In this document: piece after piece, positions 1-64,000 of the stretch
Layout: each line of letters opens with the position of its first letter
Position numbering within the stretch: position 1 is the first letter of the stretch
NCBI RefSeq assembly: GCF_900215575.1
Contig: NZ_OBEJ01000001.1
Coordinates: forward strand, 124,001-188,000
Length of the DNA stretch: 64,000 nt
Source: Natronoarchaeum philippinense
GTDB taxonomy: Archaea; Halobacteriota; Halobacteria; Halobacteriales; Natronoarchaeaceae
Reading direction: 5' to 3'
Position numbers and translations under genes: made by a program
The notes under the pieces: generated by a model
What the model was told of the DNA's origin: nothing
The model's database searches: none
The model's input: only the letters and a program-made list of their open reading frames with translations

Positions 1-474
1 CCACTCGCCGTAGGTCTCGGCGATCAGGTCGAACGACGGGACAAACACGTCGAAGACGAACCGACCGCCGGGAGCCAGCGCGTCGTGGGCACACCGGAGC
101 GCGGCGAGCTGGTCTTCGATAGTCACCAAGTGCTGGAGTGCGTTAAACGGACAGTAAAGGAGGCCGTACTCGCGCCCGACCGCAAAATCTGTTACGTCGG
201 CTCGCCAGACCGACGGCTCCAGCCCCGCTCTGTTGGCCTTCTGCCGGAGTATCGAGAGCATATCGGCCGAGACATCGATACCGTCCGCGTCGATGCCCGC
301 ACTGAGCAGGTCGAGGTAGATCCGCCCGGTGCCGCAGGCGAGCTCGAGCGCTGCCCCATCGACATTCCGGGCGAGATCGGCGTAGAACGCGGCATCGCGG
401 CGGTCCAGATCGTACAGCAACTGGTCGTATAACTCAGCGCGTGCGTCGCCGTAGCCGGCACTCGTATTGACCAT
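1..474 (-). CDS. class I SAM-dependent methyltransferase (C-terminus cut by window edge)
   Basis: Reading the minus strand from the ATG at 474 gives an open frame of 158 codons that runs off the window. The glycine-rich SAM-binding motif I (ALELACGTGRIYL) is followed by an acidic motif II region (GIDVSADML) and the post-motif stretch LAPGGRFVFDVFVPS, a standard Rossmann methyltransferase layout. The N-terminal YDQLLYD segment resembles the family that methylates small molecules, but the substrate cannot be told. Part of the C-terminal half is missing. The gene lies downstream of, and in the same direction as, the glutaredoxin gene, 41 nt away. Confidence 0.85.
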   Translation of the reverse strand, partial: MVNTSAGYGDARAELYDQLLYDLDRRDAAFYADLARNVDGAALELACGTGRIYLDLLSAGIDADGIDVSADMLSILRQKANRAGLEPSVWRADVTDFAVGREYGLLYCPFNALQHLVTIEDQLAALRCAHDALAPGGRFVFDVFVPSFDLIAETYGEW

Positions 475-515
475 ACGATCCGGTCGCGGCGGCGCGAAGA
501 AAAGATTCGGGGGCG

Positions 516-857
516 CTAGGCCTGCAGCGTCTCCGCGAGCTCACCGCGCTCGTCGAGTTCCACGAGAATGTCGCTGCCGCCGACGAACTCCCCGTCGACG
601 TACGTCTGGGGGATCGTCTCCCAGCCGCTGTGGTCCTCAAGGGCGTCGCGGTACTCGTCGAGCGCGTCGAGCACGTCGACGGTTTCGTAGTCGTCGCGGT
701 GCTGCTGGATCAGCGTCAGGGCGCGGTCCGAAAAGCCACACTGGGGCATCAGCTCGTTGCCTTTCATGAACAGGACGACTTCGTTGTTCTCGATCGCGTC
801 GTCGACCCGCGACTCCACTTCGTCGGCGGAGAGGTCGGACTCGGGTTCGAATGCCAT
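516..857 (-). CDS. monothiol glutaredoxin (CGFS type)
   Basis: A 113-residue thioredoxin-fold protein with the monothiol active site CGFS at about residue 40, preceded by the family motif VVLFMKGN and followed by the glutathione-binding segments TIPQTYVDGEFVGGSDIL. CGFS glutaredoxins carry [2Fe-2S] clusters and deliver them to apo-proteins rather than reducing disulphides. The ATG at 857 is preferred over an upstream in-frame ATG (884) because homologues begin just before this acidic N-terminus. A BolA gene lies about 100 nt upstream on the same strand, the classical partner of CGFS glutaredoxins, which supports an iron-sulphur role in the cytosol. Confidence 0.92.
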   Translation of the reverse strand: MAFEPESDLSADEVESRVDDAIENNEVVLFMKGNELMPQCGFSDRALTLIQQHRDDYETVDVLDALDEYRDALEDHSGWETIPQTYVDGEFVGGSDILVELDERGELAETLQA

Positions 858-952
858 GTGTGACTGTGGTGTGCGTGGACGCAAATGCCTACCGCACTCG
901 TCAACGCTGCGCCCGGCCTGCGCGTGGCCCGGACGCCGCGGCCGCGCCGGCG

Positions 953-1198
953 TCAGTCCTCGTACTCATCGGGCGTGAACGTCTTCAGCTCCAGCGCGTG
1001 GATGTCGGTCGTCATCCGGTCGCCCAGCGCGTCGTAGACCAGTTCGTGCTGTTCGACCAGCGATTTGCCCTCGAACGCCGGCGAGACGACGAGTGCGGCG
1101 AGGTGATCGTCGTCCTCGGGGCCCCGGGGCTGGACGACATCTGCGCTCGCATCCGGTAGAGAGGTTTCGATGACTTCAGTGAGCTCCTCGGTGTCCAT
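953..1198 (-). CDS. BolA/IbaG family protein
   Basis: An 81-residue protein with the BolA fold signature: an N-terminal helix, the central segment HLAALVVSPAFEGKSLVEQHELVYDAL (quoted here in part: FEGKSLVEQHELVY) and the conserved C-terminal IHALELKTFTPDEY. The conserved histidines in HLAALVV and IHALELK are present and correspond to cluster-ligand positions in Grx-BolA complexes. It is transcribed in the same direction as the CGFS glutaredoxin just downstream. Members of this family act with monothiol glutaredoxins in Fe-S cluster transfer or iron sensing. The role here is inferred from family and neighbourhood. Confidence 0.92.
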   Translation of the reverse strand: MDTEELTEVIETSLPDASADVVQPRGPEDDDHLAALVVSPAFEGKSLVEQHELVYDALGDRMTTDIHALELKTFTPDEYED

Positions 1199-1292
1199 GT
1201 ATCTCAGAGAGAATCGGGGACGGAAAAAGCGTTACTCACTTGCTGGGGCTGGTGCGCGTGGTAATGGCGGACTGCCGGCTCGTATCAGTCGC

Positions 1293-2429
1293 CTAGCTCA
1301 CGAACGTCTCGATCCGAGCCATCGCCTCGCGCAGGTCGTCGAGCCCGGTCGCGTAGGACACCCGGAGATGGCCCTCGCCGTCCTCGCCGAACACAGAGCC
1401 CGGCACCGCGGCGACGCCGTGCTCCTGTAGCAGCTCCTCTGCGAAGGCTTCGTCGTCGCCGCCGGGCACTTCCGGGAACACGTAGAAGGCGCCCTCGGCC
1501 TCGAAGCAGTCGATACCCATCTCCTCGAACCGGGAGAGGACGAAGCGACGCCGGCGGTCGTACTGGCTCACCATCTCCGCGACCTCGTCGTCGCAGTTTT
1601 CGAGCGCCTCGATCGCGGCGTACTGGGCGGTCGTCGGCGCCGACAGCATCGCGTACTGGTGGATGCGGTTCATCCCCGCGACGGCGTCGGCCGGCGCGAG
1701 CGCGTACCCGAGTCGGAGTCCGGTCATCGCGTAGGCCTTCGAGAAACCGTTGAACACGACCGTCCGCTCGCGCATCCCCTCGAACGTGGCGATCGAGGTG
1801 TGCTCGTGGCCGTAGGTCAGCTCCGAGTAGATCTCGTCGGAAAACACCGTCAGGTCGTGCTCGCGGGCGAACGCGGCGACCGGTCGCAGGTCGTCTTCGG
1901 TCATGATCGCCCCGGTCGGGTTGTTCGGGTAGCAGTACAGCAGGGCGTCGGCGTCGGCGGCGCCGGCCCGTTCTAAGGCGTCGGCCGTGAGCTTGAACTC
2001 GTCGTCGCTGGTCGGCACCGGAAGCGGCTCGCCGCCGGCAAAGCGGATGCCCGGCTCGTAGGAGACGTAGGACGGCTGGGGAACCGCGACGACATCGCCG
2101 GGATCGACGAGCGCTCGGAGCGCAACGTCGACGCCCTCGCTGACGCCGGTAGTGACGATGATTTCATCGTCGGGATCGTAGGTCAGATCGTAGCGCTCGG
2201 CGACGTGGTCGGCGATCGACTCGCGGAGGTCTCGCCGGCCGCGGTTGGCCGTGTAGGACGTTCGGCCGCGTTCCAGCGAGTCGATGGCGGCCTCCCGGGC
2301 GGCCCACGGCGCCGAGAAGTCGGGTTCGCCGACCCCCAGCGAGATCACGTCGTCCATCTCCTCGGCCAGCTCGAAGAAGCGTCTAATTCCGGAGGGAGGA
2401 ACCTCCTGCACGCGGTCGCTGACCTTCAT
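1293..2429 (-). CDS. PLP-dependent class I/II aminotransferase
   Basis: A 378-residue aspartate-aminotransferase-fold protein. The PLP lysine lies in FNGFSKAYAMTGLRLGY at about residue 229; the NNPTGA segment and the C-terminal arginine in LRVSYATG are present. The start (ATG at 2429) overlaps the stop of the upstream Lrp-type regulator by four bases (ATGA), so the two are translationally coupled. Family members transaminate aspartate, alanine, aromatic or branched-chain amino acids; the exact substrate cannot be told from the sequence. Coupling to an Lrp/AsnC regulator suggests amino-acid-responsive control. Confidence 0.93.
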   Translation of the reverse strand: MKVSDRVQEVPPSGIRRFFELAEEMDDVISLGVGEPDFSAPWAAREAAIDSLERGRTSYTANRGRRDLRESIADHVAERYDLTYDPDDEIIVTTGVSEGVDVALRALVDPGDVVAVPQPSYVSYEPGIRFAGGEPLPVPTSDDEFKLTADALERAGAADADALLYCYPNNPTGAIMTEDDLRPVAAFAREHDLTVFSDEIYSELTYGHEHTSIATFEGMRERTVVFNGFSKAYAMTGLRLGYALAPADAVAGMNRIHQYAMLSAPTTAQYAAIEALENCDDEVAEMVSQYDRRRRFVLSRFEEMGIDCFEAEGAFYVFPEVPGGDDEAFAEELLQEHGVAAVPGSVFGEDGEGHLRVSYATGLDDLREAMARIETFVS

Positions 2430-2911
2430 GGCGAGACGGAGAGTCGGTCGTCGTCGTCGCCGTCGCTCATCTGGATGCCCCGATCTTTGTACGTGTCCAT
2501 CACGTAGTGGGTCACCGTCTGGGTGATCTCGGGGACCGGCGCGACTTTGTCGCTGATGAACTGGGAGACCTCCTGCATCGACTCGTCTTCGACTTCCATC
2601 TCGAAGTCGTAGTCGCCGCTGACGAGCCGTAGCGTCGTCACCTGCGGGAAGCGAGCGAGCCGCTCGGCGATGTCGCCGTAGCTCGTCTCCCGGTCGAGCG
2701 TGACGTTGAGTTCGACCGATGCGCGCACGCGCTCCTCGGTGACTTTGTTCCAGTCCACCACCGCTTGGTAGCCCTTGATCACGCCCTCCGATTCCAGTGC
2801 GTCGACGGTTGCCACGACCTCGTCTTCGTCGAGGTCAGTCATCCGGGCGAGGTCCGCCGTCGAGTAGCGGGCGTTCTCTAGGAGCAACTCGAGGAGCTCG
2901 CGCTTGCTCAT
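2426..2911 (-). CDS. Lrp/AsnC family transcriptional regulator
   Basis: A 161-residue protein with an N-terminal winged helix (LLENARYSTADLARMT, then a recognition helix region DEDEVVATVDALESEGVIKGY) and a C-terminal RAM/ligand-binding alpha-beta domain with VRLVSGDYDFEMEVE-like residues. The ATG at 2911 is preferred; an upstream start would add a Cys-rich extension unlike the family. Its stop overlaps the start of the aminotransferase. Lrp-type proteins sense amino acids and control transport or metabolism, so local regulation of the aminotransferase is the simplest reading. Confidence 0.92.
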   Translation of the reverse strand: MSKRELLELLLENARYSTADLARMTDLDEDEVVATVDALESEGVIKGYQAVVDWNKVTEERVRASVELNVTLDRETSYGDIAERLARFPQVTTLRLVSGDYDFEMEVEDESMQEVSQFISDKVAPVPEITQTVTHYVMDTYKDRGIQMSDGDDDDRLSVSP

Positions 2912-3022
2912 ACCACACGGAGGCGATGGCGGACACAAAAGCGTTTCTGCATTCGCGCAACGGCACTCGGTACACACGCTTTCGCCTCGGCGTCCTCCCG
3001 TTGTCAGCGGCCGCTCTCGGCG

Positions 3023-3175
3023 TCACCGCCCGTCGCCCTGACACGACTGACAGATCTTGACGGTCGCCCGCAACGCTTCCGTGTCACTTGTTTGCGCCCC
3101 GACGCCGACCGGCGTCACCGGCACGTAGTCCCGACAGTACGCACAGCGCTCGATCGCCTCGCTCTTCCCGGTCAT
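3023..3175 (-). CDS. small CxxC/CxxC zinc-ribbon protein
   Basis: A 50-residue protein starting at the ATG at 3175, with two CxxC knuckles (CAYC near residue 11 and CQSC near residue 44) separated by about 30 residues. This is the layout of the small zinc-finger proteins that are abundant in haloarchaea and mostly uncharacterised. The longer frame starting at 3265 would add a non-conserved, AT-richer leader containing the likely promoter, so the short form is chosen. It is a single-gene unit, divergent from trm56. Metal binding is inferred from the cysteine pairs; no specific function is assigned. Confidence 0.75.
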   Translation of the reverse strand: MTGKSEAIERCAYCRDYVPVTPVGVGAQTSDTEALRATVKICQSCQGDGR

Positions 3176-3321
3176 ACCTCTTGTTGGCCGATTGTTGCCG
3201 GCTGGTTTAACACTCGTGTAAAGTTTCGTTCGCATTCTGGCGTCGAATAACTCCTCCTCGCTCACCGCCTCCCCAGCCCGGAAGCGAAACCCCCTAACCC
3301 GCGCCGTGCGAGGCCGAACGT

Positions 3322-3864
3322 ATGCAAGGGGAGCCAGCGGTCGCAGTGCTGCGCCTCGGTCACCGACCGGGTCGGGACGACCGCATGACGACGCACGTCG
3401 GCCTGACGGCCCGCGCGCTCGGCGCCGACCGCGCGATCATCGCCGGCGCCACGCAGGCCGCCGAGACGGTTCGTGACATCACCGATCGGTTCGGCGGCCC
3501 GTTCGAAGCCGAAGTGACCGACTCGCCCAAGGCCGTGTTGCGCGAGTGGGACGGCCGGATCGCCCACTTGACGATGTACGGCGAGCGCGTGCAGGATGTC
3601 GAAGACGAGATTCGCGCAACGCGGGACGACGACGGCGATCCGCTGCTGATCGTCGTCGGCGCCGAGAAGGTCTCCTTCGACGTGTACGAGGCCGCCGACT
3701 GGAACGTCGGCGTCACCAACCAACCCCACTCGGAGGTCGCCGGACTGGCGGTCTTCCTCGATCGGCTGTTCGAGGGTCGAGAACTCGACCGGGAGTGGCA
3801 AGACGCCGATCAGCAGGTCGTCCCCAAAGCGACCGGCAAGAAGGTCGTCGATCCCGACGAGTAG
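3322..3864 (+). CDS. trm56: tRNA (cytidine(56)-2'-O)-methyltransferase
   Basis: A 180-residue SPOUT-class enzyme that 2'-O-methylates C56 in the T-loop of archaeal tRNAs using SAM. The N-terminus has the hallmark segment LRLGHRPGRDDRMTTHVGL, followed by TARALGADRAIIAG; the C-terminal knot region has IVVGAEKVSFDVY and VTNQPHSEVAGLAVFLDRL. Length and motif order match archaeal aTrm56 throughout. The gene is monocistronic, with a short gap before cbiM. Confidence 0.95.
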   Translation: MQGEPAVAVLRLGHRPGRDDRMTTHVGLTARALGADRAIIAGATQAAETVRDITDRFGGPFEAEVTDSPKAVLREWDGRIAHLTMYGERVQDVEDEIRATRDDDGDPLLIVVGAEKVSFDVYEAADWNVGVTNQPHSEVAGLAVFLDRLFEGRELDREWQDADQQVVPKATGKKVVDPDE

Positions 3865-3932
3865 CTTCCCGACGCCAACTCCCATCCCTGACTCCGATAC
3901 GTCTATACTCGCCACTACACAATCGACCGACG

Positions 3933-4571
3933 ATGCATACACCTGACGGCTATCTACATCCGTGGATGGCGGGGGCGTTCCTCGCGCTGGCCGGCCTCGT
4001 GCTGTCGGTCGCCGCGATGCGAGCGCGCGACTCGCTGACCGAGTATCGAATCCAACTGTTCGGCATCGTCGCCGCGGCGGTGTTCGCCGCCCAACTGCTC
4101 AACTGGCCGATTCCGGGCGGGACGAGCGCGCACTTCGTCGGCGGTGCCTTTGCAGCGATCGCCCTCGGCCCGCACCTCGGCGCGCTGGCCGTCGCGCTCG
4201 TCGTGACGATTCAGGCGCTGGTGTTCGCCGACGGCGGCGCGCTGGCGCTGGGCGCGAACGTCTGGAACATGGCGATCGTTCAAGCCTACGTCGGCTACGC
4301 CGTCTACGCGTCGCTGGCCGACCGGAACGAGACTGTCGCCACCATCGCGGGCGGTTGGGTCGGCATCACCGCCGCCGCGGCGTCTGCGAGCCTGCAGTTG
4401 GGCACCGCGCCCGCCTTCGGCGGCGAACTGTTGACGGTCGTCGCCGTGATGGTCGGCGGCCACGCTGTCCTCGGCCTCGGCGAAGGCCTGCTCACGCTGG
4501 TCGGCTGCCGCCTGCTCGCCCGCACCGGCGTCGATACTGAACAGCCCAGTTCGGAGGGAGTCTCCGCATGA
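3933..4571 (+). CDS. cbiM: energy-coupling factor cobalt transporter component CbiM
   Basis: A 212-residue integral membrane protein starting at the ATG at 3933. It opens with the family's conserved metal-loop N-terminus MHTPDGYLHPW, in which the N-terminal Met/His bind Co2+ or Ni2+. The motif GGTSAHFVGGAFAAIALGP is also characteristic, followed by about six further hydrophobic helices. It overlaps the next gene by four bases (ATGA). No CbiQ or CbiO ATPase gene is adjacent; these must lie elsewhere or be shared. Cobalt uptake would serve B12 supply for the methylmalonyl-CoA mutase genes in this window. Confidence 0.93.
   Translation: MHTPDGYLHPWMAGAFLALAGLVLSVAAMRARDSLTEYRIQLFGIVAAAVFAAQLLNWPIPGGTSAHFVGGAFAAIALGPHLGALAVALVVTIQALVFADGGALALGANVWNMAIVQAYVGYAVYASLADRNETVATIAGGWVGITAAAASASLQLGTAPAFGGELLTVVAVMVGGHAVLGLGEGLLTLVGCRLLARTGVDTEQPSSEGVSA
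4553..4560 (+). promoter_or_regulatory. Shine-Dalgarno site for the PDGLE gene
   Basis: GGAGGGAG sits seven bases ahead of the ATG at 4568 inside the end of cbiM. Purine-rich ribosome sites are uncommon in front of the mostly leaderless genes here, and this one supports the start inside the overlap. Confidence 0.6.
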
Positions 4572-4879
4572 GCGTCCGATCGCTCGCTCGCGGCCGCTGG
4601 CAGCAGCGCTCGCTCGCCGGGCTGACCGTGATGGTCTTGTTCTCGCCGGTGTTCGCGTGGGCCGCCACACGGGTCGGCTACTCCGAGCCGATGGAGAACG
4701 CCGCCGAAGCGGCGGGTGCGGCGTCCCACGCCGTTGCAACGGACGTGAGCCTCTTCTCGGGCTACGCGCTGCCCGGTCTCGGCCCGCACCTCGGGACGCT
4801 CGGTGGCGCCCTGTTCGGCACCGTGCTGACGCTTGTGCTCGGCGTCGGCGTCGCGCGGGCGCTCGCGCCGAGCAACTAA
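4568..4879 (+). CDS. PDGLE domain protein (CbiN-like partner of CbiM)
   Basis: A 103-residue protein with two predicted membrane helices (about residues 14-33 and 76-97) flanking an extracellular segment with SEPMENAAEAAG, the divergent equivalent of the PDGLE motif. PDGLE proteins occur next to or fused with CbiM and replace CbiN as small accessory subunits in Co2+/Ni2+ uptake. The start overlaps the cbiM stop and has its own Shine-Dalgarno sequence. It is the last gene of the two-gene unit. Confidence 0.8.
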   Translation: MSVRSLARGRWQQRSLAGLTVMVLFSPVFAWAATRVGYSEPMENAAEAAGAASHAVATDVSLFSGYALPGLGPHLGTLGGALFGTVLTLVLGVGVARALAPSN

Positions 4880-4967
4880 CGCCGTGCGTTCGTAACTGAC
4901 TGCTGTCCGTTCTTGCGACCGATTTTTGTCGACGTTCGTTTCCGCCGTGGCGTTCGACCGCCCAAAT

Positions 4968-4979
4968 CTTCATTATTTG
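4968..4979 (+). promoter_or_regulatory. TATA-like promoter of mcmA1
   Basis: An A/T-rich box (TTCATTATTTG) is centred about 25 nt ahead of the ATG at 4999 in otherwise GC-rich sequence. The spacing predicts a transcript starting at or next to the start codon, i.e. leaderless. Confidence 0.55.
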
Positions 4980-4998
4980 TCCTGCAAAATTTGAACTC

Positions 4999-6699
4999 AT
5001 GTACGACGATGACGACCTCGCATCGATCAGAGAGGCCCGCGAGGAGTTCGAAGCGGAGACGCTCGGTCCCGTCCTCGATCGCTTCGGGGAGCGCAAGGAT
5101 CGGTTTGCGACGGTCTCGAACCTCGACGTGGATCGTCTCTACACGCCAGACGACGTGGCCGATCTCGACTACCTCGACGATCTGGGATTCCCGGGTGAGG
5201 AACCGTTCACGCGCGGCGTCTACCCGACGATGTACCGCGGTCGGACGTGGACGATGCGCCAGTTCGCCGGCTTCGGTACGGCGACCGAGACCAACGAGCG
5301 CTTCCACTACTTGATCGACGAGGGCCAGACCGGGCTCTCGACGGCCTTCGACATGCCGACGCTGATGGGCAAGGATTCGGACGATCCGCTGACCGACGGT
5401 GAGGTCGGCAAGGAAGGTGTCGCCGTCGACACGCTGCGGGACATGGAGGTCCTGTTCGAGGGAATCGACGTTGGCGAGGTCTCGACGAGTTTCACGATCA
5501 ACCCTTCCGCGCCGGTGATCTACGCGATGTACGTCGCCATCGCGGACCAACAGGGCGTTCCACGCGAGGAGCTCCGTGGAACTCTCCAGAACGACATGCT
5601 CAAGGAGTTTATCGCCCAGAAAGAGTGGGTAATCCCGCCCGAGCCGTCGCTGGATCTCGTCACCGACGTGATCGAGTTCGCCGCCGACGAGACGCCGAAG
5701 TTCAACCCCGTCTCGGTGTCGGGCTATCACATCCGCGAGGCCGGTTCGACTGCGGTGCAGGAACTGGCCTTCACGCTTGCCGACGGGTTCGCCTACGTCG
5801 AAGACGCGATCGAGCGCGGGCTGGCAGTCGACGAGTTCGCGCCCCAACTGTCCTTTTTCTTCAACTGCCACAACTCCTTTTTCGAGGAGATCGCAAAGTT
5901 CCGCGCCGCCCGGCGGATCTACGCCCGCCTGATGGACGAGTGGTACGACGCCGACGCGACGGCGTCGAAACAACTCAAGTTCCACACCCAGACCGCCGGT
6001 CAGAGCCTGACCGCCCAGCAACCTCTCAACAACGTCGTCCGCGTGACGATTCAGGCGCTCGCTGGCGTGCTCGGAGGAACCCAAAGCCTCCACACCAACA
6101 GCTTCGACGAGGCGCTCGCGCTGCCCGGCGAGAAGGCCGTTCGCGTCGCCTTGCGCACTCAACAGATCATCGGCGAGGAATCGGGTGCCGCGGACATCGT
6201 CGATCCGATGGGCGGGAGTTTCGCCGTCGAGGCGCTGACCGACGAGACCGAGCAGCGAACGATGGAGTACCTCGAAGAGATCCGCGAGATGGGCGACGGC
6301 TCGATGCGCGAGGGCGTCCTGACGGCGCTGGAACGGGGCTATTTCCACCGTGAGATTCAGGAGGCGTCCTACGAATACCAAGAGCGCGTCGAATCCGGCG
6401 AGGAGGTCGTCGTCGGCGTCAACGAGTTCACCATCGAGGAAGACACCAGACCGGACATTCTCAAAGTCGACGAAACCGTCGAACAGCGCCAGCGCGATCG
6501 CCTCGCGGCGGTCAAAGACGAGCGCGACGACGACGCCGTCGAGGCTGCACTGTCGAGCGTCGAGGACGCCATCGAAGCCGGCGAAAATACGATGCCGGCG
6601 ATCGTCGAGGCAGTGAAAGCGTACGCCACGATGGGTGAAATCATGCGGGTGTTCGAGGACGCTCACGGCGCCTACGAGGAGGAAATCGGATTGGCCTGA
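4999..6699 (+). CDS. mcmA1: methylmalonyl-CoA mutase, large (catalytic) subunit
   Basis: A 566-residue TIM-barrel subunit that, with the separate B12-binding subunit, interconverts methylmalonyl-CoA and succinyl-CoA. The CoA- and substrate-binding segments RGVYPTMYRGRTWTMRQFAG, GQTGLSTAFDMPT and SVSGYHIREAGSTAVQE are intact, as is LGGTQSLHTNSFDEALALP. It ends before any cobalamin-binding domain, as expected for the split archaeal enzyme; that domain is encoded at 16745-17161. Located directly upstream of acs, it fits acetate/propionate metabolism (propionyl-CoA route or the haloarchaeal methylaspartate cycle). Confidence 0.96.
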   Translation: MYDDDDLASIREAREEFEAETLGPVLDRFGERKDRFATVSNLDVDRLYTPDDVADLDYLDDLGFPGEEPFTRGVYPTMYRGRTWTMRQFAGFGTATETNERFHYLIDEGQTGLSTAFDMPTLMGKDSDDPLTDGEVGKEGVAVDTLRDMEVLFEGIDVGEVSTSFTINPSAPVIYAMYVAIADQQGVPREELRGTLQNDMLKEFIAQKEWVIPPEPSLDLVTDVIEFAADETPKFNPVSVSGYHIREAGSTAVQELAFTLADGFAYVEDAIERGLAVDEFAPQLSFFFNCHNSFFEEIAKFRAARRIYARLMDEWYDADATASKQLKFHTQTAGQSLTAQQPLNNVVRVTIQALAGVLGGTQSLHTNSFDEALALPGEKAVRVALRTQQIIGEESGAADIVDPMGGSFAVEALTDETEQRTMEYLEEIREMGDGSMREGVLTALERGYFHREIQEASYEYQERVESGEEVVVGVNEFTIEEDTRPDILKVDETVEQRQRDRLAAVKDERDDDAVEAALSSVEDAIEAGENTMPAIVEAVKAYATMGEIMRVFEDAHGAYEEEIGLA

Positions 6700-6813
6700 G
6701 ACGCGGCGCTCGTCCCGGTACCGTTGTACCGGCTGCCCCGCCGCCCTCCCCCGGAAATCCCCGACAGCTAGGCTAACGTTTATCCCCTCGTGTTGTGCAC
6801 GTGAACGTACGCC

Positions 6814-8793
6814 ATGACAGACGAACCCGATGTCGAGTTGGAGGCTCGCTTGGAGGAACAGGATTCGTTCGAGCCACCCGAGGAGTTTGTCGAGCAGGCC
6901 AACGTCACCGATCCGGGGATCTACGAGGAGTTCGAGGAGAACTGGCCCGACGCGTGGGAGCAGGCGGCCGACCTGCTCGACTGGGACGACGAGTGGGACG
7001 AGGTGCTGGTCGAAGAGGATGCGCCGTTTTACGAATGGTTCGTCGGCGGCGAACTGAACGCGGCGTACAACTGCGTCGACCGCCACGTCGAGAACGGCCG
7101 CAAGAATCAGGCCGCGATTCGGTGGGAAGGCGAACTAGGTGAGACCCGGACGTACACGTATCAGGACCTGTATCGGGAGGTCAACGAGTTCGCCGCCGCG
7201 CTGCGCGACCTCGGCGTCGAAGAGGACGACGTGGTCACGCTCTACATGCCGATGATTCCGGAGCTGCCGATCGCCATGCTCGCGTGTGCCCGCATCGGCG
7301 CGCCCCACTCGGTCGTGTTCGCGGGCTTTTCGGCCGACGCGCTGGCGACGCGGATGAACTCGGCCGACTCGGAGTATCTCGTCACCTGCGACGGCTACTA
7401 CCGGCGCGGCGACGCCCTCAACCACAAGGAGAAAGCCGACGAAGGGCTTCGCGGCGTCGAACACGAGGTCGAGGACATCGTCGTCGTCGACCGTCTCGGC
7501 GACAAGCTCACGCACTTCCTCGGCGCGAACTACCACGACTACGACGAGCTGGTCGACGACCACGACGGCGAGCGCGTCGAGCCAGTCTCCCGGGACGCCG
7601 AGGATATGCTGTTCTTGATGTACACCTCCGGCACCACAGGCCAACCGAAGGGCGTCAAGCACACCACGGGCGGCTATCTCTCCTACGCCGCGTGGACGAG
7701 CCACGCCGTCCTCGACATCGAACCGGAAGACACGTACTGGTGTTCGGCCGACATCGGGTGGATCACGGGCCACTCCTACATCGTCTACGGGCCGCTCGCG
7801 CTCGGCACCACGACGATGATGTACGAAGGGACGCCGGATTACCCCGAGAAGGACCGACTGTGGGAGATCGTCGAGAAGAACGCGGTCGACATCTTCTACA
7901 CCGCACCCACTGCGATCCGGTCGTTCATGAAGTGGGGCAAAGAGCACCTCGAAGGCCGTGACCTCTCCAGTCTCCGATTGCTCGGCACCGTTGGAGAGCC
8001 GATCAATCCGCGGGCGTGGAAGTGGTACTACAAACACGTCGGCGACGAGTCCTGCCCGGTCGTCGACACGTGGTGGCAGACCGAGACTGGCGGCATGATG
8101 GTCACCACATTACCGGGGGTCAACGAGATGAAACCCGGCTCCGCAGGACCGGGACTTCCGGGCGTCGACGCCAAAGTCATCCATCCGGACAAGGAAGAGG
8201 TCGAGCCCGGGCAGGCCGGCCATCTCACTGTCCAGAAGCCGTGGCCCGGCATGCTCCGGACCCTCTATCAGAACGACGAGCGCTTTGTCCAAGAGTACTG
8301 GGAGGAGTACTCCGATCCCGACAGCGACGAGTGGATCTACTTCCCCGAGGACGGCGCGAAGGTCGACGAGGACGACTACATCACGGTACTCGGACGCGTC
8401 GACGACGTGCTGAACGTCTCGGGCCACCGGCTGGGGACCATGGAGATCGAGTCCGCAATCGTCGGCGTGCCAGGCGTCGCCGAAGCCGCCGTCGTCGGCG
8501 GCGACCACGAAGTCAAGGGCGAGGCGGTCTACGTCTACGCCATCACAGAGGAGGGAACTGACGGCGACGAGGACCTCCGCGAGCGCGTCGTCGACAACGT
8601 CGAAGACGCCATCGGCCCGATCGCCCGCCCCGAGGAGATCGTCTTCACGCCGGAACTCCCCAAGACGCGCTCGGGCAAGATCATGCGTCGCCTGCTCGAA
8701 GACATCGCTAACGGCGACGAACTCGGCAACACGTCGACGCTTCGGAACCCCGACATCGTCGACGACATCCAACAGCGGGTCAGCGACGACTGA
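6814..8793 (+). CDS. acs: acetyl-CoA synthetase (AMP-forming)
   Basis: A 659-residue acyl-adenylate-forming enzyme: acetate + ATP + CoA to acetyl-CoA + AMP + PPi. The P-loop-like motif YTSGTTGQPKGVKHTTGGYL, WWQTETGG, the hinge LGRVDDVLNVSGHRLGTMEI and the C-terminal catalytic lysine in PKTRSGKIMRR (about residue 622) are all present. Full family length. A TATA-like ACGTTTATCC lies about 30-35 nt upstream of the ATG. Propionate could also be a substrate. Adjacency to mcmA1 suggests joint use in short-chain acid assimilation. Confidence 0.95.
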   Translation: MTDEPDVELEARLEEQDSFEPPEEFVEQANVTDPGIYEEFEENWPDAWEQAADLLDWDDEWDEVLVEEDAPFYEWFVGGELNAAYNCVDRHVENGRKNQAAIRWEGELGETRTYTYQDLYREVNEFAAALRDLGVEEDDVVTLYMPMIPELPIAMLACARIGAPHSVVFAGFSADALATRMNSADSEYLVTCDGYYRRGDALNHKEKADEGLRGVEHEVEDIVVVDRLGDKLTHFLGANYHDYDELVDDHDGERVEPVSRDAEDMLFLMYTSGTTGQPKGVKHTTGGYLSYAAWTSHAVLDIEPEDTYWCSADIGWITGHSYIVYGPLALGTTTMMYEGTPDYPEKDRLWEIVEKNAVDIFYTAPTAIRSFMKWGKEHLEGRDLSSLRLLGTVGEPINPRAWKWYYKHVGDESCPVVDTWWQTETGGMMVTTLPGVNEMKPGSAGPGLPGVDAKVIHPDKEEVEPGQAGHLTVQKPWPGMLRTLYQNDERFVQEYWEEYSDPDSDEWIYFPEDGAKVDEDDYITVLGRVDDVLNVSGHRLGTMEIESAIVGVPGVAEAAVVGGDHEVKGEAVYVYAITEEGTDGDEDLRERVVDNVEDAIGPIARPEEIVFTPELPKTRSGKIMRRLLEDIANGDELGNTSTLRNPDIVDDIQQRVSDD

Positions 8794-8799
8794 GGAGCC

Positions 8800-9078
8800 C
8801 TACCGCTCGGACAGATACAAGATTGCAACTAGCGGCACTCCGAGAACGGCCGCCACGGTGAGGCCGCCATACAGCGCGAACCCGAGCATGGTTGGCGGCA
8901 GGCTGATGAACCCAAACAGCGTCAGCGGCTCGGACACTTCGGTCAACACCACCGATAGGGCGGCACCCATCAGCGCCGCGACGCCGCTCAACGCTAGGTA
9001 CAGGCCGATCACGAACCGTCGGCCGTCCAGTTCCGAGCCCGCGTCGATCCCCTCGAAGGTCGGTTCGGCGTCTGTCAC
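8800..9078 (-). CDS. small membrane protein of the cox region, function unknown
   Basis: A protein of about 92 residues if it starts at the GTG at 9078 (MTDAEPTFEGIDAG...). An alternative GTG at 9117 would add 13 residues but would run through the A/T-rich stretch that looks like the promoter. Two hydrophobic helices (roughly residues 26-48 and 60-85) are visible and no catalytic motif. It converges on acs and is divergent from the 28-codon membrane ORF, close to coxA. Small two-helix proteins like this are common satellites of haloarchaeal cox genes; the role in oxidase assembly is only inferred. Confidence 0.6.
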   Translation of the reverse strand: MTDAEPTFEGIDAGSELDGRRFVIGLYLALSGVAALMGAALSVVLTEVSEPLTLFGFISLPPTMLGFALYGGLTVAAVLGVPLVAILYLSER

Positions 9079-9138
9079 GATCGAAACGACGGGCCTGAAA
9101 GGATTAGGCTTTTCCACTCGTCGCCCCTGAGTGCTAGT

Positions 9139-9225
9139 ATGAGCGAGAAGGAACTGCTCGGACTCGTGCTGGGCGCGATCGTGACCATGATGTTCCTCAC
9201 GGGCTTTATCATCGTCCTCAGCTGA
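9139..9225 (+). CDS. 28-residue single-pass membrane peptide
   Basis: An ATG at 9139 opens a 28-codon frame that is almost entirely one hydrophobic helix (LGLVLGAIVTMMFLTGFIIVLS) after a short charged start MSEKE, ending with TGA at 9225. It is too short for standard gene finders. It sits between the divergent small membrane gene and the 3' end of coxA. The charged start, a helix of about 22 residues and a clean stop look like a genuine small oxidase-associated or regulatory membrane peptide, but coding status rests on composition alone. Confidence 0.5.
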   Translation: MSEKELLGLVLGAIVTMMFLTGFIIVLS

Positions 9226-9323
9226 CGCAGTCCCGTAGTTCGACCCCGTTTCTTCGCCCTCTGTACGCTGGCGTCTGATCGTTCTTCCGGCGAGCGCTGC
9301 GAGCGCTAGAACTCATTGCAATC

Positions 9324-9355
9324 GACGAAAACGAACGAGAAACGCGCGAAAAGAG
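9324..9355 (-). terminator. T-rich termination region after coxA
   Basis: On the minus strand, immediately after the coxA stop, several short T-tracts (CTCTTTTCG, GTTTCTCG, CGTTTTCG) follow each other, the pattern of archaeal oligo-T termination without a required hairpin. Confidence 0.35.
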
Positions 9356-11191
9356 TTACTCGTCGGCAGTCGAGGCCTGATCGACGGCGTCGCGCTCACC
9401 GCCGTCGGTGGCAACTTCTGCGTCGTCTTCCGGCTCGCCGCCGTCGGCCATCGGCAGGAGCTTGTGCTCGCCGAACCAGTCCCACTCGCGGCCCTTCATA
9501 CCGTGCTCTTCGAGGTTCCACGGGTCGTCGTCGGTGACGCGCGGCCCTTCGAGCCACGAGACGATGAAGTTCCACAGGAAGATGAGCTGGCCGACGAACA
9601 GCAAGATCGCGCCGAACGTGGCGATCTGGTGGAGGTCGGTGAACATCCCCGTCGGCCCGACCGGGAACTCGTAGTTGGCGTACTTCCGGGGCATGCCGCC
9701 GTAGCCCAGCAGGATCATGGCGAAGAACACGACGTTCGTGCCGATCATCGACAGCCAGAAGTGCCACTTGGCGAGTCGCTGCTGGTACATCCGACCGGTG
9801 TAGATGGGGAACCAGTAGTACAGGCCCACGAACACCGAGAAGCCGATGGCTCCCATCACGATGTAGTGGAAGTGACCGACCACGTAGTAGGTCTCGTGGA
9901 GCGCCTGATTGACCGGCACCGCGGCGAGGAACACGCCGGTAACCCCGCCGAGGATGAAGTTCGAGATGAACCCGATCGAGAACAGCATCGGCGCTGTCAG
10001 GCGGATGTCACCGTTCCACAGCGTCGTGATCCAGTTGAACGTCTTGACCGCGCTCGGTATTGCGATCGAGAGCGTCACCGCCATGAACGCCGCTTCGAGC
10101 CGGGGGTCCATCCCGGAGGCGAACATGTGGTGCGCCCAGACGCCGAAGGACAGCACCCCGATTGCCAGCGTCGAGTAGACGACGAACTTGAACCCGAACA
10201 GCTTGCGCCCGGCAAACCGGGGTAACACGTAGCTAATGATCCCCATCGGCGGCAACACCAGAATGTACACTTCGGGGTGGCCGAAGAACCAGAACAGGTG
10301 CTGCCAGAGGATCGGGCCACCGCCCTCCGGCGCGAAGAACAGCGTCCCGAAGTTACGGTCGGCCAGCAGCATCAGCAGCGCGCTGCCCAGCAGCGGGAAC
10401 GCGAACAGGATCAGGCCCGACTGGGTGAGGATCGTCCACGAGAGGATGTCGAGGTTGTGCCAGCCCACGTCCTCGCCGCGCTCGGTGAAGATGGTCGCGA
10501 TGAAGTTGATCGCACCCATCGTCGCCGAAACCCCCGAGAGATGCAGGCCGAGCATCATCAGGTCCGCGCCGAGATTGATGACGCCGTTCGGACCTGCGGG
10601 CGTCCCCATCGCCGTACTGGAGGACGACAGCGGCGGGTACATCGTCCACGAGGTCTGGGCGCCGGCGACGTTTTCCATGAACGGCGCGAGCAAGAATCCG
10701 CCCCAGACGAGCAGCGCCGCGATCGGAAGCAGCCAGAACGCGATGGCGTTGATCCGCGGGAACGCCATGTCGTCGGCGTCGATCAGCAGCGGGATGAAGT
10801 AGTTACCGAACGCGGCGATCACGGGCGTCCCGAACAGGAACAGCATCGTGATGCCGTGGCTCGTCAGCAACGCATTGTACAGCGAGGCGCCGATCAGCGT
10901 CTCGCCGGGCAGCGACAGTTCCAGCCGCATCAGCATCACCGCGAGGCCGCCCCACGCGAACGCGATGACTGCGTACGTTCCGTACAGGATGCCGATGTCT
11001 TTGTGATCGACAGTCGTCAGCCAGCGCAAGATCCCGCTCGGTTTCTCCTGATGGCCGTGGGCCGTCTCGCCGCCCGTGGCGCCGCCCGCTGGAGTGTACG
11101 ACCTCCAACTCTCGACGCGCGTCAGCGCGGCGGCGACGGCCAGCAGGAAGACCCCCATCAGGACCGTCAGGATCAGTTGTCCGTTTACCAT
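9356..11191 (-). CDS. coxA: haem-copper terminal oxidase subunit I
   Basis: A 611-residue membrane protein with a long N-terminal helix and soluble stretch before the canonical 12-helix core starting at TTVDHKDIGILYGTYA. Haem and CuB ligands are visible: LLTSHGITMLFLF, FFGHPEVYILVLPP (with the cross-linked His-x3-Tyr), WAHHMFASGMDP and VVGHFHYIVMGAIGF. This marks an A-type aa3/ba3-like proton-pumping oxidase reducing O2 to water. The acidic C-terminal tail (DGGEPEDDAEVATDGGE) is typically haloarchaeal. Subunits II and III are encoded 16 kb away at 27.4-29.2 kb. A TATA-like CTTTCTTTAGC lies about 27 nt upstream. Confidence 0.97.
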   Translation of the reverse strand: MVNGQLILTVLMGVFLLAVAAALTRVESWRSYTPAGGATGGETAHGHQEKPSGILRWLTTVDHKDIGILYGTYAVIAFAWGGLAVMLMRLELSLPGETLIGASLYNALLTSHGITMLFLFGTPVIAAFGNYFIPLLIDADDMAFPRINAIAFWLLPIAALLVWGGFLLAPFMENVAGAQTSWTMYPPLSSSSTAMGTPAGPNGVINLGADLMMLGLHLSGVSATMGAINFIATIFTERGEDVGWHNLDILSWTILTQSGLILFAFPLLGSALLMLLADRNFGTLFFAPEGGGPILWQHLFWFFGHPEVYILVLPPMGIISYVLPRFAGRKLFGFKFVVYSTLAIGVLSFGVWAHHMFASGMDPRLEAAFMAVTLSIAIPSAVKTFNWITTLWNGDIRLTAPMLFSIGFISNFILGGVTGVFLAAVPVNQALHETYYVVGHFHYIVMGAIGFSVFVGLYYWFPIYTGRMYQQRLAKWHFWLSMIGTNVVFFAMILLGYGGMPRKYANYEFPVGPTGMFTDLHQIATFGAILLFVGQLIFLWNFIVSWLEGPRVTDDDPWNLEEHGMKGREWDWFGEHKLLPMADGGEPEDDAEVATDGGERDAVDQASTADE

Positions 11192-11212
11192 GCACGGAAC
11201 TGAGGATTGCTT

Positions 11213-11225
11213 GCTAAAGAAAGAT
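11213..11225 (-). promoter_or_regulatory. TATA-like promoter of coxA
   Basis: On the minus strand ATCTTTCTTTAGC is centred about 27 nt before the coxA ATG at 11191, consistent with a leaderless transcript. Confidence 0.5.
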
Positions 11226-11280
11226 TCGTTGTTCTACCGAATTCGGACATGGTAGCCGTTACCACACCACATGAGTTGTT

Positions 11281-11312
11281 TTAGTAATAAAAATAGTAGA
11301 AGAAACAAGAAG
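11281..11312 (-). terminator. oligo-T terminator of the DUF6684-like gene
   Basis: Minus-strand sequence about 20 nt past the stop at 11332 is pyrimidine-rich and ends in TACTATTTTTATTACTAA, a strong archaeal T-rich terminator. It separates this gene from coxA. Confidence 0.5.
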
Positions 11313-11331
11313 GGGGGACCGGACTGACCCG

Positions 11332-11577
11332 TCAGTGCTCGCCGTCGTCGTACCGGCGCTCGTCGCGCTCGACCGCCTTCCCGGAGACGTAGGTCAGTAT
11401 CAGCAGCGCGATCAGGATCAGGCCCATGATGGCGAACTGCAGGGTGCTAAACACCGGATCGAAGCCCCACGGGTTGGCGACGATGTACAGCCCGAAGAAA
11501 AACAGCAAAATTCCCAGCGGGATGATGTTGACCGACAGGTCCAGAATCGCGTCTCGGTCGAACAACTCTCGTGACAT
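11332..11577 (-). CDS. cox-cluster membrane protein (DUF6684-like)
   Basis: An 81-residue protein starting at the ATG at 11577 (MSRELFDRDAILDLSVNIIP...). It has two transmembrane helices (about residues 15-36 and 44-66) with NPWGF between them, then a charged tail KAVERDERRYDD. This pattern matches a family of small haloarchaeal proteins encoded beside coxA that I recall as DUF6684. The upstream extension to 11670 is GC-rich, uncharacteristic sequence and is left out. The function is unknown; association with the oxidase is by location. Confidence 0.8.
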   Translation of the reverse strand: MSRELFDRDAILDLSVNIIPLGILLFFFGLYIVANPWGFDPVFSTLQFAIMGLILIALLILTYVSGKAVERDERRYDDGEH

Positions 11578-11663
11578 TACGAGTCGCTTGCGGTGCGGGC
11601 CAGAAATAGATTCTGTTTCGGGCCGGTCGTCTCGCCGCTGCGCGGTGGCACCCTCGCGGCATC

Positions 11664-12266
11664 TCACCACTCGATCGCGTCCGGCAAGTCGCCAAACCCG
11701 TCGCCGTCGTATCGGTATGCGGTCCAGCCCGCGGCCCGCGCACCCGCAACGTCGGCATCATCGTCGCCGACCATCGCGTGCTTGTCGGCGTCAAGCCGCT
11801 CCTCGACGTATCGGAACGGCGCTACGTCCGGCTTGTGAGCCCCGACTTCGTAGGAGGCGACGAAGGCGTCGACGTACTCGTCGAGGTCGTACGCCTCCAG
11901 CTTGTGGCGCTGCCACTCGTGGATGCCGTTGGTCAGGACGCCGATTTCGAATGTCTCGCTGAGACGGTCGAGATCCGCAGCGGCGTCCTCGTGGGGTTGG
12001 CACATGTCGAGCTCTTGTTGGCGAAGGCTGTCTCTGAGCGCTCGCGGATCGGCGTCGCCACCGATCGCCTCGAACGCACCGAGACTTGGCTCGGGCTCGC
12101 AGGCCTCGAAGCGCTCGAAGAACGCGTCGCTGTAGGCATCGACCGCGCCGTCGGGAACATCTCCGTCGACCGCGTCGACGGCGTCCGACAGAACGGCCTC
12201 GAAATCGCGGGTGTAGTGCAACAACGTCCCGTCGAGATCGAAGACGATTGCACGCTCGTCGGTCAT
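11664..12266 (-). CDS. HAD superfamily hydrolase
   Basis: A 200-residue HAD hydrolase. Motif I with the nucleophilic aspartate is FDLDGTLLHY (about residues 9-18), motif II is VLTNG, motif III a lysine in HKPDVAPF, and motif IV VGDDDADVAGARAAGW. The cap is a helical (C1) insertion with PSLGAFEAIGGDADP. Such enzymes are phosphatases of the phosphoglycolate-phosphatase/haloacid-dehalogenase-like group; the substrate is unknown. The ATG at 12266 puts motif I at the usual distance from the start. Confidence 0.9.
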   Translation of the reverse strand: MTDERAIVFDLDGTLLHYTRDFEAVLSDAVDAVDGDVPDGAVDAYSDAFFERFEACEPEPSLGAFEAIGGDADPRALRDSLRQQELDMCQPHEDAAADLDRLSETFEIGVLTNGIHEWQRHKLEAYDLDEYVDAFVASYEVGAHKPDVAPFRYVEERLDADKHAMVGDDDADVAGARAAGWTAYRYDGDGFGDLPDAIEW

Positions 12267-12314
12267 CGTACTGGACTCCGAGAGCCGGCGCAAGAAAATA
12301 TCGGTTCGGCGACG

Positions 12315-12722
12315 TTATACGCCGGGCTGGGCTCGCGTCCGCGAGCGGCCCACCACAGCGCCGACGACGCCGGCGACGCCCGCCGTTGCGATCGAGAGTC
12401 CCCGCAGCGCCAGCGAACCGCCGTCGTACGTCAACTCGCCGCCGCCGAGGCCGACCGAGCCGCCGACGTAGACGAACGCGCCGATCCCGACCGCGATCAG
12501 GACGAGAGACATCCCGGCGAACACCGGCCACGGGCTGCTCACGTACTCCGTCTCCCTGAGGATGCCGGCGATGCTCCCGAGCAGGAGTAACAGTCCTCCG
12601 ACTGCGATAGGGTACAGCCCGAGGATGACGCCGATCTCCGAGAGCGGGAATCCGAGCGCGATCAACAGCGGCCACGGACTCGACTTCCGGTACTGGTCGC
12701 TCAGTCCGGGCTCCTCCGTCAT
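12315..12722 (-). CDS. four-helix membrane protein of the cox cluster
   Basis: A 135-residue protein with four hydrophobic helices after a short soluble N-terminus MTEEPGLSDQYRKSSPWP. The repeated SSPWP motif precedes helix 1 and helix 3, suggesting an internal two-helix duplication. Starting at 12722 is chosen because the upstream frame would begin in non-conserved sequence and include the divergent promoter region with the thiolase gene. Homologues that I recall as 'cox cluster protein' occur next to haloarchaeal oxidase genes; the function is unknown. Confidence 0.7.
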   Translation of the reverse strand: MTEEPGLSDQYRKSSPWPLLIALGFPLSEIGVILGLYPIAVGGLLLLLGSIAGILRETEYVSSPWPVFAGMSLVLIAVGIGAFVYVGGSVGLGGGELTYDGGSLALRGLSIATAGVAGVVGAVVGRSRTRAQPGV

Positions 12723-12846
12723 ACCCCCATCTTGGGCTGGAACGTATAGAAACCCACCGGAATCGACGAGCGGCCCGTGCGCTGTCTGCAACCTCGGCGT
12801 CGAGCACCACCCAAGACCTATTCGCTTCGATAGCCTACCAGATCAC

Positions 12847-14013
12847 ATGCCAAGCGTACGAGTGGCGGGGGTCGGGGTGACGCCGTTCGGGAACGCGCCC
12901 GAGCGGACCGGTCGGGACCTATTCGGGGAAGCCAGTGCGACGGCATTTGCCGACGCTGGCGTCGACCGGGACGACGTGGAGGCGCTCTACTACGGGAACT
13001 TCATGGGGGAGATGGCCGAACATCAGGGCCATCAAGGGCCGCTGATGGCCGAGGCCGCCGGCATCCGGGCGCCGGCGACGCGCTACGAGACAGCCTGTGC
13101 CTCCAGCGGCGCCGCTGTCCGACAGGCGGTCAAAGACGTGCGAAACGGCGAGTCGGACGTGCTGCTCGTCGGCGGCGCCGAGCGCATGACCAACATGGGG
13201 ACGGCGGGCGCGACCGAGGCGCTCGCCATCGCGGCCGACGATCTCTGGGAGGTCCGGCAGGGGACGACGTTCCCCGGCGCGTACGCGCTGATGGCGCGGG
13301 CGTACTTCGAGGCCTACGGCGGCACCCGCGAGGAGCTAGCCGAAATCGCGGTGAAAAATCACGCCAACGCCGTCGACAACGAACTCGCGCAGTACAACAG
13401 CGAGATCACCGTCGAGCAGGCGCTGGACGCGCCGATGATCTCCGAGCCACTGGGCTTGTACGACTCGTGCCCGATCAGCGACGGCGCCAGCGCGGCCGTG
13501 CTCGTCAGCGACGAGTACGCCGAGCGCGAGGGGATCGACGCGCCGGTTGCGATCACCGGCACGGGACAGGGCGGCGACAGGCTGGCGCTCCACGACCGCG
13601 AGCACCTTGCGACCTCGCCGGCCGCCGACGATGCCGCTGCGGAGGCGTACGACGACGCCGAAATCGCGGCGTCCGATGTCGACTTCGCGGAGGTCCACGA
13701 CTGCTTTACCATCGCCGAAGTGCTCGCTATCGAGTCGCTGGGGCTCTACGAGCGCGGGGAGGGCATCGGCGCCGCGGCGCGCGGCGAGACCACCGCCGAC
13801 GGCGACGTTCCGGTCAACCTCTCGGGCGGGCTGAAAGCGAAGGGCCACCCCGTCGGCGCGACCGGCGTCGCCCAGATCGCCGACGTGGTCAAACTGCTCC
13901 AAGGCGATCACGTCAACGGCGACGCGGTGCCAGACGCCAACGTCGGGGTCGCGCACAACGCCGGCGGCACGGTCGCCAGCGCCGTCGTCCACGTCTTGGA
14001 GGTCGCAGCATGA
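12847..14013 (+). CDS. thiolase-family enzyme, alpha subunit of two-subunit beta-ketothiolase
   Basis: A 388-residue thiolase fold protein (VRVAGVGVTPFG start). The nucleophile region is YETACASSGAAVRQAV, the active-site histidine is in GHPVGATG, and the position of the third catalytic residue reads AHNAGG rather than the Cys-x-Gly of classical thiolases. This places it in the SCPx/archaeal group. It overlaps by four bases a DUF35 OB-fold protein, the arrangement shown in Haloferax mediterranei for alpha/beta beta-ketothiolases (PhaA/BktB) in polyhydroxyalkanoate synthesis. It could alternatively act in degradative thiolysis. Confidence 0.88.
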   Translation: MPSVRVAGVGVTPFGNAPERTGRDLFGEASATAFADAGVDRDDVEALYYGNFMGEMAEHQGHQGPLMAEAAGIRAPATRYETACASSGAAVRQAVKDVRNGESDVLLVGGAERMTNMGTAGATEALAIAADDLWEVRQGTTFPGAYALMARAYFEAYGGTREELAEIAVKNHANAVDNELAQYNSEITVEQALDAPMISEPLGLYDSCPISDGASAAVLVSDEYAEREGIDAPVAITGTGQGGDRLALHDREHLATSPAADDAAAEAYDDAEIAASDVDFAEVHDCFTIAEVLAIESLGLYERGEGIGAAARGETTADGDVPVNLSGGLKAKGHPVGATGVAQIADVVKLLQGDHVNGDAVPDANVGVAHNAGGTVASAVVHVLEVAA

Positions 14014-14402
14014 GCGACGACGAGCGCGTTCGGGATGGCGAGTTCGACGACGTTCTCGACGCCATCGCCGACGGCGAAGGATACTACCTCGAATGTGCCA
14101 ACGGACACGGCTCGCTGCCGCCGCGACGGGTCTGCCCGGAGTGTGGCGACGCCGATCTGACCGAGGCGCCGCTCCCCGAGTCGGGCGAAATCGACACCTA
14201 CACCGTCACGCACGTCGCGGCGCCGGCCTTCGCCGACGACGTGCCCTACGTCGTCGCCGTCGCGGACTTCGGCCCGGTCCGACTCACCGGACAGCTCCGG
14301 GACGCCGATCCCGAGAGCGTCGCGGTCGGACAGCGCGTCGGCGTCGGCGTCGGCCGAACCGAGACGACCGGCGAACGACTCTTGACGTTCCGGCGTCGTT
14401 GA
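14010..14402 (+). CDS. DUF35 Zn-ribbon/OB-fold protein, thiolase beta subunit
   Basis: A 130-residue protein with an N-terminal rubredoxin-like ribbon (ECANGHG ... RRVCPECGD, about residues 27-48) followed by an OB-fold (IDTYTVTHVAAPAF, VVAVADFGPVRLTGQL). DUF35 proteins bind acyl-CoA or assist thiolases and HMG-CoA synthases. One of the ribbon's usual CxxC pairs is replaced by C-x3-H, so zinc binding may be weakened. Its ATG overlaps the thiolase stop (ATGA), showing that the two are made together. Confidence 0.9.
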   Translation: MSDDERVRDGEFDDVLDAIADGEGYYLECANGHGSLPPRRVCPECGDADLTEAPLPESGEIDTYTVTHVAAPAFADDVPYVVAVADFGPVRLTGQLRDADPESVAVGQRVGVGVGRTETTGERLLTFRRR

Positions 14403-14428
14403 GACTTTCCGGCGACGCGTGCGGGGCG

Positions 14429-14456
14429 GCGTCGCCGTCGTGCGTGACGGCGTCGC
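14429..14456. other. stem-loop between convergent genes
   Basis: The arms CGCCGTC and GACGGCG pair perfectly around a GTGCGT loop, with three further pairs past one mismatch. It lies between the DUF35 gene and the converging alpha/beta hydrolase, so it may help end transcription from either side. No oligo-T run follows. Confidence 0.35.
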
Positions 14457-14506
14457 TGTCATGCAGAAGAGTGGTGCGTCGTCGAAGCGTCCGACTGACG
14501 CCGTTC

Positions 14507-15445
14507 TTAGTCGGTCTGTGCGAGCGAGAGGTCGTCCGACAGCAGCGTGAGCACGGCGTCGGGATGCTCGACGTGTGGCTGTAGCTTCGCGTAGTCGACG
14601 ACGACCAGCCTCGCGTCCGCTCGGTCGGCCAGCACGCGGCCCTCGCTCAGCGGCGTCGTCTCGCTCTCGCGGCCCCAGACCAGCGTCGTCGGCACGTCGA
14701 TCGCGCCGAGGTGCTCTTCCATCGACGCCTCGGGGTCGAGGAACCCGCTGATGAAGGACGCCATCGCGTAGCGCGCGCCCGGCTGGTGGGACGCCTGCCA
14801 GCGGTATTCGACGTACTCGTCGGTGATGTTGTTTTCGTCGAAAAAGCCGTGATCGGCGCCGAAGTGGCGGATGCCCGCCTTGCTCGTGACGGCGTTGCGG
14901 ATCGCGGGCCCGACCAGCGGCGCGCGCAGCAGGCTGCGCAGCCAGACGCGGCGTCCCGGCATCGACTCGTCGGTCGGGCAGATCAGCACTAACCGTGAGA
15001 GGTCCACGTCGCGGGCGGCCTGCACGGCGTACGAGCCACTCAGCGACGACGCCAGCACGATCGGCTCGTCGGTCATATCTCGCAGGAAGTCCGTTACGAA
15101 CCCCTCGTACAGCGACGCCGAGTACATCAGCGGCGGCCGGTCGGAGCGCCCGAACCCGGGCAGGTCCGGCGCGATGACGTGGTACTCCTCGGCCAGCGCC
15201 GGTGCGATCTCGGCGAACTCCCGGCTCGACGCCCCGGCGCCGACGCCGTGGAACAGCACGAGGTCGGGGTCGTCGGCGTCGCCCAGTTCCGTGTACTCGA
15301 TGTCCATGCCGCGCCAGCGATAGGTGTGCTGTGCCCCGTAGATTCCGGGGTCGAGTTCGTCGACCGAGCCGGCGATCGCACGGTTCGCAAGCGCCGTCGC
15401 GCCGACCGCGCCCGCCGCACCCGCCAGCATGGTTCGGAGCTTCAT
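14507..15445 (-). CDS. alpha/beta hydrolase
   Basis: A 312-residue protein with a hydrophobic N-terminal segment (residues 4-25, [20 protein letters not shown]) that may anchor or export it, followed by an alpha/beta-hydrolase core. The oxyanion strand reads [22 protein letters not shown] is conserved, the nucleophile elbow is [10 protein letters not shown] (Ser in place of the first Gly of GxSxG), and the C-terminal histidine is in LQPHVEHPD. Esterase, lipase-like or haloalkane-dehalogenase-like activity is possible. A TATA-like CCAAATAAG lies about 25 nt upstream of the ATG. Confidence 0.88.
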
Positions 15446-15575
15446 ACCCGCTACTTGGACGCGGCTGGACTTATTTGGGGTGGCTTCGGCAGGAGACTCG
15501 CCGGCGGCGTTGCGCCGTCAGCTACGCTCACCCGACCGTCTGTCAGTCACGCCCATTGGCCGCCTGCCGCCTCCG

Positions 15576-16748
15576 TCAATCGCGTTCGTCGGCCGCCCGT
15601 TCTTCGACGCACTCGCGTAGGGGATCGAGCAGGTCGTCGGCGACGGCGTAGGGGTCGGTCTCGCGGGCCACGACGGCGTCGACGAACCCGTCGATGCCGC
15701 CGCGCCGTTCGATCTCGCGTTCGAGCAGGCCGCTGGCGTCGTCCCGGAGTAGCGTGCGAATCTCCTCGGCGTAGCGTGATCGCTCCATCTCCTCGGCGCG
15801 ACCGGTCGACTCGACGTGTTTACGGTGGTTCCCAAAGGCGTCGATCAGCGCGTCGACGCCGTCGCCGCGCGTGGCGATCGTCTCGACGATTTCGGGCGCC
15901 CACGCGTCGGCGTCCCCCTCCACCGTGTCGAGTGTTCCCGTACCGCCCTGATTTGCGTCTTCGTCGCCCGAGGGCCCGGCGTCTGACGCCGCGCTCGCGC
16001 CGTGCTTGTCGGCGCCCAGCACGGGGTTGACGTCGTCGCGCAGTTCGATCATCTCCCGGAGCTCCTTGACCGTCCGGTCGGCGCCGTCGAGATCGGCCTT
16101 GTTGACGACGAACACGTCGGCGATCTCCAGAATGCCGGCCTTAAGCATCTGGACGGTGTCGCCGCTCGCGGGCGGGACGAGGACGGCCACGGTGTCGGCC
16201 GCCCGGACCACGTCGATCTCGTTCTGGCCGGCGCCGACGGTCTCGATGATGATGCGGTCCTTCCCGAACGCGTCCAAGGCCTTTACGGCGTCGGCGGTCG
16301 CCGTCGAGAGCCCACCGAGATTGCCACGCGCGCTCATCGACCGGACGAACACCTCCATGTCGCCGACGTTCGAGGCCATCCGGATTCGGTCACCGAGTAC
16401 CGCCCCGCCGGTGTACGGCGAGGAGGGGTCGACCGCGATGACGCCGACGGTCAGCCCGCGCTCGCGGTACTCCTCGGCGAGCTTGTCGACCAGCGTGGAT
16501 TTGCCCGAGCCCGGACTTCCGGTGATACCGACGACATCGGCGTCGCCGGTGTGCTCGTGCAGCGCCGAGACGAGGTCGCGGTAGCCCGGCGCTCGGTTCT
16601 CGATTTTCGTGATGACGCGGGCCAGCGCGCGGTGGTCGCCGTCGAGCAGGTCCTCGATTAGCTCGGGCGGAGCGTCGTCAGGAGGCGCAGCTGCACTCTC
16701 CTCGTCGCGCTCTTCGAGTGCGCGCTCGCCGCTCGGATCGCCGCTCAT
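15576..16748 (-). CDS. meaB: methylmalonyl-CoA mutase-associated GTPase MeaB
   Basis: A 390-residue G3E-family GTPase that loads and protects the B12 cofactor of methylmalonyl-CoA mutase. Walker A is GITGSPGSGKSTLVDKL; the switch segments VIAVDPSSPYTGGAVLGDRI and RSMSARGNLGGLS and the base-recognition motif VNKADLDGADR are all present. A non-conserved, low-complexity acidic insert (about residues 250-280, SAASDAGPSGDEDANQGG) interrupts the C-terminal half. The start overlaps the small mutase subunit by four bases (ATGA). Confidence 0.96.
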   Translation of the reverse strand: MSGDPSGERALEERDEESAAAPPDDAPPELIEDLLDGDHRALARVITKIENRAPGYRDLVSALHEHTGDADVVGITGSPGSGKSTLVDKLAEEYRERGLTVGVIAVDPSSPYTGGAVLGDRIRMASNVGDMEVFVRSMSARGNLGGLSTATADAVKALDAFGKDRIIIETVGAGQNEIDVVRAADTVAVLVPPASGDTVQMLKAGILEIADVFVVNKADLDGADRTVKELREMIELRDDVNPVLGADKHGASAASDAGPSGDEDANQGGTGTLDTVEGDADAWAPEIVETIATRGDGVDALIDAFGNHRKHVESTGRAEEMERSRYAEEIRTLLRDDASGLLEREIERRGGIDGFVDAVVARETDPYAVADDLLDPLRECVEERAADERD

Positions 16749-17161
16749 CGTTCGGGCGCGTTCTCGCGGATGAACTGGATCGTCTCCTCCAGTTCGGTCC
16801 CCGGCCCGAACACCTCGGCAACGCCCTGTTCTTTGAGCTTTGCCTTGTCCTCGTCGGGGATCACGCCGCCGACCAGCAACAGCGTGTCCTCGAACGCGCC
16901 GTACTCCTCTAACCCCTCGACGACCTTCGGGATCAGGGCGTTGTGCGCGCCCGAGAGAATCGAGATGCCGAGCACGTCCACGTCCTCTTGGACGGCGGCC
17001 TGAACGATATCCTCGGGCGCCTTGTGCAGCCCCGAGTAGATTACCTCGAACCCGGCGTCCCGGAACGCCCGGGCGATGACGTGTGCGCCGCGGTCGTGGC
17101 CGTCTAACCCGACCTTGGCCACGAGGCAGCGAATCGACCGTTGCTTCTGGTCGGCGCTCAT
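16745..17161 (-). CDS. mcmA2: methylmalonyl-CoA mutase, B12-binding small subunit
   Basis: A 138-residue B12-binding Rossmann domain. The cobalamin lower-ligand motif is intact (VGLDGHDRGAHVIARAF, i.e. DxHxxG with the D-x-H-x2-G histidine), followed by SILSGAH and LLVGGVIPDED, ending with VFGPGTELEETI. It pairs with the large subunit encoded at 4999-6699. The ATG at 17161 is chosen; the longer frame to 17374 is arginine-rich antisense sequence across the divergent promoter. It is the first gene of a two-gene unit with meaB. Confidence 0.95.
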   Translation of the reverse strand: MSADQKQRSIRCLVAKVGLDGHDRGAHVIARAFRDAGFEVIYSGLHKAPEDIVQAAVQEDVDVLGISILSGAHNALIPKVVEGLEEYGAFEDTLLLVGGVIPDEDKAKLKEQGVAEVFGPGTELEETIQFIRENAPER

Positions 17162-17361
17162 GCGTAGACGTAGCTCGCCGAATCGTTTAAACGTTGATGA
17201 TAAACTCGGGGATTCCCGACCTCTCGTGCGATTCGCCGTCGGCGTCCCGCGCGTGGCGTCGAAATCGGAGCGGAGGGGGCGGCGACTCGGCCGACGCCGC
17301 CGTACAGGCGTCGCCGCCCGGAAGCGACAGGAAAATGGATCCCGGATCCGAAGGCCCGGCC

Positions 17362-17973
17362 ATGGCGACAGCAACTCCGCGACAGCGGATCAAAGACAAC
17401 GTCACGGCAGTCACTGTACTGCTGACGGTCGTCGGCTACGCCCTCGTGGCGGCGACGTTCGAGGGGCTCATCCCGATATTTCCGGACATCTCCCGATCGG
17501 GCGTCAACCTGCTCGGCCACGCGATCGCGGTCGTGAACACGCTGGCGGTGCTGTGTTTGGCCGCCGGTTGGTATTGGATCCGCAACGGCGAGGTCGACAA
17601 GCACCGCGCCGCGATGACGACGGCCTTTGTGCTCATCCTGCTGTTCCTGCTGATGTACCTGCCGAAGGTCGGCGGCGGCGGACAGAAGGCAATTGCCGAC
17701 ACCGTTCCCGATCTCGTGCGTTACAGCTACTTCGGAATGCTGTTCGTCCACATCGTGCTGTCGGTGGTCACGATGCCAGTCGTGCTGTACGCGTTCCTGC
17801 TCGGGACGACGCACACGCCCGCCGAACTCCGTGACACGCCCCACGCGAAGATCGGCCGGATCGCGGCGGGTTCGTGGATTCTCAGCCTCGTCCTCGGCGT
17901 CGTCACGTACGTCATCCTGAACCACGCCTACAGCTACACCTTCGAACCAGCGATGCTGGTGTTTTCGCTGTAG
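17362..17973 (+). CDS. DUF420 membrane protein (possible oxidase maturation factor)
   Basis: A 203-residue protein with five to six transmembrane helices. Histidines lie in or near helices (LLGHAIAV, DKHRAAM, FVHIVLS, TPHAKIGRI). The layout matches DUF420, whose bacterial members (the YozB/CtaM group) are needed for making an active aa3-type haem-copper oxidase. The ATG at 17362 matches the usual N-terminus; an in-frame ATG at 17335 would add nine residues. No cox gene is adjacent, but coxA and coxBC lie 6-10 kb on either side. Confidence 0.85.
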   Translation: MATATPRQRIKDNVTAVTVLLTVVGYALVAATFEGLIPIFPDISRSGVNLLGHAIAVVNTLAVLCLAAGWYWIRNGEVDKHRAAMTTAFVLILLFLLMYLPKVGGGGQKAIADTVPDLVRYSYFGMLFVHIVLSVVTMPVVLYAFLLGTTHTPAELRDTPHAKIGRIAAGSWILSLVLGVVTYVILNHAYSYTFEPAMLVFSL

Positions 17974-17993
17974 CGTCTCTGTGCGACGCTGCC

Positions 17994-19043
17994 CTACGGT
18001 TCCGGGCGGTCGTCGGTCCTCGGCAGTCGGAACTCGACGACGTTCCCTCTCGGCTCGTTCTTCTCGAACCGCAGTTCGCCGCCCAGCGAGTCGATACACC
18101 ACTGCATCACCCAGAGGCCGATCCCCGAGCCGTGGTACGTGCTGTTCGTCGTCACGTCCTGATCGAGCACGTCGATTTCGACATCGGGAATCTGTGGCCC
18201 GTCATCGGCGATCTGCACGCAACCCTGCTGGCCGTCTGGATCGCCCATCACCGTCACAGTCACGCTCGGCGTCTCCCGGTCGTTGTGGACGATCGCGTTT
18301 TCGATCCCGTGTTCGATCGCGTAGTCGAGCCCGTTGTCGGCGGTTACCCAGACGCTAGAGTCTCCGTCCACGGTTAGCTCTGCCTCGGGGTACTTCGACT
18401 GGTATTTCTCCGCGAGCTGTCGGACGACATCGACGAGATTTGTCGCCTTTCGCTTCGTCGCCTCGGGATCGGCGATCTCCTCGATCTGGTGGATCGAGTC
18501 GCTCATCGTTCCGATCTCCGTGGCGATGTCGAGAATCGTCTCGACTTCGTCTTCGAGTTTCGTCTGATCGACAGCCGCCTTGAGTCGGTCTGCGTATCCG
18601 ATCAGCAGATTCGCCTCGTTTCGAAGGTTGTGCCGGACGACGCGATTGAGGAGGTGGAGACGCCGCTCTCGGGCTTTGTAATCGGTGATATCTCGTATCT
18701 CGGCTAGTACGCACGGGGTCCGTTCGATGGACGACCGTTCCAGTCGCACCTGCACCCAGATGAGTTCGCCGGTCGACCGTTCGATCCGCCACTCGAACAC
18801 CTGTGGATCGCCGTCTGCGGCCGCCCGGATCCGACGCATCGCTTCTTCCTGCGAGTACTTCGTCGAGGGTGCTGTGTAGTCCCCAACGTCCATCCCCCGG
18901 AGCTTTTCGATCGGGTAGCCGTACAGCTCCTCTACCCGTTTGTTCGCATCCAAGGTCGCCCCCGTCTCGGGATCCCGAAGCGTGATGCCGACATCTAGAT
19001 CGTCAAAAGCTTCCGGCAATGTCGGAACGCCCTGCCCGTCCAT
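17994..19043 (-). CDS. PAS-domain histidine kinase
   Basis: A 349-residue soluble kinase. Residues about 10-125 form a PAS domain ending in the PAC-like EIRDITDYKARERR. The phospho-accepting histidine is in LNRVVRHNLRNEANLL (about residue 139), typical of haloarchaeal HisKA-like kinases. The ATPase domain follows, with the N-box EHGIENAIVHND, a G1 variant QIADDGPQIPD and the G2 box GSGIGLWVMQW. There are no membrane segments, so it should sense a cytosolic signal. No response-regulator gene is adjacent; the partner is unknown. Confidence 0.92.
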   Translation of the reverse strand: MDGQGVPTLPEAFDDLDVGITLRDPETGATLDANKRVEELYGYPIEKLRGMDVGDYTAPSTKYSQEEAMRRIRAAADGDPQVFEWRIERSTGELIWVQVRLERSSIERTPCVLAEIRDITDYKARERRLHLLNRVVRHNLRNEANLLIGYADRLKAAVDQTKLEDEVETILDIATEIGTMSDSIHQIEEIADPEATKRKATNLVDVVRQLAEKYQSKYPEAELTVDGDSSVWVTADNGLDYAIEHGIENAIVHNDRETPSVTVTVMGDPDGQQGCVQIADDGPQIPDVEIDVLDQDVTTNSTYHGSGIGLWVMQWCIDSLGGELRFEKNEPRGNVVEFRLPRTDDRPEP

Positions 19044-19139
19044 AGATGCCGTAAGAACCGGACAACTAAAATACGAGCGTTTGTCGGAAAACTGTGGGAA
19101 TTCGTTGATAAATTGACCCCGAGGCGAGCGGCGTACTCC

Positions 19140-19889
19140 TCAGTCCGTCTGCGGGACGGCGTACGCTCCGACGGCAAAGGAGAGCACCGCCAGCACCGCG
19201 AGGATCACCAGCGGCCCGACCGGATCGCCGCTTTGGCCCGGCGTCAGCGCCCGGACGCCGCGTGCGAAATACGTCAGCGGCGAGAGGTTCTGGAGCGGTC
19301 CGAACCACTCGGGCAGCATCTCCGGCGGGACGAACGTGTCCGAGAGGAACAGTAGCGGGAGCCCGATTGTGTTGCTCGCCGTGACGGCGCCGTCCTGAGA
19401 CTCGGTGACCGCGCCCAGCACCGCCCCGACGCCGCAAAACAGCACGACGCCGAAGACGATGTAGGGGATCAACAGCGGCGACAGTGGCAGCGCAGCGCCG
19501 GTCAGCACGGCGACCAACACGAGCACGAGCAGGCTGGCGATGCCGATGATGACGGTGTTGACGGCCGTCCGCGCCGCCAGCCACTCCGCTGTCGACAGCG
19601 GCGTCGTCGCCAACTTCTCGAAGCGGTTGCCCTCGCGGTGGCGCGCGACGGTGCTTCCGAGCCGCGAGAGCGGCGTGAACAGGACCACCGTGGCGACGTA
19701 GCCCGGCACGTAGTACTCCGGCGGTTCGGTGAACAGGCCGCTTCCGCCGGGGTCAGTTCGGACCAACGCCCCGAAGATCACGATCAGCAGGACGGGGAAG
19801 AAGAAAGTGAAAAAGACTGCCGTCCGCCGACGGAGGAAAGAACTCCACGCCGCACCGAACTCCGAACCGATGCGTCCGATCGCCGTCAT
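19140..19889 (-). CDS. ABC-2 type transporter permease
   Basis: A 249-residue membrane protein with six helices and the ABC-2 permease pattern: an N-terminal amphipathic RRRTAVFFTFFFP, then VRTDPGGSGLF..., REGNRFEKLATTPLSTAEWLAAR as the coupling loop, and SDTFVPPEMLPEWFGPLQNLSPLTYFARGVRAL (part shown) near the end. Its ATG overlaps the stop of the ATPase gene, forming a two-gene ABC exporter. The substrate is unknown. Similar pairs occur near haloarchaeal cox genes, so a role in haem or copper handling is possible but unproven. Confidence 0.92.
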   Translation of the reverse strand: MTAIGRIGSEFGAAWSSFLRRRTAVFFTFFFPVLLIVIFGALVRTDPGGSGLFTEPPEYYVPGYVATVVLFTPLSRLGSTVARHREGNRFEKLATTPLSTAEWLAARTAVNTVIIGIASLLVLVLVAVLTGAALPLSPLLIPYIVFGVVLFCGVGAVLGAVTESQDGAVTASNTIGLPLLFLSDTFVPPEMLPEWFGPLQNLSPLTYFARGVRALTPGQSGDPVGPLVILAVLAVLSFAVGAYAVPQTD

Positions 19890-20887
19890 CGCGGCTCACC
19901 TCCGGGTGCCACGGCACGGGAGCGCACGGCAGCGTCGCCGCCCGCGCCGCCCTCTTCCTCGCCGGCGAGTTCCATGTACACGTCCTCAAGTGTCGGCTCG
20001 CGCCACGTCAGCGAGGAGTACGCGATTCCCCGAGCCTCCATGGCCTCGACCGCGCGGCCGATCTCCGTCGGGTCAATGCCAGTGATCTCTACGCCGCGAC
20101 GCGTCGGCGTCGCTGCGATGCCGTCCTCGGCGAGGTCGGTTGCGACCGCCTCGGGGTCGGGCGTCGACGCCACGGCCGCCTCGCCGTCGGCCTGCTCGGC
20201 GTCCAGTTCGACGTACAGGCGGGCGTCGCCGCCGTGCTGGCGCACCAACTCGCGGGGCGGCCCGACTGCGACCAACTCGCCGTCCGAGAGCAGCCCGACG
20301 CGGTCGGCCAACCGCTGGGCCTCGTCCATGTCGTGGGTGGTGAGAAACACCGTCGTCCCGGCGGCCGCGAGTGCCCGGACGCGCTCGGCGACAGTGCGGC
20401 GTCCCGCGGGGTCGATCCCGGTCGTCGGCTCGTCCAGAAAGAGCAGTTCGGGGTCGTTGACCAGCGCGGCGCCGAGACAGACTCGGCGCTGCTGGCCGCC
20501 CGAGAGCTTCTCGTACCACGTGTCGGCGTCCTCGGCGAGACCGACAGTCGACAGCACCTCCTCGGGATCGATCGGGTCCTCGTACAGCCCCGCGTAGTAC
20601 TCGACGAGTTCGCGCCCCGTCAGCCGTCCCGGCGGCGAGAAGTCCTGCGGGAGCACGCCCAGCCGTTCTCGTGCGACGGCAGTCGGATCCTCGCCGAACG
20701 TCGTCACCGATCCCGCGGTCGGCGTCGTGGTCCCGGTGAGCGCCCGGACGAGCGTGGTCTTGCCCGCTCCGTTCGGGCCGATCAGCGCGAACACCTCGCC
20801 CGCCTGCACCGACAGCGAGACGCCATCCAGCGCGTCGGCGTCGCCGTAGCGCTTTTCGACGCCGTCGGCGACGAGCACGTCTGTCAT
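19886..20887 (-). CDS. ABC transporter ATP-binding protein
   Basis: A 333-residue nucleotide-binding subunit. Walker A is IGPNGAGKTTLVRAL, the Q-loop LGVLPQDFSPPG, the signature KLSGGQQRRVCLGAAL, Walker B LLFLDEPTTGID, and the switch histidine follows in LTTHDMDEAQ. The C-terminal ~90 residues beyond the core (DARLYVELDAEQADGEAAV onward) form the accessory domain of drug/haem-type ABC-2 exporters. It is translationally coupled to the permease. Confidence 0.95.
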   Translation of the reverse strand: MTDVLVADGVEKRYGDADALDGVSLSVQAGEVFALIGPNGAGKTTLVRALTGTTTPTAGSVTTFGEDPTAVARERLGVLPQDFSPPGRLTGRELVEYYAGLYEDPIDPEEVLSTVGLAEDADTWYEKLSGGQQRRVCLGAALVNDPELLFLDEPTTGIDPAGRRTVAERVRALAAAGTTVFLTTHDMDEAQRLADRVGLLSDGELVAVGPPRELVRQHGGDARLYVELDAEQADGEAAVASTPDPEAVATDLAEDGIAATPTRRGVEITGIDPTEIGRAVEAMEARGIAYSSLTWREPTLEDVYMELAGEEEGGAGGDAAVRSRAVAPGGEPR

Positions 20888-20973
20888 GCCCTATTCTCGG
20901 GCGCCGACCGGAAAAGGACGTTCGGTTTGCGCGTCGGCGCCGTCGCGTCGCGGTTGTGGTGTTCTCCTCGGTG

Positions 20974-22002
20974 TCAGCGCGCCCGCGCCGCGTCGATCAG
21001 TTCCTGTGCGTCGACGGTCTCTCCGCGGTCGGCCGCGCGCACCGCCGCCTCGGTGAACGCGATCGCGCGCAGGCCGTCCTCGGGCGGCGCCGCCAACTCC
21101 TCCTCGCCGCGAATCGCACCGACAAAGTTCTCGAGCTTCACCCGAGTCAGCGTCTCGAAGTCGGCGTCGCCGTCGATCTCGACGGCGAGCTCGTCGCCGC
21201 CGCGGTCGACGCGGACGAGTTCGTCGCCGTCGTAGTGGAGACTGCCCTCAGTACCGTAAACCGTCAGGCCGTCGTCCACGTCGGGCGTCTGCGTCCCGTC
21301 GCCACAGACGCCGACGCTGGCCGTCACGATGCCGTCGTCGCGTTCGAGATGTGCCGAGATCGCGGCGTCGATCTCTGCGCCCTCGCCGCGGTCGTCGGTC
21401 AGCGCGGCGACTTCGCTCGGCTCCGCGGCGAGCGCCCACGGGAGCACGTCCATGAGGTGCGAGCCCGAGTCGTACAGAAAGCCGCCGCCAGAGAGCTCCG
21501 GGTCGCCCTGCCAGCCCTCGGCGTAGTCCCGGAGCCAGTCCTGCTGGAGGTGACAGTGGGCCATCCGCGGCGTTCCGATCGCGCCCGCCTCGATCAGCCG
21601 GCGCAGCTCGACGTAGTAGGGATCGACGTGGCGCTGATAGCCCACCTGAACGAGTGCGCCGTGCTCGTCGGCGGCGTCGACCAGCGCGACGGCTTCGTCG
21701 ACGGTCGTCACCATCGGCTTCTCGACGTGTACGTCCAGTCCCGCCTCGATACAGGCCGCCGCTTGCTCGAAGTGGCCCGCGTGGACCGACGCGATCGACG
21801 CCGCACCGAGGTCGTCGTGGGCGGCGAGCAACTCCTCGGTGGTCTCGTAGACTGGCGCCGCGAACGCCTCGATGAACCGGTCGCGCGCCGCCACGGACGG
21901 GTCGGCGCCGGCGACCACCTCGACACCCTCCATCGACGCGAACGCCTCCAGTTCCATCAGTCCAAGGCCCCCGAGCCCGATACCTGCGATCCGAACTGTC
22001 AT
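20974..22002 (-). CDS. Gfo/Idh/MocA family NAD(P)-dependent oxidoreductase
   Basis: A 342-residue two-domain dehydrogenase. The N-terminal Rossmann fold begins IAGIGLGGLGLMELEAF; the catalytic lysine is in DVHVEKPMVTTVDEAVALV, followed by QVGYQRHVDPYY. The C-terminal alpha/beta domain has GGGFLYDSGSHLMDVLPW with the conserved aspartate and histidine. Members oxidise or reduce sugars, inositols and related polyols; the substrate here is unknown. The ATG at 22002 is selected over the upstream 22086. Confidence 0.92.
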   Translation of the reverse strand: MTVRIAGIGLGGLGLMELEAFASMEGVEVVAGADPSVAARDRFIEAFAAPVYETTEELLAAHDDLGAASIASVHAGHFEQAAACIEAGLDVHVEKPMVTTVDEAVALVDAADEHGALVQVGYQRHVDPYYVELRRLIEAGAIGTPRMAHCHLQQDWLRDYAEGWQGDPELSGGGFLYDSGSHLMDVLPWALAAEPSEVAALTDDRGEGAEIDAAISAHLERDDGIVTASVGVCGDGTQTPDVDDGLTVYGTEGSLHYDGDELVRVDRGGDELAVEIDGDADFETLTRVKLENFVGAIRGEEELAAPPEDGLRAIAFTEAAVRAADRGETVDAQELIDAARAR

Positions 22003-22130
22003 GGCCCGGCAGTTCCGGCCCGAGCGGTTTAGGGCTGTGCGTTTTAGATGTGTGCTGTGGAAGTAGCAACGTAGAGCAATGTTCACACCAGCAAATAGCG
22101 TGTCGGGACCCCGACGACGGTGAGCTCTCC

Positions 22131-22748
22131 GTGAGCTTCGCCGAGGTCCTACCGCTCGTGTTCGTGATGGTCGCGGGGCCCCAGATCCTCAGCGCGATCT
22201 TTCTGGCGACCAGCGAGAACTGGCGTCGAAACTCCACGGCCTTCGTCGGCGGTGCGGCGCTTTCGATCTCTCTCGTCGTTGGGCTCGCGTACGCACTCGG
22301 CGTCGGCGCCGCCGGGCAGGGTGCCTCGAACACGACGCTCAGCGCGATAGTCCTCGTCGCGCTCCTGTTTGCGATGGTCCACACGTACCGCACCCGAGAG
22401 GAGTCCGAACCACCACGGTGGATGGGCAAGCTCAGTGCTGCGACGCCCCGGTTTTCGTTTCGGCTCGGATTTCTCCTGATGGGGTTTTTCCCCACCGACA
22501 TCCTCACGTCGGTGGCCGTCGGGTCGTATCTCGCCGCCCGTGATGCCCCGCTGACCGACGCCGTTCCGTTCGTCCTGCTCACGCTGTTCGTGCTGGCGCT
22601 GCCGTCACTCGTGCTGGTCGCGTTTGGGGAGCGTGCGGAAACGTTCCTGCCGAAAGCGCGCGACTGGATGAACGAAAACGCGTGGGTCGTCAACGAATTG
22701 GTAATCGTCTTTTTCATCCTGATGTCGCTCAACAACCTTCTGGGCTGA
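22131..22748 (+). CDS. GAP/LysE-like membrane protein
   Basis: A 205-residue protein with about six transmembrane helices, starting at the GTG at 22131 (MSFAEVLPLVFVMVAGPQILSAIF). The proline- and glycine-containing first helix and the intracellular loop TPRFSFRLGFLLMGFFPTDI resemble the GAP (Sap/SfLAP) branch of the LysE export superfamily. An upstream ATG (22050) would add a Cys-rich stretch unlike the family. The substrate is unknown. Divergent from the Gfo/Idh/MocA gene. Confidence 0.75.
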   Translation: MSFAEVLPLVFVMVAGPQILSAIFLATSENWRRNSTAFVGGAALSISLVVGLAYALGVGAAGQGASNTTLSAIVLVALLFAMVHTYRTREESEPPRWMGKLSAATPRFSFRLGFLLMGFFPTDILTSVAVGSYLAARDAPLTDAVPFVLLTLFVLALPSLVLVAFGERAETFLPKARDWMNENAWVVNELVIVFFILMSLNNLLG

Positions 22749-22931
22749 CCGCCGAGGGGCGATCGTCTCGATCGGGAGGTGGTCATTCCGACGGTGGAGT
22801 ATGGGTAGGCATCGCTGTACGAACGGACTACATCGAGATCTAAGAACGACTATATCGCCGTTTTATCGTCTGTCAGTGTTGTATTCGGTAAATTGGCCTT
22901 ATCTCTACTGCCGTCCTACTACTACCCGATC

Positions 22932-23336
22932 ATGAACATCAAATGGTCGGCTGTAGTGATTGGCTTTGCCGTAACACTCGTGCTCGGGATGGTCAGCGGC
23001 CTGCTCTACACGGGGACGGGCACTTCGAGCGTCGTGGTGTACTGGGGAGTGATCGGCGTGTTAGGCGGGCTCACCGCGGGCTACCTCGCTGCCGGAACGG
23101 CGCGCTCCGGCGCGCTCCACGGCGGTATCGCCACCGTCTTCGGCGCACTCATCCTGCTTGCAATCACGGCGTTTACGACTCTGCTGTTCGGGGGACTCGT
23201 CGTGTCGGTCAGCGTGCTCACACTGGGCCTGCTGATGCTCGCGTTCCACGCCATCCCCGGCGCCGTGGGCGGCGTTCTCGGGTCGTGGGCGCGGAGCCGC
23301 CGCGCCACCGGCGAAATAACCGCCACCAAGGCGTGA
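22932..23336 (+). CDS. DUF5518-like membrane protein
   Basis: A 134-residue protein with four hydrophobic helices and glycine zippers (VLGGLTAGYLAAGTARSGALHGG), matching the small haloarchaeal family that I recall as DUF5518. No catalytic residues are recognisable. The ATG at 22932 precedes helix 1 (MNIKWSAVVIGFAVTLVLG). A TATA-like GCCTTATCTC lies about 30 nt upstream. Function unknown. Confidence 0.75.
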   Translation: MNIKWSAVVIGFAVTLVLGMVSGLLYTGTGTSSVVVYWGVIGVLGGLTAGYLAAGTARSGALHGGIATVFGALILLAITAFTTLLFGGLVVSVSVLTLGLLMLAFHAIPGAVGGVLGSWARSRRATGEITATKA

Positions 23337-23379
23337 ACGGCACGGAATCCCATTTTCATACGTTCGTTGCATTGGCGCC

Positions 23380-23829
23380 TCAGTCATCCAGTTCGGGTGG
23401 CTCGTTTCGAACCACCGTCACCGGCGCGTGCGCTCGCCGAACGACGTGCTCGGCGACGCTACCGAGCAGCAACCTCGACAGTCCGGTTCGACCGTGGCTT
23501 CCGAGCACGATGTGATCGAAATCGTGCTCCGTCGCGTAGCGCACGATGGTCGGTGCCGCTTTGCCTTCCGCGGTATCCGTGCTGATTTCGCGTCCGTGGT
23601 CGCGTGCGGTCGCCGCGGCCCGTTCGAGAAGTCGCTCGGCTGACTCCCGGGCCCGTTCGTATGACACCTCGTAGGTGACACCCCCCACGTCACCCGGGTC
23701 GTGCCACTCGCGCGGATCGTTCACGTGGAGAACGCGAATCTCGGCGTCGGCGTACGTCGACAGCGCGTACCGTAGCGCGAAGTTCGCCTGCGTCGATTCG
23801 TCGAACGCCACGAGGACGCGAGTTGGCAC
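23380..23829 (-). CDS. universal stress protein (UspA family)
   Basis: A 149-residue UspA-fold protein starting at the GTG at 23829 (MPTRVLVAFDES). The ATP-binding signature GSHGRTGLSRLLLGSVAEHVV and the C-terminal APVTVVR are intact, suggesting a nucleotide-binding member. The frame could extend upstream to 23946, but that part runs into the divergent aldo/keto reductase promoter and lacks similarity to the family. It is divergent from the gene at 23979. Confidence 0.92.
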   Translation of the reverse strand: MPTRVLVAFDESTQANFALRYALSTYADAEIRVLHVNDPREWHDPGDVGGVTYEVSYERARESAERLLERAAATARDHGREISTDTAEGKAAPTIVRYATEHDFDHIVLGSHGRTGLSRLLLGSVAEHVVRRAHAPVTVVRNEPPELDD

Positions 23830-23978
23830 AGGTGTCCGTCGACGACGGGGCACAAATGCACCCGGTGTCGCGGGCTGCTGGTGGGCCGTCAAAGTGGGAC
23901 TGCTGGGAGCGACACCAGCCGCCAGCCGATTCCGCCGCAACCCCACCGTTTACCCGCTCGCACCGCGCACTCGGGTGT

Positions 23979-25001
23979 ATGGAGTACACGAAGCTCGGTT
24001 CAACCGGTACGACAGTCTCTCAGCTGTGTTTCGGCACGTGGCGATTCGGCCGGGAGACGGGCGGACAGACGGAAACCACCAAAGACGAGGCCCACGACCT
24101 GCTCGACGCCGCTGCCGAGAGCGGGATCAACTTCATCGACACGGCCAACGTCTACGGCAACCCCAACGGCACCAGCGAGGAGTGGATCGGCGAGTGGCTC
24201 GACGAGCGCGACCGCGAGGACTACGTGCTGGCCTCGAAGGTGTACTTCCCCTTCGACGGCTGGGGCGAACCGGGGCCGAACGACTCGGGGCTCGGTCGCA
24301 AGCACATCCGCGCACAGATCGAGGGCACGCTCGATCGGCTCGGGACGGACTATCTCGACGTGTATTACATCCACCGCTGGGACGACGAGACGCCGATCGA
24401 GGAGACGCTCCGAACTCTCACCGAACTCGTCCGCGAGGGCAAGGTCAACCACCTCGGCGCCTCGACGATGGCGGGCTGGAAGCTCACGAAGGCTCTCTGG
24501 AAGAGCGATGTCGAGGACCTCGAACGCTTCGACGTGACCCAGCCGCTCTTTCACGCGGCCTACCGCGACGACGTGGTCGACTACCTCGACGTGTGTGCCG
24601 ATCAGGACCTCGCCGTCTGTCCGTACTCGCCGCTGGCCGGCGGCTTCCTGACGGGCAAGTACGAGCGCACCGAGGACGGCGTCGTCGCGCCCGACGACTC
24701 CCGCGGCGAGATCGACCCCAACTTCGACGACTACTACGTCTCCGAGCGGGGCTGGGAGGTGCTCGACGAGATCCGCGCCGTCGCCGACGAGGTCGACGCC
24801 ACGCCCGCGCAGGTGTCGCTGCGCTGGCTGATCGACCAGAGCAAGTTCACCTGCGTGCCGATCGTCGGCGCCCGGACGCCCGACCAGCTAGAGGAGAACG
24901 TCGGCGCGGTCGACGTGGACCTCTCGGAAGACCAGCACGCCCGAATCTCGGAAGCGCGCTACGACGAGGAAGGGCGCCGCTGGGGCCACCGGGACGAGTG
25001 A
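23979..25001 (+). CDS. aldo/keto reductase
   Basis: A 340-residue (beta/alpha)8 NADPH-dependent reductase. The catalytic tetrad is visible: Asp in FIDTANVYGNPNG with its Tyr, Lys in VLASKVYFPFDG, and His in DVYYIHRWDDETP. The C-terminal NADP-binding segment VPIVGARTPDQLEENVGAV is intact. It resembles the AKR group related to potassium-channel beta subunits and YajO/Tas. The substrate is unknown. The ATG at 23979 (MEYTKLGSTGTTVSQLCFGT) is the canonical family start. Confidence 0.94.
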   Translation: MEYTKLGSTGTTVSQLCFGTWRFGRETGGQTETTKDEAHDLLDAAAESGINFIDTANVYGNPNGTSEEWIGEWLDERDREDYVLASKVYFPFDGWGEPGPNDSGLGRKHIRAQIEGTLDRLGTDYLDVYYIHRWDDETPIEETLRTLTELVREGKVNHLGASTMAGWKLTKALWKSDVEDLERFDVTQPLFHAAYRDDVVDYLDVCADQDLAVCPYSPLAGGFLTGKYERTEDGVVAPDDSRGEIDPNFDDYYVSERGWEVLDEIRAVADEVDATPAQVSLRWLIDQSKFTCVPIVGARTPDQLEENVGAVDVDLSEDQHARISEARYDEEGRRWGHRDE

Positions 25002-25011
25002 CGACGGCTCT

Positions 25012-25728
25012 CTACTGAGCGAACGGCCGCCAGCGCAACAGCGTGACCGTCAGCACGAACACGGCCGTCGAGGCGCCAAAGCCCAGCGCCGACGCGACGC
25101 CGGTGAGCGCGCTGGCCGAGCCGCCGGTGACGCCGGCGATCAGCGAGGCGATCACCGGCCACGTACAGCTGACACACGAGACCAGCCCGAGCAGCCCCGA
25201 CACCGAGGCGCGCGCGGCGTCGATGATCGTCGCGTAGACGAGATACGCCAACGCGCCGTAGCCGATGGCGTACGTGGGCAGCAGCGTCACGTCGACGTAC
25301 GCGCCGGTGTAGTGGACTGCCGGGACGAGCCCCGGCGGCCCCTGAATCGTGGTGCCGAAGCCGGTCGCGTACAGCGACGCGTCGACGGCCGACGCGGAAT
25401 CGAGGCCCAACTGCGCGGCCAGCGTCGGCCCGGGCGCGATCAGTCCTTGGATGAGTGCCAGCACGAGGAAGTACGCTCCGGCGATTGCGGCGGCGATCCG
25501 GCGCTGTCGCGGATCGGTCGGCGACGGGTCGGCGCGGTAGATTGCCCAGAGACCGACGGTGACCCAGATCATCCCGTAGATCCCGAACATCCCCAGCGTG
25601 GAGCCGGTCATCAGCAGGTACAGCAGAACGACCAGTACCTCGGTGTTGAGCGCGACGGCGTAGAGCAACAGCGTCCCGCGGTCGGGAACCATTCCGTCGA
25701 GCCGACTCGGTGTTGCGAGTTCCGACAT
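25012..25728 (-). CDS. multi-pass membrane protein downstream of ctaB
   Basis: A 238-residue protein with about six to seven transmembrane helices. The VSGLLGLVSCVSCTWPVIA segment, with a Cys-Val-Ser-Cys pair in or next to a helix, could bind a metal or form a disulphide. It starts three bases after the ctaB stop, so it is cotranscribed. Related proteins follow ctaB in haloarchaeal cox clusters (I recall DUF7546). A role in oxidase or haem assembly is inferred from position only. Confidence 0.75.
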   Translation of the reverse strand: MSELATPSRLDGMVPDRGTLLLYAVALNTEVLVVLLYLLMTGSTLGMFGIYGMIWVTVGLWAIYRADPSPTDPRQRRIAAAIAGAYFLVLALIQGLIAPGPTLAAQLGLDSASAVDASLYATGFGTTIQGPPGLVPAVHYTGAYVDVTLLPTYAIGYGALAYLVYATIIDAARASVSGLLGLVSCVSCTWPVIASLIAGVTGGSASALTGVASALGFGASTAVFVLTVTLLRWRPFAQ

Positions 25729-25731
25729 GGA

Positions 25732-27204
25732 TCAGAACGCCATGGCATCGACGATGATCGCAAGCAACAGTGCGCCCAGATAGGCGTTCGAGGCGTGGAA
25801 CGCTCTGAACGCGGCGCCTTCGGTCCGTTCGCGGTGGAGTCTGACGACCGCCCACAGGAACACCGCGCCGAACGCGACCGTGGTGACGGCGTACAGGACG
25901 CCAAGATCGGTCACGGCCGAGAGCGCGCTCGCTCCCAGCAGCGTCGCCGCCAGATACAGCAGGATGTGCTTGCGCGTCACTGCCTCGCCGCGAACGACCG
26001 GCATCATCGGGAAGCCGCCGCGAGCGTAGTCGTCCTTGTACGCCAGCGCGAGGTTGTAGAAGTGCGCTGGCGTCCACAGGAAGATCACGCCGGCGAGCGC
26101 GAGGCCCGGAATGCCGATCCTCCCGGTGACGGCGGCCCAGCCGATCATCGCCGGGAGCGCCCCTGCGGCGCCGCCGATCACGGTGTTTTGAACCGTGTTA
26201 GGCTTGAGCACCAGCGTGTAGATGACGCTGTAAAACAGGATTGCGACCAACCCGAGCGCGGCAGCGAGCAGGTTGATCTGCACGAACAGCACCAGCGAGG
26301 CGACCGTCAGCAGGCCGCCGAAGGCGAGCGCGTTGCGAACCGGGACGAGATGCGTCGCCAGCGGCCGGTCGGACGTCCGGGCCATCTTCTGGTCGACATC
26401 CCGCTCGAGCACGTGGTTGAACGTCCCGCTGGCGCCGATGGCGAGCACGCCACCGCCCAGCGTCAACAGGATCGTCCTGACGGTCAGTTCACTGGTCGCG
26501 GGTTCGGCCGCCAGTGCCATGCCGGCCGAGGCGACCAGACAGAGCAGCCACATCAGCCGCGGCTTCATGAGCCGGAAGTACGCGAACGCGGTGACGCGAG
26601 CGCGTCCCAGCACGCCGTCGGGGACCTCCGGCGTCGGCACCTCGTCGGCGGCGTCGTCGACTGGCGTCGCCTGTTCGGTAGCGTCAGACGCTGAACGATC
26701 TTCCGGCGTCGCGGTGTCGGCTTCGAGCGTCCACGCCAGCGCGAGCACGAGCGCGCCGAAGACTATGGTACCAAAGAGCAGGTGCAGCGTCGACAGCGCG
26801 CCGATTCCGGCGGTCGTCGCGGTTACGGCGCCGAGCCCGACCTGCACGGCGTACAGACCCGTAGCGACTGCGAGGCCGGCCCGAACGCGTCGGCGCGTCG
26901 CCCCGAGCCACCCGATGATCGTCGTTGCGACCACCATCGCGCCCACGAGGAGTGCGACGACCCGGTGTCCCCACGCGATGGCGAGGTCGCCCGTCGTCGG
27001 CGGCAGCACCGATCCGGTGCCACAGCCCGGCCACGAGCGACACGCCGCCGCGGCGTCCGTCAACGCCGTGGTCGCTCCGACGACGATCAGCAGATAGACG
27101 CCGACGACCGCGGCCGCGAGCAGCCACGTGAACCGCTCGTGGCTCCCCACGAGCGGGTACGCCGAACGTTCCCGCGTCGCCCCCGGCGATGTGGAACTGG
27201 TCAC
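25732..27204 (-). CDS. ctaB: haem o synthase fused to a CtaA/COX15-like domain
   Basis: A 490-residue membrane protein in two parts. Residues about 20-170 have four helices and resemble half of haem A synthase (CtaA/COX15), with WGHRVVALLVG and LSTLHLLFGTIVFG supplying candidate haem-ligand histidines and a Cys pair in CRSWPGCG. After an acidic linker (EDRSASDATEQATPVDD) comes a UbiA-type haem o synthase: FNHVLERDVDQKMARTSDRP is the farnesyl-diphosphate aspartate motif, and YKDDYARGGFPMMP the second. It converts haem b to haem o. The GTG start at 27204 is supported by a strong Shine-Dalgarno site; the ORF further upstream overlaps the coxB promoter. Confidence 0.93.
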   Translation of the reverse strand: MTSSTSPGATRERSAYPLVGSHERFTWLLAAAVVGVYLLIVVGATTALTDAAAACRSWPGCGTGSVLPPTTGDLAIAWGHRVVALLVGAMVVATTIIGWLGATRRRVRAGLAVATGLYAVQVGLGAVTATTAGIGALSTLHLLFGTIVFGALVLALAWTLEADTATPEDRSASDATEQATPVDDAADEVPTPEVPDGVLGRARVTAFAYFRLMKPRLMWLLCLVASAGMALAAEPATSELTVRTILLTLGGGVLAIGASGTFNHVLERDVDQKMARTSDRPLATHLVPVRNALAFGGLLTVASLVLFVQINLLAAALGLVAILFYSVIYTLVLKPNTVQNTVIGGAAGALPAMIGWAAVTGRIGIPGLALAGVIFLWTPAHFYNLALAYKDDYARGGFPMMPVVRGEAVTRKHILLYLAATLLGASALSAVTDLGVLYAVTTVAFGAVFLWAVVRLHRERTEGAAFRAFHASNAYLGALLLAIIVDAMAF

Positions 27205-27211
27205 GACGATA

Positions 27212-27219
27212 TTCCTCCT
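27212..27219 (-). promoter_or_regulatory. strong Shine-Dalgarno site deciding the ctaB GTG start
   Basis: Minus-strand AAGGAGGAAT lies about eight bases before the GTG at 27204. This near-consensus anti-16S match supports that start over any in-frame ATG further upstream and implies a leadered transcript; a TATA-like GACTAAATACG lies near 27239-27250. Confidence 0.65.
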
Positions 27220-27407
27220 TCTGTATTGGTTCGACTCTACGTATTTAGTCACCGCGCTTTGGCTGTCGACACCGCCCGAACGCGTCCCATCCGCGTCCCG
27301 GTTCAGGCGCCAGTCAAGCTCGCCGGCCAGTTCTCGAAAGCACTCCCGGCGACTATCGGCCCATGGAGCGTTCGTGCTCGTTCGCGTCGATGGCCGGAAA
27401 GTCAGCA

Positions 27408-27418
27408 CATATTTAACC
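27408..27418 (+). promoter_or_regulatory. TATA-like promoter of coxB
   Basis: ACATATTTAACC is centred about 30 nt ahead of the coxB ATG in GC-rich surroundings, a strong archaeal TATA box. The divergent ctaB promoter lies about 160 nt to the left. Confidence 0.6.
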
Positions 27419-27442
27419 GAGAGTTCCAAAGATTCTGGTGTC

Positions 27443-28189
27443 ATGAATAGAACGCGGAAGGCCCTGATCGCGCTGTCCGCGGCGCTGCTGTTGCTCCTCA
27501 CAGCGGCGCCGGCGGCCGCACAGGCCTCGGAGTCCGCCAGGATGATTCAGGCGCTCAACGACAAGCTGCTCGTCGTCGCCCTGCCGATCACCCTACTGGT
27601 CGAAGGGATCCTCATCTACGCGGTCCTGAAGTTCAGAAACAACGACGATCCCCAGCCGACCCAGGAGAACCGTCGTCTCGAAATCACGTGGACGATCGCC
27701 ACCGCGATCATTTTGCTGTTCGTCGGCTTCGCCGCCTTCCAAGTGATGGCGAGCCCGCAGATCAGCTCCGTCGCCCCCGACAACCAGCCCGATCCCTCCG
27801 AAGACTTCGTCATCGACGTGACGGCGACGAACACGTGGGCGTGGCAGTTCAACTACACCGGTGAGTACGACGGCGTCCAGACGACCAACGAGGTCTATCT
27901 GCCCGAGGACAGGCAGGTCTACTTCCGGATCACTGCCGAAGACTGGCTCCACATGATGCACGTTCCGGATCTCGGCCTCAAACAGCAGGCCCGGCCGGGC
28001 GTGACGAACACGATCACCACGACGCCGACCGAGACCGGACAGTACCAGGGCTACTGTACCGAGTTCTGTGGCGTCGGCCACTCCTCGATGCTCTTTACGG
28101 CACACGTCCAGACCCAAGAGAACTTCGAGGAAGAAATGCAGAGCCGGATGGCGGAAAACGGCGGCGGCAACCAGTCGGCTAGCGCATAA
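27443..28189 (+). CDS. coxB: haem-copper oxidase subunit II
   Basis: A 248-residue protein with an N-terminal signal-like helix (ALIALSAALLLLLTAAPAAAQA), two transmembrane helices (about residues 42-62 and 80-100) and an extracellular cupredoxin domain. The CuA ligands are intact: HMMHVPDLGLKQ supplies the first histidine and YCTEFCGVGHSSM supplies Cys, Glu carbonyl, Cys, His and Met. TNTWAWQFNY is the aromatic electron-entry region. The subunit receives electrons, probably from a halocyanin or other blue copper protein. It is followed by coxC. Confidence 0.96.
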   Translation: MNRTRKALIALSAALLLLLTAAPAAAQASESARMIQALNDKLLVVALPITLLVEGILIYAVLKFRNNDDPQPTQENRRLEITWTIATAIILLFVGFAAFQVMASPQISSVAPDNQPDPSEDFVIDVTATNTWAWQFNYTGEYDGVQTTNEVYLPEDRQVYFRITAEDWLHMMHVPDLGLKQQARPGVTNTITTTPTETGQYQGYCTEFCGVGHSSMLFTAHVQTQENFEEEMQSRMAENGGGNQSASA

Positions 28190-28312
28190 GCTACCTCTCG
28201 CGGATCTTCTCTGAGGGCCGACGTTCGACAGTCGCAACTCGGCTGCGAACGCGGATGGTACTCGCGGACGCGCTTGGATGGATTTTTGGTAGTCCAATTG
28301 CAACTGTCCAGT

Positions 28313-29158
28313 ATGACAGTAGCGGACGATACGACAGAAGACCACGGACACCATCTCCCGGCCGTGAAAGATTTCCCGCGGGGGTTCGGCGAGGCGAGTT
28401 GGTGGCCCTTCATCACCGCGGTCGGTGGATCGGGCTTTTACATCGGGGCTGCGCTGTACGTGATGGCCCAGCGCGACCTTTTTGGCTCGACGACGCTGGG
28501 CGGCGGCATCTTCGTCGCCAGCACCGCCCTGTTCCTCGTCGGTCTGTACGGCTGGCTGTACCACGCCTTCGTCAGCGACTTCTGGAACCGCGAGGCCGAC
28601 CATCACAACGAGACCAAGCTCCGGTGGGGGATGCTCACGTTCCTCGGCAGCGAAATCGCCACCTTCGGCGCGCTGTTCGTCTACTACTTCTTCATCCGGG
28701 CCGGCGGCCTCGGCGAGATCGGCATCCACCTGACGGGCTGGCTGGTCTTCGCTAACACGGCAATCCTGATCGCCAGCAGCTTCACCATGCACTACGCCCA
28801 CGTCGCCCTGCTCAACGAGAACCGGCGGCGCTTTGTCGCGCTGCTCGGCACGACGTTCGGACTGGGTGTGATCTTCCTCGGCGGACAGGTCTACGAGTAC
28901 TACGAATTCCTCGTCCACGAGAACTTCGGCGTGCTCGAAGGCGCGTTCAACAACGGCTTCTACGCGCTGACCGGCCTTCACGGGCTGCACGTCTCGATGG
29001 GAGCCGTGCTGCTGGGTATCGTCTTCGGCCGCTCGCTGCTGGGCCAATACTCCTCGGAGCGCCACGTCTCGGTCAGCACGGTCTCGATGTACTGGCACTT
29101 CGTCGACGTCGTCTGGGTGTTCCTCGTCGTCGTGCTGTACGTCGGCGCCTCGCTCTAA
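28313..29158 (+). CDS. coxC: haem-copper oxidase subunit III
   Basis: A 281-residue membrane protein with seven helices starting at the ATG at 28313 (MTVADDTTEDHGHHLPAVKD). Family motifs include FLGSEIATFGALFVYYFF with the conserved glutamate, GGQVYEYYEF, TGLHGLHVSMGAVLLG and the C-terminal SMYWHFVDVVWVFLFVV-like end (YWHFVDVVWVFLVVVLY). Subunit III stabilises subunit I and helps O2 entry. Cotranscription with coxB is plausible, but a TATA-like GGATTTTTGG near 28280 may give its own promoter. Confidence 0.96.
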   Translation: MTVADDTTEDHGHHLPAVKDFPRGFGEASWWPFITAVGGSGFYIGAALYVMAQRDLFGSTTLGGGIFVASTALFLVGLYGWLYHAFVSDFWNREADHHNETKLRWGMLTFLGSEIATFGALFVYYFFIRAGGLGEIGIHLTGWLVFANTAILIASSFTMHYAHVALLNENRRRFVALLGTTFGLGVIFLGGQVYEYYEFLVHENFGVLEGAFNNGFYALTGLHGLHVSMGAVLLGIVFGRSLLGQYSSERHVSVSTVSMYWHFVDVVWVFLVVVLYVGASL

Positions 29159-29176
29159 CGACGGTTTTCCGTTTTC

Positions 29177-29446
29177 ATGTCGGAGCACTCACCCGCTGTG
29201 ATCGTCCCCGACGACGCGCCCGCGTATCGGTGTCCCTACTGCGAGATGCCGTTTTCCGAGGAGCGCTACCGCACGCTGCACAAGGGCCTCGAACACGCTG
29301 GCCGCATCGACGACGCCGAGCGCGACGCGTTTCAGGACGAGTATCGCGCCGAGAGCGACCGGATCAGGGAGTTCCGGCTGAAGGTGCTCGGTAGTCTCGT
29401 CGTGCTGTACTTCGGAATCCTGTTCGCGTACATGGTGTTGGGGTAG
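29177..29446 (+). CDS. C2H2-like zinc finger membrane protein of the cox operon
   Basis: An 89-residue protein with a C2H2-like finger at residues 19-40 (CPYCEMPFSEERYRTLHKGLEH, of which the key residues are CPYC, H and H) and one transmembrane helix at the C-terminus (VLGSLVVLYFGILFAYMVLG). It starts 19 nt after coxC and is the last gene of the coxBC unit. Homologues at this position are conserved in haloarchaea (I recall DUF7410). Zinc binding is inferred; possible roles are oxidase assembly or metal sensing at the membrane. Confidence 0.8.
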   Translation: MSEHSPAVIVPDDAPAYRCPYCEMPFSEERYRTLHKGLEHAGRIDDAERDAFQDEYRAESDRIREFRLKVLGSLVVLYFGILFAYMVLG

Positions 29447-29461
29447 CTGGGATCGCTGGCC

Positions 29462-29749
29462 TCACATCCCCATGTCGGCGGCGCCGTCGGGCACCGGCAA
29501 CGCGCCCGGCGCGACGCCGAGCAGTTCTGCCGCGTGGTCTAACGCCATGTCGAACCCGTAGTATCGTTCGAGCTCGTCGCCCGCCGGCGTCGGCCGAACT
29601 TTCAGCATCGCGTACCCCTCGACGTTCTGTGCGATCGCGGCCGTGGCGCCCTCGCGGTCGAACGCGAGTACGCGCTCGTCGTCCGTGAGATAGTATCGGG
29701 CGGTGATGCCGTTCGCTTCCGCGTCGTCGACGACCTCGGCGTCGGTCAT
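29462..29749 (-). CDS. conserved haloarchaeal protein of unknown function
   Basis: A 95-residue soluble alpha/beta protein from the ATG at 29749 (MTDAEVVDDAEANGITARYYL). It has alternating predicted strands (RYYLTDDERVLAFDREGATAA, AMLKVRP) and a helical C-terminus, with no metal or catalytic motif. It faces the cox genes (convergent) and is divergent from the PadR regulator. The ORF extension to 29866 is Arg/Pro-rich and crosses that promoter, so it is excluded. No function can be given. Confidence 0.7.
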   Translation of the reverse strand: MTDAEVVDDAEANGITARYYLTDDERVLAFDREGATAAIAQNVEGYAMLKVRPTPAGDELERYYGFDMALDHAAELLGVAPGALPVPDGAADMGM

Positions 29750-29864
29750 GCGCGGTGGTTTGGAGCGGCTACAGTCGTAGCTGTCGGTTTTGCCGACCGG
29801 TCGTCGGCGTCGCCCAGCGGGGGAAAGCGCAAGCTTTGATTCTGCGGCGCCCGGCGTCTCCGCC

Positions 29865-30146
29865 ATGACGAAGTTTCTCCAGAGCGGTCGGCGGCGCGAT
29901 CTCTGTGTCCTACTGGCCGACGCGGGCGAGCTGTCAGGTCAACAGCTCAAGACGCGACTCGAAGCCCACTACGACGAGCATCTCGATCCCAAGAGCTTCT
30001 ACGGCACGCTTGACGCGCTAGTCGATTCGGGATTTCTCGACGTTCGAACGGAGGGGCTGGCCGATCGGTACTCGCTCACTGACGGCGGTCGGCGACGACT
30101 CGACGAACACGTCGCGTGGGTCCACGAGCACGTCGACGCCGAGTAA
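29865..30146 (+). CDS. PadR family transcriptional regulator
   Basis: A 93-residue winged-helix protein with the PadR pattern: helix 2-3 region LSGQQLKTRLEAHYDEHLDP, recognition helix KSFYGTLDALVDSGFLDVR, and the wing DRYSLTDGGRRRLDEHV. PadR proteins repress stress- or drug-response genes on binding small molecules. The ATG at 29865 is preferred to 29790 because the upstream part is low-complexity. The possible target is itself or the divergent 95-residue gene. Confidence 0.88.
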   Translation: MTKFLQSGRRRDLCVLLADAGELSGQQLKTRLEAHYDEHLDPKSFYGTLDALVDSGFLDVRTEGLADRYSLTDGGRRRLDEHVAWVHEHVDAE

Positions 30147-30149
30147 GTC

Positions 30150-31322
30150 TCAGTGCTCGTCGAGCACCTGATCGCCGATCGTGTTACGCAGAATCTCGCT
30201 GGTCCCCTCGTAGATCTCGTTGAGCTTTGCGTCCCGGTAGAATCGCTCGGCGGGGAAGTCCTTGGTGTAGCCGTAGCCCCCGTGGATCTGGACGCCCTCG
30301 TTGGCGACCTCGCGGGAAATCTCCGAGGCGTAGAGCTTGGCCTGCGCGGCTTCCTTGATGAAGTCCTCGCCGCGGATCTTGCGGTCGGCGGCGCGGTGCA
30401 TCAGCATGCGCGCGGCCTGCAGTTTGGTGTCCATGTCGGCGAGTTTGTGCTTGATCGACTGGAACTCGCCGATGGGCTGGTCGAACTGCTCGCGCTCGTT
30501 GGCGTACTCCGCGGCGGCGTCGAGCGCGGCCTGCGCGATGCCGACGCTGCGGGCAGCGATCGTGATTCGTCCGGCGTTGAGCGTCTTGAGCGCTTGGACG
30601 AACCCCTCGCCCTCGGCGCCGAGACGCCGCTCGGCAGGAATGTGCATGTCATCGAACCGTAGCTCGGCGGTAGGACAGCCCTTGTCGCCCAGTTTGTGCT
30701 CGGTGCCCTCGACGTGGAACCCGTCGTCGTCCTCGGGGCGGACGACGAACGAGGAGATGCCTTTGTTGCCGGCCTCTTCGTCGGTCTTGGCGAATAGGAC
30801 GACCGTGTCGGCGACCGAGCCGTTCGAGATCCAGAGCTTGCCGCCGTTGACGACGTACTCGTCGGGCTCGCCGTCGTCACCCCTGTCCCCTACCGGCTCG
30901 GCGGTCGTCTCCATCGCGGGCACGTCGCTGCCGGCACCGGGTTCCGAGAGCGCGAACGCGCCAACGTCCCGGCCCTCGTTGAGCGGCGTCAGGTAGGTCT
31001 CTTTCTGTGCGTCGTCGCCGAACTCGTAGAGCATGTTGCCCGCGAGGCTGGTGTGGGCCGCGACGACCGTCCCCAGTCCGCCGCTCCCGCGGCTGATCTC
31101 CGCCAGCGCGAGCGCGTAGCTGTGGTAGTCGAGTCCCGCACCGCCGTACTCTTCGGGGAACGGCATCCCCATCAGTCCCAGTTCGCTCATCTCGTCGATG
31201 AGATCCCGCGGGAACTCGTCGGTCTCGTCGATCTCGCTCGCTCGCGGCACGACTTCCTCGTCGACGAACTCGGCGACCATCTCGCGGATCTGTCGTTGTT
31301 CCTGACTGAGCCCGAAGTCCAT
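30150..31322 (-). CDS. acyl-CoA dehydrogenase
   Basis: A 390-residue FAD enzyme that introduces the alpha-beta double bond in acyl-CoA. Conserved blocks include GMPFPEEYGGAGLDY, FALSEPGAGSDVP (the FAD/substrate loop), GGKLWISNGSVAD and the C-terminal QIHGGYGYTKDFPAERFYRDAK. The catalytic glutamate is in LNEIYEGTSEI near residue 368. Full length for the family. Convergent with the PadR gene (3 nt gap). It fits fatty-acid or branched-chain acid oxidation together with the thiolase and mutase genes of this window; chain-length preference is unknown. Confidence 0.94.
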   Translation of the reverse strand: MDFGLSQEQRQIREMVAEFVDEEVVPRASEIDETDEFPRDLIDEMSELGLMGMPFPEEYGGAGLDYHSYALALAEISRGSGGLGTVVAAHTSLAGNMLYEFGDDAQKETYLTPLNEGRDVGAFALSEPGAGSDVPAMETTAEPVGDRGDDGEPDEYVVNGGKLWISNGSVADTVVLFAKTDEEAGNKGISSFVVRPEDDDGFHVEGTEHKLGDKGCPTAELRFDDMHIPAERRLGAEGEGFVQALKTLNAGRITIAARSVGIAQAALDAAAEYANEREQFDQPIGEFQSIKHKLADMDTKLQAARMLMHRAADRKIRGEDFIKEAAQAKLYASEISREVANEGVQIHGGYGYTKDFPAERFYRDAKLNEIYEGTSEILRNTIGDQVLDEH

Positions 31323-31462
31323 GTGCGTTTCTTCGGGGCCCGCCTCTTGACTGTTCTCATGACTAGCATCAAAAACCGTTTACAACTTGCGTCCAGTGGC
31401 TCCTCACCGAGACGATGCCTCAGACCTTTTTATCGTGGGGCTCTAGAGACGAGAGTACGAGC

Positions 31463-32623
31463 ATGGCCGACGCCCACATCGAGACAACGTTCGACGAGGA
31501 TCTGGCGTGGTGTTTCGACGCCGTCTCCGACGTCTCTCGGACGTTTGCGATCACGATTGACGCGCTAGAGGAGCCGATGGCTTCGCGGATCTGCGTGGGG
31601 TATCTCCTCTGTCGCGTCGCCGACACCGTCGAGGACGCCGGCCACATCCCCCCGGGCGTCCAGCGCGACCTGTTAGAGCAGTACGACGAGGCGCTGTCTG
31701 GCGAGCGAACGCTGGAGACGACGGCCGACGGCGGCGCCGTCGGCACCGAGGGCTCGGCGGCGGGTATCGATCACGATGCCACGCCCCACCGCAGCGTCGA
31801 ACTGCCCGAGGATGCACCGATCAACCAGTTCCGGAACGATGTCGAGGAGTGGATTCCCGAGGAGCCGGGCGAGGACGCCGACGACTGGCGGGTCGTCGCG
31901 GCCGCCCCGCGCATCGTTCGGACCTACGAGTCGCTGCCGCCCGCCGACCGCGAGGCGATCCGCGGACCGGTCCGGGAGCTCGTCGGCGGGATGGCCGAGT
32001 TCGTCGACCGCTACGCCGACGACGGCGGCCTGCGCATCGGAACGCCGGACGAACTCGAAGAGTACTGCTGGTACGCCGCCGGGACGGTCGGCGATCTGGT
32101 CACCAACCTGCTGGCCCGCGGCGTCGACGCCGAACGCGAGGACGTGTTAGAGGACAACGCCCGCTCGTTCGCGCTGTTGCTCCAACTCGTCAACGTCGCC
32201 AAGGACGTGACCGACGACTACCGCGAGGAGAACAACGTCTACCTGCCCGCGACGTGGCTCTCGGAGGCCGGCGTCTCGCAGGACGCCGTCTGCGAGTCCG
32301 ACAACGTCGGTCCGGTGGCTTCCGTCGTCGAGCGCGTCACTGACCGGGCCGCGGGCTATCTCGACGACGCCCAGACCTACCTCGAAGCGCTCCCCGAACA
32401 CCGCGGCAACACGCTGGCTGCGTGGGCGATCCCCTACCTGCTCGCGGTCGGGACGATCCGCGAACTCCGCGAGCGTCCCGAGGACGTGCTGCGCGAGGAC
32501 GGCGTCAAAGTCCCGAAACCCGAGGTGCTGATGCTGGTCGCGCAGTTCGAGCGCGGCGTCGAGAAGGCCGCGCTCGACGATCTGCGGCGTCAGATCGAGC
32601 AGGCGCCGCTTCACCGCCACTGA
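31463..32623 (+). CDS. squalene/phytoene synthase family enzyme, most like squalene synthase
   Basis: A 386-residue prenyl-diphosphate head-to-head synthase. The first aspartate motif is CRVADTVEDAG (DTVED, as in squalene synthases), the middle motif YCWYAAGTVGDLVTNLL matches the YCxYVAGLVG region, and the second aspartate motif is VAKDVTDDYREENNVYLP. These favour squalene synthase over phytoene synthase, though bifunctionality cannot be ruled out. An acidic, low-complexity insert (residues ~85-130) is typical of haloarchaea. TATA-like TTTTTATCG lies about 30 nt before the ATG. Product would feed membrane squalene or carotenoid/menaquinone routes. Confidence 0.9.
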   Translation: MADAHIETTFDEDLAWCFDAVSDVSRTFAITIDALEEPMASRICVGYLLCRVADTVEDAGHIPPGVQRDLLEQYDEALSGERTLETTADGGAVGTEGSAAGIDHDATPHRSVELPEDAPINQFRNDVEEWIPEEPGEDADDWRVVAAAPRIVRTYESLPPADREAIRGPVRELVGGMAEFVDRYADDGGLRIGTPDELEEYCWYAAGTVGDLVTNLLARGVDAEREDVLEDNARSFALLLQLVNVAKDVTDDYREENNVYLPATWLSEAGVSQDAVCESDNVGPVASVVERVTDRAAGYLDDAQTYLEALPEHRGNTLAAWAIPYLLAVGTIRELRERPEDVLREDGVKVPKPEVLMLVAQFERGVEKAALDDLRRQIEQAPLHRH

Positions 32624-32665
32624 CGGGCGTCGGCGTCGCGCCAAGCGAGGAATCCTTTTGCCATC

Positions 32666-32683
32666 GTCGCGCGTACGTCCGGC
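32666..32683 (+). promoter_or_regulatory. 18-nt leader element, copy 1
   Basis: The sequence GTCGCGCGTACGTCCGGC ends one base before the ATG at 32685 and recurs identically, at the same spacing, ahead of the gene at 34358. A CCTTTTGCC box lies at 32654-32662, about 27 nt before the ATG, so the element would span the transcription start of a leaderless mRNA. The central CGTACG is a palindrome. It may be an operator or an initiator region; the adjacent ribbon-helix-helix gene is a candidate reader. Confidence 0.6.
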
Positions 32684-32684
32684 C

Positions 32685-33143
32685 ATGACTCTCGATGTCG
32701 AGCCGCCCGAGCCGCCCGAACTCGTCGAGCAGGTCCCCGACGACTACGAGGGCGACCATCTCGAAGACGATCCCGAGTACCACCGCAACGACCTCGAAAC
32801 GTTTCTCCGAGAGGGCGCGTGGGAACAGTCGTTCGAGCAGTGGAGCGCAACCACGGATCTCGATACCGAGGAGTTCCAAATCGCCCGAGAGCTGGAGCTG
32901 TTCGGCTCGTTCGATTTTTTCTGGGACGACTTCGCCGATCGGGTCGGCTACAGCGCGCCCGGCATCCCCGAGGACTGGCGCGAGCGCGAGTACCATCCCG
33001 ACCTCGACTCGTGGGGCGCCGTCTCGGGGATCAACGCGGCGATGACCGAACTCGGACAGATCGTCTCGGACGTTCTGGAGGAGGAGTACGTCGACTGGGA
33101 CGCCGACTACGAGGCGCCCGACGATCTGCCCGATTTCGACTAG
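32685..33143 (+). CDS. acidic conserved protein of unknown function
   Basis: A 152-residue, highly acidic, aromatic-rich soluble protein (ELELFGSFDFFWDDFADRVGY, with WGAVSGINAAMTELG in the C-terminal half). The high Asp/Glu and Trp/Tyr/Phe content is notable; no signal peptide, membrane helix or metal motif is seen. It is preceded by the 18-nt leader element shared with the gene at 34358, implying common control. It converges on the ThuA-like gene. I do not recognise the family. Confidence 0.7.
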   Translation: MTLDVEPPEPPELVEQVPDDYEGDHLEDDPEYHRNDLETFLREGAWEQSFEQWSATTDLDTEEFQIARELELFGSFDFFWDDFADRVGYSAPGIPEDWREREYHPDLDSWGAVSGINAAMTELGQIVSDVLEEEYVDWDADYEAPDDLPDFD

Positions 33144-33144
33144 T

Positions 33145-33867
33145 TCACTCCTCGCCGATCCGCTCGGCGGCCTCGACGTTCGAGAACGTCGGCTCGACGC
33201 CGTCGGTCGGCGCCGCCCACCCGACGGCGTTGTCGATGACCTGCAGAATCTCCTCTTGTTCGTAGATCGGATACTCCTCGTGGCCCGGTCGGAAGTAGAA
33301 GATGCGGCCGCTCCCGCGGCGGTAGCAACAGCCCGAGCGGAACACTTCGCCGCCCTCGAACCAGCTGACGAACACCAGCGCGTCGGGCTGGGGGATGTCG
33401 AAGCGCTCGCCGTACATCTCGGCCTCAGGGACGACGATCTGCTCGCCGATCCCTTCGGCGATCGGGTGGCCCGGCTCGACGGTCCAGAGACGCTCGCGCT
33501 CGCCGGCCTCGCGCCACTTGAGCGAGCAGCTCGTGCCCAGCAGGCGCTTGAACGGCTTGGAGTAGTGCGCCGAGTGCAGCGGGAGAAAGCCCATCCCATC
33601 GCGGACGCGCTCGACGACGCGGTCGACGACCTCGTCGCGCACCTCGTCGTGGGCGAGGTGGCCCCACCACAGCAACACGTCGGTGTCGTCGAGAACTTCG
33701 CTCGTCAGCCCGTGCTCGTCCTCGTCGAGCGTCGCCGTGCGGACCTCGTGGCCCCGGTCTTCGAGCGCGTCAGCCAGTGCTGTGTGGATGCCCTCCGGGT
33801 ACAACTCGGCGACGTGGTCGTCCTCCCGCTCGTGTCGATACTCGTTCCAGACGGTAACGCGAACCAT
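33145..33867 (-). CDS. ThuA-like domain protein
   Basis: A 240-residue class-I glutamine-amidotransferase-like fold protein of the ThuA family. It starts [15 protein letters not shown], then [42 protein letters not shown] and the C-terminal [15 protein letters not shown]. These blocks match trehalose-utilisation proteins that in bacteria help metabolise 3-keto-trehalose-type sugars. The classical Cys-His-Glu amidotransferase triad is absent, as usual for ThuA. The substrate here is unknown; no other sugar gene is adjacent. Confidence 0.9.
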
Positions 33868-33989
33868 GTGTCGGCGTCAACATCGACGGTGAAAGGCACA
33901 ACGTTTCCGTCCGGCGTGAGCGCTCCGAGGACCGCCCCGTTCGGCGAGCGCGCCGCTGGTCGACCCGTCGCGCGCCGAAAAGAGATAGA

Positions 33990-34202
33990 TTAGAAGACGT
34001 ACTCGTCGTCGTGGCCCATCATCCCGTCGTCCTCGAAGCCCTGCTCTTCGTCGTCCATGGGTCCGCTGGTCTTGTAGGCTTTCAGCCCCGTCGAGAGGAG
34101 CTCTTCGATCGCCTCCTCGCGGTTGACGAACTCGTCTTGCTCTACCATCTGGGCGATCTGCATCTCCAGGTGTTCGGGAACGGTGATATCGACTTTCGGC
34201 AT
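33990..34202 (-). CDS. ribbon-helix-helix (CopG-like) transcriptional regulator
   Basis: A 70-residue protein with a predicted N-terminal DNA-binding strand (MPKVDITVPEHLEMQIAQM), a second helix NREEAIEELLSTGLKAY typical of the CopG/NikR RHH fold, and an acidic tail with MMGHDDEY. The ATG at 34202 places the strand at the usual position, and a strong TATA box (CCTTAAATATGG) lies 24-35 nt upstream. It sits between the two copies of the 18-nt leader element, suggesting that it might regulate both neighbouring genes. DNA target and ligand are unknown. Confidence 0.82.
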   Translation of the reverse strand: MPKVDITVPEHLEMQIAQMVEQDEFVNREEAIEELLSTGLKAYKTSGPMDDEEQGFEDDGMMGHDDEYVF

Positions 34203-34225
34203 TTGACAGTGAGGCTTTGCCCGAG

Positions 34226-34237
34226 CCATATTTAAGG
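34226..34237 (-). promoter_or_regulatory. TATA box of the ribbon-helix-helix gene
   Basis: Minus-strand CCTTAAATATGG is centred about 29 nt ahead of the ATG at 34202. The region to 34357 is the divergent promoter shared with the DUF5827-like gene. Confidence 0.6.
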
Positions 34238-34338
34238 TTGACGGGGATGTGCGCTGTGCCGGTGACGGCGGCGTCCCGACGAACCGACTATCGTCCAATC
34301 TCGCGCAGCGACGCCGAAAGCGGGCCTTTTACCGCCCG

Positions 34339-34356
34339 GTCGCGCGTACGTCCGGC
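34339..34356 (+). promoter_or_regulatory. 18-nt leader element, copy 2
   Basis: Identical 18-base copy (GTCGCGCGTACGTCCGGC) of the element at 32666-32683, again ending one base before the ATG (34358), and again preceded by a CCTTTTACC box about 27 nt from the start. The downstream bases diverge immediately, so this is not a gene duplication. Confidence 0.6.
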
Positions 34357-34357
34357 T

Positions 34358-34630
34358 ATGCCAGTTCCGAAAGACGAGTTCGAGCAGCTCCACCCCTGTG
34401 ATTTCTACACCGCAGAGGAGCTGCTCGACCCCGACGAGATGTATACGGTCTACGAAATCGCGCGGATGCTCCAAGAGCTCGATCCAGACGCCGAGATCGA
34501 CGCCGAAACCGAGGCGATACTCTTAGACTGGGCGATCCCGTGGGTCATCTCTAACGCCGACGATCTCGTCGTCGCCGACCCGCGCAGCGACGACGAACCG
34601 GGCTACTACGGGCTCGCAACCGACGAATGA
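34358..34630 (+). CDS. small acidic protein (DUF5827-like)
   Basis: A 90-residue protein beginning MPVPKDEFEQLHPCDFYTAEELL, followed by MYTVYEIARMLQELDPDAEIDAE and LLDWAIPWVISNADDLV. I recall this as the haloarchaeal DUF5827 family; its function is unknown. The second segment resembles a helical DNA- or protein-binding motif, but no firm assignment is possible. Its stop overlaps the start of the P-loop gene (ATGA), so they form one unit led by the shared 18-nt element. Confidence 0.75.
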   Translation: MPVPKDEFEQLHPCDFYTAEELLDPDEMYTVYEIARMLQELDPDAEIDAETEAILLDWAIPWVISNADDLVVADPRSDDEPGYYGLATDE

Positions 34631-35427
34631 AGCTGCTGGTCGCCGGCGGCGACCGCGTCGACGCGGGCAAGACGACGTTCTCGACGGGGTTGGTCGCGCG
34701 CCTCGGCAGCGTCGGCTTCAAGCCCCGCGCCGGCAACGACTACTGGTTCGACCACGACGACTATCGGCGCGCCATCTCCGAGGGTCGCCTCTACGGCAAA
34801 GACGCAAAACGCCTCGCGGCCGCCAGCGACGCCGACGTTCGGCCCGAAGATATCAACCCGGTCCACCGACTCTGGCGGCCCTCTCCGGGGCCCGACGCCG
34901 GGCTGGTCGGCGCCGCGCACCGACAGTTCGTCTTCGACCGGGTTTCCGAATCGTTCGTCGTCAACGCCGGCGCCGACGTGCCCGAGTCGGCCCGCGAGTC
35001 GTTGCCCCTCGCGGACGCGCCGCGAGTCTCGACCGTCGACGAGCTCAACGAGGAGACGCGCCGCCGACATCTGCCGGCGTTCGAGGCGCTCGCGGCGCGG
35101 ATCGACGAGCGCGCCGACGCAGTGATCGAGTCCTACGGCGACATCGCCCGGCCACTGCAGGAGCTGGCGGTCGACGCCGTCGCGGTGGTCGAACCGGGCC
35201 GCGCTCGCGTCTACGACGGCGACCGCTACCTGCGCGCCTGCGACGTTGCGCGCCGGAGCGCCCGCGACGGCCGGATGGAGCGGCGCGTCGAGGACGTGAT
35301 CGAGCACGTCGACCCGATCGCCCGCGTCGGACTCCCCGCGCTCGCCGACGAGCGCCGGACCGATCCGGACGCCGTCGCGGACGCCTACGCGGACGCGTAC
35401 GACGAACTGCTCGCGGCCGCCGAGTGA
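34627..35427 (+). CDS. P-loop ATPase (kinase-like, function unknown)
   Basis: A 266-residue protein with a Walker A variant at residues 7-17 (GGDRVDAGKTTFS), followed by GFKPRAGNDYWFDHDDYRR and a mid-region DAVIESYGDIARP that might bind Mg2+. The lysine-plus-threonine P-loop and the substrate-specific helix suggest an ATP-dependent enzyme related to dethiobiotin synthase- or cobyrinate-like P-loop proteins; this is uncertain. It is cotranscribed with the DUF5827-like gene. No specific substrate is assigned. Confidence 0.75.
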   Translation: MKLLVAGGDRVDAGKTTFSTGLVARLGSVGFKPRAGNDYWFDHDDYRRAISEGRLYGKDAKRLAAASDADVRPEDINPVHRLWRPSPGPDAGLVGAAHRQFVFDRVSESFVVNAGADVPESARESLPLADAPRVSTVDELNEETRRRHLPAFEALAARIDERADAVIESYGDIARPLQELAVDAVAVVEPGRARVYDGDRYLRACDVARRSARDGRMERRVEDVIEHVDPIARVGLPALADERRTDPDAVADAYADAYDELLAAAE

Positions 35428-35494
35428 CGGCGTCGACGCTACCCGAGTGGCGGCATCGACGCGGACTCACGGCCGCCGCCGATTGGACCGACTC

Positions 35495-36073
35495 TCAGGC
35501 CTGTCGCGCCATCTTCCCGGACAGTTCGATGTGCGAGTACGGGTCGTTTTCGATGCTCGGGCCGTGGCCGGGGTGGAGCGCCTGTAGGTCGGCGTCGACG
35601 CGGTCGGCCACGCGGTCGATGCTCCGGATCAGCGCGTCGCGGTCGCCTTCTTCGAGGTCGGTGCGCCCGAAACTGCCGTTCTGGAAGATCAGATCTCCGG
35701 CGAACAGCACCCCGGCGTCGGCGGCGTACAGGCAGATGTGGTCGTTCTTGTGGCCCGGCGTGTGCAACGCGACGTACTCGTGGTCGCCCATCGCTACTGT
35801 GTCCTCGTCGCCCAACTCGCGCTCGACGCCGTCCTGCGTCGTATCGAAGCCGTAGACCGGTGCGTCGAACGCCGCGACCACGTCTGCGAGGTTACCGACG
35901 TGATCGGGGTGGGTGTGAGTCAGCACGACGGCGTCGAGCGACTCGACGCGTTCCTCGATCGCCGAGACGGCGTCGAAGCTGGCGCCGGCGTCGACGAGCA
36001 CGGTTCGCTCGCCCTCGACGAGAAAGGCGTTGCTCGTGAACGACTGGACGCCCTGCGCGACGTTGTGGATCAT
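35495..36073 (-). CDS. metallo-beta-lactamase fold hydrolase
   Basis: A 192-residue MBL-fold protein. The metal-binding motif VVLTHTHPDHVGNLADV (HxHxDH) is intact, followed by LHTPGHKNDHIC and GDLIFQNGSFGRTDL with the bridging aspartate, and the C-terminal histidine in LHPGHGPSIEND. The layout matches glyoxalase II and related thioesterase/hydrolases. The substrate could be a glutathione-like thioester, but haloarchaea use gamma-glutamylcysteine instead; specificity is unknown. Confidence 0.93.
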   Translation of the reverse strand: MIHNVAQGVQSFTSNAFLVEGERTVLVDAGASFDAVSAIEERVESLDAVVLTHTHPDHVGNLADVVAAFDAPVYGFDTTQDGVERELGDEDTVAMGDHEYVALHTPGHKNDHICLYAADAGVLFAGDLIFQNGSFGRTDLEEGDRDALIRSIDRVADRVDADLQALHPGHGPSIENDPYSHIELSGKMARQA

Positions 36074-36184
36074 GCGCAGGCGTTCACGCCGGGCCGGTTT
36101 GGACCTATCGGACCCGCCGGCTGCGTCTCAGCGTCACCTCCGGCCGTCGCCTCTGTCGGGGCGTCGTCGCCGCGGCGTCTCCGG

Positions 36185-36547
36185 CTAGGGCGTCGAAGCC
36201 GCGCCCTCGTCGGTCGGCGCGCTGACAAGCACCAGTCGGGCGGTGTCGTCGCCGCGGTTGTGGATCTGTCTGCGCTCCTCGGGGTCGATCCGCAGCGCCT
36301 CGTGCTCGTCGAGGGTCAGAGTGTCGGCACCCACGTCGACCTCGACGCGCCCCTCGGTGACGTAGTAGATTTCTTCGTGGCCGTCCTCTCCGTGATCGTG
36401 TGCCTTTCCGCTTCGGTCCGGCTCCAGTTCGAGCACGGTAAAGCCGAGACTGTCGGTGTCGAGCGGTTCGCGCAGGAACCACATTCCACCTTTGTCGCCG
36501 CCGATTACCGAGCCCACGTCGCCGGGCGCAGCCGCTTCGTAGCCCAT
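36185..36547 (-). CDS. cupin domain protein
   Basis: A 120-residue single-domain cupin. The first cupin motif with metal-ligand histidines is KAHDHGEDGHEEIYYVTEG (H-x-H then E), and the second is LRIDPEERRQIHNRGDD. Such proteins are metal-dependent dioxygenases, isomerases or binding proteins. The ATG at 36547 is used; a GTG at 36559 could add four residues. It is separated from the HTH-10 regulator by 47 nt and transcribed in the same direction. Confidence 0.88.
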   Translation of the reverse strand: MGYEAAAPGDVGSVIGGDKGGMWFLREPLDTDSLGFTVLELEPDRSGKAHDHGEDGHEEIYYVTEGRVEVDVGADTLTLDEHEALRIDPEERRQIHNRGDDTARLVLVSAPTDEGAASTP

Positions 36548-36594
36548 GCCAGTAGGTTCCACGCAATCGCCCTTCAATGGTGGGACGCCGACGC

Positions 36595-39141
36595 TCAGTC
36601 TTCCCTCGGCGTGGCGGTCGACAACAGCGCCTCGAACACTTTCCGCTCTGCGGCCCGGACGTGCTGGTGGAACGTCGGCGAGGAGATGCCGAGCGTCTCG
36701 GCGACTTCTTCGCCGGTTTGCTCCCGCGGCCACTCGAAAAATCCGGCGTAGAACGCCGATTCGAGAGCGGTACGCTGGCGTTCGGTCAGTTCGTCGGTCA
36801 GGACGCTCCCGATCGCCTCGGCGTCGATCTGCGTGCGGTTGATCTGCCGGCGCGTGACCAGTTCGGCTTCCGGATACGCCTCCTGCACTGCGCCGATGAT
36901 CTGGCGAACGTCGGCGCCCGGTGAGAGGTGGACGCTCATCCTGTAGTCTCCGTCCTCGATGACGGCCTCGTCGATGTCGCCGCCCAGCGATGCGATCGTC
37001 GTCAGAACCGGGGGATCGGCGAGCGTCAACTCGAACCGTTCGTTCCCGGATTCGTCGAACGTCACCTCCGACCAGTGGGGCAGCGACTCCACCAACTCCT
37101 CGACGAACTCGTCGTCTTCGTCGACAGCGTTCCCGTACACGAGATAATCGTCGTCCTGTAACGGCACCGTCTGTGACAGGTGGACGCGACCGTTCGATTC
37201 GGCGTCGATGTCGAGCATCTCGATGACATCCCGGATGCGGAACTCGACCTCGACGAGTTCGTCGCCCATCAGCGCGCGCTTCCGGTCGATGGCGACGATG
37301 GCGTGGCCGACGACCTCGCCGAGCTGTCTGAGCATCCGTCGCTCCTCGCCCGCAAAGGCGTCTAATCGGTCGGCGTACACGCCGAACAGACCGTAGACGG
37401 TCCCCTCGTGGGTGATCGGTACCGCGGCCGAGGCCCGGTAGCCGTACTCGCGGGCGACCTCGTGCCACGGTTCGAAGTCCGGATCGCTGAATACGTCCTC
37501 GACAACCTGCATCTCTTGAGTTCGAACTGCCCTGCCGGCCGGTCCCTGTCCCAGCGCATCGTCGGGACTGATCGACATCGGCGCGTCTTCGAGGTAGCCG
37601 TCGACGCCCGCCTCGACGTGGGGATCGATCGACTCCGTCGCTTGGTCGACGCCGGCGCTCCAAGCAAACGTGTACGAATCCGACGCCGCGAGGTCTTCAC
37701 AGAGGACACGCTCGATCTCGGCTCTGGTCGACTGATCGACGATTGCCTCCGTGATGTCCAGTGCGATCGTGTTGAGTGCGTTGAGCGCTTCTAACCGCTC
37801 TCGCTGGTGTTCGAGTCTTCGCTCTCGGTCCTTTCGCCCGGTGATGTCGCGGACGACGCCACACCGTCCCTCCCCCTCGCCGTAGGGTAGTGGCCCGAAC
37901 CGGCTCTCGACGGGGATTCGCTCCCCATCGGCCGTGTGTAGGTCGAATTCCAGCGTTGCGATGTTCTGGTCGCCGGCGCTGACGCGCTCGGCTGCGTCGG
38001 CGGCTTTCGGCCCGATTTCGTCGTCGTACACCGTCGTCGCGTGCTCACCGAGCAGTGATTCGCGGTCCGTGCCGAGCATCTCACAGAACGCCTCGTTGGC
38101 GAACACGAACTGCGAGTCGTCGTCGACCGCGTAGACACCATCGTCGAGAGTCTCGACGATCCGCTCGTACAGTTCGAGGTCCTGCTCGCGCCGCTTGCGT
38201 TCGGTGGTGTCACGGAAGTACACCGACAGCCCCGACGCCGACGGGTAGACGTTCGCCTCGAGCCAGATCGACCGCCGTTCGGAAAACAACTCGAAGTTCG
38301 ACGGCTCCTGCGTCGACAGGCACTCCCGGTAGCGCTCTCCAACGTCCGCCTCTGGAAACACGTCTTCGATGTGGCTCCCGCGCAACTCCTCGGCGGAACA
38401 GCCCAGAAGCTGTTCGGCCTGCTCGTTGGCGTAGGTGAACTGCAGGTTCTCGTCGAGCGCGTAGAACGCGTCGTCGACGCGTTCGAGCACGTCGTCGAGC
38501 TCGGCCTCCAGATCGTCACGCTGCCGGCGAAGCTGCCGCTCGTACTGCCTGCGCTCTGTCATGTCCCGGGTCACCTTGGCGAACCCTTCGACATCGCCTT
38601 CGTCGTCGTAGATCGCCGTCAGCACAATCTTGGCCCAGAACCGTGTGCCGTCGCGCCGGACGCGCCACCCTTCGTCTTTGACCACCCCGTCGGCGGCGGC
38701 CGCAGCCAGATTCTGCTCTGGGACGCCGTCGGCGACATCTTCGTCGGTGTAGAACGTCGACAGGTGCTCGCCGATGATTTCGTCGGTGCCGTACCCCTTG
38801 ATCCGCTCGGCACCCGGATTCCACGTCCGAATACGGCCCTCCGCGTCGAGCCCGAAGATCGCGTACTCCTCGGTAGCGTCGACCAGCGACCGGAACTGCT
38901 GATCGTCTTCCGACACGTTGTCGGCGCCCGTTCCTTGCCGCCGCCAGTAGACGCGCCCACGCGCGCCGATCTTCTTAGTTCGTAGCTCCCCGGCGTCGGC
39001 CAGCTGTTCGAGGCGGTCGTAGGCGGTTCGCCGACTACATCCGATCCTGTCGGCCAGTTCGCTCGCCGTCACTGGTTCCCCCGGCTCTCCGACCTGCTCG
39101 ACGGCGTCGAGCGTCTGTTGCAGTGTCCCCCCGGACTCCAT
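36595..39141 (-). CDS. multi-PAS/GAF sensor with N-terminal winged helix and C-terminal HTH-10 (bacterio-opsin activator-like)
   Basis: An 848-residue regulator. Residues about 1-65 form a winged-helix domain (VTASELADRIGCSRRTAYDRL), unusual at this end. Three PAS domains follow (about 75-195, 205-320, 325-445; each with a PAC motif such as VTRDMTERRQYE, FRDTTERKRRE and VRDITGRKDRE), then a GAF domain (about 455-610) and the BAT dimerisation domain. The C-terminal HTH-10 domain has LTERQRTALESAFYAGFFEWP and GISSPTFHQHVRAAERKVF. It probably integrates redox, light or small-molecule cues. The ATG at 39141 starts the first winged helix; the extended frame to 39543 crosses the divergent promoter. 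Confidence 0.9.
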   Translation of the reverse strand: MESGGTLQQTLDAVEQVGEPGEPVTASELADRIGCSRRTAYDRLEQLADAGELRTKKIGARGRVYWRRQGTGADNVSEDDQQFRSLVDATEEYAIFGLDAEGRIRTWNPGAERIKGYGTDEIIGEHLSTFYTDEDVADGVPEQNLAAAAADGVVKDEGWRVRRDGTRFWAKIVLTAIYDDEGDVEGFAKVTRDMTERRQYERQLRRQRDDLEAELDDVLERVDDAFYALDENLQFTYANEQAEQLLGCSAEELRGSHIEDVFPEADVGERYRECLSTQEPSNFELFSERRSIWLEANVYPSASGLSVYFRDTTERKRREQDLELYERIVETLDDGVYAVDDDSQFVFANEAFCEMLGTDRESLLGEHATTVYDDEIGPKAADAAERVSAGDQNIATLEFDLHTADGERIPVESRFGPLPYGEGEGRCGVVRDITGRKDRERRLEHQRERLEALNALNTIALDITEAIVDQSTRAEIERVLCEDLAASDSYTFAWSAGVDQATESIDPHVEAGVDGYLEDAPMSISPDDALGQGPAGRAVRTQEMQVVEDVFSDPDFEPWHEVAREYGYRASAAVPITHEGTVYGLFGVYADRLDAFAGEERRMLRQLGEVVGHAIVAIDRKRALMGDELVEVEFRIRDVIEMLDIDAESNGRVHLSQTVPLQDDDYLVYGNAVDEDDEFVEELVESLPHWSEVTFDESGNERFELTLADPPVLTTIASLGGDIDEAVIEDGDYRMSVHLSPGADVRQIIGAVQEAYPEAELVTRRQINRTQIDAEAIGSVLTDELTERQRTALESAFYAGFFEWPREQTGEEVAETLGISSPTFHQHVRAAERKVFEALLSTATPRED

Positions 39142-39391
39142 GTCACCAGTGTATGTGCTCGACGGGTATGGCCGTTCGCTCCGCTCATCCGACAGATCGG
39201 CCCTGCTGTCGGCGGTTCCGTTGACGGAAGCGCAAGCAATGCGCCGTCGCTGGCCAGTGAACGGCCGGTCCCGCCGCAGCGCGCTGGCGGCGTCGCCGCG
39301 GTGCGGCGGCACGGTACCGCTGAACCACCTAACATCATAGTCGAACGCGTTAGGTCTCGACGGGACATTTTCAGGAGTACAGATCTCAACC
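39142..39391. other. divergent promoter region (250 bp)
   Basis: Between the HTH-10 regulator and the winged-helix gene at 39392. Two A/T-poor stretches surround AATCATAGTC-like boxes near 39325-39350; the region is GC-rich with no ORF of gene-like composition, and probably holds both promoters. Confidence 0.4.
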
Positions 39392-39715
39392 ATGAGCAAC
39401 TCACCGACCCGAACGCCGACTGACCCGCTCGATCCCGACCAGCTGCCGACGCAGGAGCTACTCGGCGCCGTCGCAAGCGATCGACGCCGAGCCGTGCTGT
39501 CCGTGCTCGCCGACGTGACGTCCCCGATCGACGCCGGCGTCATCGCCCGCGGCGTCGCAGTGCGCGAGGCTGCCGACGATACCCGTTCGCTTTCGGACCG
39601 AATCGAGGACGTTCACGTCTCGCTTCACCACGTACACTTGCCAAAGCTCGCCGACGCCGGCTTGCTGTCCTACGATTCGGAGCGCGGTATCATCGAGAAC
39701 GTCGCCTCGCCGTAA
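39392..39715 (+). CDS. winged-helix protein (DUF7344-like)
   Basis: A 107-residue protein with a winged helix: QELLGAVASDRRRAVLSVLADV (helix), then IEDVHVSLHHVHLPKLADAGLLSYD, the common haloarchaeal DUF7344 pattern. Such proteins are thought to be transcriptional regulators or adaptors. It is divergent from the HTH-10 regulator and upstream of the membrane-tethered regulator at 39819. The short length and lack of sensor domain suggest partnership with another regulator. Confidence 0.8.
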   Translation: MSNSPTRTPTDPLDPDQLPTQELLGAVASDRRRAVLSVLADVTSPIDAGVIARGVAVREAADDTRSLSDRIEDVHVSLHHVHLPKLADAGLLSYDSERGIIENVASP

Positions 39716-39818
39716 CTGCGCCAACTCAACTGCTTCGGCGTTCGGCCCGTCGCTTCGGCTGTCCGATCGCCGGTAGGTCGCAAGGCCTTTTGTATCGCCC
39801 ATTGAGGACTAACACAGG

Positions 39819-41033
39819 ATGAACCGATCGCTGGGTGTCGGTCTCGTGACGGGCATCTTCCTGTTGGCGACGCTGCTCGTGGGGGTCCCGGCTGTCGACG
39901 GCTCTCCGGCCGCCCCCGAGCCAGCGCCGCTGTCGGCGTCGACTGCGCCGGTCGATCAGACGGATCGATCCTCCGGATTCTTGCAACAGTCCGATCAGAC
40001 CGCGCAGTTCGACAGCGTCGAGTTCCGGATCGCAGTCCACGAGAACGGCACCGGCGTCTGGACGTTTCGCTACGAGCGCCGCCTCGCTAACCAGTCCGAG
40101 CGCGAGCAGTTCGAGGCGTTCGCCGAGGAGTTCCGGACGAACGAGAGCCACCCGCTGTACACCGGGTTCGAGAAGCAAGCCAGCGCACTCGTCGCCGCCG
40201 GCACGAACGTGACCGATCGCCAGATGAACGCGACGAACTTCGATCGGTCCGCCGGCGTGCGCGAGGACCGGCTCAACGAACCCGGCGTCGTCACGATGTC
40301 GTTTCACTGGACGAACTTCGCCCAGCAGGACGGCCAGCGCGTGATCGTCGGCGACGTGTTCGAGGGCGGGATGTACGTCGCCGAGGACCAGTCGCTCGTG
40401 TTCCGCTCCGGCGGCGACCTCGCGTTCGCACGAGCGGTCCCGGACGACGGCAGGCAGATGTCGAACGACACGCTGGCGACCAGCGACACGGTCACGTGGG
40501 TCGGTGCCCAAGAGTTCACCGACAACAAGCCCCGCGTCGAACTGGCGCCCGAGGACACCGTCGGCCAATCGCCCGACGAGCCGGTGACGGCTCCCGCGAC
40601 GAGCGAGAGTGACCCGTGGATGTTGCTTGCCGGCGTCGTCGTTCTCCTGCTCGGCGTCGGGAGCGCCGTCGCGTGGCGGCGTGATGGCGCAATCCTCGAC
40701 CGCACCGGCCCCGACGACGATGCCGACGAGGCGGTGGCAGCCACCCCTGATTCGAACGACGATGCCACAGCCACAGAGGCCGCTGTCGACGAGGAGGAAC
40801 TGCTCACCGACGAGGACCGGGTGACGGCGCTGTTAGAGGACAACGGCGGCCGGATGAAACAGGTAAACATCGTCGAAGAGACCGGCTGGTCGAAGTCGAA
40901 GGTCAGCATGCTGCTGTCGGATATGGAAGAAGACGGCGCCATCTCGAAGCTCCGGGTCGGCCGCGAGAACATCATCAGCCTCGACGGTCACGAGCCGGAA
41001 GCGGCGGGATCGCCGTTCGAGAACGACGAGTGA
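39819..41033 (+). CDS. membrane-tethered helix-turn-helix regulator
   Basis: A 404-residue protein with an N-terminal signal peptide (LGVGLVTGIFLLATLLVGVPAV), an extracytoplasmic domain of ~230 residues rich in Asn/Asp and Arg (FRYERRLANQSEREQFEAF, FHWTNFAQQDGQRVIVGD), a transmembrane helix near residues 266-286 (MLLAGVVVLLLGVGSAVAW), an acidic linker and a C-terminal winged helix (EDRVTALLEDNGGRMKQVNIVEETGWSKSKVS in part). The topology puts the DNA-binding domain in the cytosol and a sensor outside. A CTTTTGTATC TATA box lies about 28 nt upstream. The signal and targets are unknown. Confidence 0.88.
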   Translation: MNRSLGVGLVTGIFLLATLLVGVPAVDGSPAAPEPAPLSASTAPVDQTDRSSGFLQQSDQTAQFDSVEFRIAVHENGTGVWTFRYERRLANQSEREQFEAFAEEFRTNESHPLYTGFEKQASALVAAGTNVTDRQMNATNFDRSAGVREDRLNEPGVVTMSFHWTNFAQQDGQRVIVGDVFEGGMYVAEDQSLVFRSGGDLAFARAVPDDGRQMSNDTLATSDTVTWVGAQEFTDNKPRVELAPEDTVGQSPDEPVTAPATSESDPWMLLAGVVVLLLGVGSAVAWRRDGAILDRTGPDDDADEAVAATPDSNDDATATEAAVDEEELLTDEDRVTALLEDNGGRMKQVNIVEETGWSKSKVSMLLSDMEEDGAISKLRVGRENIISLDGHEPEAAGSPFENDE

Positions 41034-41088
41034 GCGCGTATCGTCACCGCCGTGGCGCTCCGAAGCGGACGACAAATCGACGCCCGCA

Positions 41089-41643
41089 TCAGACGCCGCC
41101 GCGCTCCTGTGGCCGCTGCGACGACTGATCGCTCAGAAGGTCAGTGAGCGTGTTCTGCACCCGATCTGGATTCGGGATGCGTTCGAAGGTAACGTCCTCC
41201 GTACTGCTCCCGGCCGTGTAGACTCGCACGTCGCCGTAGCCCAGCAGCCGCTCCCGGGGTGACTGGTCGTAGGCCGTGTTCTGGACGCGATCGAGTCGAA
41301 CCTGCGTCACGTCCCGTGAGACGAGCCCCTGCTTGACGTAGATCTCCTCGTCGGTGAGCACGTACAACAACCGCAGCCAGTCCGCGTAGGCCCAGACCGC
41401 GATGGCGATGCCGACCAGCGCGACGCCAAGCGGCGCGTACGCGATCGGCCACGGAAGGCCGCCGCCGACCAGCCGTTCGAGGCCGACCTCGAAGACGCCG
41501 CCGACGAGCACCACGACCGCCGCGACCGCGATCGAGGGGGCGAGCGTGAACCGTGACGGGCGGCCGGCCCACCTGATCTCTTCGTCGTCGCTCAGGTGGA
41601 GCCAATCGGCGTCCTCGATCGACGCGTCGGTGCTCGAACTCAC
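41089..41643 (-). CDS. bacterial PH-domain membrane protein
   Basis: A 184-residue protein with two N-terminal helices (about residues 33-60 and 70-92) and a bPH2-type domain behind them: VLTDEEIYVKQGLVSRDVTQVRL with QSPRERLLGYGDVRVYTA and FERIPNPDRV. The bPH2 family is of unknown function, often in envelopes. It is convergent with the membrane-tethered regulator. Confidence 0.85.
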   Translation of the reverse strand: MSSSTDASIEDADWLHLSDDEEIRWAGRPSRFTLAPSIAVAAVVVLVGGVFEVGLERLVGGGLPWPIAYAPLGVALVGIAIAVWAYADWLRLLYVLTDEEIYVKQGLVSRDVTQVRLDRVQNTAYDQSPRERLLGYGDVRVYTAGSSTEDVTFERIPNPDRVQNTLTDLLSDQSSQRPQERGGV

Positions 41644-41761
41644 CGTTCACCTGCTGTCGCCGCGCTCGGTTGTTCGTCCACCGCCGACGCGTTCTCTATC
41701 CCGTCGCTCACGTGCTGATATCCGGGAACGCTCACTTAGGCGTTTGCGCGGCATGGAACAG

Positions 41762-42703
41762 TTACTCGCCCTCGAACAGATCGGTCGAGAGATATCGTTC
41801 GCCGGTGTCGGGAAGCACTGCGACGACCGTCTCGTCGGGGTGGTCGCGCGCGTACTCGCCCGCCGCTGCGATCGCCGCCCCCGCCGAGACGCCGACGAGC
41901 AGACCTTCCTCACGTCCGAGCGCTCGCGTGGCAGCTTTCGCTTCGTCTCCCGTGACGCTCCGGACTTCGTCGACGAGTTCGGTCCGGAGCACGTCGGGGA
42001 CGAACCCTGGCCCGATCCCCTGAATGTCGTGGGACGCCCCGCTCTGTTCGGAGATCGTGGGCGACGCCGCAGGCTCGACCGCGACCGACGTGAACGACGC
42101 GACGCCGCGTTGCTCTTTGACGTACTCCGAGATGCCGGTGATCGTTCCGCCGGTCCCGACGCCAGCGACGACGGCGTCGACGCCGCCCGTCGCTCGCCAG
42201 ATCTCCGGACCGGTGGTTTCGCGGTGGGCGCGCCTGTTCGCCTCGTTCTCGAACTGGCGGGCCAGCACGGCGTCGTCGCGCTGCCGGGCAATCTCCTCGG
42301 CCCGACGATTCGCGCCCGACATCCCGTCCTCGGCGGGCGTCAGCTCCAGATTAGCGCCGAGCGCGGCCAGCAGCTGCCGACGCTCCGCGGACATCGACTC
42401 GGGCATCGTGAGCACGCAGTCGTAGTCCCGGGCTGCACTGATCGCCGCCAGCCCGATACCGGTGTTCCCACTGGTCGCTTCGACGACGGCGCCGTCCGAC
42501 CCGAGAGCGCCGTCGCGCTCTGCGGCGTCCACGATTTCGCGGGCGATCCTGTCTTTCACCGAGTAGGGGTTGCTCGCTTCGACTTTCCCGTAGAGATTCG
42601 CCGCGATCGAGTCGAGATGAAGCAGCGGCGTCCCGCCGATCAACGCCTCGACGCTCTCGACGATGGCCGACTTCGATGCGTCCGCTCGTTCGACGTTCGA
42701 CAT
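41762..42703 (-). CDS. cysK: cysteine synthase (O-acetylserine sulfhydrylase family)
   Basis: A 313-residue PLP enzyme. The PLP lysine is in EASNPYSVKDRIARE, the substrate loop is EATSGNTGIGLA, MPESMSAERR and the GTGGTITGISEY loop are conserved. It makes cysteine from O-acetylserine (or O-phosphoserine) and sulphide. The ATG at 42703 is used; the reading frame continues upstream to 42880 but would overlap the FMN-reductase promoter. The family also includes cystathionine beta-synthase-like members, but the motifs favour CysK. Confidence 0.93.
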   Translation of the reverse strand: MSNVERADASKSAIVESVEALIGGTPLLHLDSIAANLYGKVEASNPYSVKDRIAREIVDAAERDGALGSDGAVVEATSGNTGIGLAAISAARDYDCVLTMPESMSAERRQLLAALGANLELTPAEDGMSGANRRAEEIARQRDDAVLARQFENEANRRAHRETTGPEIWRATGGVDAVVAGVGTGGTITGISEYVKEQRGVASFTSVAVEPAASPTISEQSGASHDIQGIGPGFVPDVLRTELVDEVRSVTGDEAKAATRALGREEGLLVGVSAGAAIAAAGEYARDHPDETVVAVLPDTGERYLSTDLFEGE

Positions 42704-42824
42704 CGCCGGCAGATTGCGTGCGAACGACGGTAAACGCCGACCCGCAGTTCGGCGGGGGTTGACGTGGCTTCGCCGCTGTCGGGGAGTGCTTTTGTATCTC
42801 TGGGGGCTAGCCTGTGTCGATAGG

Positions 42825-43415
42825 ATGGACAGAGACGTACGCGTCGTCGCCCTCTGTGGTAGTTTGCGTGACCAAAGCAAGACACGGACAGCGCTGGCGG
42901 CGGCGCTGGCGTCCGCGCGCGAAGCGGGCGCCCGAACCGACCTCCTCGACCTCCGGGAGTACGACCTGCCGGCCTACGATCCCGACGAACCGGAACCCGA
43001 AGACGCTGCCGCCCTCTGTGCGGCCGTCAGCGACGCCGACGCCGTGCTTATCGGGACGCCGAACTACCACGGTTCCTACTCCGGACCGCTGAAGAACGCG
43101 CTCGATTACTGCGGCCGCGACGAGTTCGGCGGAACGACCGTCGGCCTGCTGGAGGTCGCCGGCGGGGAGTTCCCCACGGCGCCGCTCGAACACCTCCGGT
43201 CGGTCTGTCGCACGCTGAACGCGTGGACGCTGCCCATCGAGGTGGCGATCCCCAGTTCGAGTTCGACGGTCGAGGACGGCGCGATCGTCGACGAGACGGT
43301 CGCAGAGCGCGTCGCAGAGCTCGGCGACGCCGCCGCCAAGTATGCAGGCGTCGAGCAGTTCCCGGAACTGGCCGAGGATCGGCGCAACGCCTTCGCCGGC
43401 GCGGTGGACGATTAG
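42825..43415 (+). CDS. NADPH-dependent FMN reductase family protein
   Basis: A 196-residue flavodoxin-fold protein. It begins VRVVALCGSLRDQSKTRTAL with the phosphate-binding CGSLR loop, then ADAVLIGTPNYHGSYSGPLKNALDYCGRDEF, the FMN-binding core of the SsuE/YieF family. Roles include quinone, chromate or azo reduction. It starts at the ATG at 42825 behind a CTTTTGTATC box about 30 nt upstream. The arylamine N-acetyltransferase starts right after its stop. Confidence 0.92.
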   Translation: MDRDVRVVALCGSLRDQSKTRTALAAALASAREAGARTDLLDLREYDLPAYDPDEPEPEDAAALCAAVSDADAVLIGTPNYHGSYSGPLKNALDYCGRDEFGGTTVGLLEVAGGEFPTAPLEHLRSVCRTLNAWTLPIEVAIPSSSSTVEDGAIVDETVAERVAELGDAAAKYAGVEQFPELAEDRRNAFAGAVDD

Positions 43416-43416
43416 C

Positions 43417-44205
43417 ATGGAGACCGATCGCTACCTCCGCCGGATCGGCGTCGATCCGACGACCGTCGAGCGAGCTGATCGGGAGACGCTCGACCGACTC
43501 CAGCGCGCCCACGTCACGACCGTCCCCTTCGAGACGATCGCGGTCGCCGGGACGCCGTTCGGCGAACACGACCCGAGCGGCGTTTCGCGTGCGTATCAGG
43601 ACCTCTACGAGAAGATCGTCGAGGACGGACGCGGCGGCTTTTGCTACGAACTCAACGGACTGTTCGGCTGGCTCCTTTCGGAGCTGGGCTACGAGCCCAC
43701 TCGTGTCGCGGCGATGGTGCTGGGCGACGACGACCCCTTGCCCCCGGCGAACCACCTCGCTCACGTGGTCGACCTCGACCGCCGCTATCTCGTCGACGCG
43801 GGGCTGGGCGTCCCGTCGATGCGACGCCCGCTGCCCCTCGACGGCGAGGCCCGCACGGACGCCGCGGGCGTCGACTGGCGCGTCGTCGAGAGCGACCGCC
43901 CCGACGCCGACTTCGAAACGCTGTGTCGGGAGCCAACCGAGGGCTGGGAGACGCGGTACGTGTTCCGGGACACCCATCGACCGCGCGAGCACTTCACGGC
44001 CACCTGCGAGTACCTCTCGACGGCGCCGGAGTCGCCGTTTACCGACGACGCGGTCGTCGCGTGCTCGACCGACCGAGGGCACGTGAAACTCTCGCCCGAC
44101 TCGCTGACGCGCGTCCGAGATGGTGACGAGCGAGAACGCGACATCGACGCCGACGAGTGGTCCGAACTGCTCGGCGCCGAATTCGGGATCACACTGGGCA
44201 CGTGA
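43417..44205 (+). CDS. nat: arylamine N-acetyltransferase (NAT)
   Basis: A 262-residue NAT. The catalytic triad is intact: the cysteine in GRGGFCYELNGLFGWLL, the histidine in PANHLAHVVDL, and the aspartate in RYLVDAGLGVPSM. It transfers acetyl groups from acetyl-CoA to arylamines or other amines; archaeal NATs of this type are known from haloarchaea. The stop of the reductase and this ATG are one base apart. A xenobiotic or quinone-amine function for the pair is only inferred. Confidence 0.95.
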   Translation: METDRYLRRIGVDPTTVERADRETLDRLQRAHVTTVPFETIAVAGTPFGEHDPSGVSRAYQDLYEKIVEDGRGGFCYELNGLFGWLLSELGYEPTRVAAMVLGDDDPLPPANHLAHVVDLDRRYLVDAGLGVPSMRRPLPLDGEARTDAAGVDWRVVESDRPDADFETLCREPTEGWETRYVFRDTHRPREHFTATCEYLSTAPESPFTDDAVVACSTDRGHVKLSPDSLTRVRDGDERERDIDADEWSELLGAEFGITLGT

Positions 44206-44312
44206 CAGATGGCGCCAACCAACTGCCGCTCCGGCGCGTCCGCGGCCCGTAGTCGCCCCCTGCGCGGCACCCGAACGAGACGTTTTTAGGCTCCGGACGC
44301 CCACTCTCGGCC

Positions 44313-44993
44313 GTGCCATCGCTTGCAGTTTCTGCGGTCGTCGGCGCCGTCTTCGGCGTCGTGCTGGCCGCGCCGCCCGGTCCGATGAACGCTGTCATTG
44401 CCGAGGAGAGCGTGCTCCGCGGGTGGCCCGCCGGCTTCCGGGCCGGTCTCGGCGCGATGCTGGCCGACGCCTTGTTTTTCGTGCTGGCCGTCGTCGGCCT
44501 CGTCGCGGTCGTGGACCGGACGCCGTCGCTGCGCTCGGGGCTGTACCTGCTGGGCGGGCTGTTGATGCTGTACTTCGCCGTCGGCGCGCTGCGGGACGCC
44601 AGCGCCGCCCAGTCGTTCACCGGCGATGTCGGCGGCGACTCCAAGGGGTTCAGGAAGGCGTTCGCGCTCGCGTTGACGAACCCCTACCAGATCGCGTTCT
44701 GGCTCACCGCCGGCGTCGGGCTGATCGAACCGGGCCGGTTGGACGTGCTAGGCTACGCGCCCGCTGTCGGCGACGCGCTGGCGGGAACACTCGTCATTCA
44801 GACGGGGAGTCCGGCGCTGTTGCTCGGCTTTTTTGCTGGCATCGGTCTCTGGGTCGTCGCGTACCCTGCCGCGCTGGTCGCCGCCGGGCGTCGCGTCGAC
44901 GCCGCCGCGCCGGTCGTCGCGGGGCTGAGCGGCGTCGTGCTGGCCGGTTTCGGCGCCGCGTTTCTCTGGATCGGGACGACCGGGTTGGCCTAA
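44313..44993 (+). CDS. LysE family exporter
   Basis: A 226-residue membrane protein with six helices, starting at the GTG at 44313 (MPSLAVSAVVGAVFGVVLAAPPGPMNAVI). The APPGPMNA motif and the helix-3 region KAFALALTNPYQIAFW are typical LysE/RhtB signatures. Likely exports amino acids or other small metabolites; the substrate is unknown. Convergent with the membrane protein at 44998. TATA-like CGTTTTTAGG lies about 30 nt upstream. Confidence 0.92.
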   Translation: MPSLAVSAVVGAVFGVVLAAPPGPMNAVIAEESVLRGWPAGFRAGLGAMLADALFFVLAVVGLVAVVDRTPSLRSGLYLLGGLLMLYFAVGALRDASAAQSFTGDVGGDSKGFRKAFALALTNPYQIAFWLTAGVGLIEPGRLDVLGYAPAVGDALAGTLVIQTGSPALLLGFFAGIGLWVVAYPAALVAAGRRVDAAAPVVAGLSGVVLAGFGAAFLWIGTTGLA

Positions 44994-44997
44994 TTCC

Positions 44998-45495
44998 CTA
45001 TTCGAGCCATCGCCGGACGACCGCACCGAAGCCGCCGGCGCCGATACACAGCGCGACGATCGATCCGATCCCCGTCAGGACCAGTGCGCCGTTGATGCCG
45101 GCGCCCACCGCCAGCGCGACGAGCGGTTCGTCCGGTCGGTCCACGAGTCGCTCGCCGATGGCGAAAAAGGCGATCGCTGCCCCGACTGCCCAGAGAAGAT
45201 ACGCGAGCAGCACGAACAGCACTGCGAGCGGAATGCCGATCAGCGTGATCACGAGCAAGAACGTGATGCAGGCGACGCCGACGAGGCCGATGACGCCGTA
45301 GACCAGCGAGCCGACCAGATCGTCGAGGAACGACGCCGCAGTCTGGCGGACGTACTCGGGCCGGATGGCGAGGACGATCGCACCGACCACGAGCGTCGTC
45401 AGGAACGCCGTTACTGCCCCGCCGAGGACGCCGCTGATGGGCGAGCCGACCGAGATATTCACGTCTGACTGCAACAACAGGAGCGTCGAAAGCAT
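44998..45495 (-). CDS. membrane protein, function unknown
   Basis: A 165-residue protein with four hydrophobic helices. Motifs ITLIGIPLAVLFVLLAYL and AIGERLVDRPDEPLVALAVGAG are reminiscent of small integral membrane proteins of the DUF8173 type. The ATG at 45495 starts helix 1 (MLSTLLLLQSDVNISVGSP); the longer frame to 45768 is arginine-rich antisense across the HIT gene and is rejected. No function assigned. Confidence 0.65.
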   Translation of the reverse strand: MLSTLLLLQSDVNISVGSPISGVLGGAVTAFLTTLVVGAIVLAIRPEYVRQTAASFLDDLVGSLVYGVIGLVGVACITFLLVITLIGIPLAVLFVLLAYLLWAVGAAIAFFAIGERLVDRPDEPLVALAVGAGINGALVLTGIGSIVALCIGAGGFGAVVRRWLE

Positions 45496-45568
45496 GCCCG
45501 ACAGAGGCGTCACCACGACAAAAGGCGTTCGGGCGCGAGCCGGCGGCTCGACGGGATCGGAGGCGTCG

Positions 45569-45979
45569 TTATAGCTCCGCGCGTATCGCCGCCGCGATCC
45601 GATCGCCGTCCTGATCAGTGAGTCGCCGGCGGGGCAACGCGACGTGGACCTCGTCGTCGTCGAACCGTGGAACGACGTGGACGTGGGCGTGTTCGACGTT
45701 GCCGACGAGCGATCCCGTCGAGTGAAAGACGCTGAAACCGTCGGGATCGACCGCCGCCGAGAGCGCATTCGAGACAGTCCTGACAGTCTCGAACACGGCG
45801 CCAGTCGATGCCGCTTCTGCTCCGAGCACGCTTTCGCGGTGGGCTTTCGGGATCACGAGCGCGTGTCCTTCGACGGCCGGATTCTCGTCGAGAAACGCCA
45901 CCGTTCGGTCGTCCGCATAGAGCGTGTGCGCGTCGCCCTCGCCCCGGGCAATGCGACAAAACTCGCAGTCCTCGGCCAT
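45569..45979 (-). CDS. HIT family protein
   Basis: A 136-residue histidine-triad nucleotide hydrolase/transferase. An N-terminal CEFCRIARGE zinc-like motif is followed by TVAFLDENPAVEGHALVIPKAH, and the catalytic triad is HAHVHVVPRFDDD. Such proteins hydrolyse AMP-lysine or dinucleoside polyphosphates. The gene is intact and independent; an overlapping frame is a shadow. Divergent from the small membrane protein at 46140. Confidence 0.95.
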   Translation of the reverse strand: MAEDCEFCRIARGEGDAHTLYADDRTVAFLDENPAVEGHALVIPKAHRESVLGAEAASTGAVFETVRTVSNALSAAVDPDGFSVFHSTGSLVGNVEHAHVHVVPRFDDDEVHVALPRRRLTDQDGDRIAAAIRAEL

Positions 45980-46139
45980 AGCGGAACGATTCAGTCAGTC
46001 GACTTAGATGTTTCCACGCTGGCGCGGCGTCCCGCCTCGTATGGCCTCTTTTCCATTCGTTCCCGTACTATCCCTTCGAAACCATCGTCAGACGCCTGTT
46101 CGACGTAGTTTTATGAGGCGTTCGGAGACAGTAGTGGGC

Positions 46140-46376
46140 ATGAGTTTCTTGGCGGGACTCGTGGTCGCGCTGGTCTTCGGCCCGTTCACGGTGATCGCCT
46201 TCCTGCTCGATCCCGGCGGGTTTCTGGCCCGCAACGGCGCGTTCGCGGTCGGCTACCTCGGCGTCGCGACGCTGGGGACCGCCCTGTACACCGCCGGGTT
46301 CGTCAGGCTCGCCGGCATGGTCTGGCGCCGCATCGGCTCGGCCAGCGGAGACACCGCCGGCCGACCGAGCAAGTGA
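46140..46376 (+). CDS. two-helix membrane protein, function unknown
   Basis: A 78-residue protein with two hydrophobic helices (MSFLAGLVVALVFGPFTVIAFLL and AFAVGYLGVATLGTALYTAGFVRL) and a short charged tail. The ATG at 46140 is preferred to 46113 because GTTTTATGAGG at 46108-46118, about 27 nt upstream, looks like a TATA box and would lie inside the longer version. No family recognised. Confidence 0.6.
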   Translation: MSFLAGLVVALVFGPFTVIAFLLDPGGFLARNGAFAVGYLGVATLGTALYTAGFVRLAGMVWRRIGSASGDTAGRPSK

Positions 46377-46391
46377 CGACGCCGTCGCTCG

Positions 46392-49300
46392 TCAGTCGAT
46401 CGAGACGAACGGAAGCGTCGCCAGTTCGTCGGCCGAGTACGCGAGCGCGTCGGCCTGACTGACGCCCTCGGGCGTGATCATGTCCATGATCCGTGGCGTG
46501 TTGGCGGCCGCGCCGGGCGTGGCGCCGCCGAAGACGTAGTCGGCGGCCGTCTCGGCGACGGGCCTGAGCGTCCCTAGGTCCTCGGATTGGACCATCGGGA
46601 CGATCTCCAGATCGCGCGCGTCGACGCCGTCGAACGCCGCGCGGTCGATGCTCAACTCGACCGTATTGGCGTCCGGGTCGACGCGTTCACCGACTCTGAC
46701 CGCGTTGCCGTCGTCGTCGGTCACGGTCGCGCCCGAGGCCGTAACGGCGCTTTTGGTGAAGCCGCTGATCTCGACGCGGTAGTGCCACGGCGCCTCGAAC
46801 GTCGCGTTGGCGCCGAGATCGGGCAGCGTCTGGGTCGTGCCGCCGCTCTTGTCGGGGTCGCGCACCCACATGACGAACATGTGCGGCGAGAAGCCGAAGT
46901 CGCCGCCGAACCCGTCGTTGAGGTTCTCGACCTCGAAGGTGAACTGGTAGATGCTCGGCGTCTGCTCGACGGTCACCGAGCGCAGGTCGAACGTTCCCTC
47001 CTCGAAGGCGCCGGCGGTCGGATAGGTGTAGCCGCCGGGACCGTAGTCGTCGCCCGCCGGATCGTCGAAGGTGGCGATCGTCTCTGGGGGCTTGACAGTC
47101 ACCGTCTGACTGGCGAGCGTCTCGCCGTCGGTGCTGCGGACGGTCACCTCGTAGGAACCGGGGTCGTCGATGGTGACGGTGAACTCGTCGACTCCGTCCG
47201 ACGAGTCCGGCGCGAACCGGACGTTCTCCGAGCGGACGAACTCGCCGTCGACGAACACGTCGACGGTCGTCCCGCTCAGGTACTCACCGAAGTTCGTTCC
47301 GGTGGCCTGCACGAACGGCTCTTGGATGAACGTCTCGGCGTCGATCGACACGTCGAACTCCTGTTCGGGACGCTCGTAGTGCGGGAGCTCCCTGACTTCT
47401 TCCCACGTCGCCGGCCGGATGCGGAGCGCGGTGCCGCCCGAGCCGACCATCGAGGCCAGCACCTCGGTGTCGGCGTCGACGATCGCTTCGTCGATCCGAA
47501 CGTCCGTGAGGTTGCTGTCGTAGCGGGCTTCGATGCCGTCGGAGTAGATCTCGGCGACGTACTTGCCCTTGGTGTGGCCGCGACCTCGCTCGTGGTCGCA
47601 GTCCTCTCGGTGGTTGTCTTCGTCGCCGTTCCAACCGCCACGGCCGCTATTGCTTCGGCCCTTCGCGTTGCCGTTTCCGGGCGTTCCGCCGTGCCCTCTC
47701 CCGCGCCCCTTCTCGTGACCTTTGCGCTCACCGGGCGCGTCGTCGAGGAACGACAGCGGAACGTCGATCGCACGTCCGTTCTCGTCGGACATCGCGCCGA
47801 CGAACCACTCGTCGCCGCTCTTGCGGGCGGTGATCGTGTAGTCGCCGATCTCGGCGTCGACGACGCGCGTGTCGTCCCAGGCCGCCGGAACGTCCTCGAT
47901 GAACTGGAAGGCGGGGACAGTCTCGCCGCGGATCGGCGCCGTCTCGGGTTCGGGCATCGATTCGCCGGACTCGGTGACGGCGATCGAATCGAGGTTGAAC
48001 CCGCCGGTGTCGGCGTCGGTCAGCGCGACCGCGATGTCGCTGTCGCCGCTTTCCAGCGACACCGTCGTCGAGACCGACCCCCACGTGTCCCAGTACTCCG
48101 TCGGCGGCAGCGTCACCTGTGCGCGCTCGGTGCCGTCGACCAGCACCGTCGCGGTTCGGGGCGTTCCTTGCGGGACGGCATTCTCTTCGGCGTCGCTCGC
48201 GTATCGGAGATGTACGTCGTACTCGCCGGCCGACTCGACGCCTTCGACGGTCCACGACGCCGTCGCGCCCGCGGCGACGGTGTTGGGATCGACGGGGACG
48301 TACTGCTCGCCCTGCGCGTTGGCCCAGCGGGCGGCCGTCGAAAAGCCGTCGAGGTCGGCCCACTCGGCCTGCGCGACCTCGCCGACGCCCAGCGTCGCCG
48401 GCTGGTCGGCCAGATACGAACTCGGCAGGTCGGCGGCCATCTGGAGGCCGCTGAAGTACGTCGGGTACATGGCGAGTTGCTTGGCCCGCGTCGTCTCGAT
48501 GCCGCCCGAGCCCGAGTCCATGTCGAAGATGCCCGGCGTGTACTCGACGGGGCCGCCGAGCATTCGGGTGAACGGGAACGTCACGTGATGCTCGGGGCTG
48601 ACGAATCCGAAGGAGTCGTACTCTTGGCCTTTGACGCCCTCGCGGGTCATCAGGTTGGGGTAGGTTCGGCGTCGCCCCGTCGGATGGATCGGCTCGTGGA
48701 TGTCGAGCATCTGGCGGTTCGCCGCGGCGGTCTCGGCGATGAGCGTGTGGTGGTTGACGAGCACCTGATTGTGGTGGTTGAACCCCTCGCCGGCGAGGTT
48801 CCCGCTGTCGGCGACGTACCCGTTCTTGATCGTCCGGATGCCCAGATCGTCGTACAGGTCGAACGCCTCGTCGGCCTGTGACTCGTAGTTCTCGAAGTCG
48901 CCCGCGGTCTCGTTGTGCATCGTCATCTGGGTCGGCGGGTCGAGGTTCGGGCCGTAGTCGGTCACCTCCTGTAAGTCGAAGTCGGGGTACGGCTCGGTGT
49001 AGTCGAACGCGCTCCCGTCGCCGGGATAGCTCGACCAGCCCTCGTTCCAGCCCTCGATCAGTACGCCCGGGATGGAGTGCTCGCTGGCGAAGTCCATATA
49101 CTGCTTGGCGCGCCCGGTCTGGGCGCCGTGGTTGCCCGAGTTCATCCCGGTGAACGTCCAGTCGGCACGTCCGGTGATCATCAGCCACCAGATGCCGATG
49201 AACTTCTGGGGCTCGATCCAGTCGACGCCCTGCGTGAACACCGACTCGTCGTAGTCCTCGTTGAGGTTGAGCACGAGACTCGACTCCATCAACTCGCCCG

Positions 49301-50192
49301 GCCGAGTTCCGATCTGGAACGTCCGCCACGGCGTCATGTGTGGCGCCGTTGCCGAGACTTTCGTCCCGTCGGGCAGCGGCGCCAGCGTCGACTCCATGGC
49401 GGGGCCGTCACCGCCTGCAGGCGCGATCGCCAGCGAGGCGTAGTCGTCGAGATTCGCCTCGTGGACGCTCAGATACAGGTCCTCGTCGGTCCGCATCGTC
49501 ATCGGCGTGTGGACGCCGTTGCCGCCCGCCGAGACGGGGGCGCCGTCGAGGCCGGATTCGATCCCCGACAGCGGCGTCTCGCGGTACTCGACCTCGAAGT
49601 TGTTCCAGTCGTTGGGAATCCACCACGAGGTGTAATCGCCCGCGAAGTTGTACTCGGTGCGCTCGGACGTGACGACGAAGTCGCCGAACGATTCGCCGAA
49701 GACGAATCGGAGCCCGAAGCCGTCGTCGAACGCCCGGAGTTCGAGGGTGCCCGAGCGCCCCCCGTCGCCGCTCTCGGCGAGGCCGACCCGGAGCTCGTTG
49801 TAGCGCTCTCGGATCTCCTCGTACTGATCCCAGACGGGCTCCCACGTCGAATCGACCGAATCGCGCTCGGTCCCGGTGACGGAGAGCCCCTCGCGGAACG
49901 TCGGCTGGTTCTGGAACTCGAAGCCGAGCGCCGACTCCTCGACGACTGTACTGTCGTCGTAGGCGACTTCGTAGGTCGGGACGCCGTCGGCGGCGTCGAC
50001 CGTCACTTCGAGCCGGCCGTCTGGCGATGCTACCGTCTGTACCGGTTCGTCGTCACCGTCGACGACGCTTGCTGCGACGCTTTCCGGCACCGACAGCGAG
50101 TACGCCGACGCCGCCAGCAACGACGCCACTCCCCCCACGAACTGCCGTCGGCCGATGGCTCCTGTTTGTTGCGCGTTAGTTTCCTCGAACAT
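46392..50192 (-). CDS. Tat-exported glycoside hydrolase GH97 with CBM35-like, basic-loop and C-terminal DOMON-like modules
   Basis: A 1266-residue secreted glycosidase. A Tat signal (IGRRQFVGGVASLLAAS) is followed by the GH97 N-terminal beta-sandwich, then a catalytic barrel with GVLIEGWNEGW and the conserved MTREGVKGQEYD. A CBM35-like module (about residues 630-745) is inserted before the GH97 C-terminal domain resumes (FIEDVPAAWDDTRVVD). Within that domain lies a basic Gly/His/Arg-rich loop (about 817-877, e.g. GRGRGHGGTPGNGNAKGRS). Beyond it are a wall-like domain and a glucodextranase-type DOMON-like end (about 1085-1250). GH97 enzymes are alpha-glucosidases or alpha-galactosidases. A strong TATA box precedes the ATG. 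Confidence 0.93.
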   Translation of the reverse strand: MFEETNAQQTGAIGRRQFVGGVASLLAASAYSLSVPESVAASVVDGDDEPVQTVASPDGRLEVTVDAADGVPTYEVAYDDSTVVEESALGFEFQNQPTFREGLSVTGTERDSVDSTWEPVWDQYEEIRERYNELRVGLAESGDGGRSGTLELRAFDDGFGLRFVFGESFGDFVVTSERTEYNFAGDYTSWWIPNDWNNFEVEYRETPLSGIESGLDGAPVSAGGNGVHTPMTMRTDEDLYLSVHEANLDDYASLAIAPAGGDGPAMESTLAPLPDGTKVSATAPHMTPWRTFQIGTRPGELMESSLVLNLNEDYDESVFTQGVDWIEPQKFIGIWWLMITGRADWTFTGMNSGNHGAQTGRAKQYMDFASEHSIPGVLIEGWNEGWSSYPGDGSAFDYTEPYPDFDLQEVTDYGPNLDPPTQMTMHNETAGDFENYESQADEAFDLYDDLGIRTIKNGYVADSGNLAGEGFNHHNQVLVNHHTLIAETAAANRQMLDIHEPIHPTGRRRTYPNLMTREGVKGQEYDSFGFVSPEHHVTFPFTRMLGGPVEYTPGIFDMDSGSGGIETTRAKQLAMYPTYFSGLQMAADLPSSYLADQPATLGVGEVAQAEWADLDGFSTAARWANAQGEQYVPVDPNTVAAGATASWTVEGVESAGEYDVHLRYASDAEENAVPQGTPRTATVLVDGTERAQVTLPPTEYWDTWGSVSTTVSLESGDSDIAVALTDADTGGFNLDSIAVTESGESMPEPETAPIRGETVPAFQFIEDVPAAWDDTRVVDAEIGDYTITARKSGDEWFVGAMSDENGRAIDVPLSFLDDAPGERKGHEKGRGRGHGGTPGNGNAKGRSNSGRGGWNGDEDNHREDCDHERGRGHTKGKYVAEIYSDGIEARYDSNLTDVRIDEAIVDADTEVLASMVGSGGTALRIRPATWEEVRELPHYERPEQEFDVSIDAETFIQEPFVQATGTNFGEYLSGTTVDVFVDGEFVRSENVRFAPDSSDGVDEFTVTIDDPGSYEVTVRSTDGETLASQTVTVKPPETIATFDDPAGDDYGPGGYTYPTAGAFEEGTFDLRSVTVEQTPSIYQFTFEVENLNDGFGGDFGFSPHMFVMWVRDPDKSGGTTQTLPDLGANATFEAPWHYRVEISGFTKSAVTASGATVTDDDGNAVRVGERVDPDANTVELSIDRAAFDGVDARDLEIVPMVQSEDLGTLRPVAETAADYVFGGATPGAAANTPRIMDMITPEGVSQADALAYSADELATLPFVSID

Positions 50193-50215
50193 CGTGTGTG
50201 GATGGGAGCAAATTC

Positions 50216-50228
50216 CATTATATAGTTA
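50216..50228 (-). promoter_or_regulatory. TATA box of the GH97 gene
   Basis: Minus-strand TTAACTATATAATGG is centred about 28 nt before the ATG at 50192. Of the TATA boxes I found in the window, this is one of the closest to consensus, implying a strong leaderless promoter. Confidence 0.65.
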
Positions 50229-50406
50229 ACTGTGAATAATTCTAATATTTTCCGCAGCAAAACCTGAGTATACTCACAGGTCGCCTCGAACACTCCCCCA
50301 AGATTCGTCCTGTCTCTGGCGGTCCCGACGCTCTGGGACCGACCGTCGTTTCAGCTTCTGAAACTACGATCCTCGTTTTATGAGGAATCCAGTCTAATGT
50401 GTAGCT

Positions 50407-51096
50407 ATGGAGTCCCCTACGACCACCGACCCCCACGACTCGACACCGACCGACGACGCCGGATCGGGAACGCTGGGCGCCGTCTTCGATGCGATCGTCG
50501 CCTTGCTGATCGCCATCCCGGGAATCTCGGCGGCGGCCGCCGGCGTCGCAGTCTGGCAGACCGCCGATCGTGAGTTGAGCGAAGCCATCGTCGCCGATAT
50601 GGAAGTCACCTCGACGCTGGTCTCCGAGAGCGTCCTCGTCGATGCGATCAACGAGATGATGGTTTGGGGCGCGGGTGGGCTCGTCCTGACCGGTGCCGCC
50701 CTGACGGTCGTCGGCATCGCCGTGTTGGTCTACTACCGGCGACTGCGTCGTGGCGGCGACGGCGGCGTCGTGCCGACCGATCGACTCGCGCTCGTTGTCC
50801 TCGGCGCCGTCGTCTCGACTGTCGCATCGTTCGTCCCGTTCTCGCCGGTGCTCGGCGGCGGCGTCGCGGGCTACTTCCAGCAAGGTAGTCCCCGCGACGG
50901 GCTCGGGCTCGGCGCGCTCGCAGGGCTCGCGTTGACCGCGCCCGCTGTGATCGTACTCGGATCGCTCGTCGGCGGCGCGCTGGCCGCCGATGCCACCCCG
51001 ATCGCACTTCTACTGGTCGGTGTGGCGCTCGCCTCGGCGGGCTTTACGATCGTACTGAGCGCGCTCGGCGGGTACGCCGGCACTGTCATCGAGTAG
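50407..51096 (+). CDS. multi-pass membrane protein, function unknown
   Basis: A 229-residue protein with a soluble N-terminus (MESPTTTDPHDSTPTDDAG) and about five transmembrane helices. The C-terminal half (YFQQGSPRDGLGLGALAGL) is glycine-rich and resembles small haloarchaeal membrane proteins of the DUF5518 group. A GTTTTATGAGG box at 50375-50385 lies 27-30 nt upstream, identical to the box ahead of the gene at 46140. No function assigned. Confidence 0.65.
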   Translation: MESPTTTDPHDSTPTDDAGSGTLGAVFDAIVALLIAIPGISAAAAGVAVWQTADRELSEAIVADMEVTSTLVSESVLVDAINEMMVWGAGGLVLTGAALTVVGIAVLVYYRRLRRGGDGGVVPTDRLALVVLGAVVSTVASFVPFSPVLGGGVAGYFQQGSPRDGLGLGALAGLALTAPAVIVLGSLVGGALAADATPIALLLVGVALASAGFTIVLSALGGYAGTVIE

Positions 51097-51109
51097 AACG
51101 AGTAGCCGC

Positions 51110-51829
51110 TCAGCCGGGACGGCACAACGCTACGCTGTACATCCGCCCACACTCCGTCGCGCTGATCGCTGCCACCAGCTGCTCGGCCTCCGAGACGACC
51201 CGATCGCGCGTGGCGTCCGGCAACTTCTCCGCGCGCGCCCGCACCGCCTCGGCGTGGGCGTCGAGATGGCTCCGCGTCCACGGAACGGGATCGAGCAACG
51301 TCGTCTCGCGGCAACTCACCCACCCGTACTGCTCGAACAGCGCCACGAGCACGTCGGATGGATAGAACGTCAGCGCCGGGACGCCATCGGTCTGTTCCGC
51401 GACCGCGTTCTCCAGCGAGAACAGCTCAGTGACCGGTGCATCTGCCGGAAGGGGTTCGTAGTCGTCGACGATCAGACGACAGCCCGGCGCCGCCACGCGG
51501 GTCAGCTCGGCCGCGACGGCATCAAGCGCCGGCGGTGCGAGCACGTTACACAGTCCGTGGGCCGTGATCACGTCGATAGAGTTGGCCGCAAGCGGCAGCG
51601 CACGCAGGTCCGCCTCCAGTACGACGTTGCGATCCGACGCCGCAGCTGCGACCCGACGCCGAGTCGTCCGCGCGTGCTCGGCGTCGTCGGTCACCGCGTA
51701 GACTCGCTCGGCGCCGGCGTCGAGCAATCCGGCGGTCGCGTTTCCCAGCCCCGCGCCGGCTTCGAGACAGGTCGCTCCCGCGACTGGCTGGTCTTCGAGC
51801 GCTGTTCGAACGGTCGTCGGAACGTCCAT
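51110..51829 (-). CDS. class I SAM-dependent methyltransferase
   Basis: A 239-residue methyltransferase with the SAM-binding motif CLEAGAGLGNATAGLL, the acidic motif II in VYAVTDDAEH and VITAHGLCNVLAPP as motif IV. It is a small-molecule methyltransferase; substrate unknown. Convergent with the membrane protein at 50407. Upstream sequence is shared with the aldo/keto reductase (12 nt gap), so the two form a possible operon. Confidence 0.88.
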   Translation of the reverse strand: MDVPTTVRTALEDQPVAGATCLEAGAGLGNATAGLLDAGAERVYAVTDDAEHARTTRRRVAAAASDRNVVLEADLRALPLAANSIDVITAHGLCNVLAPPALDAVAAELTRVAAPGCRLIVDDYEPLPADAPVTELFSLENAVAEQTDGVPALTFYPSDVLVALFEQYGWVSCRETTLLDPVPWTRSHLDAHAEAVRARAEKLPDATRDRVVSEAEQLVAAISATECGRMYSVALCRPG

Positions 51830-51840
51830 TGGCTCTCCGC

Positions 51841-52725
51841 TCAGTGGTGGAGCTGCTCGGGGACGGGGCTGTCGTCGTGGCGCAGCCGCTCGATCAGCGA
51901 GCGCTGGGCCGCCTCGTCCATCGCCTCGTGGCGCGTTGCGGCGTCGAGCACCATCGTCACGAGTTTCGGGTCGCCCGGCGTGAGGACGCTCGTCAGCCCC
52001 TGCGTGGCCGCGAAGTCGAACCGCTCTCTGATCTCCTCGGGCGTGTCGACCGGCTCGTACCAGTTCGCGTACGGCCGGTCGGCCTCGGGGAGGTCGTCAG
52101 TAGACGGCCACGACCCACCTGCGAACGCCTTGATGCCGAGCGTCCCGATGCCTTTCTCCTCCGCGCGGTCGAGCACGGCCTCGTAGTCGTACTCGCCGCC
52201 GTCCTTGCCTGCGACGACGGGGTTCATCGGGAACATCAGCGAGTCGAGATCGTCGATGCGCTCGATCGCGTCCAGAATCAGCTGCGGGTTGCCGTGGCTC
52301 GTCAGTCCGATGTGGTCGACTGTCCCCTCGGCTTTGGCCTCGCGGATCGCTTCGAGGGCGCCGCCGTCGCCCGTGATCTCGTCCAGTTCGTCCTCGTACT
52401 CCAGCCCGTGGATCTGGTACAGTTCGATGTGGTCGGTGCCGAGCCGGTGCAACGACTGCTCGAGCTTGCGCGTCGCGCCCTCGTAATCGCGCTCTTGGGT
52501 CTTACAGCCCAGAAAGATCTCCTCGCGGTGCTGTCGCAGCTTCGGCCCGAGCTTGATTTCGGCGTCGCCGTAGGTCGGCGCCACGTCGAAGTGGTTAACG
52601 CCGGCATCGAGGACGTGTTCGACCATCTGATTCGCACCTTCCTGTTCGAGCCAGTTGAGCGCGATGGCGCCGAACGCCGCGACGGTGCTGTCGTGGCCCG
52701 TCTCCCCGAGCGGTCGCGTTTGCAT
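51841..52725 (-). CDS. aldo/keto reductase
   Basis: A 294-residue AKR. The tetrad reads FDVAPTYG (Asp, Tyr), IFLGCKTQERD (Lys) and HIELYQIHGLEYEDE (His). The C-terminal segments GIKAFAGGSW and TSVLTPGDPK are typical of the YhdN/YdjG-like group. The ATG at 52725 (MQTRPLGETGHDSTVAAFG) is the canonical start. Shared direction with the methyltransferase. The substrate is unknown. Confidence 0.92.
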   Translation of the reverse strand: MQTRPLGETGHDSTVAAFGAIALNWLEQEGANQMVEHVLDAGVNHFDVAPTYGDAEIKLGPKLRQHREEIFLGCKTQERDYEGATRKLEQSLHRLGTDHIELYQIHGLEYEDELDEITGDGGALEAIREAKAEGTVDHIGLTSHGNPQLILDAIERIDDLDSLMFPMNPVVAGKDGGEYDYEAVLDRAEEKGIGTLGIKAFAGGSWPSTDDLPEADRPYANWYEPVDTPEEIRERFDFAATQGLTSVLTPGDPKLVTMVLDAATRHEAMDEAAQRSLIERLRHDDSPVPEQLHH

Positions 52726-52762
52726 ACCGGACGATGGACGGCAGTCGGCAAAAGCTTGGGCC

Positions 52763-53515
52763 TTACGTTCGCGCCGACGAGTCGGCGTGTCCGTCGTCAG
52801 ACCGTCCGGAACCGACACGCAAGATCGACACCGTGTACGCGGCCTGTAGTTTCGCGGCCGCGTTCAGCGCGTTCAACGCGACGAGCGCGACGACAACACC
52901 GAACGCAGCGACGACGAGCGCTTCCGGGAGCGTGTCGACGACCAGCGGACCGGTGGTATAACCCGAGGAGGACGGCCCGACCAGACCGATCGTCACCGAC
53001 GACGCGTCGTAGAGCAGCGGCGCGCCGAGCAGGGCGACCGAGACCGAGAGCGCCGTGACGAGCATCGTGAACGAGACGATGCCGAACGCGAACTTCGAGA
53101 TCACCAGCGCGACGCTCGTCCAGATCACCGGCGAGGTCAGTAGTTCGGTGACCGAGATCACAAACCCGTCTCCGGGGAACGCGATGCGGTCCGTCGCCGA
53201 AAACTCGCTGACGGACGATGGGACGGCGGCGTCCGTCCCGACCAACCGTCCTGCCAGCGACACCTCGAAACTCGCCACTTTCGTCGTCGCGGCGAGCGTC
53301 CCGAGCAGTATCGGCAGCCCGATCCACGTGATTAGCAACCCGAGCCCGAACGATGCGCCGATCACGAGTCCGAGAAAGTACGCCATCCCCAGCGGGAACG
53401 CGAGCGCGAGATAGACGAGGTTCCTGTACGTCTGCGCGCGGATCGGGGCGGTGAGGAACTCTCGGGGAGACCCCGGGAGGTAACGCCGAAGCGCATCGGT
53501 CTGTCGTTGTGCCAT
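52763..53515 (-). CDS. sensor-like membrane protein
   Basis: A 250-residue protein with about five to six hydrophobic segments. The first pair (YLALAFPLGMAYFLGLVIG, LITWIGLPILLGTLAATTKV) and a second helical set near residues 105-170 match the 'putative sensor' domain (PF13796), which is found in histidine kinases and stand-alone membrane proteins. Here no kinase follows. The ATG at 53515 (MAQRQTDALRRYLPG) is chosen; a TATA box TTTATTATG lies about 27 nt upstream at 53537-53545. Confidence 0.7.
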   Translation of the reverse strand: MAQRQTDALRRYLPGSPREFLTAPIRAQTYRNLVYLALAFPLGMAYFLGLVIGASFGLGLLITWIGLPILLGTLAATTKVASFEVSLAGRLVGTDAAVPSSVSEFSATDRIAFPGDGFVISVTELLTSPVIWTSVALVISKFAFGIVSFTMLVTALSVSVALLGAPLLYDASSVTIGLVGPSSSGYTTGPLVVDTLPEALVVAAFGVVVALVALNALNAAAKLQAAYTVSILRVGSGRSDDGHADSSART

Positions 53516-53536
53516 GATCCATTCTGACATCCCTCC

Positions 53537-53545
53537 CATAATAAA
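53537..53545 (-). promoter_or_regulatory. TATA box of the sensor-like gene
   Basis: Minus-strand TTTATTATG about 27 nt ahead of the ATG at 53515, indicating a leaderless start and deciding against the in-frame ATG codons further upstream. Confidence 0.55.
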
Positions 53546-53712
53546 GCCCCCAACCGATTTTCTGGGTCAGAATCTGCGCTCTCGGAGCGCTGATCTTGCC
53601 GACGCCAGCGGGTTCTGGTGTACGATAGCCGGCCACAATGACGCTCCGAAACGCAACTGTTAAACGTATCTCGTCGCTACGATTGGATGCGTACCTGAAA
53701 GGGTACAGGTAA

Positions 53713-53787
53713 GCTCCGTTGGTGTAGTCCGGCCAATCATCTTGCCCTCTCACGGCAAGGACCAGGGTTCGAATCCCTGACGGAGCA
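53713..53787 (+). tRNA. tRNA-Glu (CTC anticodon)
   Basis: A 75-base cloverleaf. The acceptor arms GCTCCGT and ACGGAGC pair seven bases, the discriminator is A, and the CCA is not encoded. The anticodon stem TTGCC/GGCAA encloses CTCTCAC with anticodon CTC (reads GAG), so it is tRNA-Glu. The T-arm reads GGGTTCGAATCCC. No intron. A leader with a short stem-loop (GTACC...GGTAC near 53690-53706) precedes it. The 3' end is duplicated 108 bp downstream (see the direct repeat). Confidence 0.95.
53765..53787 (+). repeat. direct repeat, copy 1 (3' end of tRNA-Glu; probable attB/attL core)
   Basis: The last 23 bases of the tRNA, GGGTTCGAATCCCTGACGGAG plus CA, recur exactly at 53873-53895. Downstream of both copies the sequence agrees again for four of five bases (TTCTT versus CTCTT). 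Duplicated tRNA 3' ends are the classical footprint of tyrosine-recombinase integration. Confidence 0.75.
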
Positions 53788-54139
53788 TTCTTCTGAGGAA
53801 CGCCGTGACGAAGAAGAAGCGTACGGAAGGTATTCGAGCCACGGCAGACCGAGCGAAGTGAGGTCTGGCATCGGGTTCGAATCCCTGACGGAGCACTCTT
53901 TTTCCTGCGCCTTCTCGAAGTATTCTCCACATGTGGCCTCCTTGGTCACAGAGTGTCGGATACCGTCTCTGAAGGCGGCAGTTCTGTTTCTGGCTGTTGA
54001 CCGGTCGTCTTTCTGGGAAGAAAATCTCGCAACATACTCTGAATTATTCGTCTAGAATGATGTGGCACAACTAATGAGTATAACTGAAGTTTAACTATGT
54101 TAAATTTATATGTGTAATCGTTGCCGTCCGACGTGGACT
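53788..54139. other. tRNA-Glu downstream region with att scar, no gene
   Basis: Holds the second repeat (53873-53895), a small hairpin CAGACC...GGTCTG around 53845-53868, a T-rich stretch CACTCTTTTTCC that could end the tRNA transcript, and AT-rich DNA from about 54050 leading to the promoter (GTTAAATTTATATG near 54097-54111) of the IMPase-like gene. Open frames here overlap the tRNA or repeats and are not gene-like. Confidence 0.55.
53873..53895 (+). repeat. direct repeat, copy 2 (partial tRNA-Glu 3' end; probable attR scar)
   Basis: Exact 23-base copy of the tRNA 3' end, preceded by sequence unlike the tRNA 5' half, so it is a fragment and not a second gene. The spacing of 108 bp to copy 1 leaves room only for a decayed remnant, or it marks an old integration after excision or internal deletion. 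Confidence 0.75.
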
Positions 54140-55225
54140 ATGTCCGATGGCAATGGCGGTTACAGCGGCGCAAGCGGTGCCGAGAGCGAAGCTCGTCGAC
54201 GGTTCCTAAAGTTGGCGGGTGTGACTGGGACTGCTGCTGGGGCGGCAGGAATCATCGGCTCCAACGGTGTTCTCAGCGCACTTGCCGATGAGGGCGACGG
54301 CGGCGACGGGGGTGTCGAAATCGAAGATCTCCAAGGACAGATGCCGATCGAGGATCGCTACCTCCGGATCGCTGTCTTGGCCACGGCAAAGGCAGCCCAG
54401 TTGCACCAGAATTACTTCGGCGAGATCGGTGAGGCCGAGGAGAAGGACTCTCAAAACCTCCTCACGGAGGTCGATACGGAAGCAGAGACCCTGATCCGAG
54501 AGACCATCAAGGAAGAACTCGGCGACGATTTCGAGGACGAGAATCACGCGCTGTACGGCGAGGAGCAGGGCGGCCAGCTCGAAGGGGGATACGTCTGGAT
54601 CATCGACCCGCTCGACGGGACGACGAACTTCTCCAAGGGAATCCCCCACTTCGGCGTCAACATCGCCGTCACGAAAGACGGCGAACTGTACGCCGGCGTG
54701 ATGTACTACTCGCTCCGGGACGAGGTGTACGTCGCGGTGCGAGACGAAGGTGCCTACAAGTTCCGGAGCGATGGCTACGACCTCGTTGCCGAGGACTCAG
54801 AGCCGACGGAGCTGTCGGTTACCGACACTGAGGCCATCGAGGACTCGTTCCACGGGGTCGGGTTCTACCTCAAGGAGACGGCCAACGACTTCGACTACAT
54901 GGGTCTGTGGCGGTACCTGTTCTCGTACACGCAGGGGACGCGACTACTTGGGGCGGCCGCGCCCGACTTGGCGTTCGTCTCTGAGGGCGTGTTCGACACC
55001 GTCTCGGTGAAGGATCTCAAGCCGGTCGACGTTGCACCCGAGGCGCTGCTCGTCCGAGAGGCGGGCGGGACGGTAACCGACTTCGACGGAAACACCGACC
55101 TCGACAGCATACTTGAGGGAAGCGTCGTTGCCTCGAACGGTAAACTTCACGACGACTTCTTCGACTTGCTCGAGGACGCCGGAAAAGACTGGCTCACCAG
55201 ACCGATCGATACGCTCGAACGCTAG
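54140..55225 (+). CDS. Tat-exported inositol monophosphatase-like phosphatase
   Basis: A 361-residue secreted Mg2+-dependent phosphatase. The Tat motif RRRFLKLAG (about residues 19-27) leads a hydrophobic signal ending near ALADEGDGG, so the folded enzyme is exported. Catalytic motifs of the IMPase superfamily are GEEQGG (metal glutamate), WIIDPLDGTTNFSKGIP and the C-terminal VDVAPEALLVREAGG, which keeps the third metal aspartate. Substrates of the superfamily include inositol phosphates, sugar bisphosphates and PAP. Export is unusual for this family. A glycerophosphodiesterase follows on the same strand. Upstream DNA is AT-rich. Confidence 0.9.
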   Translation: MSDGNGGYSGASGAESEARRRFLKLAGVTGTAAGAAGIIGSNGVLSALADEGDGGDGGVEIEDLQGQMPIEDRYLRIAVLATAKAAQLHQNYFGEIGEAEEKDSQNLLTEVDTEAETLIRETIKEELGDDFEDENHALYGEEQGGQLEGGYVWIIDPLDGTTNFSKGIPHFGVNIAVTKDGELYAGVMYYSLRDEVYVAVRDEGAYKFRSDGYDLVAEDSEPTELSVTDTEAIEDSFHGVGFYLKETANDFDYMGLWRYLFSYTQGTRLLGAAAPDLAFVSEGVFDTVSVKDLKPVDVAPEALLVREAGGTVTDFDGNTDLDSILEGSVVASNGKLHDDFFDLLEDAGKDWLTRPIDTLER

Positions 55226-55247
55226 CCAGCGCCCGCTTGGGGGCTGG
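55226..55247 (+). terminator. hairpin after the IMPase-like gene
   Basis: Directly after the TAG at 55223, CCAGCGCCC and GGGGGCTGG form a stem with one mismatch around a CGCTTG-like loop. It probably ends or stabilises the upstream transcript before the AT-rich promoter of the next gene. Confidence 0.4.
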
Positions 55248-55284
55248 AGGGCCGCCGTGGCCTTCGTCGATAGCGGATAGCTAC

Positions 55285-55330
55285 AGGTAATAATAAATAT
55301 ATTAAAATAAATTTATAAAATACTTTATTG
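55285..55330 (+). promoter_or_regulatory. AT-rich promoter region of the GDPD gene
   Basis: A run of about 46 almost pure A/T bases (AATAATAAATATATTAAAAT and onward) precedes the start at 55358. It contains several TATA-like sequences, the nearest about 30-40 nt from the ATG. The base composition is strikingly unlike the rest of the window. Confidence 0.55.
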
Positions 55331-55357
55331 TCTAGGGAACTGCCACTCTTTCATGCA

Positions 55358-56350
55358 ATGCTGGGGATTCCAAACATCGATCGGCGGACCGTGCTGGAGG
55401 GGACGAGTGCAGCGGTACTCGGATCGTACGTCGGAGGGGCTGCCAGTGCGGAGGGTCACGGCGACAGTAAGTCGTCGGGCAACGACTCGACAGCGTTGAT
55501 CGCACACCGAGGGTTCGCGGGCGTATATCCAGAAAACACGGTTGCCGCCGTGGAAAACGCCTCGAGAGGGGGGAACGGCGACGGCGCGGCAAAGCGCGGC
55601 GCCGACATGATCGAGATCGACGTGGTGCCCTGCGGTGGGCGTCCCCACGAAGGCGATGACTTCGAGGTCGTGGTCTTCCACGACGACCGGCTCGCTTCGC
55701 GCGACGGCGGAGAGCGCGGTCTCACTGACCACGAGAACACGCTCGTGTGGGAGACACCCTGCTCGGAGGTGCGAAACGCCGAAGTCCTCGAGAGTGGGGA
55801 GACAGTGCCGACGCTGCGAGAGGCTCTGTCGGCGATCCCACCGAGTGTCGCCGTCAACATCGAACTGAAGAACCCCGGCGATACCGACGTTCGATTCGCC
55901 GAGAAGTTGGAGGGTGACGAACTCGAGGCCCGGAAAGACGTGTGGCGACCGTTCACCCGACGCGTGCTCGATATCGCCTCCGAGTTCGAGAATCACGTTC
56001 TCGTGTCGTCGTTCCTGCAGGCTGCGCTTGCGACGACGCGTGAGTACGACGCCGACATTCCGATCGCGTTCCTGTTCTGGGACTCGATCGATGTCGGGCT
56101 CGAGATCACCGACGAGTACGATTGCGAAGCGCTCCACCCGCCGTACAACATGGTCGCCGGGTCGCCGTTCTTCAACGATTCCTACTACATCGACGACCCC
56201 GGATTCGCCGATATCGACCTGATAGAGCGCGCTCACGACGAAGGACGGACAGTAAACACGTGGACAGTCGGGACTTGGTATCAGGCGTCGCAGCTCGTCG
56301 ACGCAGGAGTCGATGGAATTATCGCCGACTATCCCGGGCTACTCGACTGA
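55358..56350 (+). CDS. Tat-exported glycerophosphodiester phosphodiesterase
   Basis: A 330-residue GDPD. An N-terminal twin-arginine signal (IDRRTVLEGTSAAVLGSYVGG) precedes the GP-PDE barrel: IAHRGFAGVYPENTVAAVENA with the catalytic His and the Glu, MIEIDVVPC with the metal Glu-x-Asp, and VVFHDDRLASRDG with the second histidine. The C-terminal NTWTVGTWYQASQLVDAGVDGI is the family's WTVN-like strand. It hydrolyses glycerophosphodiesters to glycerol phosphate and an alcohol. The ATG at 55358 is preferred over a TTG at 55328 because it gives a standard Tat N-terminus. It lies next to the exported IMPase-like gene. Confidence 0.92.
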   Translation: MLGIPNIDRRTVLEGTSAAVLGSYVGGAASAEGHGDSKSSGNDSTALIAHRGFAGVYPENTVAAVENASRGGNGDGAAKRGADMIEIDVVPCGGRPHEGDDFEVVVFHDDRLASRDGGERGLTDHENTLVWETPCSEVRNAEVLESGETVPTLREALSAIPPSVAVNIELKNPGDTDVRFAEKLEGDELEARKDVWRPFTRRVLDIASEFENHVLVSSFLQAALATTREYDADIPIAFLFWDSIDVGLEITDEYDCEALHPPYNMVAGSPFFNDSYYIDDPGFADIDLIERAHDEGRTVNTWTVGTWYQASQLVDAGVDGIIADYPGLLD

Positions 56351-56415
56351 GTCGGGCGATTGAGCGGCGCCAACCCGATACACAGCGATTCTTTGTCGGC
56401 GGCAGCGACCGTTCG

Positions 56416-59112
56416 CTACCGCAGCCGTCCGAGCAGTTCGTACTCGTGGTCGGGCGTGTACCGCCGGAACAGCAGACTGTTGGTCAGCACCGACACCGAC
56501 GAGAACGCCATCGCGCCCGCGGCCAGCACCGGCTGGAGGAGGCCGAGCGACGCGAGCGGGATCATCGCCGTGTTGTAGCCGAGCGCCCACACCAGATTCT
56601 GCTTGATCTTCTGGAGCGTCGCGTCGGAGATGCGGATGGCTTTCACCACGTCGAGCGGGTCGTCGCGCATCAGCGTCACGTCGGCCGCTTCGATGGCCAC
56701 GTCCGTGCCGCTCCCGATGGCCGTACCGACGTACGCGACCGCCAGCGCGGGCGCGTCGTTGACGCCGTCGCCGACCATCATCGCCTTCCGGCCCTCGTCT
56801 TGGATCGCTTCGACCGCGTCGGACTTGTCTTCCGGGAGGACGCCGGCCCGGACGTTGTCGGGGTCGATGCCGACGCGCTCGGCGACGGCGCGGGCGGTCC
56901 GCTCGTTGTCGCCCGTGATCATCATCACGTCGACGCCGCGGTCCCGTAGCTGAGCGACGGCGTCGCCCGCGCTTTCTTTGACCGTGTCGGCGTCGGCGAC
57001 CACGCCGACGAGGTCGCCCTCTGCTCGCGGCTGATCGCCGCTCGCCTCGCGGTTCTCGCTTCGCTCCGAACCGCGCACTGCAACGAGCATCGCCGTCTTC
57101 CCTTCGTTTTCGAGCCGCTCCATCGTCTCTGCGGCGGGTGACGGATCGACGCCGTTGTCCCGCAGCAGCTTCCGGTTGCCGACCAGCACCTCCCCGCCGT
57201 CGACCGTCGCGCGGATGCCGTGTCCGGGGACGTTCTCGAACTCGTCTGGATCGGTCACGTCGATCCCGCGCTCTCTGGCGCCCTCGACGATTGCACGGGC
57301 GAGGGGGTGTTCGCTCCCGCTTTCGGCCGCCGCGGCCAGTCGGAGCACGTCCGACTCCGAGGGCTGGTCGCGGGCGAGCAACTGGCTGCCGTCCGTCGGC
57401 TCGCCGCCGTCCGCGGCCGGTTCGCCACTGCCAGCGGCCGATTCTCCTCCGTCGGTGACTGGCTCGCCGTCGGCGTCGAAAGCGACGACATCGGTGAGCT
57501 CCATCTCGCCCTCGGTGAGCGTGCCGGTCTTGTCGAACACGACCGTGTCGACGTCTTTCGCGCGTTCGAGAACGTCGCCGCCCTTGAACAGCACGCCGTT
57601 CTGTGCGCCGATCGTGGTCCCGACCATCGTCGCCGCGGGCGTGGCGAGTCCGAGCGCGCAGGGGCAGGCGATCAGGACGGCCGACGCGAACACGACGACG
57701 GCGAACTCGAAGACGGTGATCGTCCCGCCGGCGAGTTCCGGACCCCCAGCGACCAGTCCCCACAGCGGGAGCCAGTCGACGAAGCCGGCCAGCGCCTGCG
57801 GGAACAGGAACCACACGGCGCCCCAGAACACGGCGTTGACGATGACCGCCGGAACGAAGTACGCCGAGATGCGGTCGGCGAGGTTCTGAATGTCGGGCTG
57901 TCGGGACTGGGCTTCCTTCACGGTCTGGACGATCTGCTGGAGCGCGGTGTCGGCGCCGACCTTCGTCGCCTCGACTACGAGCACGCCGTTCTCGTTGATC
58001 GTCGACCCGACGACCTCGTCGCCCTCCTCTTTTTCGACGGGGACGGACTCGCCGGTCACCATCGACTCGTCGACCGCGGACTGGCCGTCGACGACCACGC
58101 CGTCGGTCGGGATCTGCTCGCCGGGCCGGACCTTCATCCGGTCTCCGACTTCGACCTCTTCGAGGGGCACCTCCCGCTCGGTGCCGTCCTCGTCGACGAC
58201 GGTCGCGGTGTCGGCCTCCATCTCCAGCAGCTTTCGGAGCGCTTCGCCGGCTTGGCCCTTCGAGCGGGCTTCGAGGTAGTTCCCGAGCGTGATGAACACC
58301 AAGATGAGCGCGGCGGTGTCGAAGTAGAGGCTCCCGGCGATCAGGTCGGCCAGAACCGCGACGGAGTAGACGTACGCGGTCGTCGAACCGAGCGCGATGA
58401 GCACGTCCATGTTGGCTCGGCCGTTCTTGACGAGCGCCTTGTAGGAGTTCACGTAGAACGGCCGCCCGAGCACGAGCTGGACGGGCGTCGCCAGCGCGAA
58501 CTGGACCCAGCTGAACTCGAAGCCAAAGATCTGGTCAGGAAGGACGTTCCCGCCGAGGAGGAACTTCTCGACGATGAAGAACAAAAGCGGCGCCGACAGC
58601 GCCGCGCCGAACAGCGTCAGCCGGAGCTGTTTTCGAATTTCGGCGTCGCGGGCGGCGTCGCGGGCGTCGCCGTCCGATTCGTCGGCGGCGTCCTCACGAA
58701 CCGGCGAGTAGCCCGCGCCCTCGATGGCGTCGTACATCGCCTCGCGGGAGGCATCGGCGGGGTTGTATCGCACCTGCGCCTCGTCGGTCGCGTAGTTCAC
58801 GTCGGCGTCGACGACGCCGGGAACGTCTTCGAGAGCGTCCTCGTTCGTCTCCGCGCAGTTCGCGCACGTCATATCGGAGATGGCGATGGTCTCCGTCTCC
58901 GAGACGACGCCGTATCCCGACTCCTCGATCGCGTCATAAAGCTCTCCGAGCGATACCTCCTCGGGGTCGTACTCGACGGAGCCCTCGTCGGTGGCGAAGT
59001 TGACGTTCGCCTCGACGACGCCGTCGAGCGCTTCGAGGGCGTCCCCAACTGTCCCCGAGCAGTTGGCACAGGACATCCCCGTGATGTCAAGGTGGGCTGT
59101 TCTGGTACTCAT
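56416..59112 (-). CDS. copA: copper-translocating P-type ATPase CopA
   Basis: An 898-residue P1B ATPase. Two N-terminal HMA domains bear GMSCANC (about residue 12) and DMTCANC (about residue 79). Eight membrane segments follow, with the transport motif [10 protein letters not shown] (about 482), the phosphorylated aspartate in [10 protein letters not shown] (about 525), the HP-type motif SEHPLARAI and [13 protein letters not shown] (about 780). An acidic low-complexity insert ([19 protein letters not shown]) lies after the phosphorylation site. It exports Cu+ from the cytosol. The Lrp-TRASH regulator lies just upstream in the same direction. Confidence 0.96.
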
Positions 59113-59271
59113 GCTATCCTATACTACGGGACCCATGCTTAGTGCGATTACTACTTGGAAGCGAAGACACTCGCACACTCATAATTTGGATTCAAAAGTC
59201 AGCGGGTCGGCGGCCAAGCGACGTGCTTCGACCGTCGGCGTCGACAAACGGGTCCGAAACGGGACGGACTC

Positions 59272-59862
59272 CTACGCGCCCTCTTCGAGACGCTGGTACC
59301 GCTCTTCGAACCGGCTTTGGCAGGACGAACAGCAGAAGTGATACACCGTCTCGTCGATCCGCGCCGATTCGCCCTCGCTGTCGACCGTGTTGCCACACTC
59401 CGCACACGCGATTGCGAACTCGGTGCCGTCGAGCGAGGGCGTCCATTCGAGGTCGTCGACCAGCGTCACCGAGTACTCCGTCGTCGGGACGCCGTCGAGG
59501 AGGCCGTCGATCCACTGCCTGACTCGCTGGCCCTCCGCGCGGCCGTAGAACCAGACCTCGCCCTCGACGGTCACGAAGAGATGCTCGACGCCGTCCGCGC
59601 CGTGCAGTCGCTCTCGTACGTCCTCGACCTCGTCGGTACTGGTCTCGACTTGGACGAACACGGGAACGCCGGCCCGCAGCTGGCCCCGGTTCACATTAAC
59701 GGTGAACCCGTCGATGATTCCGGCTTCCTCCAATCGCGTGACGCGGTCGGAGACGGCCGGCCCGGAGAGGCCAACCTCCTCGCCGATACTGCTGTACGCC
59801 CGGCGTGCGTCCTCAGTCAGCAACGAGAGGATCTCCATGTCGGTCTCGTCGAGATCGCGCAT
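59272..59862 (-). CDS. Lrp-type regulator with C-terminal TRASH metal-binding domain
   Basis: A 196-residue regulator. The N-terminal winged helix (LDETDMEILSLLTEDARRAY, GLSGPAVSDRVTRLEEAGII) is of the AsnC type, a RAM-like middle domain follows, and the C-terminus holds a TRASH motif with cysteines CAECGNTV ... YHFCCSSCQSRFEERY. TRASH domains bind copper or other soft metals. Located immediately upstream of copA in the same direction (160 nt gap), it likely controls copA in response to Cu+. The ATG at 59862 gives the canonical start; the longer frame is basic and non-conserved. Confidence 0.93.
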   Translation of the reverse strand: MRDLDETDMEILSLLTEDARRAYSSIGEEVGLSGPAVSDRVTRLEEAGIIDGFTVNVNRGQLRAGVPVFVQVETSTDEVEDVRERLHGADGVEHLFVTVEGEVWFYGRAEGQRVRQWIDGLLDGVPTTEYSVTLVDDLEWTPSLDGTEFAIACAECGNTVDSEGESARIDETVYHFCCSSCQSRFEERYQRLEEGA

Positions 59863-59970
59863 ATCCGTCGTAGGCGCTCCTCGACACAAGACTGTTTTCC
59901 GTGGACTTTCGAGTCGTGTCTGAGTCTTCGGGAATCCTTTGGAACGCAAGGCGCCCGTCCCGACGGTTTG

Positions 59971-60147
59971 TTACTCGGCTGACTCGCCGTACGGTCCGCG
60001 ATCGCCGCCGAAGCCTTCTTCCATCATCTCGCACTCGCCGTTCGCGTTGATCAGGAGCCGTCCCTGATAGCCGCAGGTGCCGTTGCTGTTGAACTTGCAC
60101 CGCGTGCATCGACACTCGAGTGATTTGGCCGATTCTCGCTGACTCAT
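59971..60147 (-). CDS. small cysteine-rich protein (DUF1540-like)
   Basis: A 58-residue protein with cysteines in CRCTRCKFNSNGTCGYQG and a fifth in NGECEMMEEG. The CxC...CxxC and later Cys spacing resembles DUF1540, a small metal-binding family. The ATG at 60147 is chosen because the extension to 60234 is not conserved. It is flanked by the Lrp-TRASH regulator and msrA, all on the minus strand. Metal binding is inferred from spacing. Confidence 0.68.
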   Translation of the reverse strand: MSQRESAKSLECRCTRCKFNSNGTCGYQGRLLINANGECEMMEEGFGGDRGPYGESAE

Positions 60148-60249
60148 GTGATACGATAGCAATTGAACGGGTTTACACCTGTCCCCGCCAGCCCGATCGC
60201 GGCGTCGTTCCGAAACGTCGACGCCGTGGGACACTCCCCGTCTCGGAAC

Positions 60250-60912
60250 TCAGAACCGGCGTCGAAGCTCCTCAAGCACGGACTCGGGGAGATCGAGCGC
60301 ATCAACCAGCACCGCTCTGCGCTCCGGATCGCCGTGGCCGGCGACGAAGCCGTTGAGCCGCGCCGTCACCGTCGAGTCGGCGAAGGCGTCGCCGTAGATC
60401 GCGTCGAGTTCGTCGCCGACGACCGGCGTCGAGCGCAGTTCGTACTTCTGGTGATAATCTTCTGCCGTGTAGAACGTATCGAGCGTCTCGACGGCCGTCG
60501 CAACGTTTTGGCCCGTTTCTGCTTCGAGGGCGTCTCGACGCCGCTGTGCGGTCTGGCGCTGGCCGTCGTCGTGTGCCAGCACGACGCCGCGGTACTGGCG
60601 CTTCGGCGACGCCGACGCCCACGCGTGGTTCGCCCAGAACACGTCGAGCAGGTCGTCATAGGAGAGTTGTTCGGGATCGTACTCGACCTGAACGACCTCG
60701 GTGTGATCGCCCAGCGCGTGGTAGGTCGGATCAGGTGTGGTACCGCCAGCGTAGCCCACTCGGGTCCGGACGACGCCCTCCATGGCGCCGAATCGCGCGT
60801 CTGGACCCCAGAAACAGCCCATCCCGAACGTCGCGGTCTGCGTCTCGGCGGCGGCGGCGCGCTCGATGTCGTCGACCGATCCAGCCAGCGCGGGCTCTCG
60901 ACTCGCGGCCAT
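60250..60912 (-). CDS. msrA: peptide-methionine (S)-S-oxide reductase MsrA
   Basis: A 220-residue enzyme that repairs oxidised methionine. The catalytic motif FGMGCFWGPDARF (catalytic cysteine) and the substrate-binding VGYAGGTTPDPTYHALGDHTE are intact, followed by DVFWANHAWASASP and the C-terminal FVAGHGDPERR. No classical C-terminal resolving cysteines are visible beyond the core, so the electron donor may differ. The ATG at 60912 gives an N-terminal extension of about 27 residues before the core. Confidence 0.94.
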   Translation of the reverse strand: MAASREPALAGSVDDIERAAAAETQTATFGMGCFWGPDARFGAMEGVVRTRVGYAGGTTPDPTYHALGDHTEVVQVEYDPEQLSYDDLLDVFWANHAWASASPKRQYRGVVLAHDDGQRQTAQRRRDALEAETGQNVATAVETLDTFYTAEDYHQKYELRSTPVVGDELDAIYGDAFADSTVTARLNGFVAGHGDPERRAVLVDALDLPESVLEELRRRF

Positions 60913-61063
60913 ACTCGTCGATTGGCCCGAACGGGTTTGCGTCCTTCGACGGGCCGACCGGCGGCATCGCTTCGCCGGCCGGCGGCATCGCTCCGGTCAC
61001 CGACGACGAGCACGGCTGTCCGCGGTCACCACGTTTTTGCCCGTCAGCGTCGTAAGCGCGGGT

Positions 61064-61861
61064 ATGGACGGAACGCTGGACCACGTCATGCTGCGCGTCG
61101 AGAACCTAGACGAATCGCTGGAGTGGTACCAGGAGCACCTCGACTACGAGGAGAAAGACCGCCACGACGGCGACGGGTTCACCATCGTCTATCTCGGCCC
61201 CGAGGAGATGCACGAGGAGGGCGCGATGCTCGAACTCACGCACAACGAGGGCGAGAGCGACCTCGAAGTGGGCGACGCGTGGGGCCACATCGCCGTGCGC
61301 GTCCCCGAGGGCGAACTCGAAGACTACTACGACCAGCTGATGGACGAGGGCGTCGACGACTACCGCGACCCCGAGTCCTGCGGCGGCCGCTACGCCTTCG
61401 TCAAGGACCCCGACGGCCACGAGGTCGAAATCGTCCAGCGCGACCCCGAAGAGGGCGCGCTGTGGTCGCTCGATCACACGATGATCCGCGTCGAGGACGC
61501 CGACGACGCGCTGGGGTTCTGGACCCGGAAGTTCGAGTACGAACACGCCGGCCGCTGGGAGTCCGATACCTTCGCCAACTACTTCATGAAGCCCGAGGAC
61601 GCCGCCCCCGAGGCGATGTCCGTCGAGCTAACCTACAACTACGACGGCCGATCCTACGACATGGGCGACGCGTGGGGCCACCTCTGCGTGCGCGTCGACG
61701 ACCTCGGCGACGACTGGGACCAGCTCATGGTCCGGGAGGCCGACGAGTACCGCGATCCCGAGAGCAACGACGACATGTACGCGTTCACGAAGGATCAGGA
61801 CGGTCACGAGATCGAACTGCTCGAACGCGATCCCGACGCCGACTCGCTGTTCCCGTTCTGA
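61064..61861 (+). CDS. tandem VOC (glyoxalase-like) family protein
   Basis: A 265-residue protein made of two VOC modules (about residues 1-135 and 140-260). Each starts with LDHVMLRVENLDESLEWY or LDHTMIRVEDADDALGFW and ends in DPDGHEVEIVQRDPE or DQDGHEIELLERDPD, the metal-binding Glu/His positions. The layout matches glyoxalase I-like enzymes and dioxygenases. Glutathione is absent from haloarchaea, so any lyase activity would use another thiol. The substrate is unknown. TATA-like CACGTTTTTGC lies about 30 nt before the ATG. Confidence 0.9.
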   Translation: MDGTLDHVMLRVENLDESLEWYQEHLDYEEKDRHDGDGFTIVYLGPEEMHEEGAMLELTHNEGESDLEVGDAWGHIAVRVPEGELEDYYDQLMDEGVDDYRDPESCGGRYAFVKDPDGHEVEIVQRDPEEGALWSLDHTMIRVEDADDALGFWTRKFEYEHAGRWESDTFANYFMKPEDAAPEAMSVELTYNYDGRSYDMGDAWGHLCVRVDDLGDDWDQLMVREADEYRDPESNDDMYAFTKDQDGHEIELLERDPDADSLFPF

Positions 61862-61880
61862 GCGGCGCCGTCGCGTTTTC

Positions 61881-62561
61881 TCACGCCTCGCCGAAGTCGA
61901 CGACCAGCACCATCAGCACGGAGCCGACGGTGACGACGCCGCTGCTCACGACGAGCAGCGTCTCGACGGTTTCGGGAAACGCCTCCGCGACCGTCACGAA
62001 CATCCGAACGTCGAGCAGGACGACCAGCAGCGCGCCGACCACGTCGAACACGAGATCCAGCGCGGTGTCGCGCCAGCCGTAGTGGACCAGCACCGGTTCC
62101 ACGTCGTACCGGCGTCCCACCTCGCGGGCAACCAGCTCGATCAGCTCCCAGAACACGCCGACGACGAACGTCGCGCCGACGGTCGCCGCGGCGACGAGCC
62201 AGCCAGCGGCGGTCGGGGCCGCAACGAGCAACGCGGCGTACAGCAACGCGGCGACGAGCCCGGCCGAGAGCGTGTGCGTCAGCGAATCCCACCACGAGAT
62301 CGTGTCGTAGGGGCCCAACATTCCGTAGGAGTGCAACAGCCCCGCCAGCGCGATCCAGAGCGGAAGCGCCGTTCCGAACCGAACGCCCGGCGTACCCGTT
62401 GCTGCGAGAAGCAACTCGACGGCCGCCGGAAGCAGCGTCGCGGCCAGCGAGACGAGCGCGTTCACGGCCGCGGCGGCGTCGCCCCGCCGGAGCGCCACGG
62501 CGAAGAGCGCGACGATGCCGGCCTGAAGTAGCACTACGCTCACGGATGCGATCCCAGTCAT
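61881..62561 (-). CDS. DUF2238-like membrane protein
   Basis: A 226-residue protein with six to seven transmembrane helices. The conserved segment WDSLTHTLSAGLVAALLYAAL and the later VFWELIELVAREVGRRYDVE with GWRDTALDLVFDVVGALL resemble DUF2238-type membrane proteins. Charged residues within helices (Glu-Leu-Ile-Glu and Asp-Thr-Ala-Leu-Asp) may be functional. No pathway assigned; it converges on the VOC gene. Confidence 0.75.
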   Translation of the reverse strand: MTGIASVSVVLLQAGIVALFAVALRRGDAAAAVNALVSLAATLLPAAVELLLAATGTPGVRFGTALPLWIALAGLLHSYGMLGPYDTISWWDSLTHTLSAGLVAALLYAALLVAAPTAAGWLVAAATVGATFVVGVFWELIELVAREVGRRYDVEPVLVHYGWRDTALDLVFDVVGALLVVLLDVRMFVTVAEAFPETVETLLVVSSGVVTVGSVLMVLVVDFGEA

Positions 62562-62700
62562 CGGTTCCTCGCTTCATCAGCGACCACTCCCGGGAACGAT
62601 ATGGCTCTTTGGTGCGCACGCTGTGCTTCGGCGTCGCCCCGCCCGTCAGCGAGGACGAGGTGGGCTTCGGTCAGGGACGTGGACTGGCGACGGCCGACGC

Positions 62701-63900
62701 TCACCCCGTCCCGGCGTCGGTCCGGTCTCGCTCGGGCGGCACGTCTTCTTGCCGGTCGGCGACGCTCTCGGCGTACTCGTCGAGCGTGTGTTCCGGTTCG
62801 ATCTCGGCGCGCTCCCGGTCCGGTCCGACTAGAACGGGGAGGATCATCCGGACGAACGCCACGATGAACAGCATCAGGAACGGCCCGAGGAAGATCCCCG
62901 ACCAGCCAAACAGCGGCGGGCCGAACAGGTACGCGAACATCACCAGCCCGGTGTTGAGCATGCGGCCCGAGAGGTACGGCCGGATGTACGTCCGGACGAG
63001 GTTGTCGAACGCGACGATCATGACCGCGAGGAACACGAGCGGGAACCAGACCAGTTGCGGGTCGGTCGTCGCCGCCTGCGCCCCGAGAATGGCGGCGATG
63101 GTGACGTAGACGACCGATCGTCCCACCAGCGGGACGAGCGTGAACAGGCCGGTGACGACGGCGAACAACACCGCCGAGGGGATGGCGAGTCCGCCCGGGG
63201 CAAAGAGGTTAAACACCGTATAGACGATCGCCGAGAGGATGATGACCGCGAAGATCGTCATCGTGTAGCCGAAGTACACCGAACCCAGCCCCCGATCGAC
63301 GGTCGAGAGGTAGTCGACCGCTAGACTGTCCTCACCGAACACGTTCGTCTCGAACCAGTCCGCGATGTCGCGGGCGCTGATCAGCAGGAAAAACGCGATC
63401 AGCAGCGCGATAAAGAGATTGAAAAGCGTCGCGCCAACCGCGCCGAGCGCTCCGCCAACCGAGCCGATCAGCGTCTGGACCGACGGCTCTTGGATCAGCA
63501 CCAGCGTCGTGTCGTACACCTCTGACGGCGTGTTCGGGAGATCAGAGACCTGCACCGGCAACTGCGCGAGGATCCTATCGGCGGGAAGATTTGCGACCGT
63601 CCGCACCAGTTGGCCGAGTGCGACCAGCAGGATCGCGCCGATCATCGTGACGATCGGGACGACGAACAAGAACAGCGTCAGCGCCGCGGCGAGGCTCCGC
63701 GAGGCGATCCGTTCTTCGAGTCGCGCGGTGACCGGCCGCGCGACGTAGTAGACGAACAGTCCGAACACGAGCCACGGCAGGTACGCACGGACGACAAGCC
63801 CGAGCACTCCCAACAGCACGACGCCTAACAGCCACCATCCGAGGCGTTCGCGCCCCGCCCAGATCCGGACATCTCGAACCGATGAGTCTGTCTCGTCCAT
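62701..63900 (-). CDS. AI-2E family transporter (UPF0118)
   Basis: A 399-residue membrane protein with about eight helices in the AI-2E/UPF0118 layout: an N-terminal pair (WWLLGVVLLGVLGLVVRAYL, WLVFGLFVYYVARPV), a soluble central segment (LPVQVSDLPNTPSEVYDT) and a C-terminal bundle including TIFAVIILSAIVYTVF, GLFTLVPLVGRSVVYVT and GWSGIFLGPFLMLFIVAF. The family includes transporters of autoinducers, Na+/H+ or lipids; the substrate is not settled here. The ATG at 63900 is chosen; a TATA-like TTCGGTTAATG lies about 30 nt upstream. Confidence 0.9.
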   Translation of the reverse strand: MDETDSSVRDVRIWAGRERLGWWLLGVVLLGVLGLVVRAYLPWLVFGLFVYYVARPVTARLEERIASRSLAAALTLFLFVVPIVTMIGAILLVALGQLVRTVANLPADRILAQLPVQVSDLPNTPSEVYDTTLVLIQEPSVQTLIGSVGGALGAVGATLFNLFIALLIAFFLLISARDIADWFETNVFGEDSLAVDYLSTVDRGLGSVYFGYTMTIFAVIILSAIVYTVFNLFAPGGLAIPSAVLFAVVTGLFTLVPLVGRSVVYVTIAAILGAQAATTDPQLVWFPLVFLAVMIVAFDNLVRTYIRPYLSGRMLNTGLVMFAYLFGPPLFGWSGIFLGPFLMLFIVAFVRMILPVLVGPDRERAEIEPEHTLDEYAESVADRQEDVPPERDRTDAGTG

Positions 63901-64000
63901 GCGGAAAGCTACCACTTCAGCGGCATTAACCGAAGTTCATCGTTCGGCTGAGCTTTCGGTAAACGGAGACATTTCGCGCCGCGAAGAGGATCTAGCTCGG

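Follow-up and report, generated by a model that had tools for sequence, protein, structure and literature searches.

Gene and domain architecture

The window analyzed here, a stretch of 64,000 nucleotides from Natronoarchaeum philippinense, carries a GH97 glycosidase gene at 46392..50192 on the minus strand (the strand of all features described below), which is recognized by its open frame and its haloarchaeal homologues and encodes a putatively exported protein of 1266 aa. The gene is a single uninterrupted ORF with the same boundaries as in the first-pass annotation, its product has a net charge of -147, and haloarchaeal homologues are 49-71% identical to it over the full length. The family assignment made in that annotation was borne out by Pfam scores of 282, 216, and 81 bits for the barrel, N-terminal, and C-terminal GH97 domains (cut-offs 32.5, 25.3, and 25, respectively). 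An AlphaFold2 model of residues 50-1040, built from 34 sequences (mean pLDDT 82, pTM 0.83), found only GH97 enzymes as its best PDB matches in a fold search.

The protein begins with a Tat-type signal region (residues ~1-41, GRRQFVGG ... AASAYS; 50070..50192), which was read from the sequence and has no lipobox Cys; haloarchaeal GH97s also appear as Tat-exported in a published survey (PMC13260240). It is followed by the GH97 N-terminal beta-sandwich (residues 54-312; 49257..50033; PF14508, E=8.8e-64), the catalytic (beta/alpha)8 barrel (residues 323-599; 48396..49226; PF10566, E=4.6e-84), a CBM35-type module (residues ~605-745; 47958..48380), and the GH97 C-domain. The latter is divided into a first part (residues 760-817; 47742..47915), identified by PF14509 and by alignment to 5hqc, and a second part (residues 877-926; 47415..47564), which aligns with 5hqc 610-659; between them lies a Gly-rich, low-complexity loop (residues 818-876; 47565..47741). 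The C-domain had been described as interrupted twice, of which the interruption by the loop was retained and the other was not, as the CBM lies between the barrel and the C-domain.

The presence of a CBM35-like module at this position was likewise confirmed. It scores 35.5 bits with Pfam CBM_6 (cut-off 28.9) and 25.9 bits with CBM_35 (cut-off 28), and the best solved matches of its profile are the CBM35s of alpha-1,6-glucan enzymes (E down to 2.8e-21), including the GH31 alpha-1,6-glucosyltransferase 5x7o, the cycloalternan-forming enzyme, isomaltodextranase 5awo, and CITase 3wnl. The module shares a Trp and a DxGG(F/V)NLD segment with these CBM35s but differs from them in scoring higher with CBM_6 than with CBM_35. 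Moreover, the CBM35 of CITase, whose subfamily recognizes glucosyl oligosaccharides, is placed within a barrel loop (PMC5408701), whereas the putative sugar binder described here is located between barrel and C-domain.

The C-terminal part consists of an Ig-like beta domain (residues ~944-1038; 47079..47363), which had been missed previously, and a Glucodextran_C module of the glucodextranase domain D type (residues 1039-1260; 46413..47078; PF09985, 182 bits vs. a cut-off of 22, E=1.3e-53; 1ug9 profile, E=5.9e-18). The latter is the precise name for what the first-pass annotation called a DOMON-like binding module; a putative module of this kind is indeed present. When residues 925-1266 were modelled alone (pLDDT 85), the fold, including the Ig-like domain, matched glucodextranase 1ug9 with an E value of 5.8e-18. 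The two domains together correspond to domains C and D of the Arthrobacter globiformis enzyme (1ug9/1ulv), residues ~963-1266 aligning with 703-1018, although the catalytic domain of that glucodextranase belongs to GH15 and that of the present protein to GH97.

Distribution and genomic surroundings

GH97 was detected in 115 of 394 Halobacteria genomes (~29%) and in 33 of 86 genera by a class-wide search, indicating that the enzyme is common. Orthologues that share the complete domain set were identified by a scan of GTDB genome contigs in Haloarcula, Natrinema, Halocatena, Haladaptatus, Halomarina, and Natronococcus. Judged by its sequence, the protein is best regarded as an unremarkable representative of a haloarchaeal GH97a clade that is widespread, and as a predicted modular alpha-glucan enzyme. 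It is the sole GH97 of its genome. No polysaccharide-utilization cluster was found around the gene when ten neighboring ORFs were examined with Pfam; the products of these ten comprise DUF proteins, a regulator with PAS, GAF, and HTH domains, a methyltransferase, an inositol monophosphatase family protein, a heavy-metal ATPase, and a transporter of the AI-2E family.

A haloarchaeal member of the family was described as early as 2005, when 97A1_HALMA of Haloarcula marismortui, known as an alpha-glucosidase homologue, was assigned to subfamily 97a as an outlier (Naumoff 2005, PMC1249566). The available text of that paper mentions neither a CBM nor an insertion in this protein.

Catalytic residues and GH97 subfamily

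In SusB, a set of glutamates binds calcium and provides the catalytic base and acid for inversion (PMC2670981). Alignments placed five counterparts in the present protein, with predicted roles taken from the same study: Glu200 (SusB Glu194; 49593..49595) and Glu518 (SusB Glu526; 48639..48641) as calcium ligands, Glu428 in HNET (SusB Glu439; 48909..48911) as catalytic base, Glu500 in the HE motif (SusB Glu508; 48693..48695) as base and/or calcium ligand, and Glu524 (SusB Glu532; 48621..48623) as catalytic acid and calcium ligand. All five are invariant in this protein and in every bacterial and haloarchaeal sequence aligned. In addition to these glutamates, the N-domain, barrel, and C-domain are shared with the inverting GH97a enzymes (SusB/BtGH97a, PspAG97A 5hq4, QsGH97a, and FjGH97A 8wg0), which were also the top matches in the fold search.

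On the other hand, several features separate the protein from SusB and other GH97a enzymes. It is an acidic haloarchaeal protein with a Tat-type signal, and it adds the CBM35, the disordered loop, and the Ig and Glucodextran_C modules. The motifs reported for inverting GH97 enzymes are HHET, which was given as absolute, and K(T/S)GY (PMC2670981); here HE, the third motif expected of the inverting type, is present, HNET stands at the HHET site, and KNGY stands at the K(T/S)GY site, and these two departures count against the GH97a assignment. HNET is common to every haloarchaeal sequence shown and to Paraliobacillus, and Qipengyuania algicida has HDET. QsGH97a, a related Qipengyuania enzyme whose motif was given as HHET, has been shown to invert (PMC10086023).

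The retaining alpha-galactosidase type was considered and rejected. It requires an Asp nucleophile in (K/M)(I/V)DF together with HG, where the present protein has KNGY and HE, and the corresponding NCBIfam model scores 226 bits against a cut-off of 800.

Position and composition of the C-domain loop

In the alignment to the Pseudoalteromonas GH97 5hqc, the sequence continues from 'LSFLDDA' directly to 'YVAEIYSDG', and residues 818-876 are an insertion that splits a hairpin of the C-domain at which bacterial GH97s have a short turn. A low-complexity loop of about 60 residues, as first noticed, is therefore present (59 aa, 29% Gly); its supposedly strong basic character is not. It contains 12 Lys/Arg (K4, R8) and 10 Asp/Glu (D5, E5), giving a net charge of +2, as well as five His, and the charge is uneven (+5 over its first 39 residues and -3 over the last 20). 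Neutral or positive 59-residue windows also occur in the catalytic barrel, and the loop stands out in charge only because the protein as a whole is so acidic. Its Gly content is the clearer peculiarity, since any 59-aa window well outside the loop contains at most 17% Gly.

The third-position GC is relaxed at the loop (0.76 vs. 0.90), and TRF detected no tandem DNA repeats in the loop. The first-pass annotation had itself raised a frameshift or assembly artefact as a possible origin of the loop, and in one relative, Haladaptatus halobius, the frame does change exactly at the loop, with a TAG in the catalytic region as well. For the present gene, such an origin was rejected and has practically no chance of being correct: its frame is open all through, more than 40 orthologues (including one of the same genus) hold the frame across their own loops, and the codon-position GC patterns of those loops remain protein-like.

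Variation and evolution of the loop

In total, 42 distinct related loops could be aligned at the same hairpin. They range from 15 to 99 aa in length and from -18 to +10 in net charge (median +2), with 28 positive, three zero, and 11 negative. His is missing from about half of them, and no conserved residue pattern or motif could be found across the 42 loops. Different lineages vary widely: the most negative loop is the Trp/Asp-rich one of Natrinema salsiterrestre, Haloarcula loops are rich in Gly and Asn and lack His, and several Natrinema-type loops are rich in Lys and His and account for the positive extreme. Apolar residues are avoided, as V, I, L, M, F, and Y account in sum for less than 1% of the loops vs. 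~27% of the remaining sequence.

The loops also change rapidly between close relatives. A genome of the same genus (G244, L078) encodes a protein that is 81% identical over residues 50-817 and has an unrelated 75-residue loop. Over the same residues, one pair of relatives (L003/L050) is 98% identical with loops of 86 and 99 aa (a 13-residue indel), and another (L008/L017) is 95% identical with loops of 27 and 37 aa. Repeat units were observed in some of them, such as KSNGKGH in L061 and GWWDDDD in L003, which suggests slippage as the source of the length changes.

A tree built from 63 catalytic domains places the CBM-bearing haloarchaeal proteins in a single group of 50 sequences (support 100/100), and a loop of at least ~15 residues is present in 42 of these. 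The other eight form a subgroup with moderate support (88/78) and have a turn of 2-4 residues at the loop site; a short turn is also found in the CBM-less haloarchaeal paralogues and in bacterial GH97s. The confinement of the loop to the CBM-bearing clade, together with the loop-free subgroup, implies that it arose within the clade and was lost once, or that it arose twice. The homologue comparison proposed at the outset had a divided result: the refuting condition named there, a loop that is absent or random in all close homologues, applies to the loop's sequence and does not apply to its presence, as the site is usually occupied.

Structure and role of the loop

In the AlphaFold2 model, residues 818-872 have a pLDDT of 31-34 and no secondary structure, and are flanked by a short helix (814-817) and a strand (878-885). 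The structural check that had been suggested thus supports exposure and disorder, based on the low confidence, the missing secondary structure, and the location at a hairpin tip. Together with the spread in length and charge, the indels, and the absence of His from half of the loops, this is what would be expected of a disordered spacer shaped by slippage, and it speaks against a conserved site for acidic glycans or metal.

The loop was initially thought to be a basic or His-rich element that binds acidic polysaccharide, the cell surface (an acidic S-layer), or metal ions. The median loop charge of +6 per 100 aa vs. -12 per 100 aa in residues 50-817 and the Lys/His-rich Natrinema-type loops would agree with such a role; nevertheless, the near-neutral loop studied here, the quarter or so of loops (11 of 42) that are net negative, the frequent lack of His and of any motif, and the loop-free subclade make it improbable.

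Some selection on composition appears likely, as a low-complexity insert occupies the site across most of a large clade and a make-up of Gly, Asn, Lys, Arg, and His recurs between lineages although the protein body is strongly acidic. A weak, non-specific role of the loop may therefore exist. Another possibility is that composition is under selection because the loop serves as an entropic spacer or anti-aggregation bristle, a hydrophilic, neutral to mildly cationic tract that keeps the CBM at a distance from the C-terminal modules or makes the acidic enzyme less prone to self-association in brine. The strong exclusion of apolar residues, the recurrence of the composition in unrelated sequences, and the occurrence of comparable tracts in other, unrelated Tat-exported proteins of haloarchaea favor this possibility, but the sixfold length spread, the change of charge sign, the apparent sufficiency of a 15-20 residue version in many genera, and the sister subclade that has the same CBM without a loop leave it rather unlikely, if less so than specific binding.

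Among 187 genes of the window and 16 loci, such a tract was found in GH97s only, and the loop was rejected as a general feature of haloarchaeal proteins. However, a class-wide search with a GKGH(D/E)KG DNA pattern matched in seven of 394 Halobacteria genomes: two matches are GH97 loops, four are (by eye) exported proteins having long acidic tails with GKGHEKG repeats, and the seventh is (by eye) nuclease-like and has a tail of basic character made of Gly, Lys, and His. Disordered segments of this kind thus recur in proteins other than GH97. A literature search found no publication that describes such loops in haloarchaea. These results also provide a caution, as a low-complexity stretch that was striking on one exported protein became a hypervariable spacer once forty relatives were aligned.

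Proposed function

The best explanation, which we regard as probable, is that the product is an exported inverting exo-alpha-glucosidase (GH97a, glucoamylase type) that depends on calcium and carries the loop as a disordered, exposed spacer. Going by its domains and residues, the enzyme very probably releases glucose from sugars of the starch or dextran kind. It would remove glucose outside the cell from the non-reducing ends of alpha-glucans, with water activated by Glu428/Glu500, a proton donated by Glu524, and calcium held by Glu200, Glu500, Glu518, and Glu524. The CBM35-type module beside the barrel and the C-terminal glucodextranase-type Ig and D modules may hold the enzyme to its polymer. 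The loop would lengthen and shorten via in-frame repeat slippage, under selection to stay hydrophilic and mostly without bulky apolar residues, with length, charge, and motif free; probably, neither catalysis nor any specific binding depends on it.

The substrate is the main interest of this protein, given its CBM35, its modules of the glucodextranase type, and the alpha-1,6 activity that was reported for the nearest solved GH97 relative. PspAG97A and FjGH97A, for which strong alpha-1,6 activity was reported, and SusB, which is highly active on alpha-1,4-linked oligosaccharides (PMC10316084), are all among its nearest solved GH97s. Because the closest solved relatives of the CBM come from alpha-1,6-glucan enzymes, the CBM35-bearing clade, which occurs across much of Halobacteria, could represent an extracellular exo-glucosidase with a preference for alpha-1,6 linkages, i.e., a haloarchaeal glucodextranase, which we consider a minority possibility. 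In 2022, growth on dextran was described as previously unknown for Halobacteria, and no typical dextranase was found in the isolate (PMC9726719). If the proposal is true, dextran use in some haloarchaeal lineages, for which no dextranase has been assigned so far, would rest on GH97.

Two observations run against a reading restricted to dextran. Neutral salt lakes yielded no positive dextran enrichments (PMC9726719), and in the present genome, which carries nine GH13 matches, Glucodextran_C is also joined to GH13 alpha-amylase domains in one open frame in at least two proteins; the latter finding at the same time favors the alpha-glucan function proposed above. In addition, an exported haloarchaeal GH97 has been listed, by annotation, as an amylose exo-alpha-1,4-glucosidase (PMC13260240).

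Variation among GH97 relatives

In the GH97 orthologue of Haladaptatus halobius (locus L012, about 5884-9607), sequence comparison placed a TAG codon at the Gln position of the catalytic segment that reads GVxGQEYD in the relatives, and the reading frame was found to shift at the loop. Either the gene has decayed or the sequence contains an error. Natrinema-type GH97 loops (L003, L050, L062, and L063) contain Trp/Asp-rich GWWDDDD repeats followed by a basic Gly/His/Arg tract, and this acidic-then-basic order is an uncommon layout. The sole Cys of the 1266-aa N. philippinense GH97 (46392-50192, minus strand) is residue 865, inside the loop (window 47598-47600, minus strand); one Cys each also occurs in the loops of the GH97 relatives L007 and L062.

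Two haloarchaeal GH97s (L074 and L077), with a C-terminal part of 472-543 aa and a second, partial match to Glucodextran_C (PF09985), seem to contain this domain in duplicate. In the source genome (G000), GH13 and Glucodextran_C domains lie 0.6 kb apart on the same strand (C3:99281-101459; loci L104 and L098). They fall in separate open frames, 712 and 377 aa long, which may be adjacent genes or the pieces of a single broken gene.

Similar tracts in other proteins

Four non-GH97 haloarchaeal proteins with predicted Tat-type export (L089, L090, L091, and L092) have long acidic C-terminal tracts within which GKGHEKG repeats are found. A further protein, identified by eye as nuclease-like (L086, 1-1548), has at its C terminus a tail of ~45 residues that is strongly basic (Gly/Arg/Lys/His).
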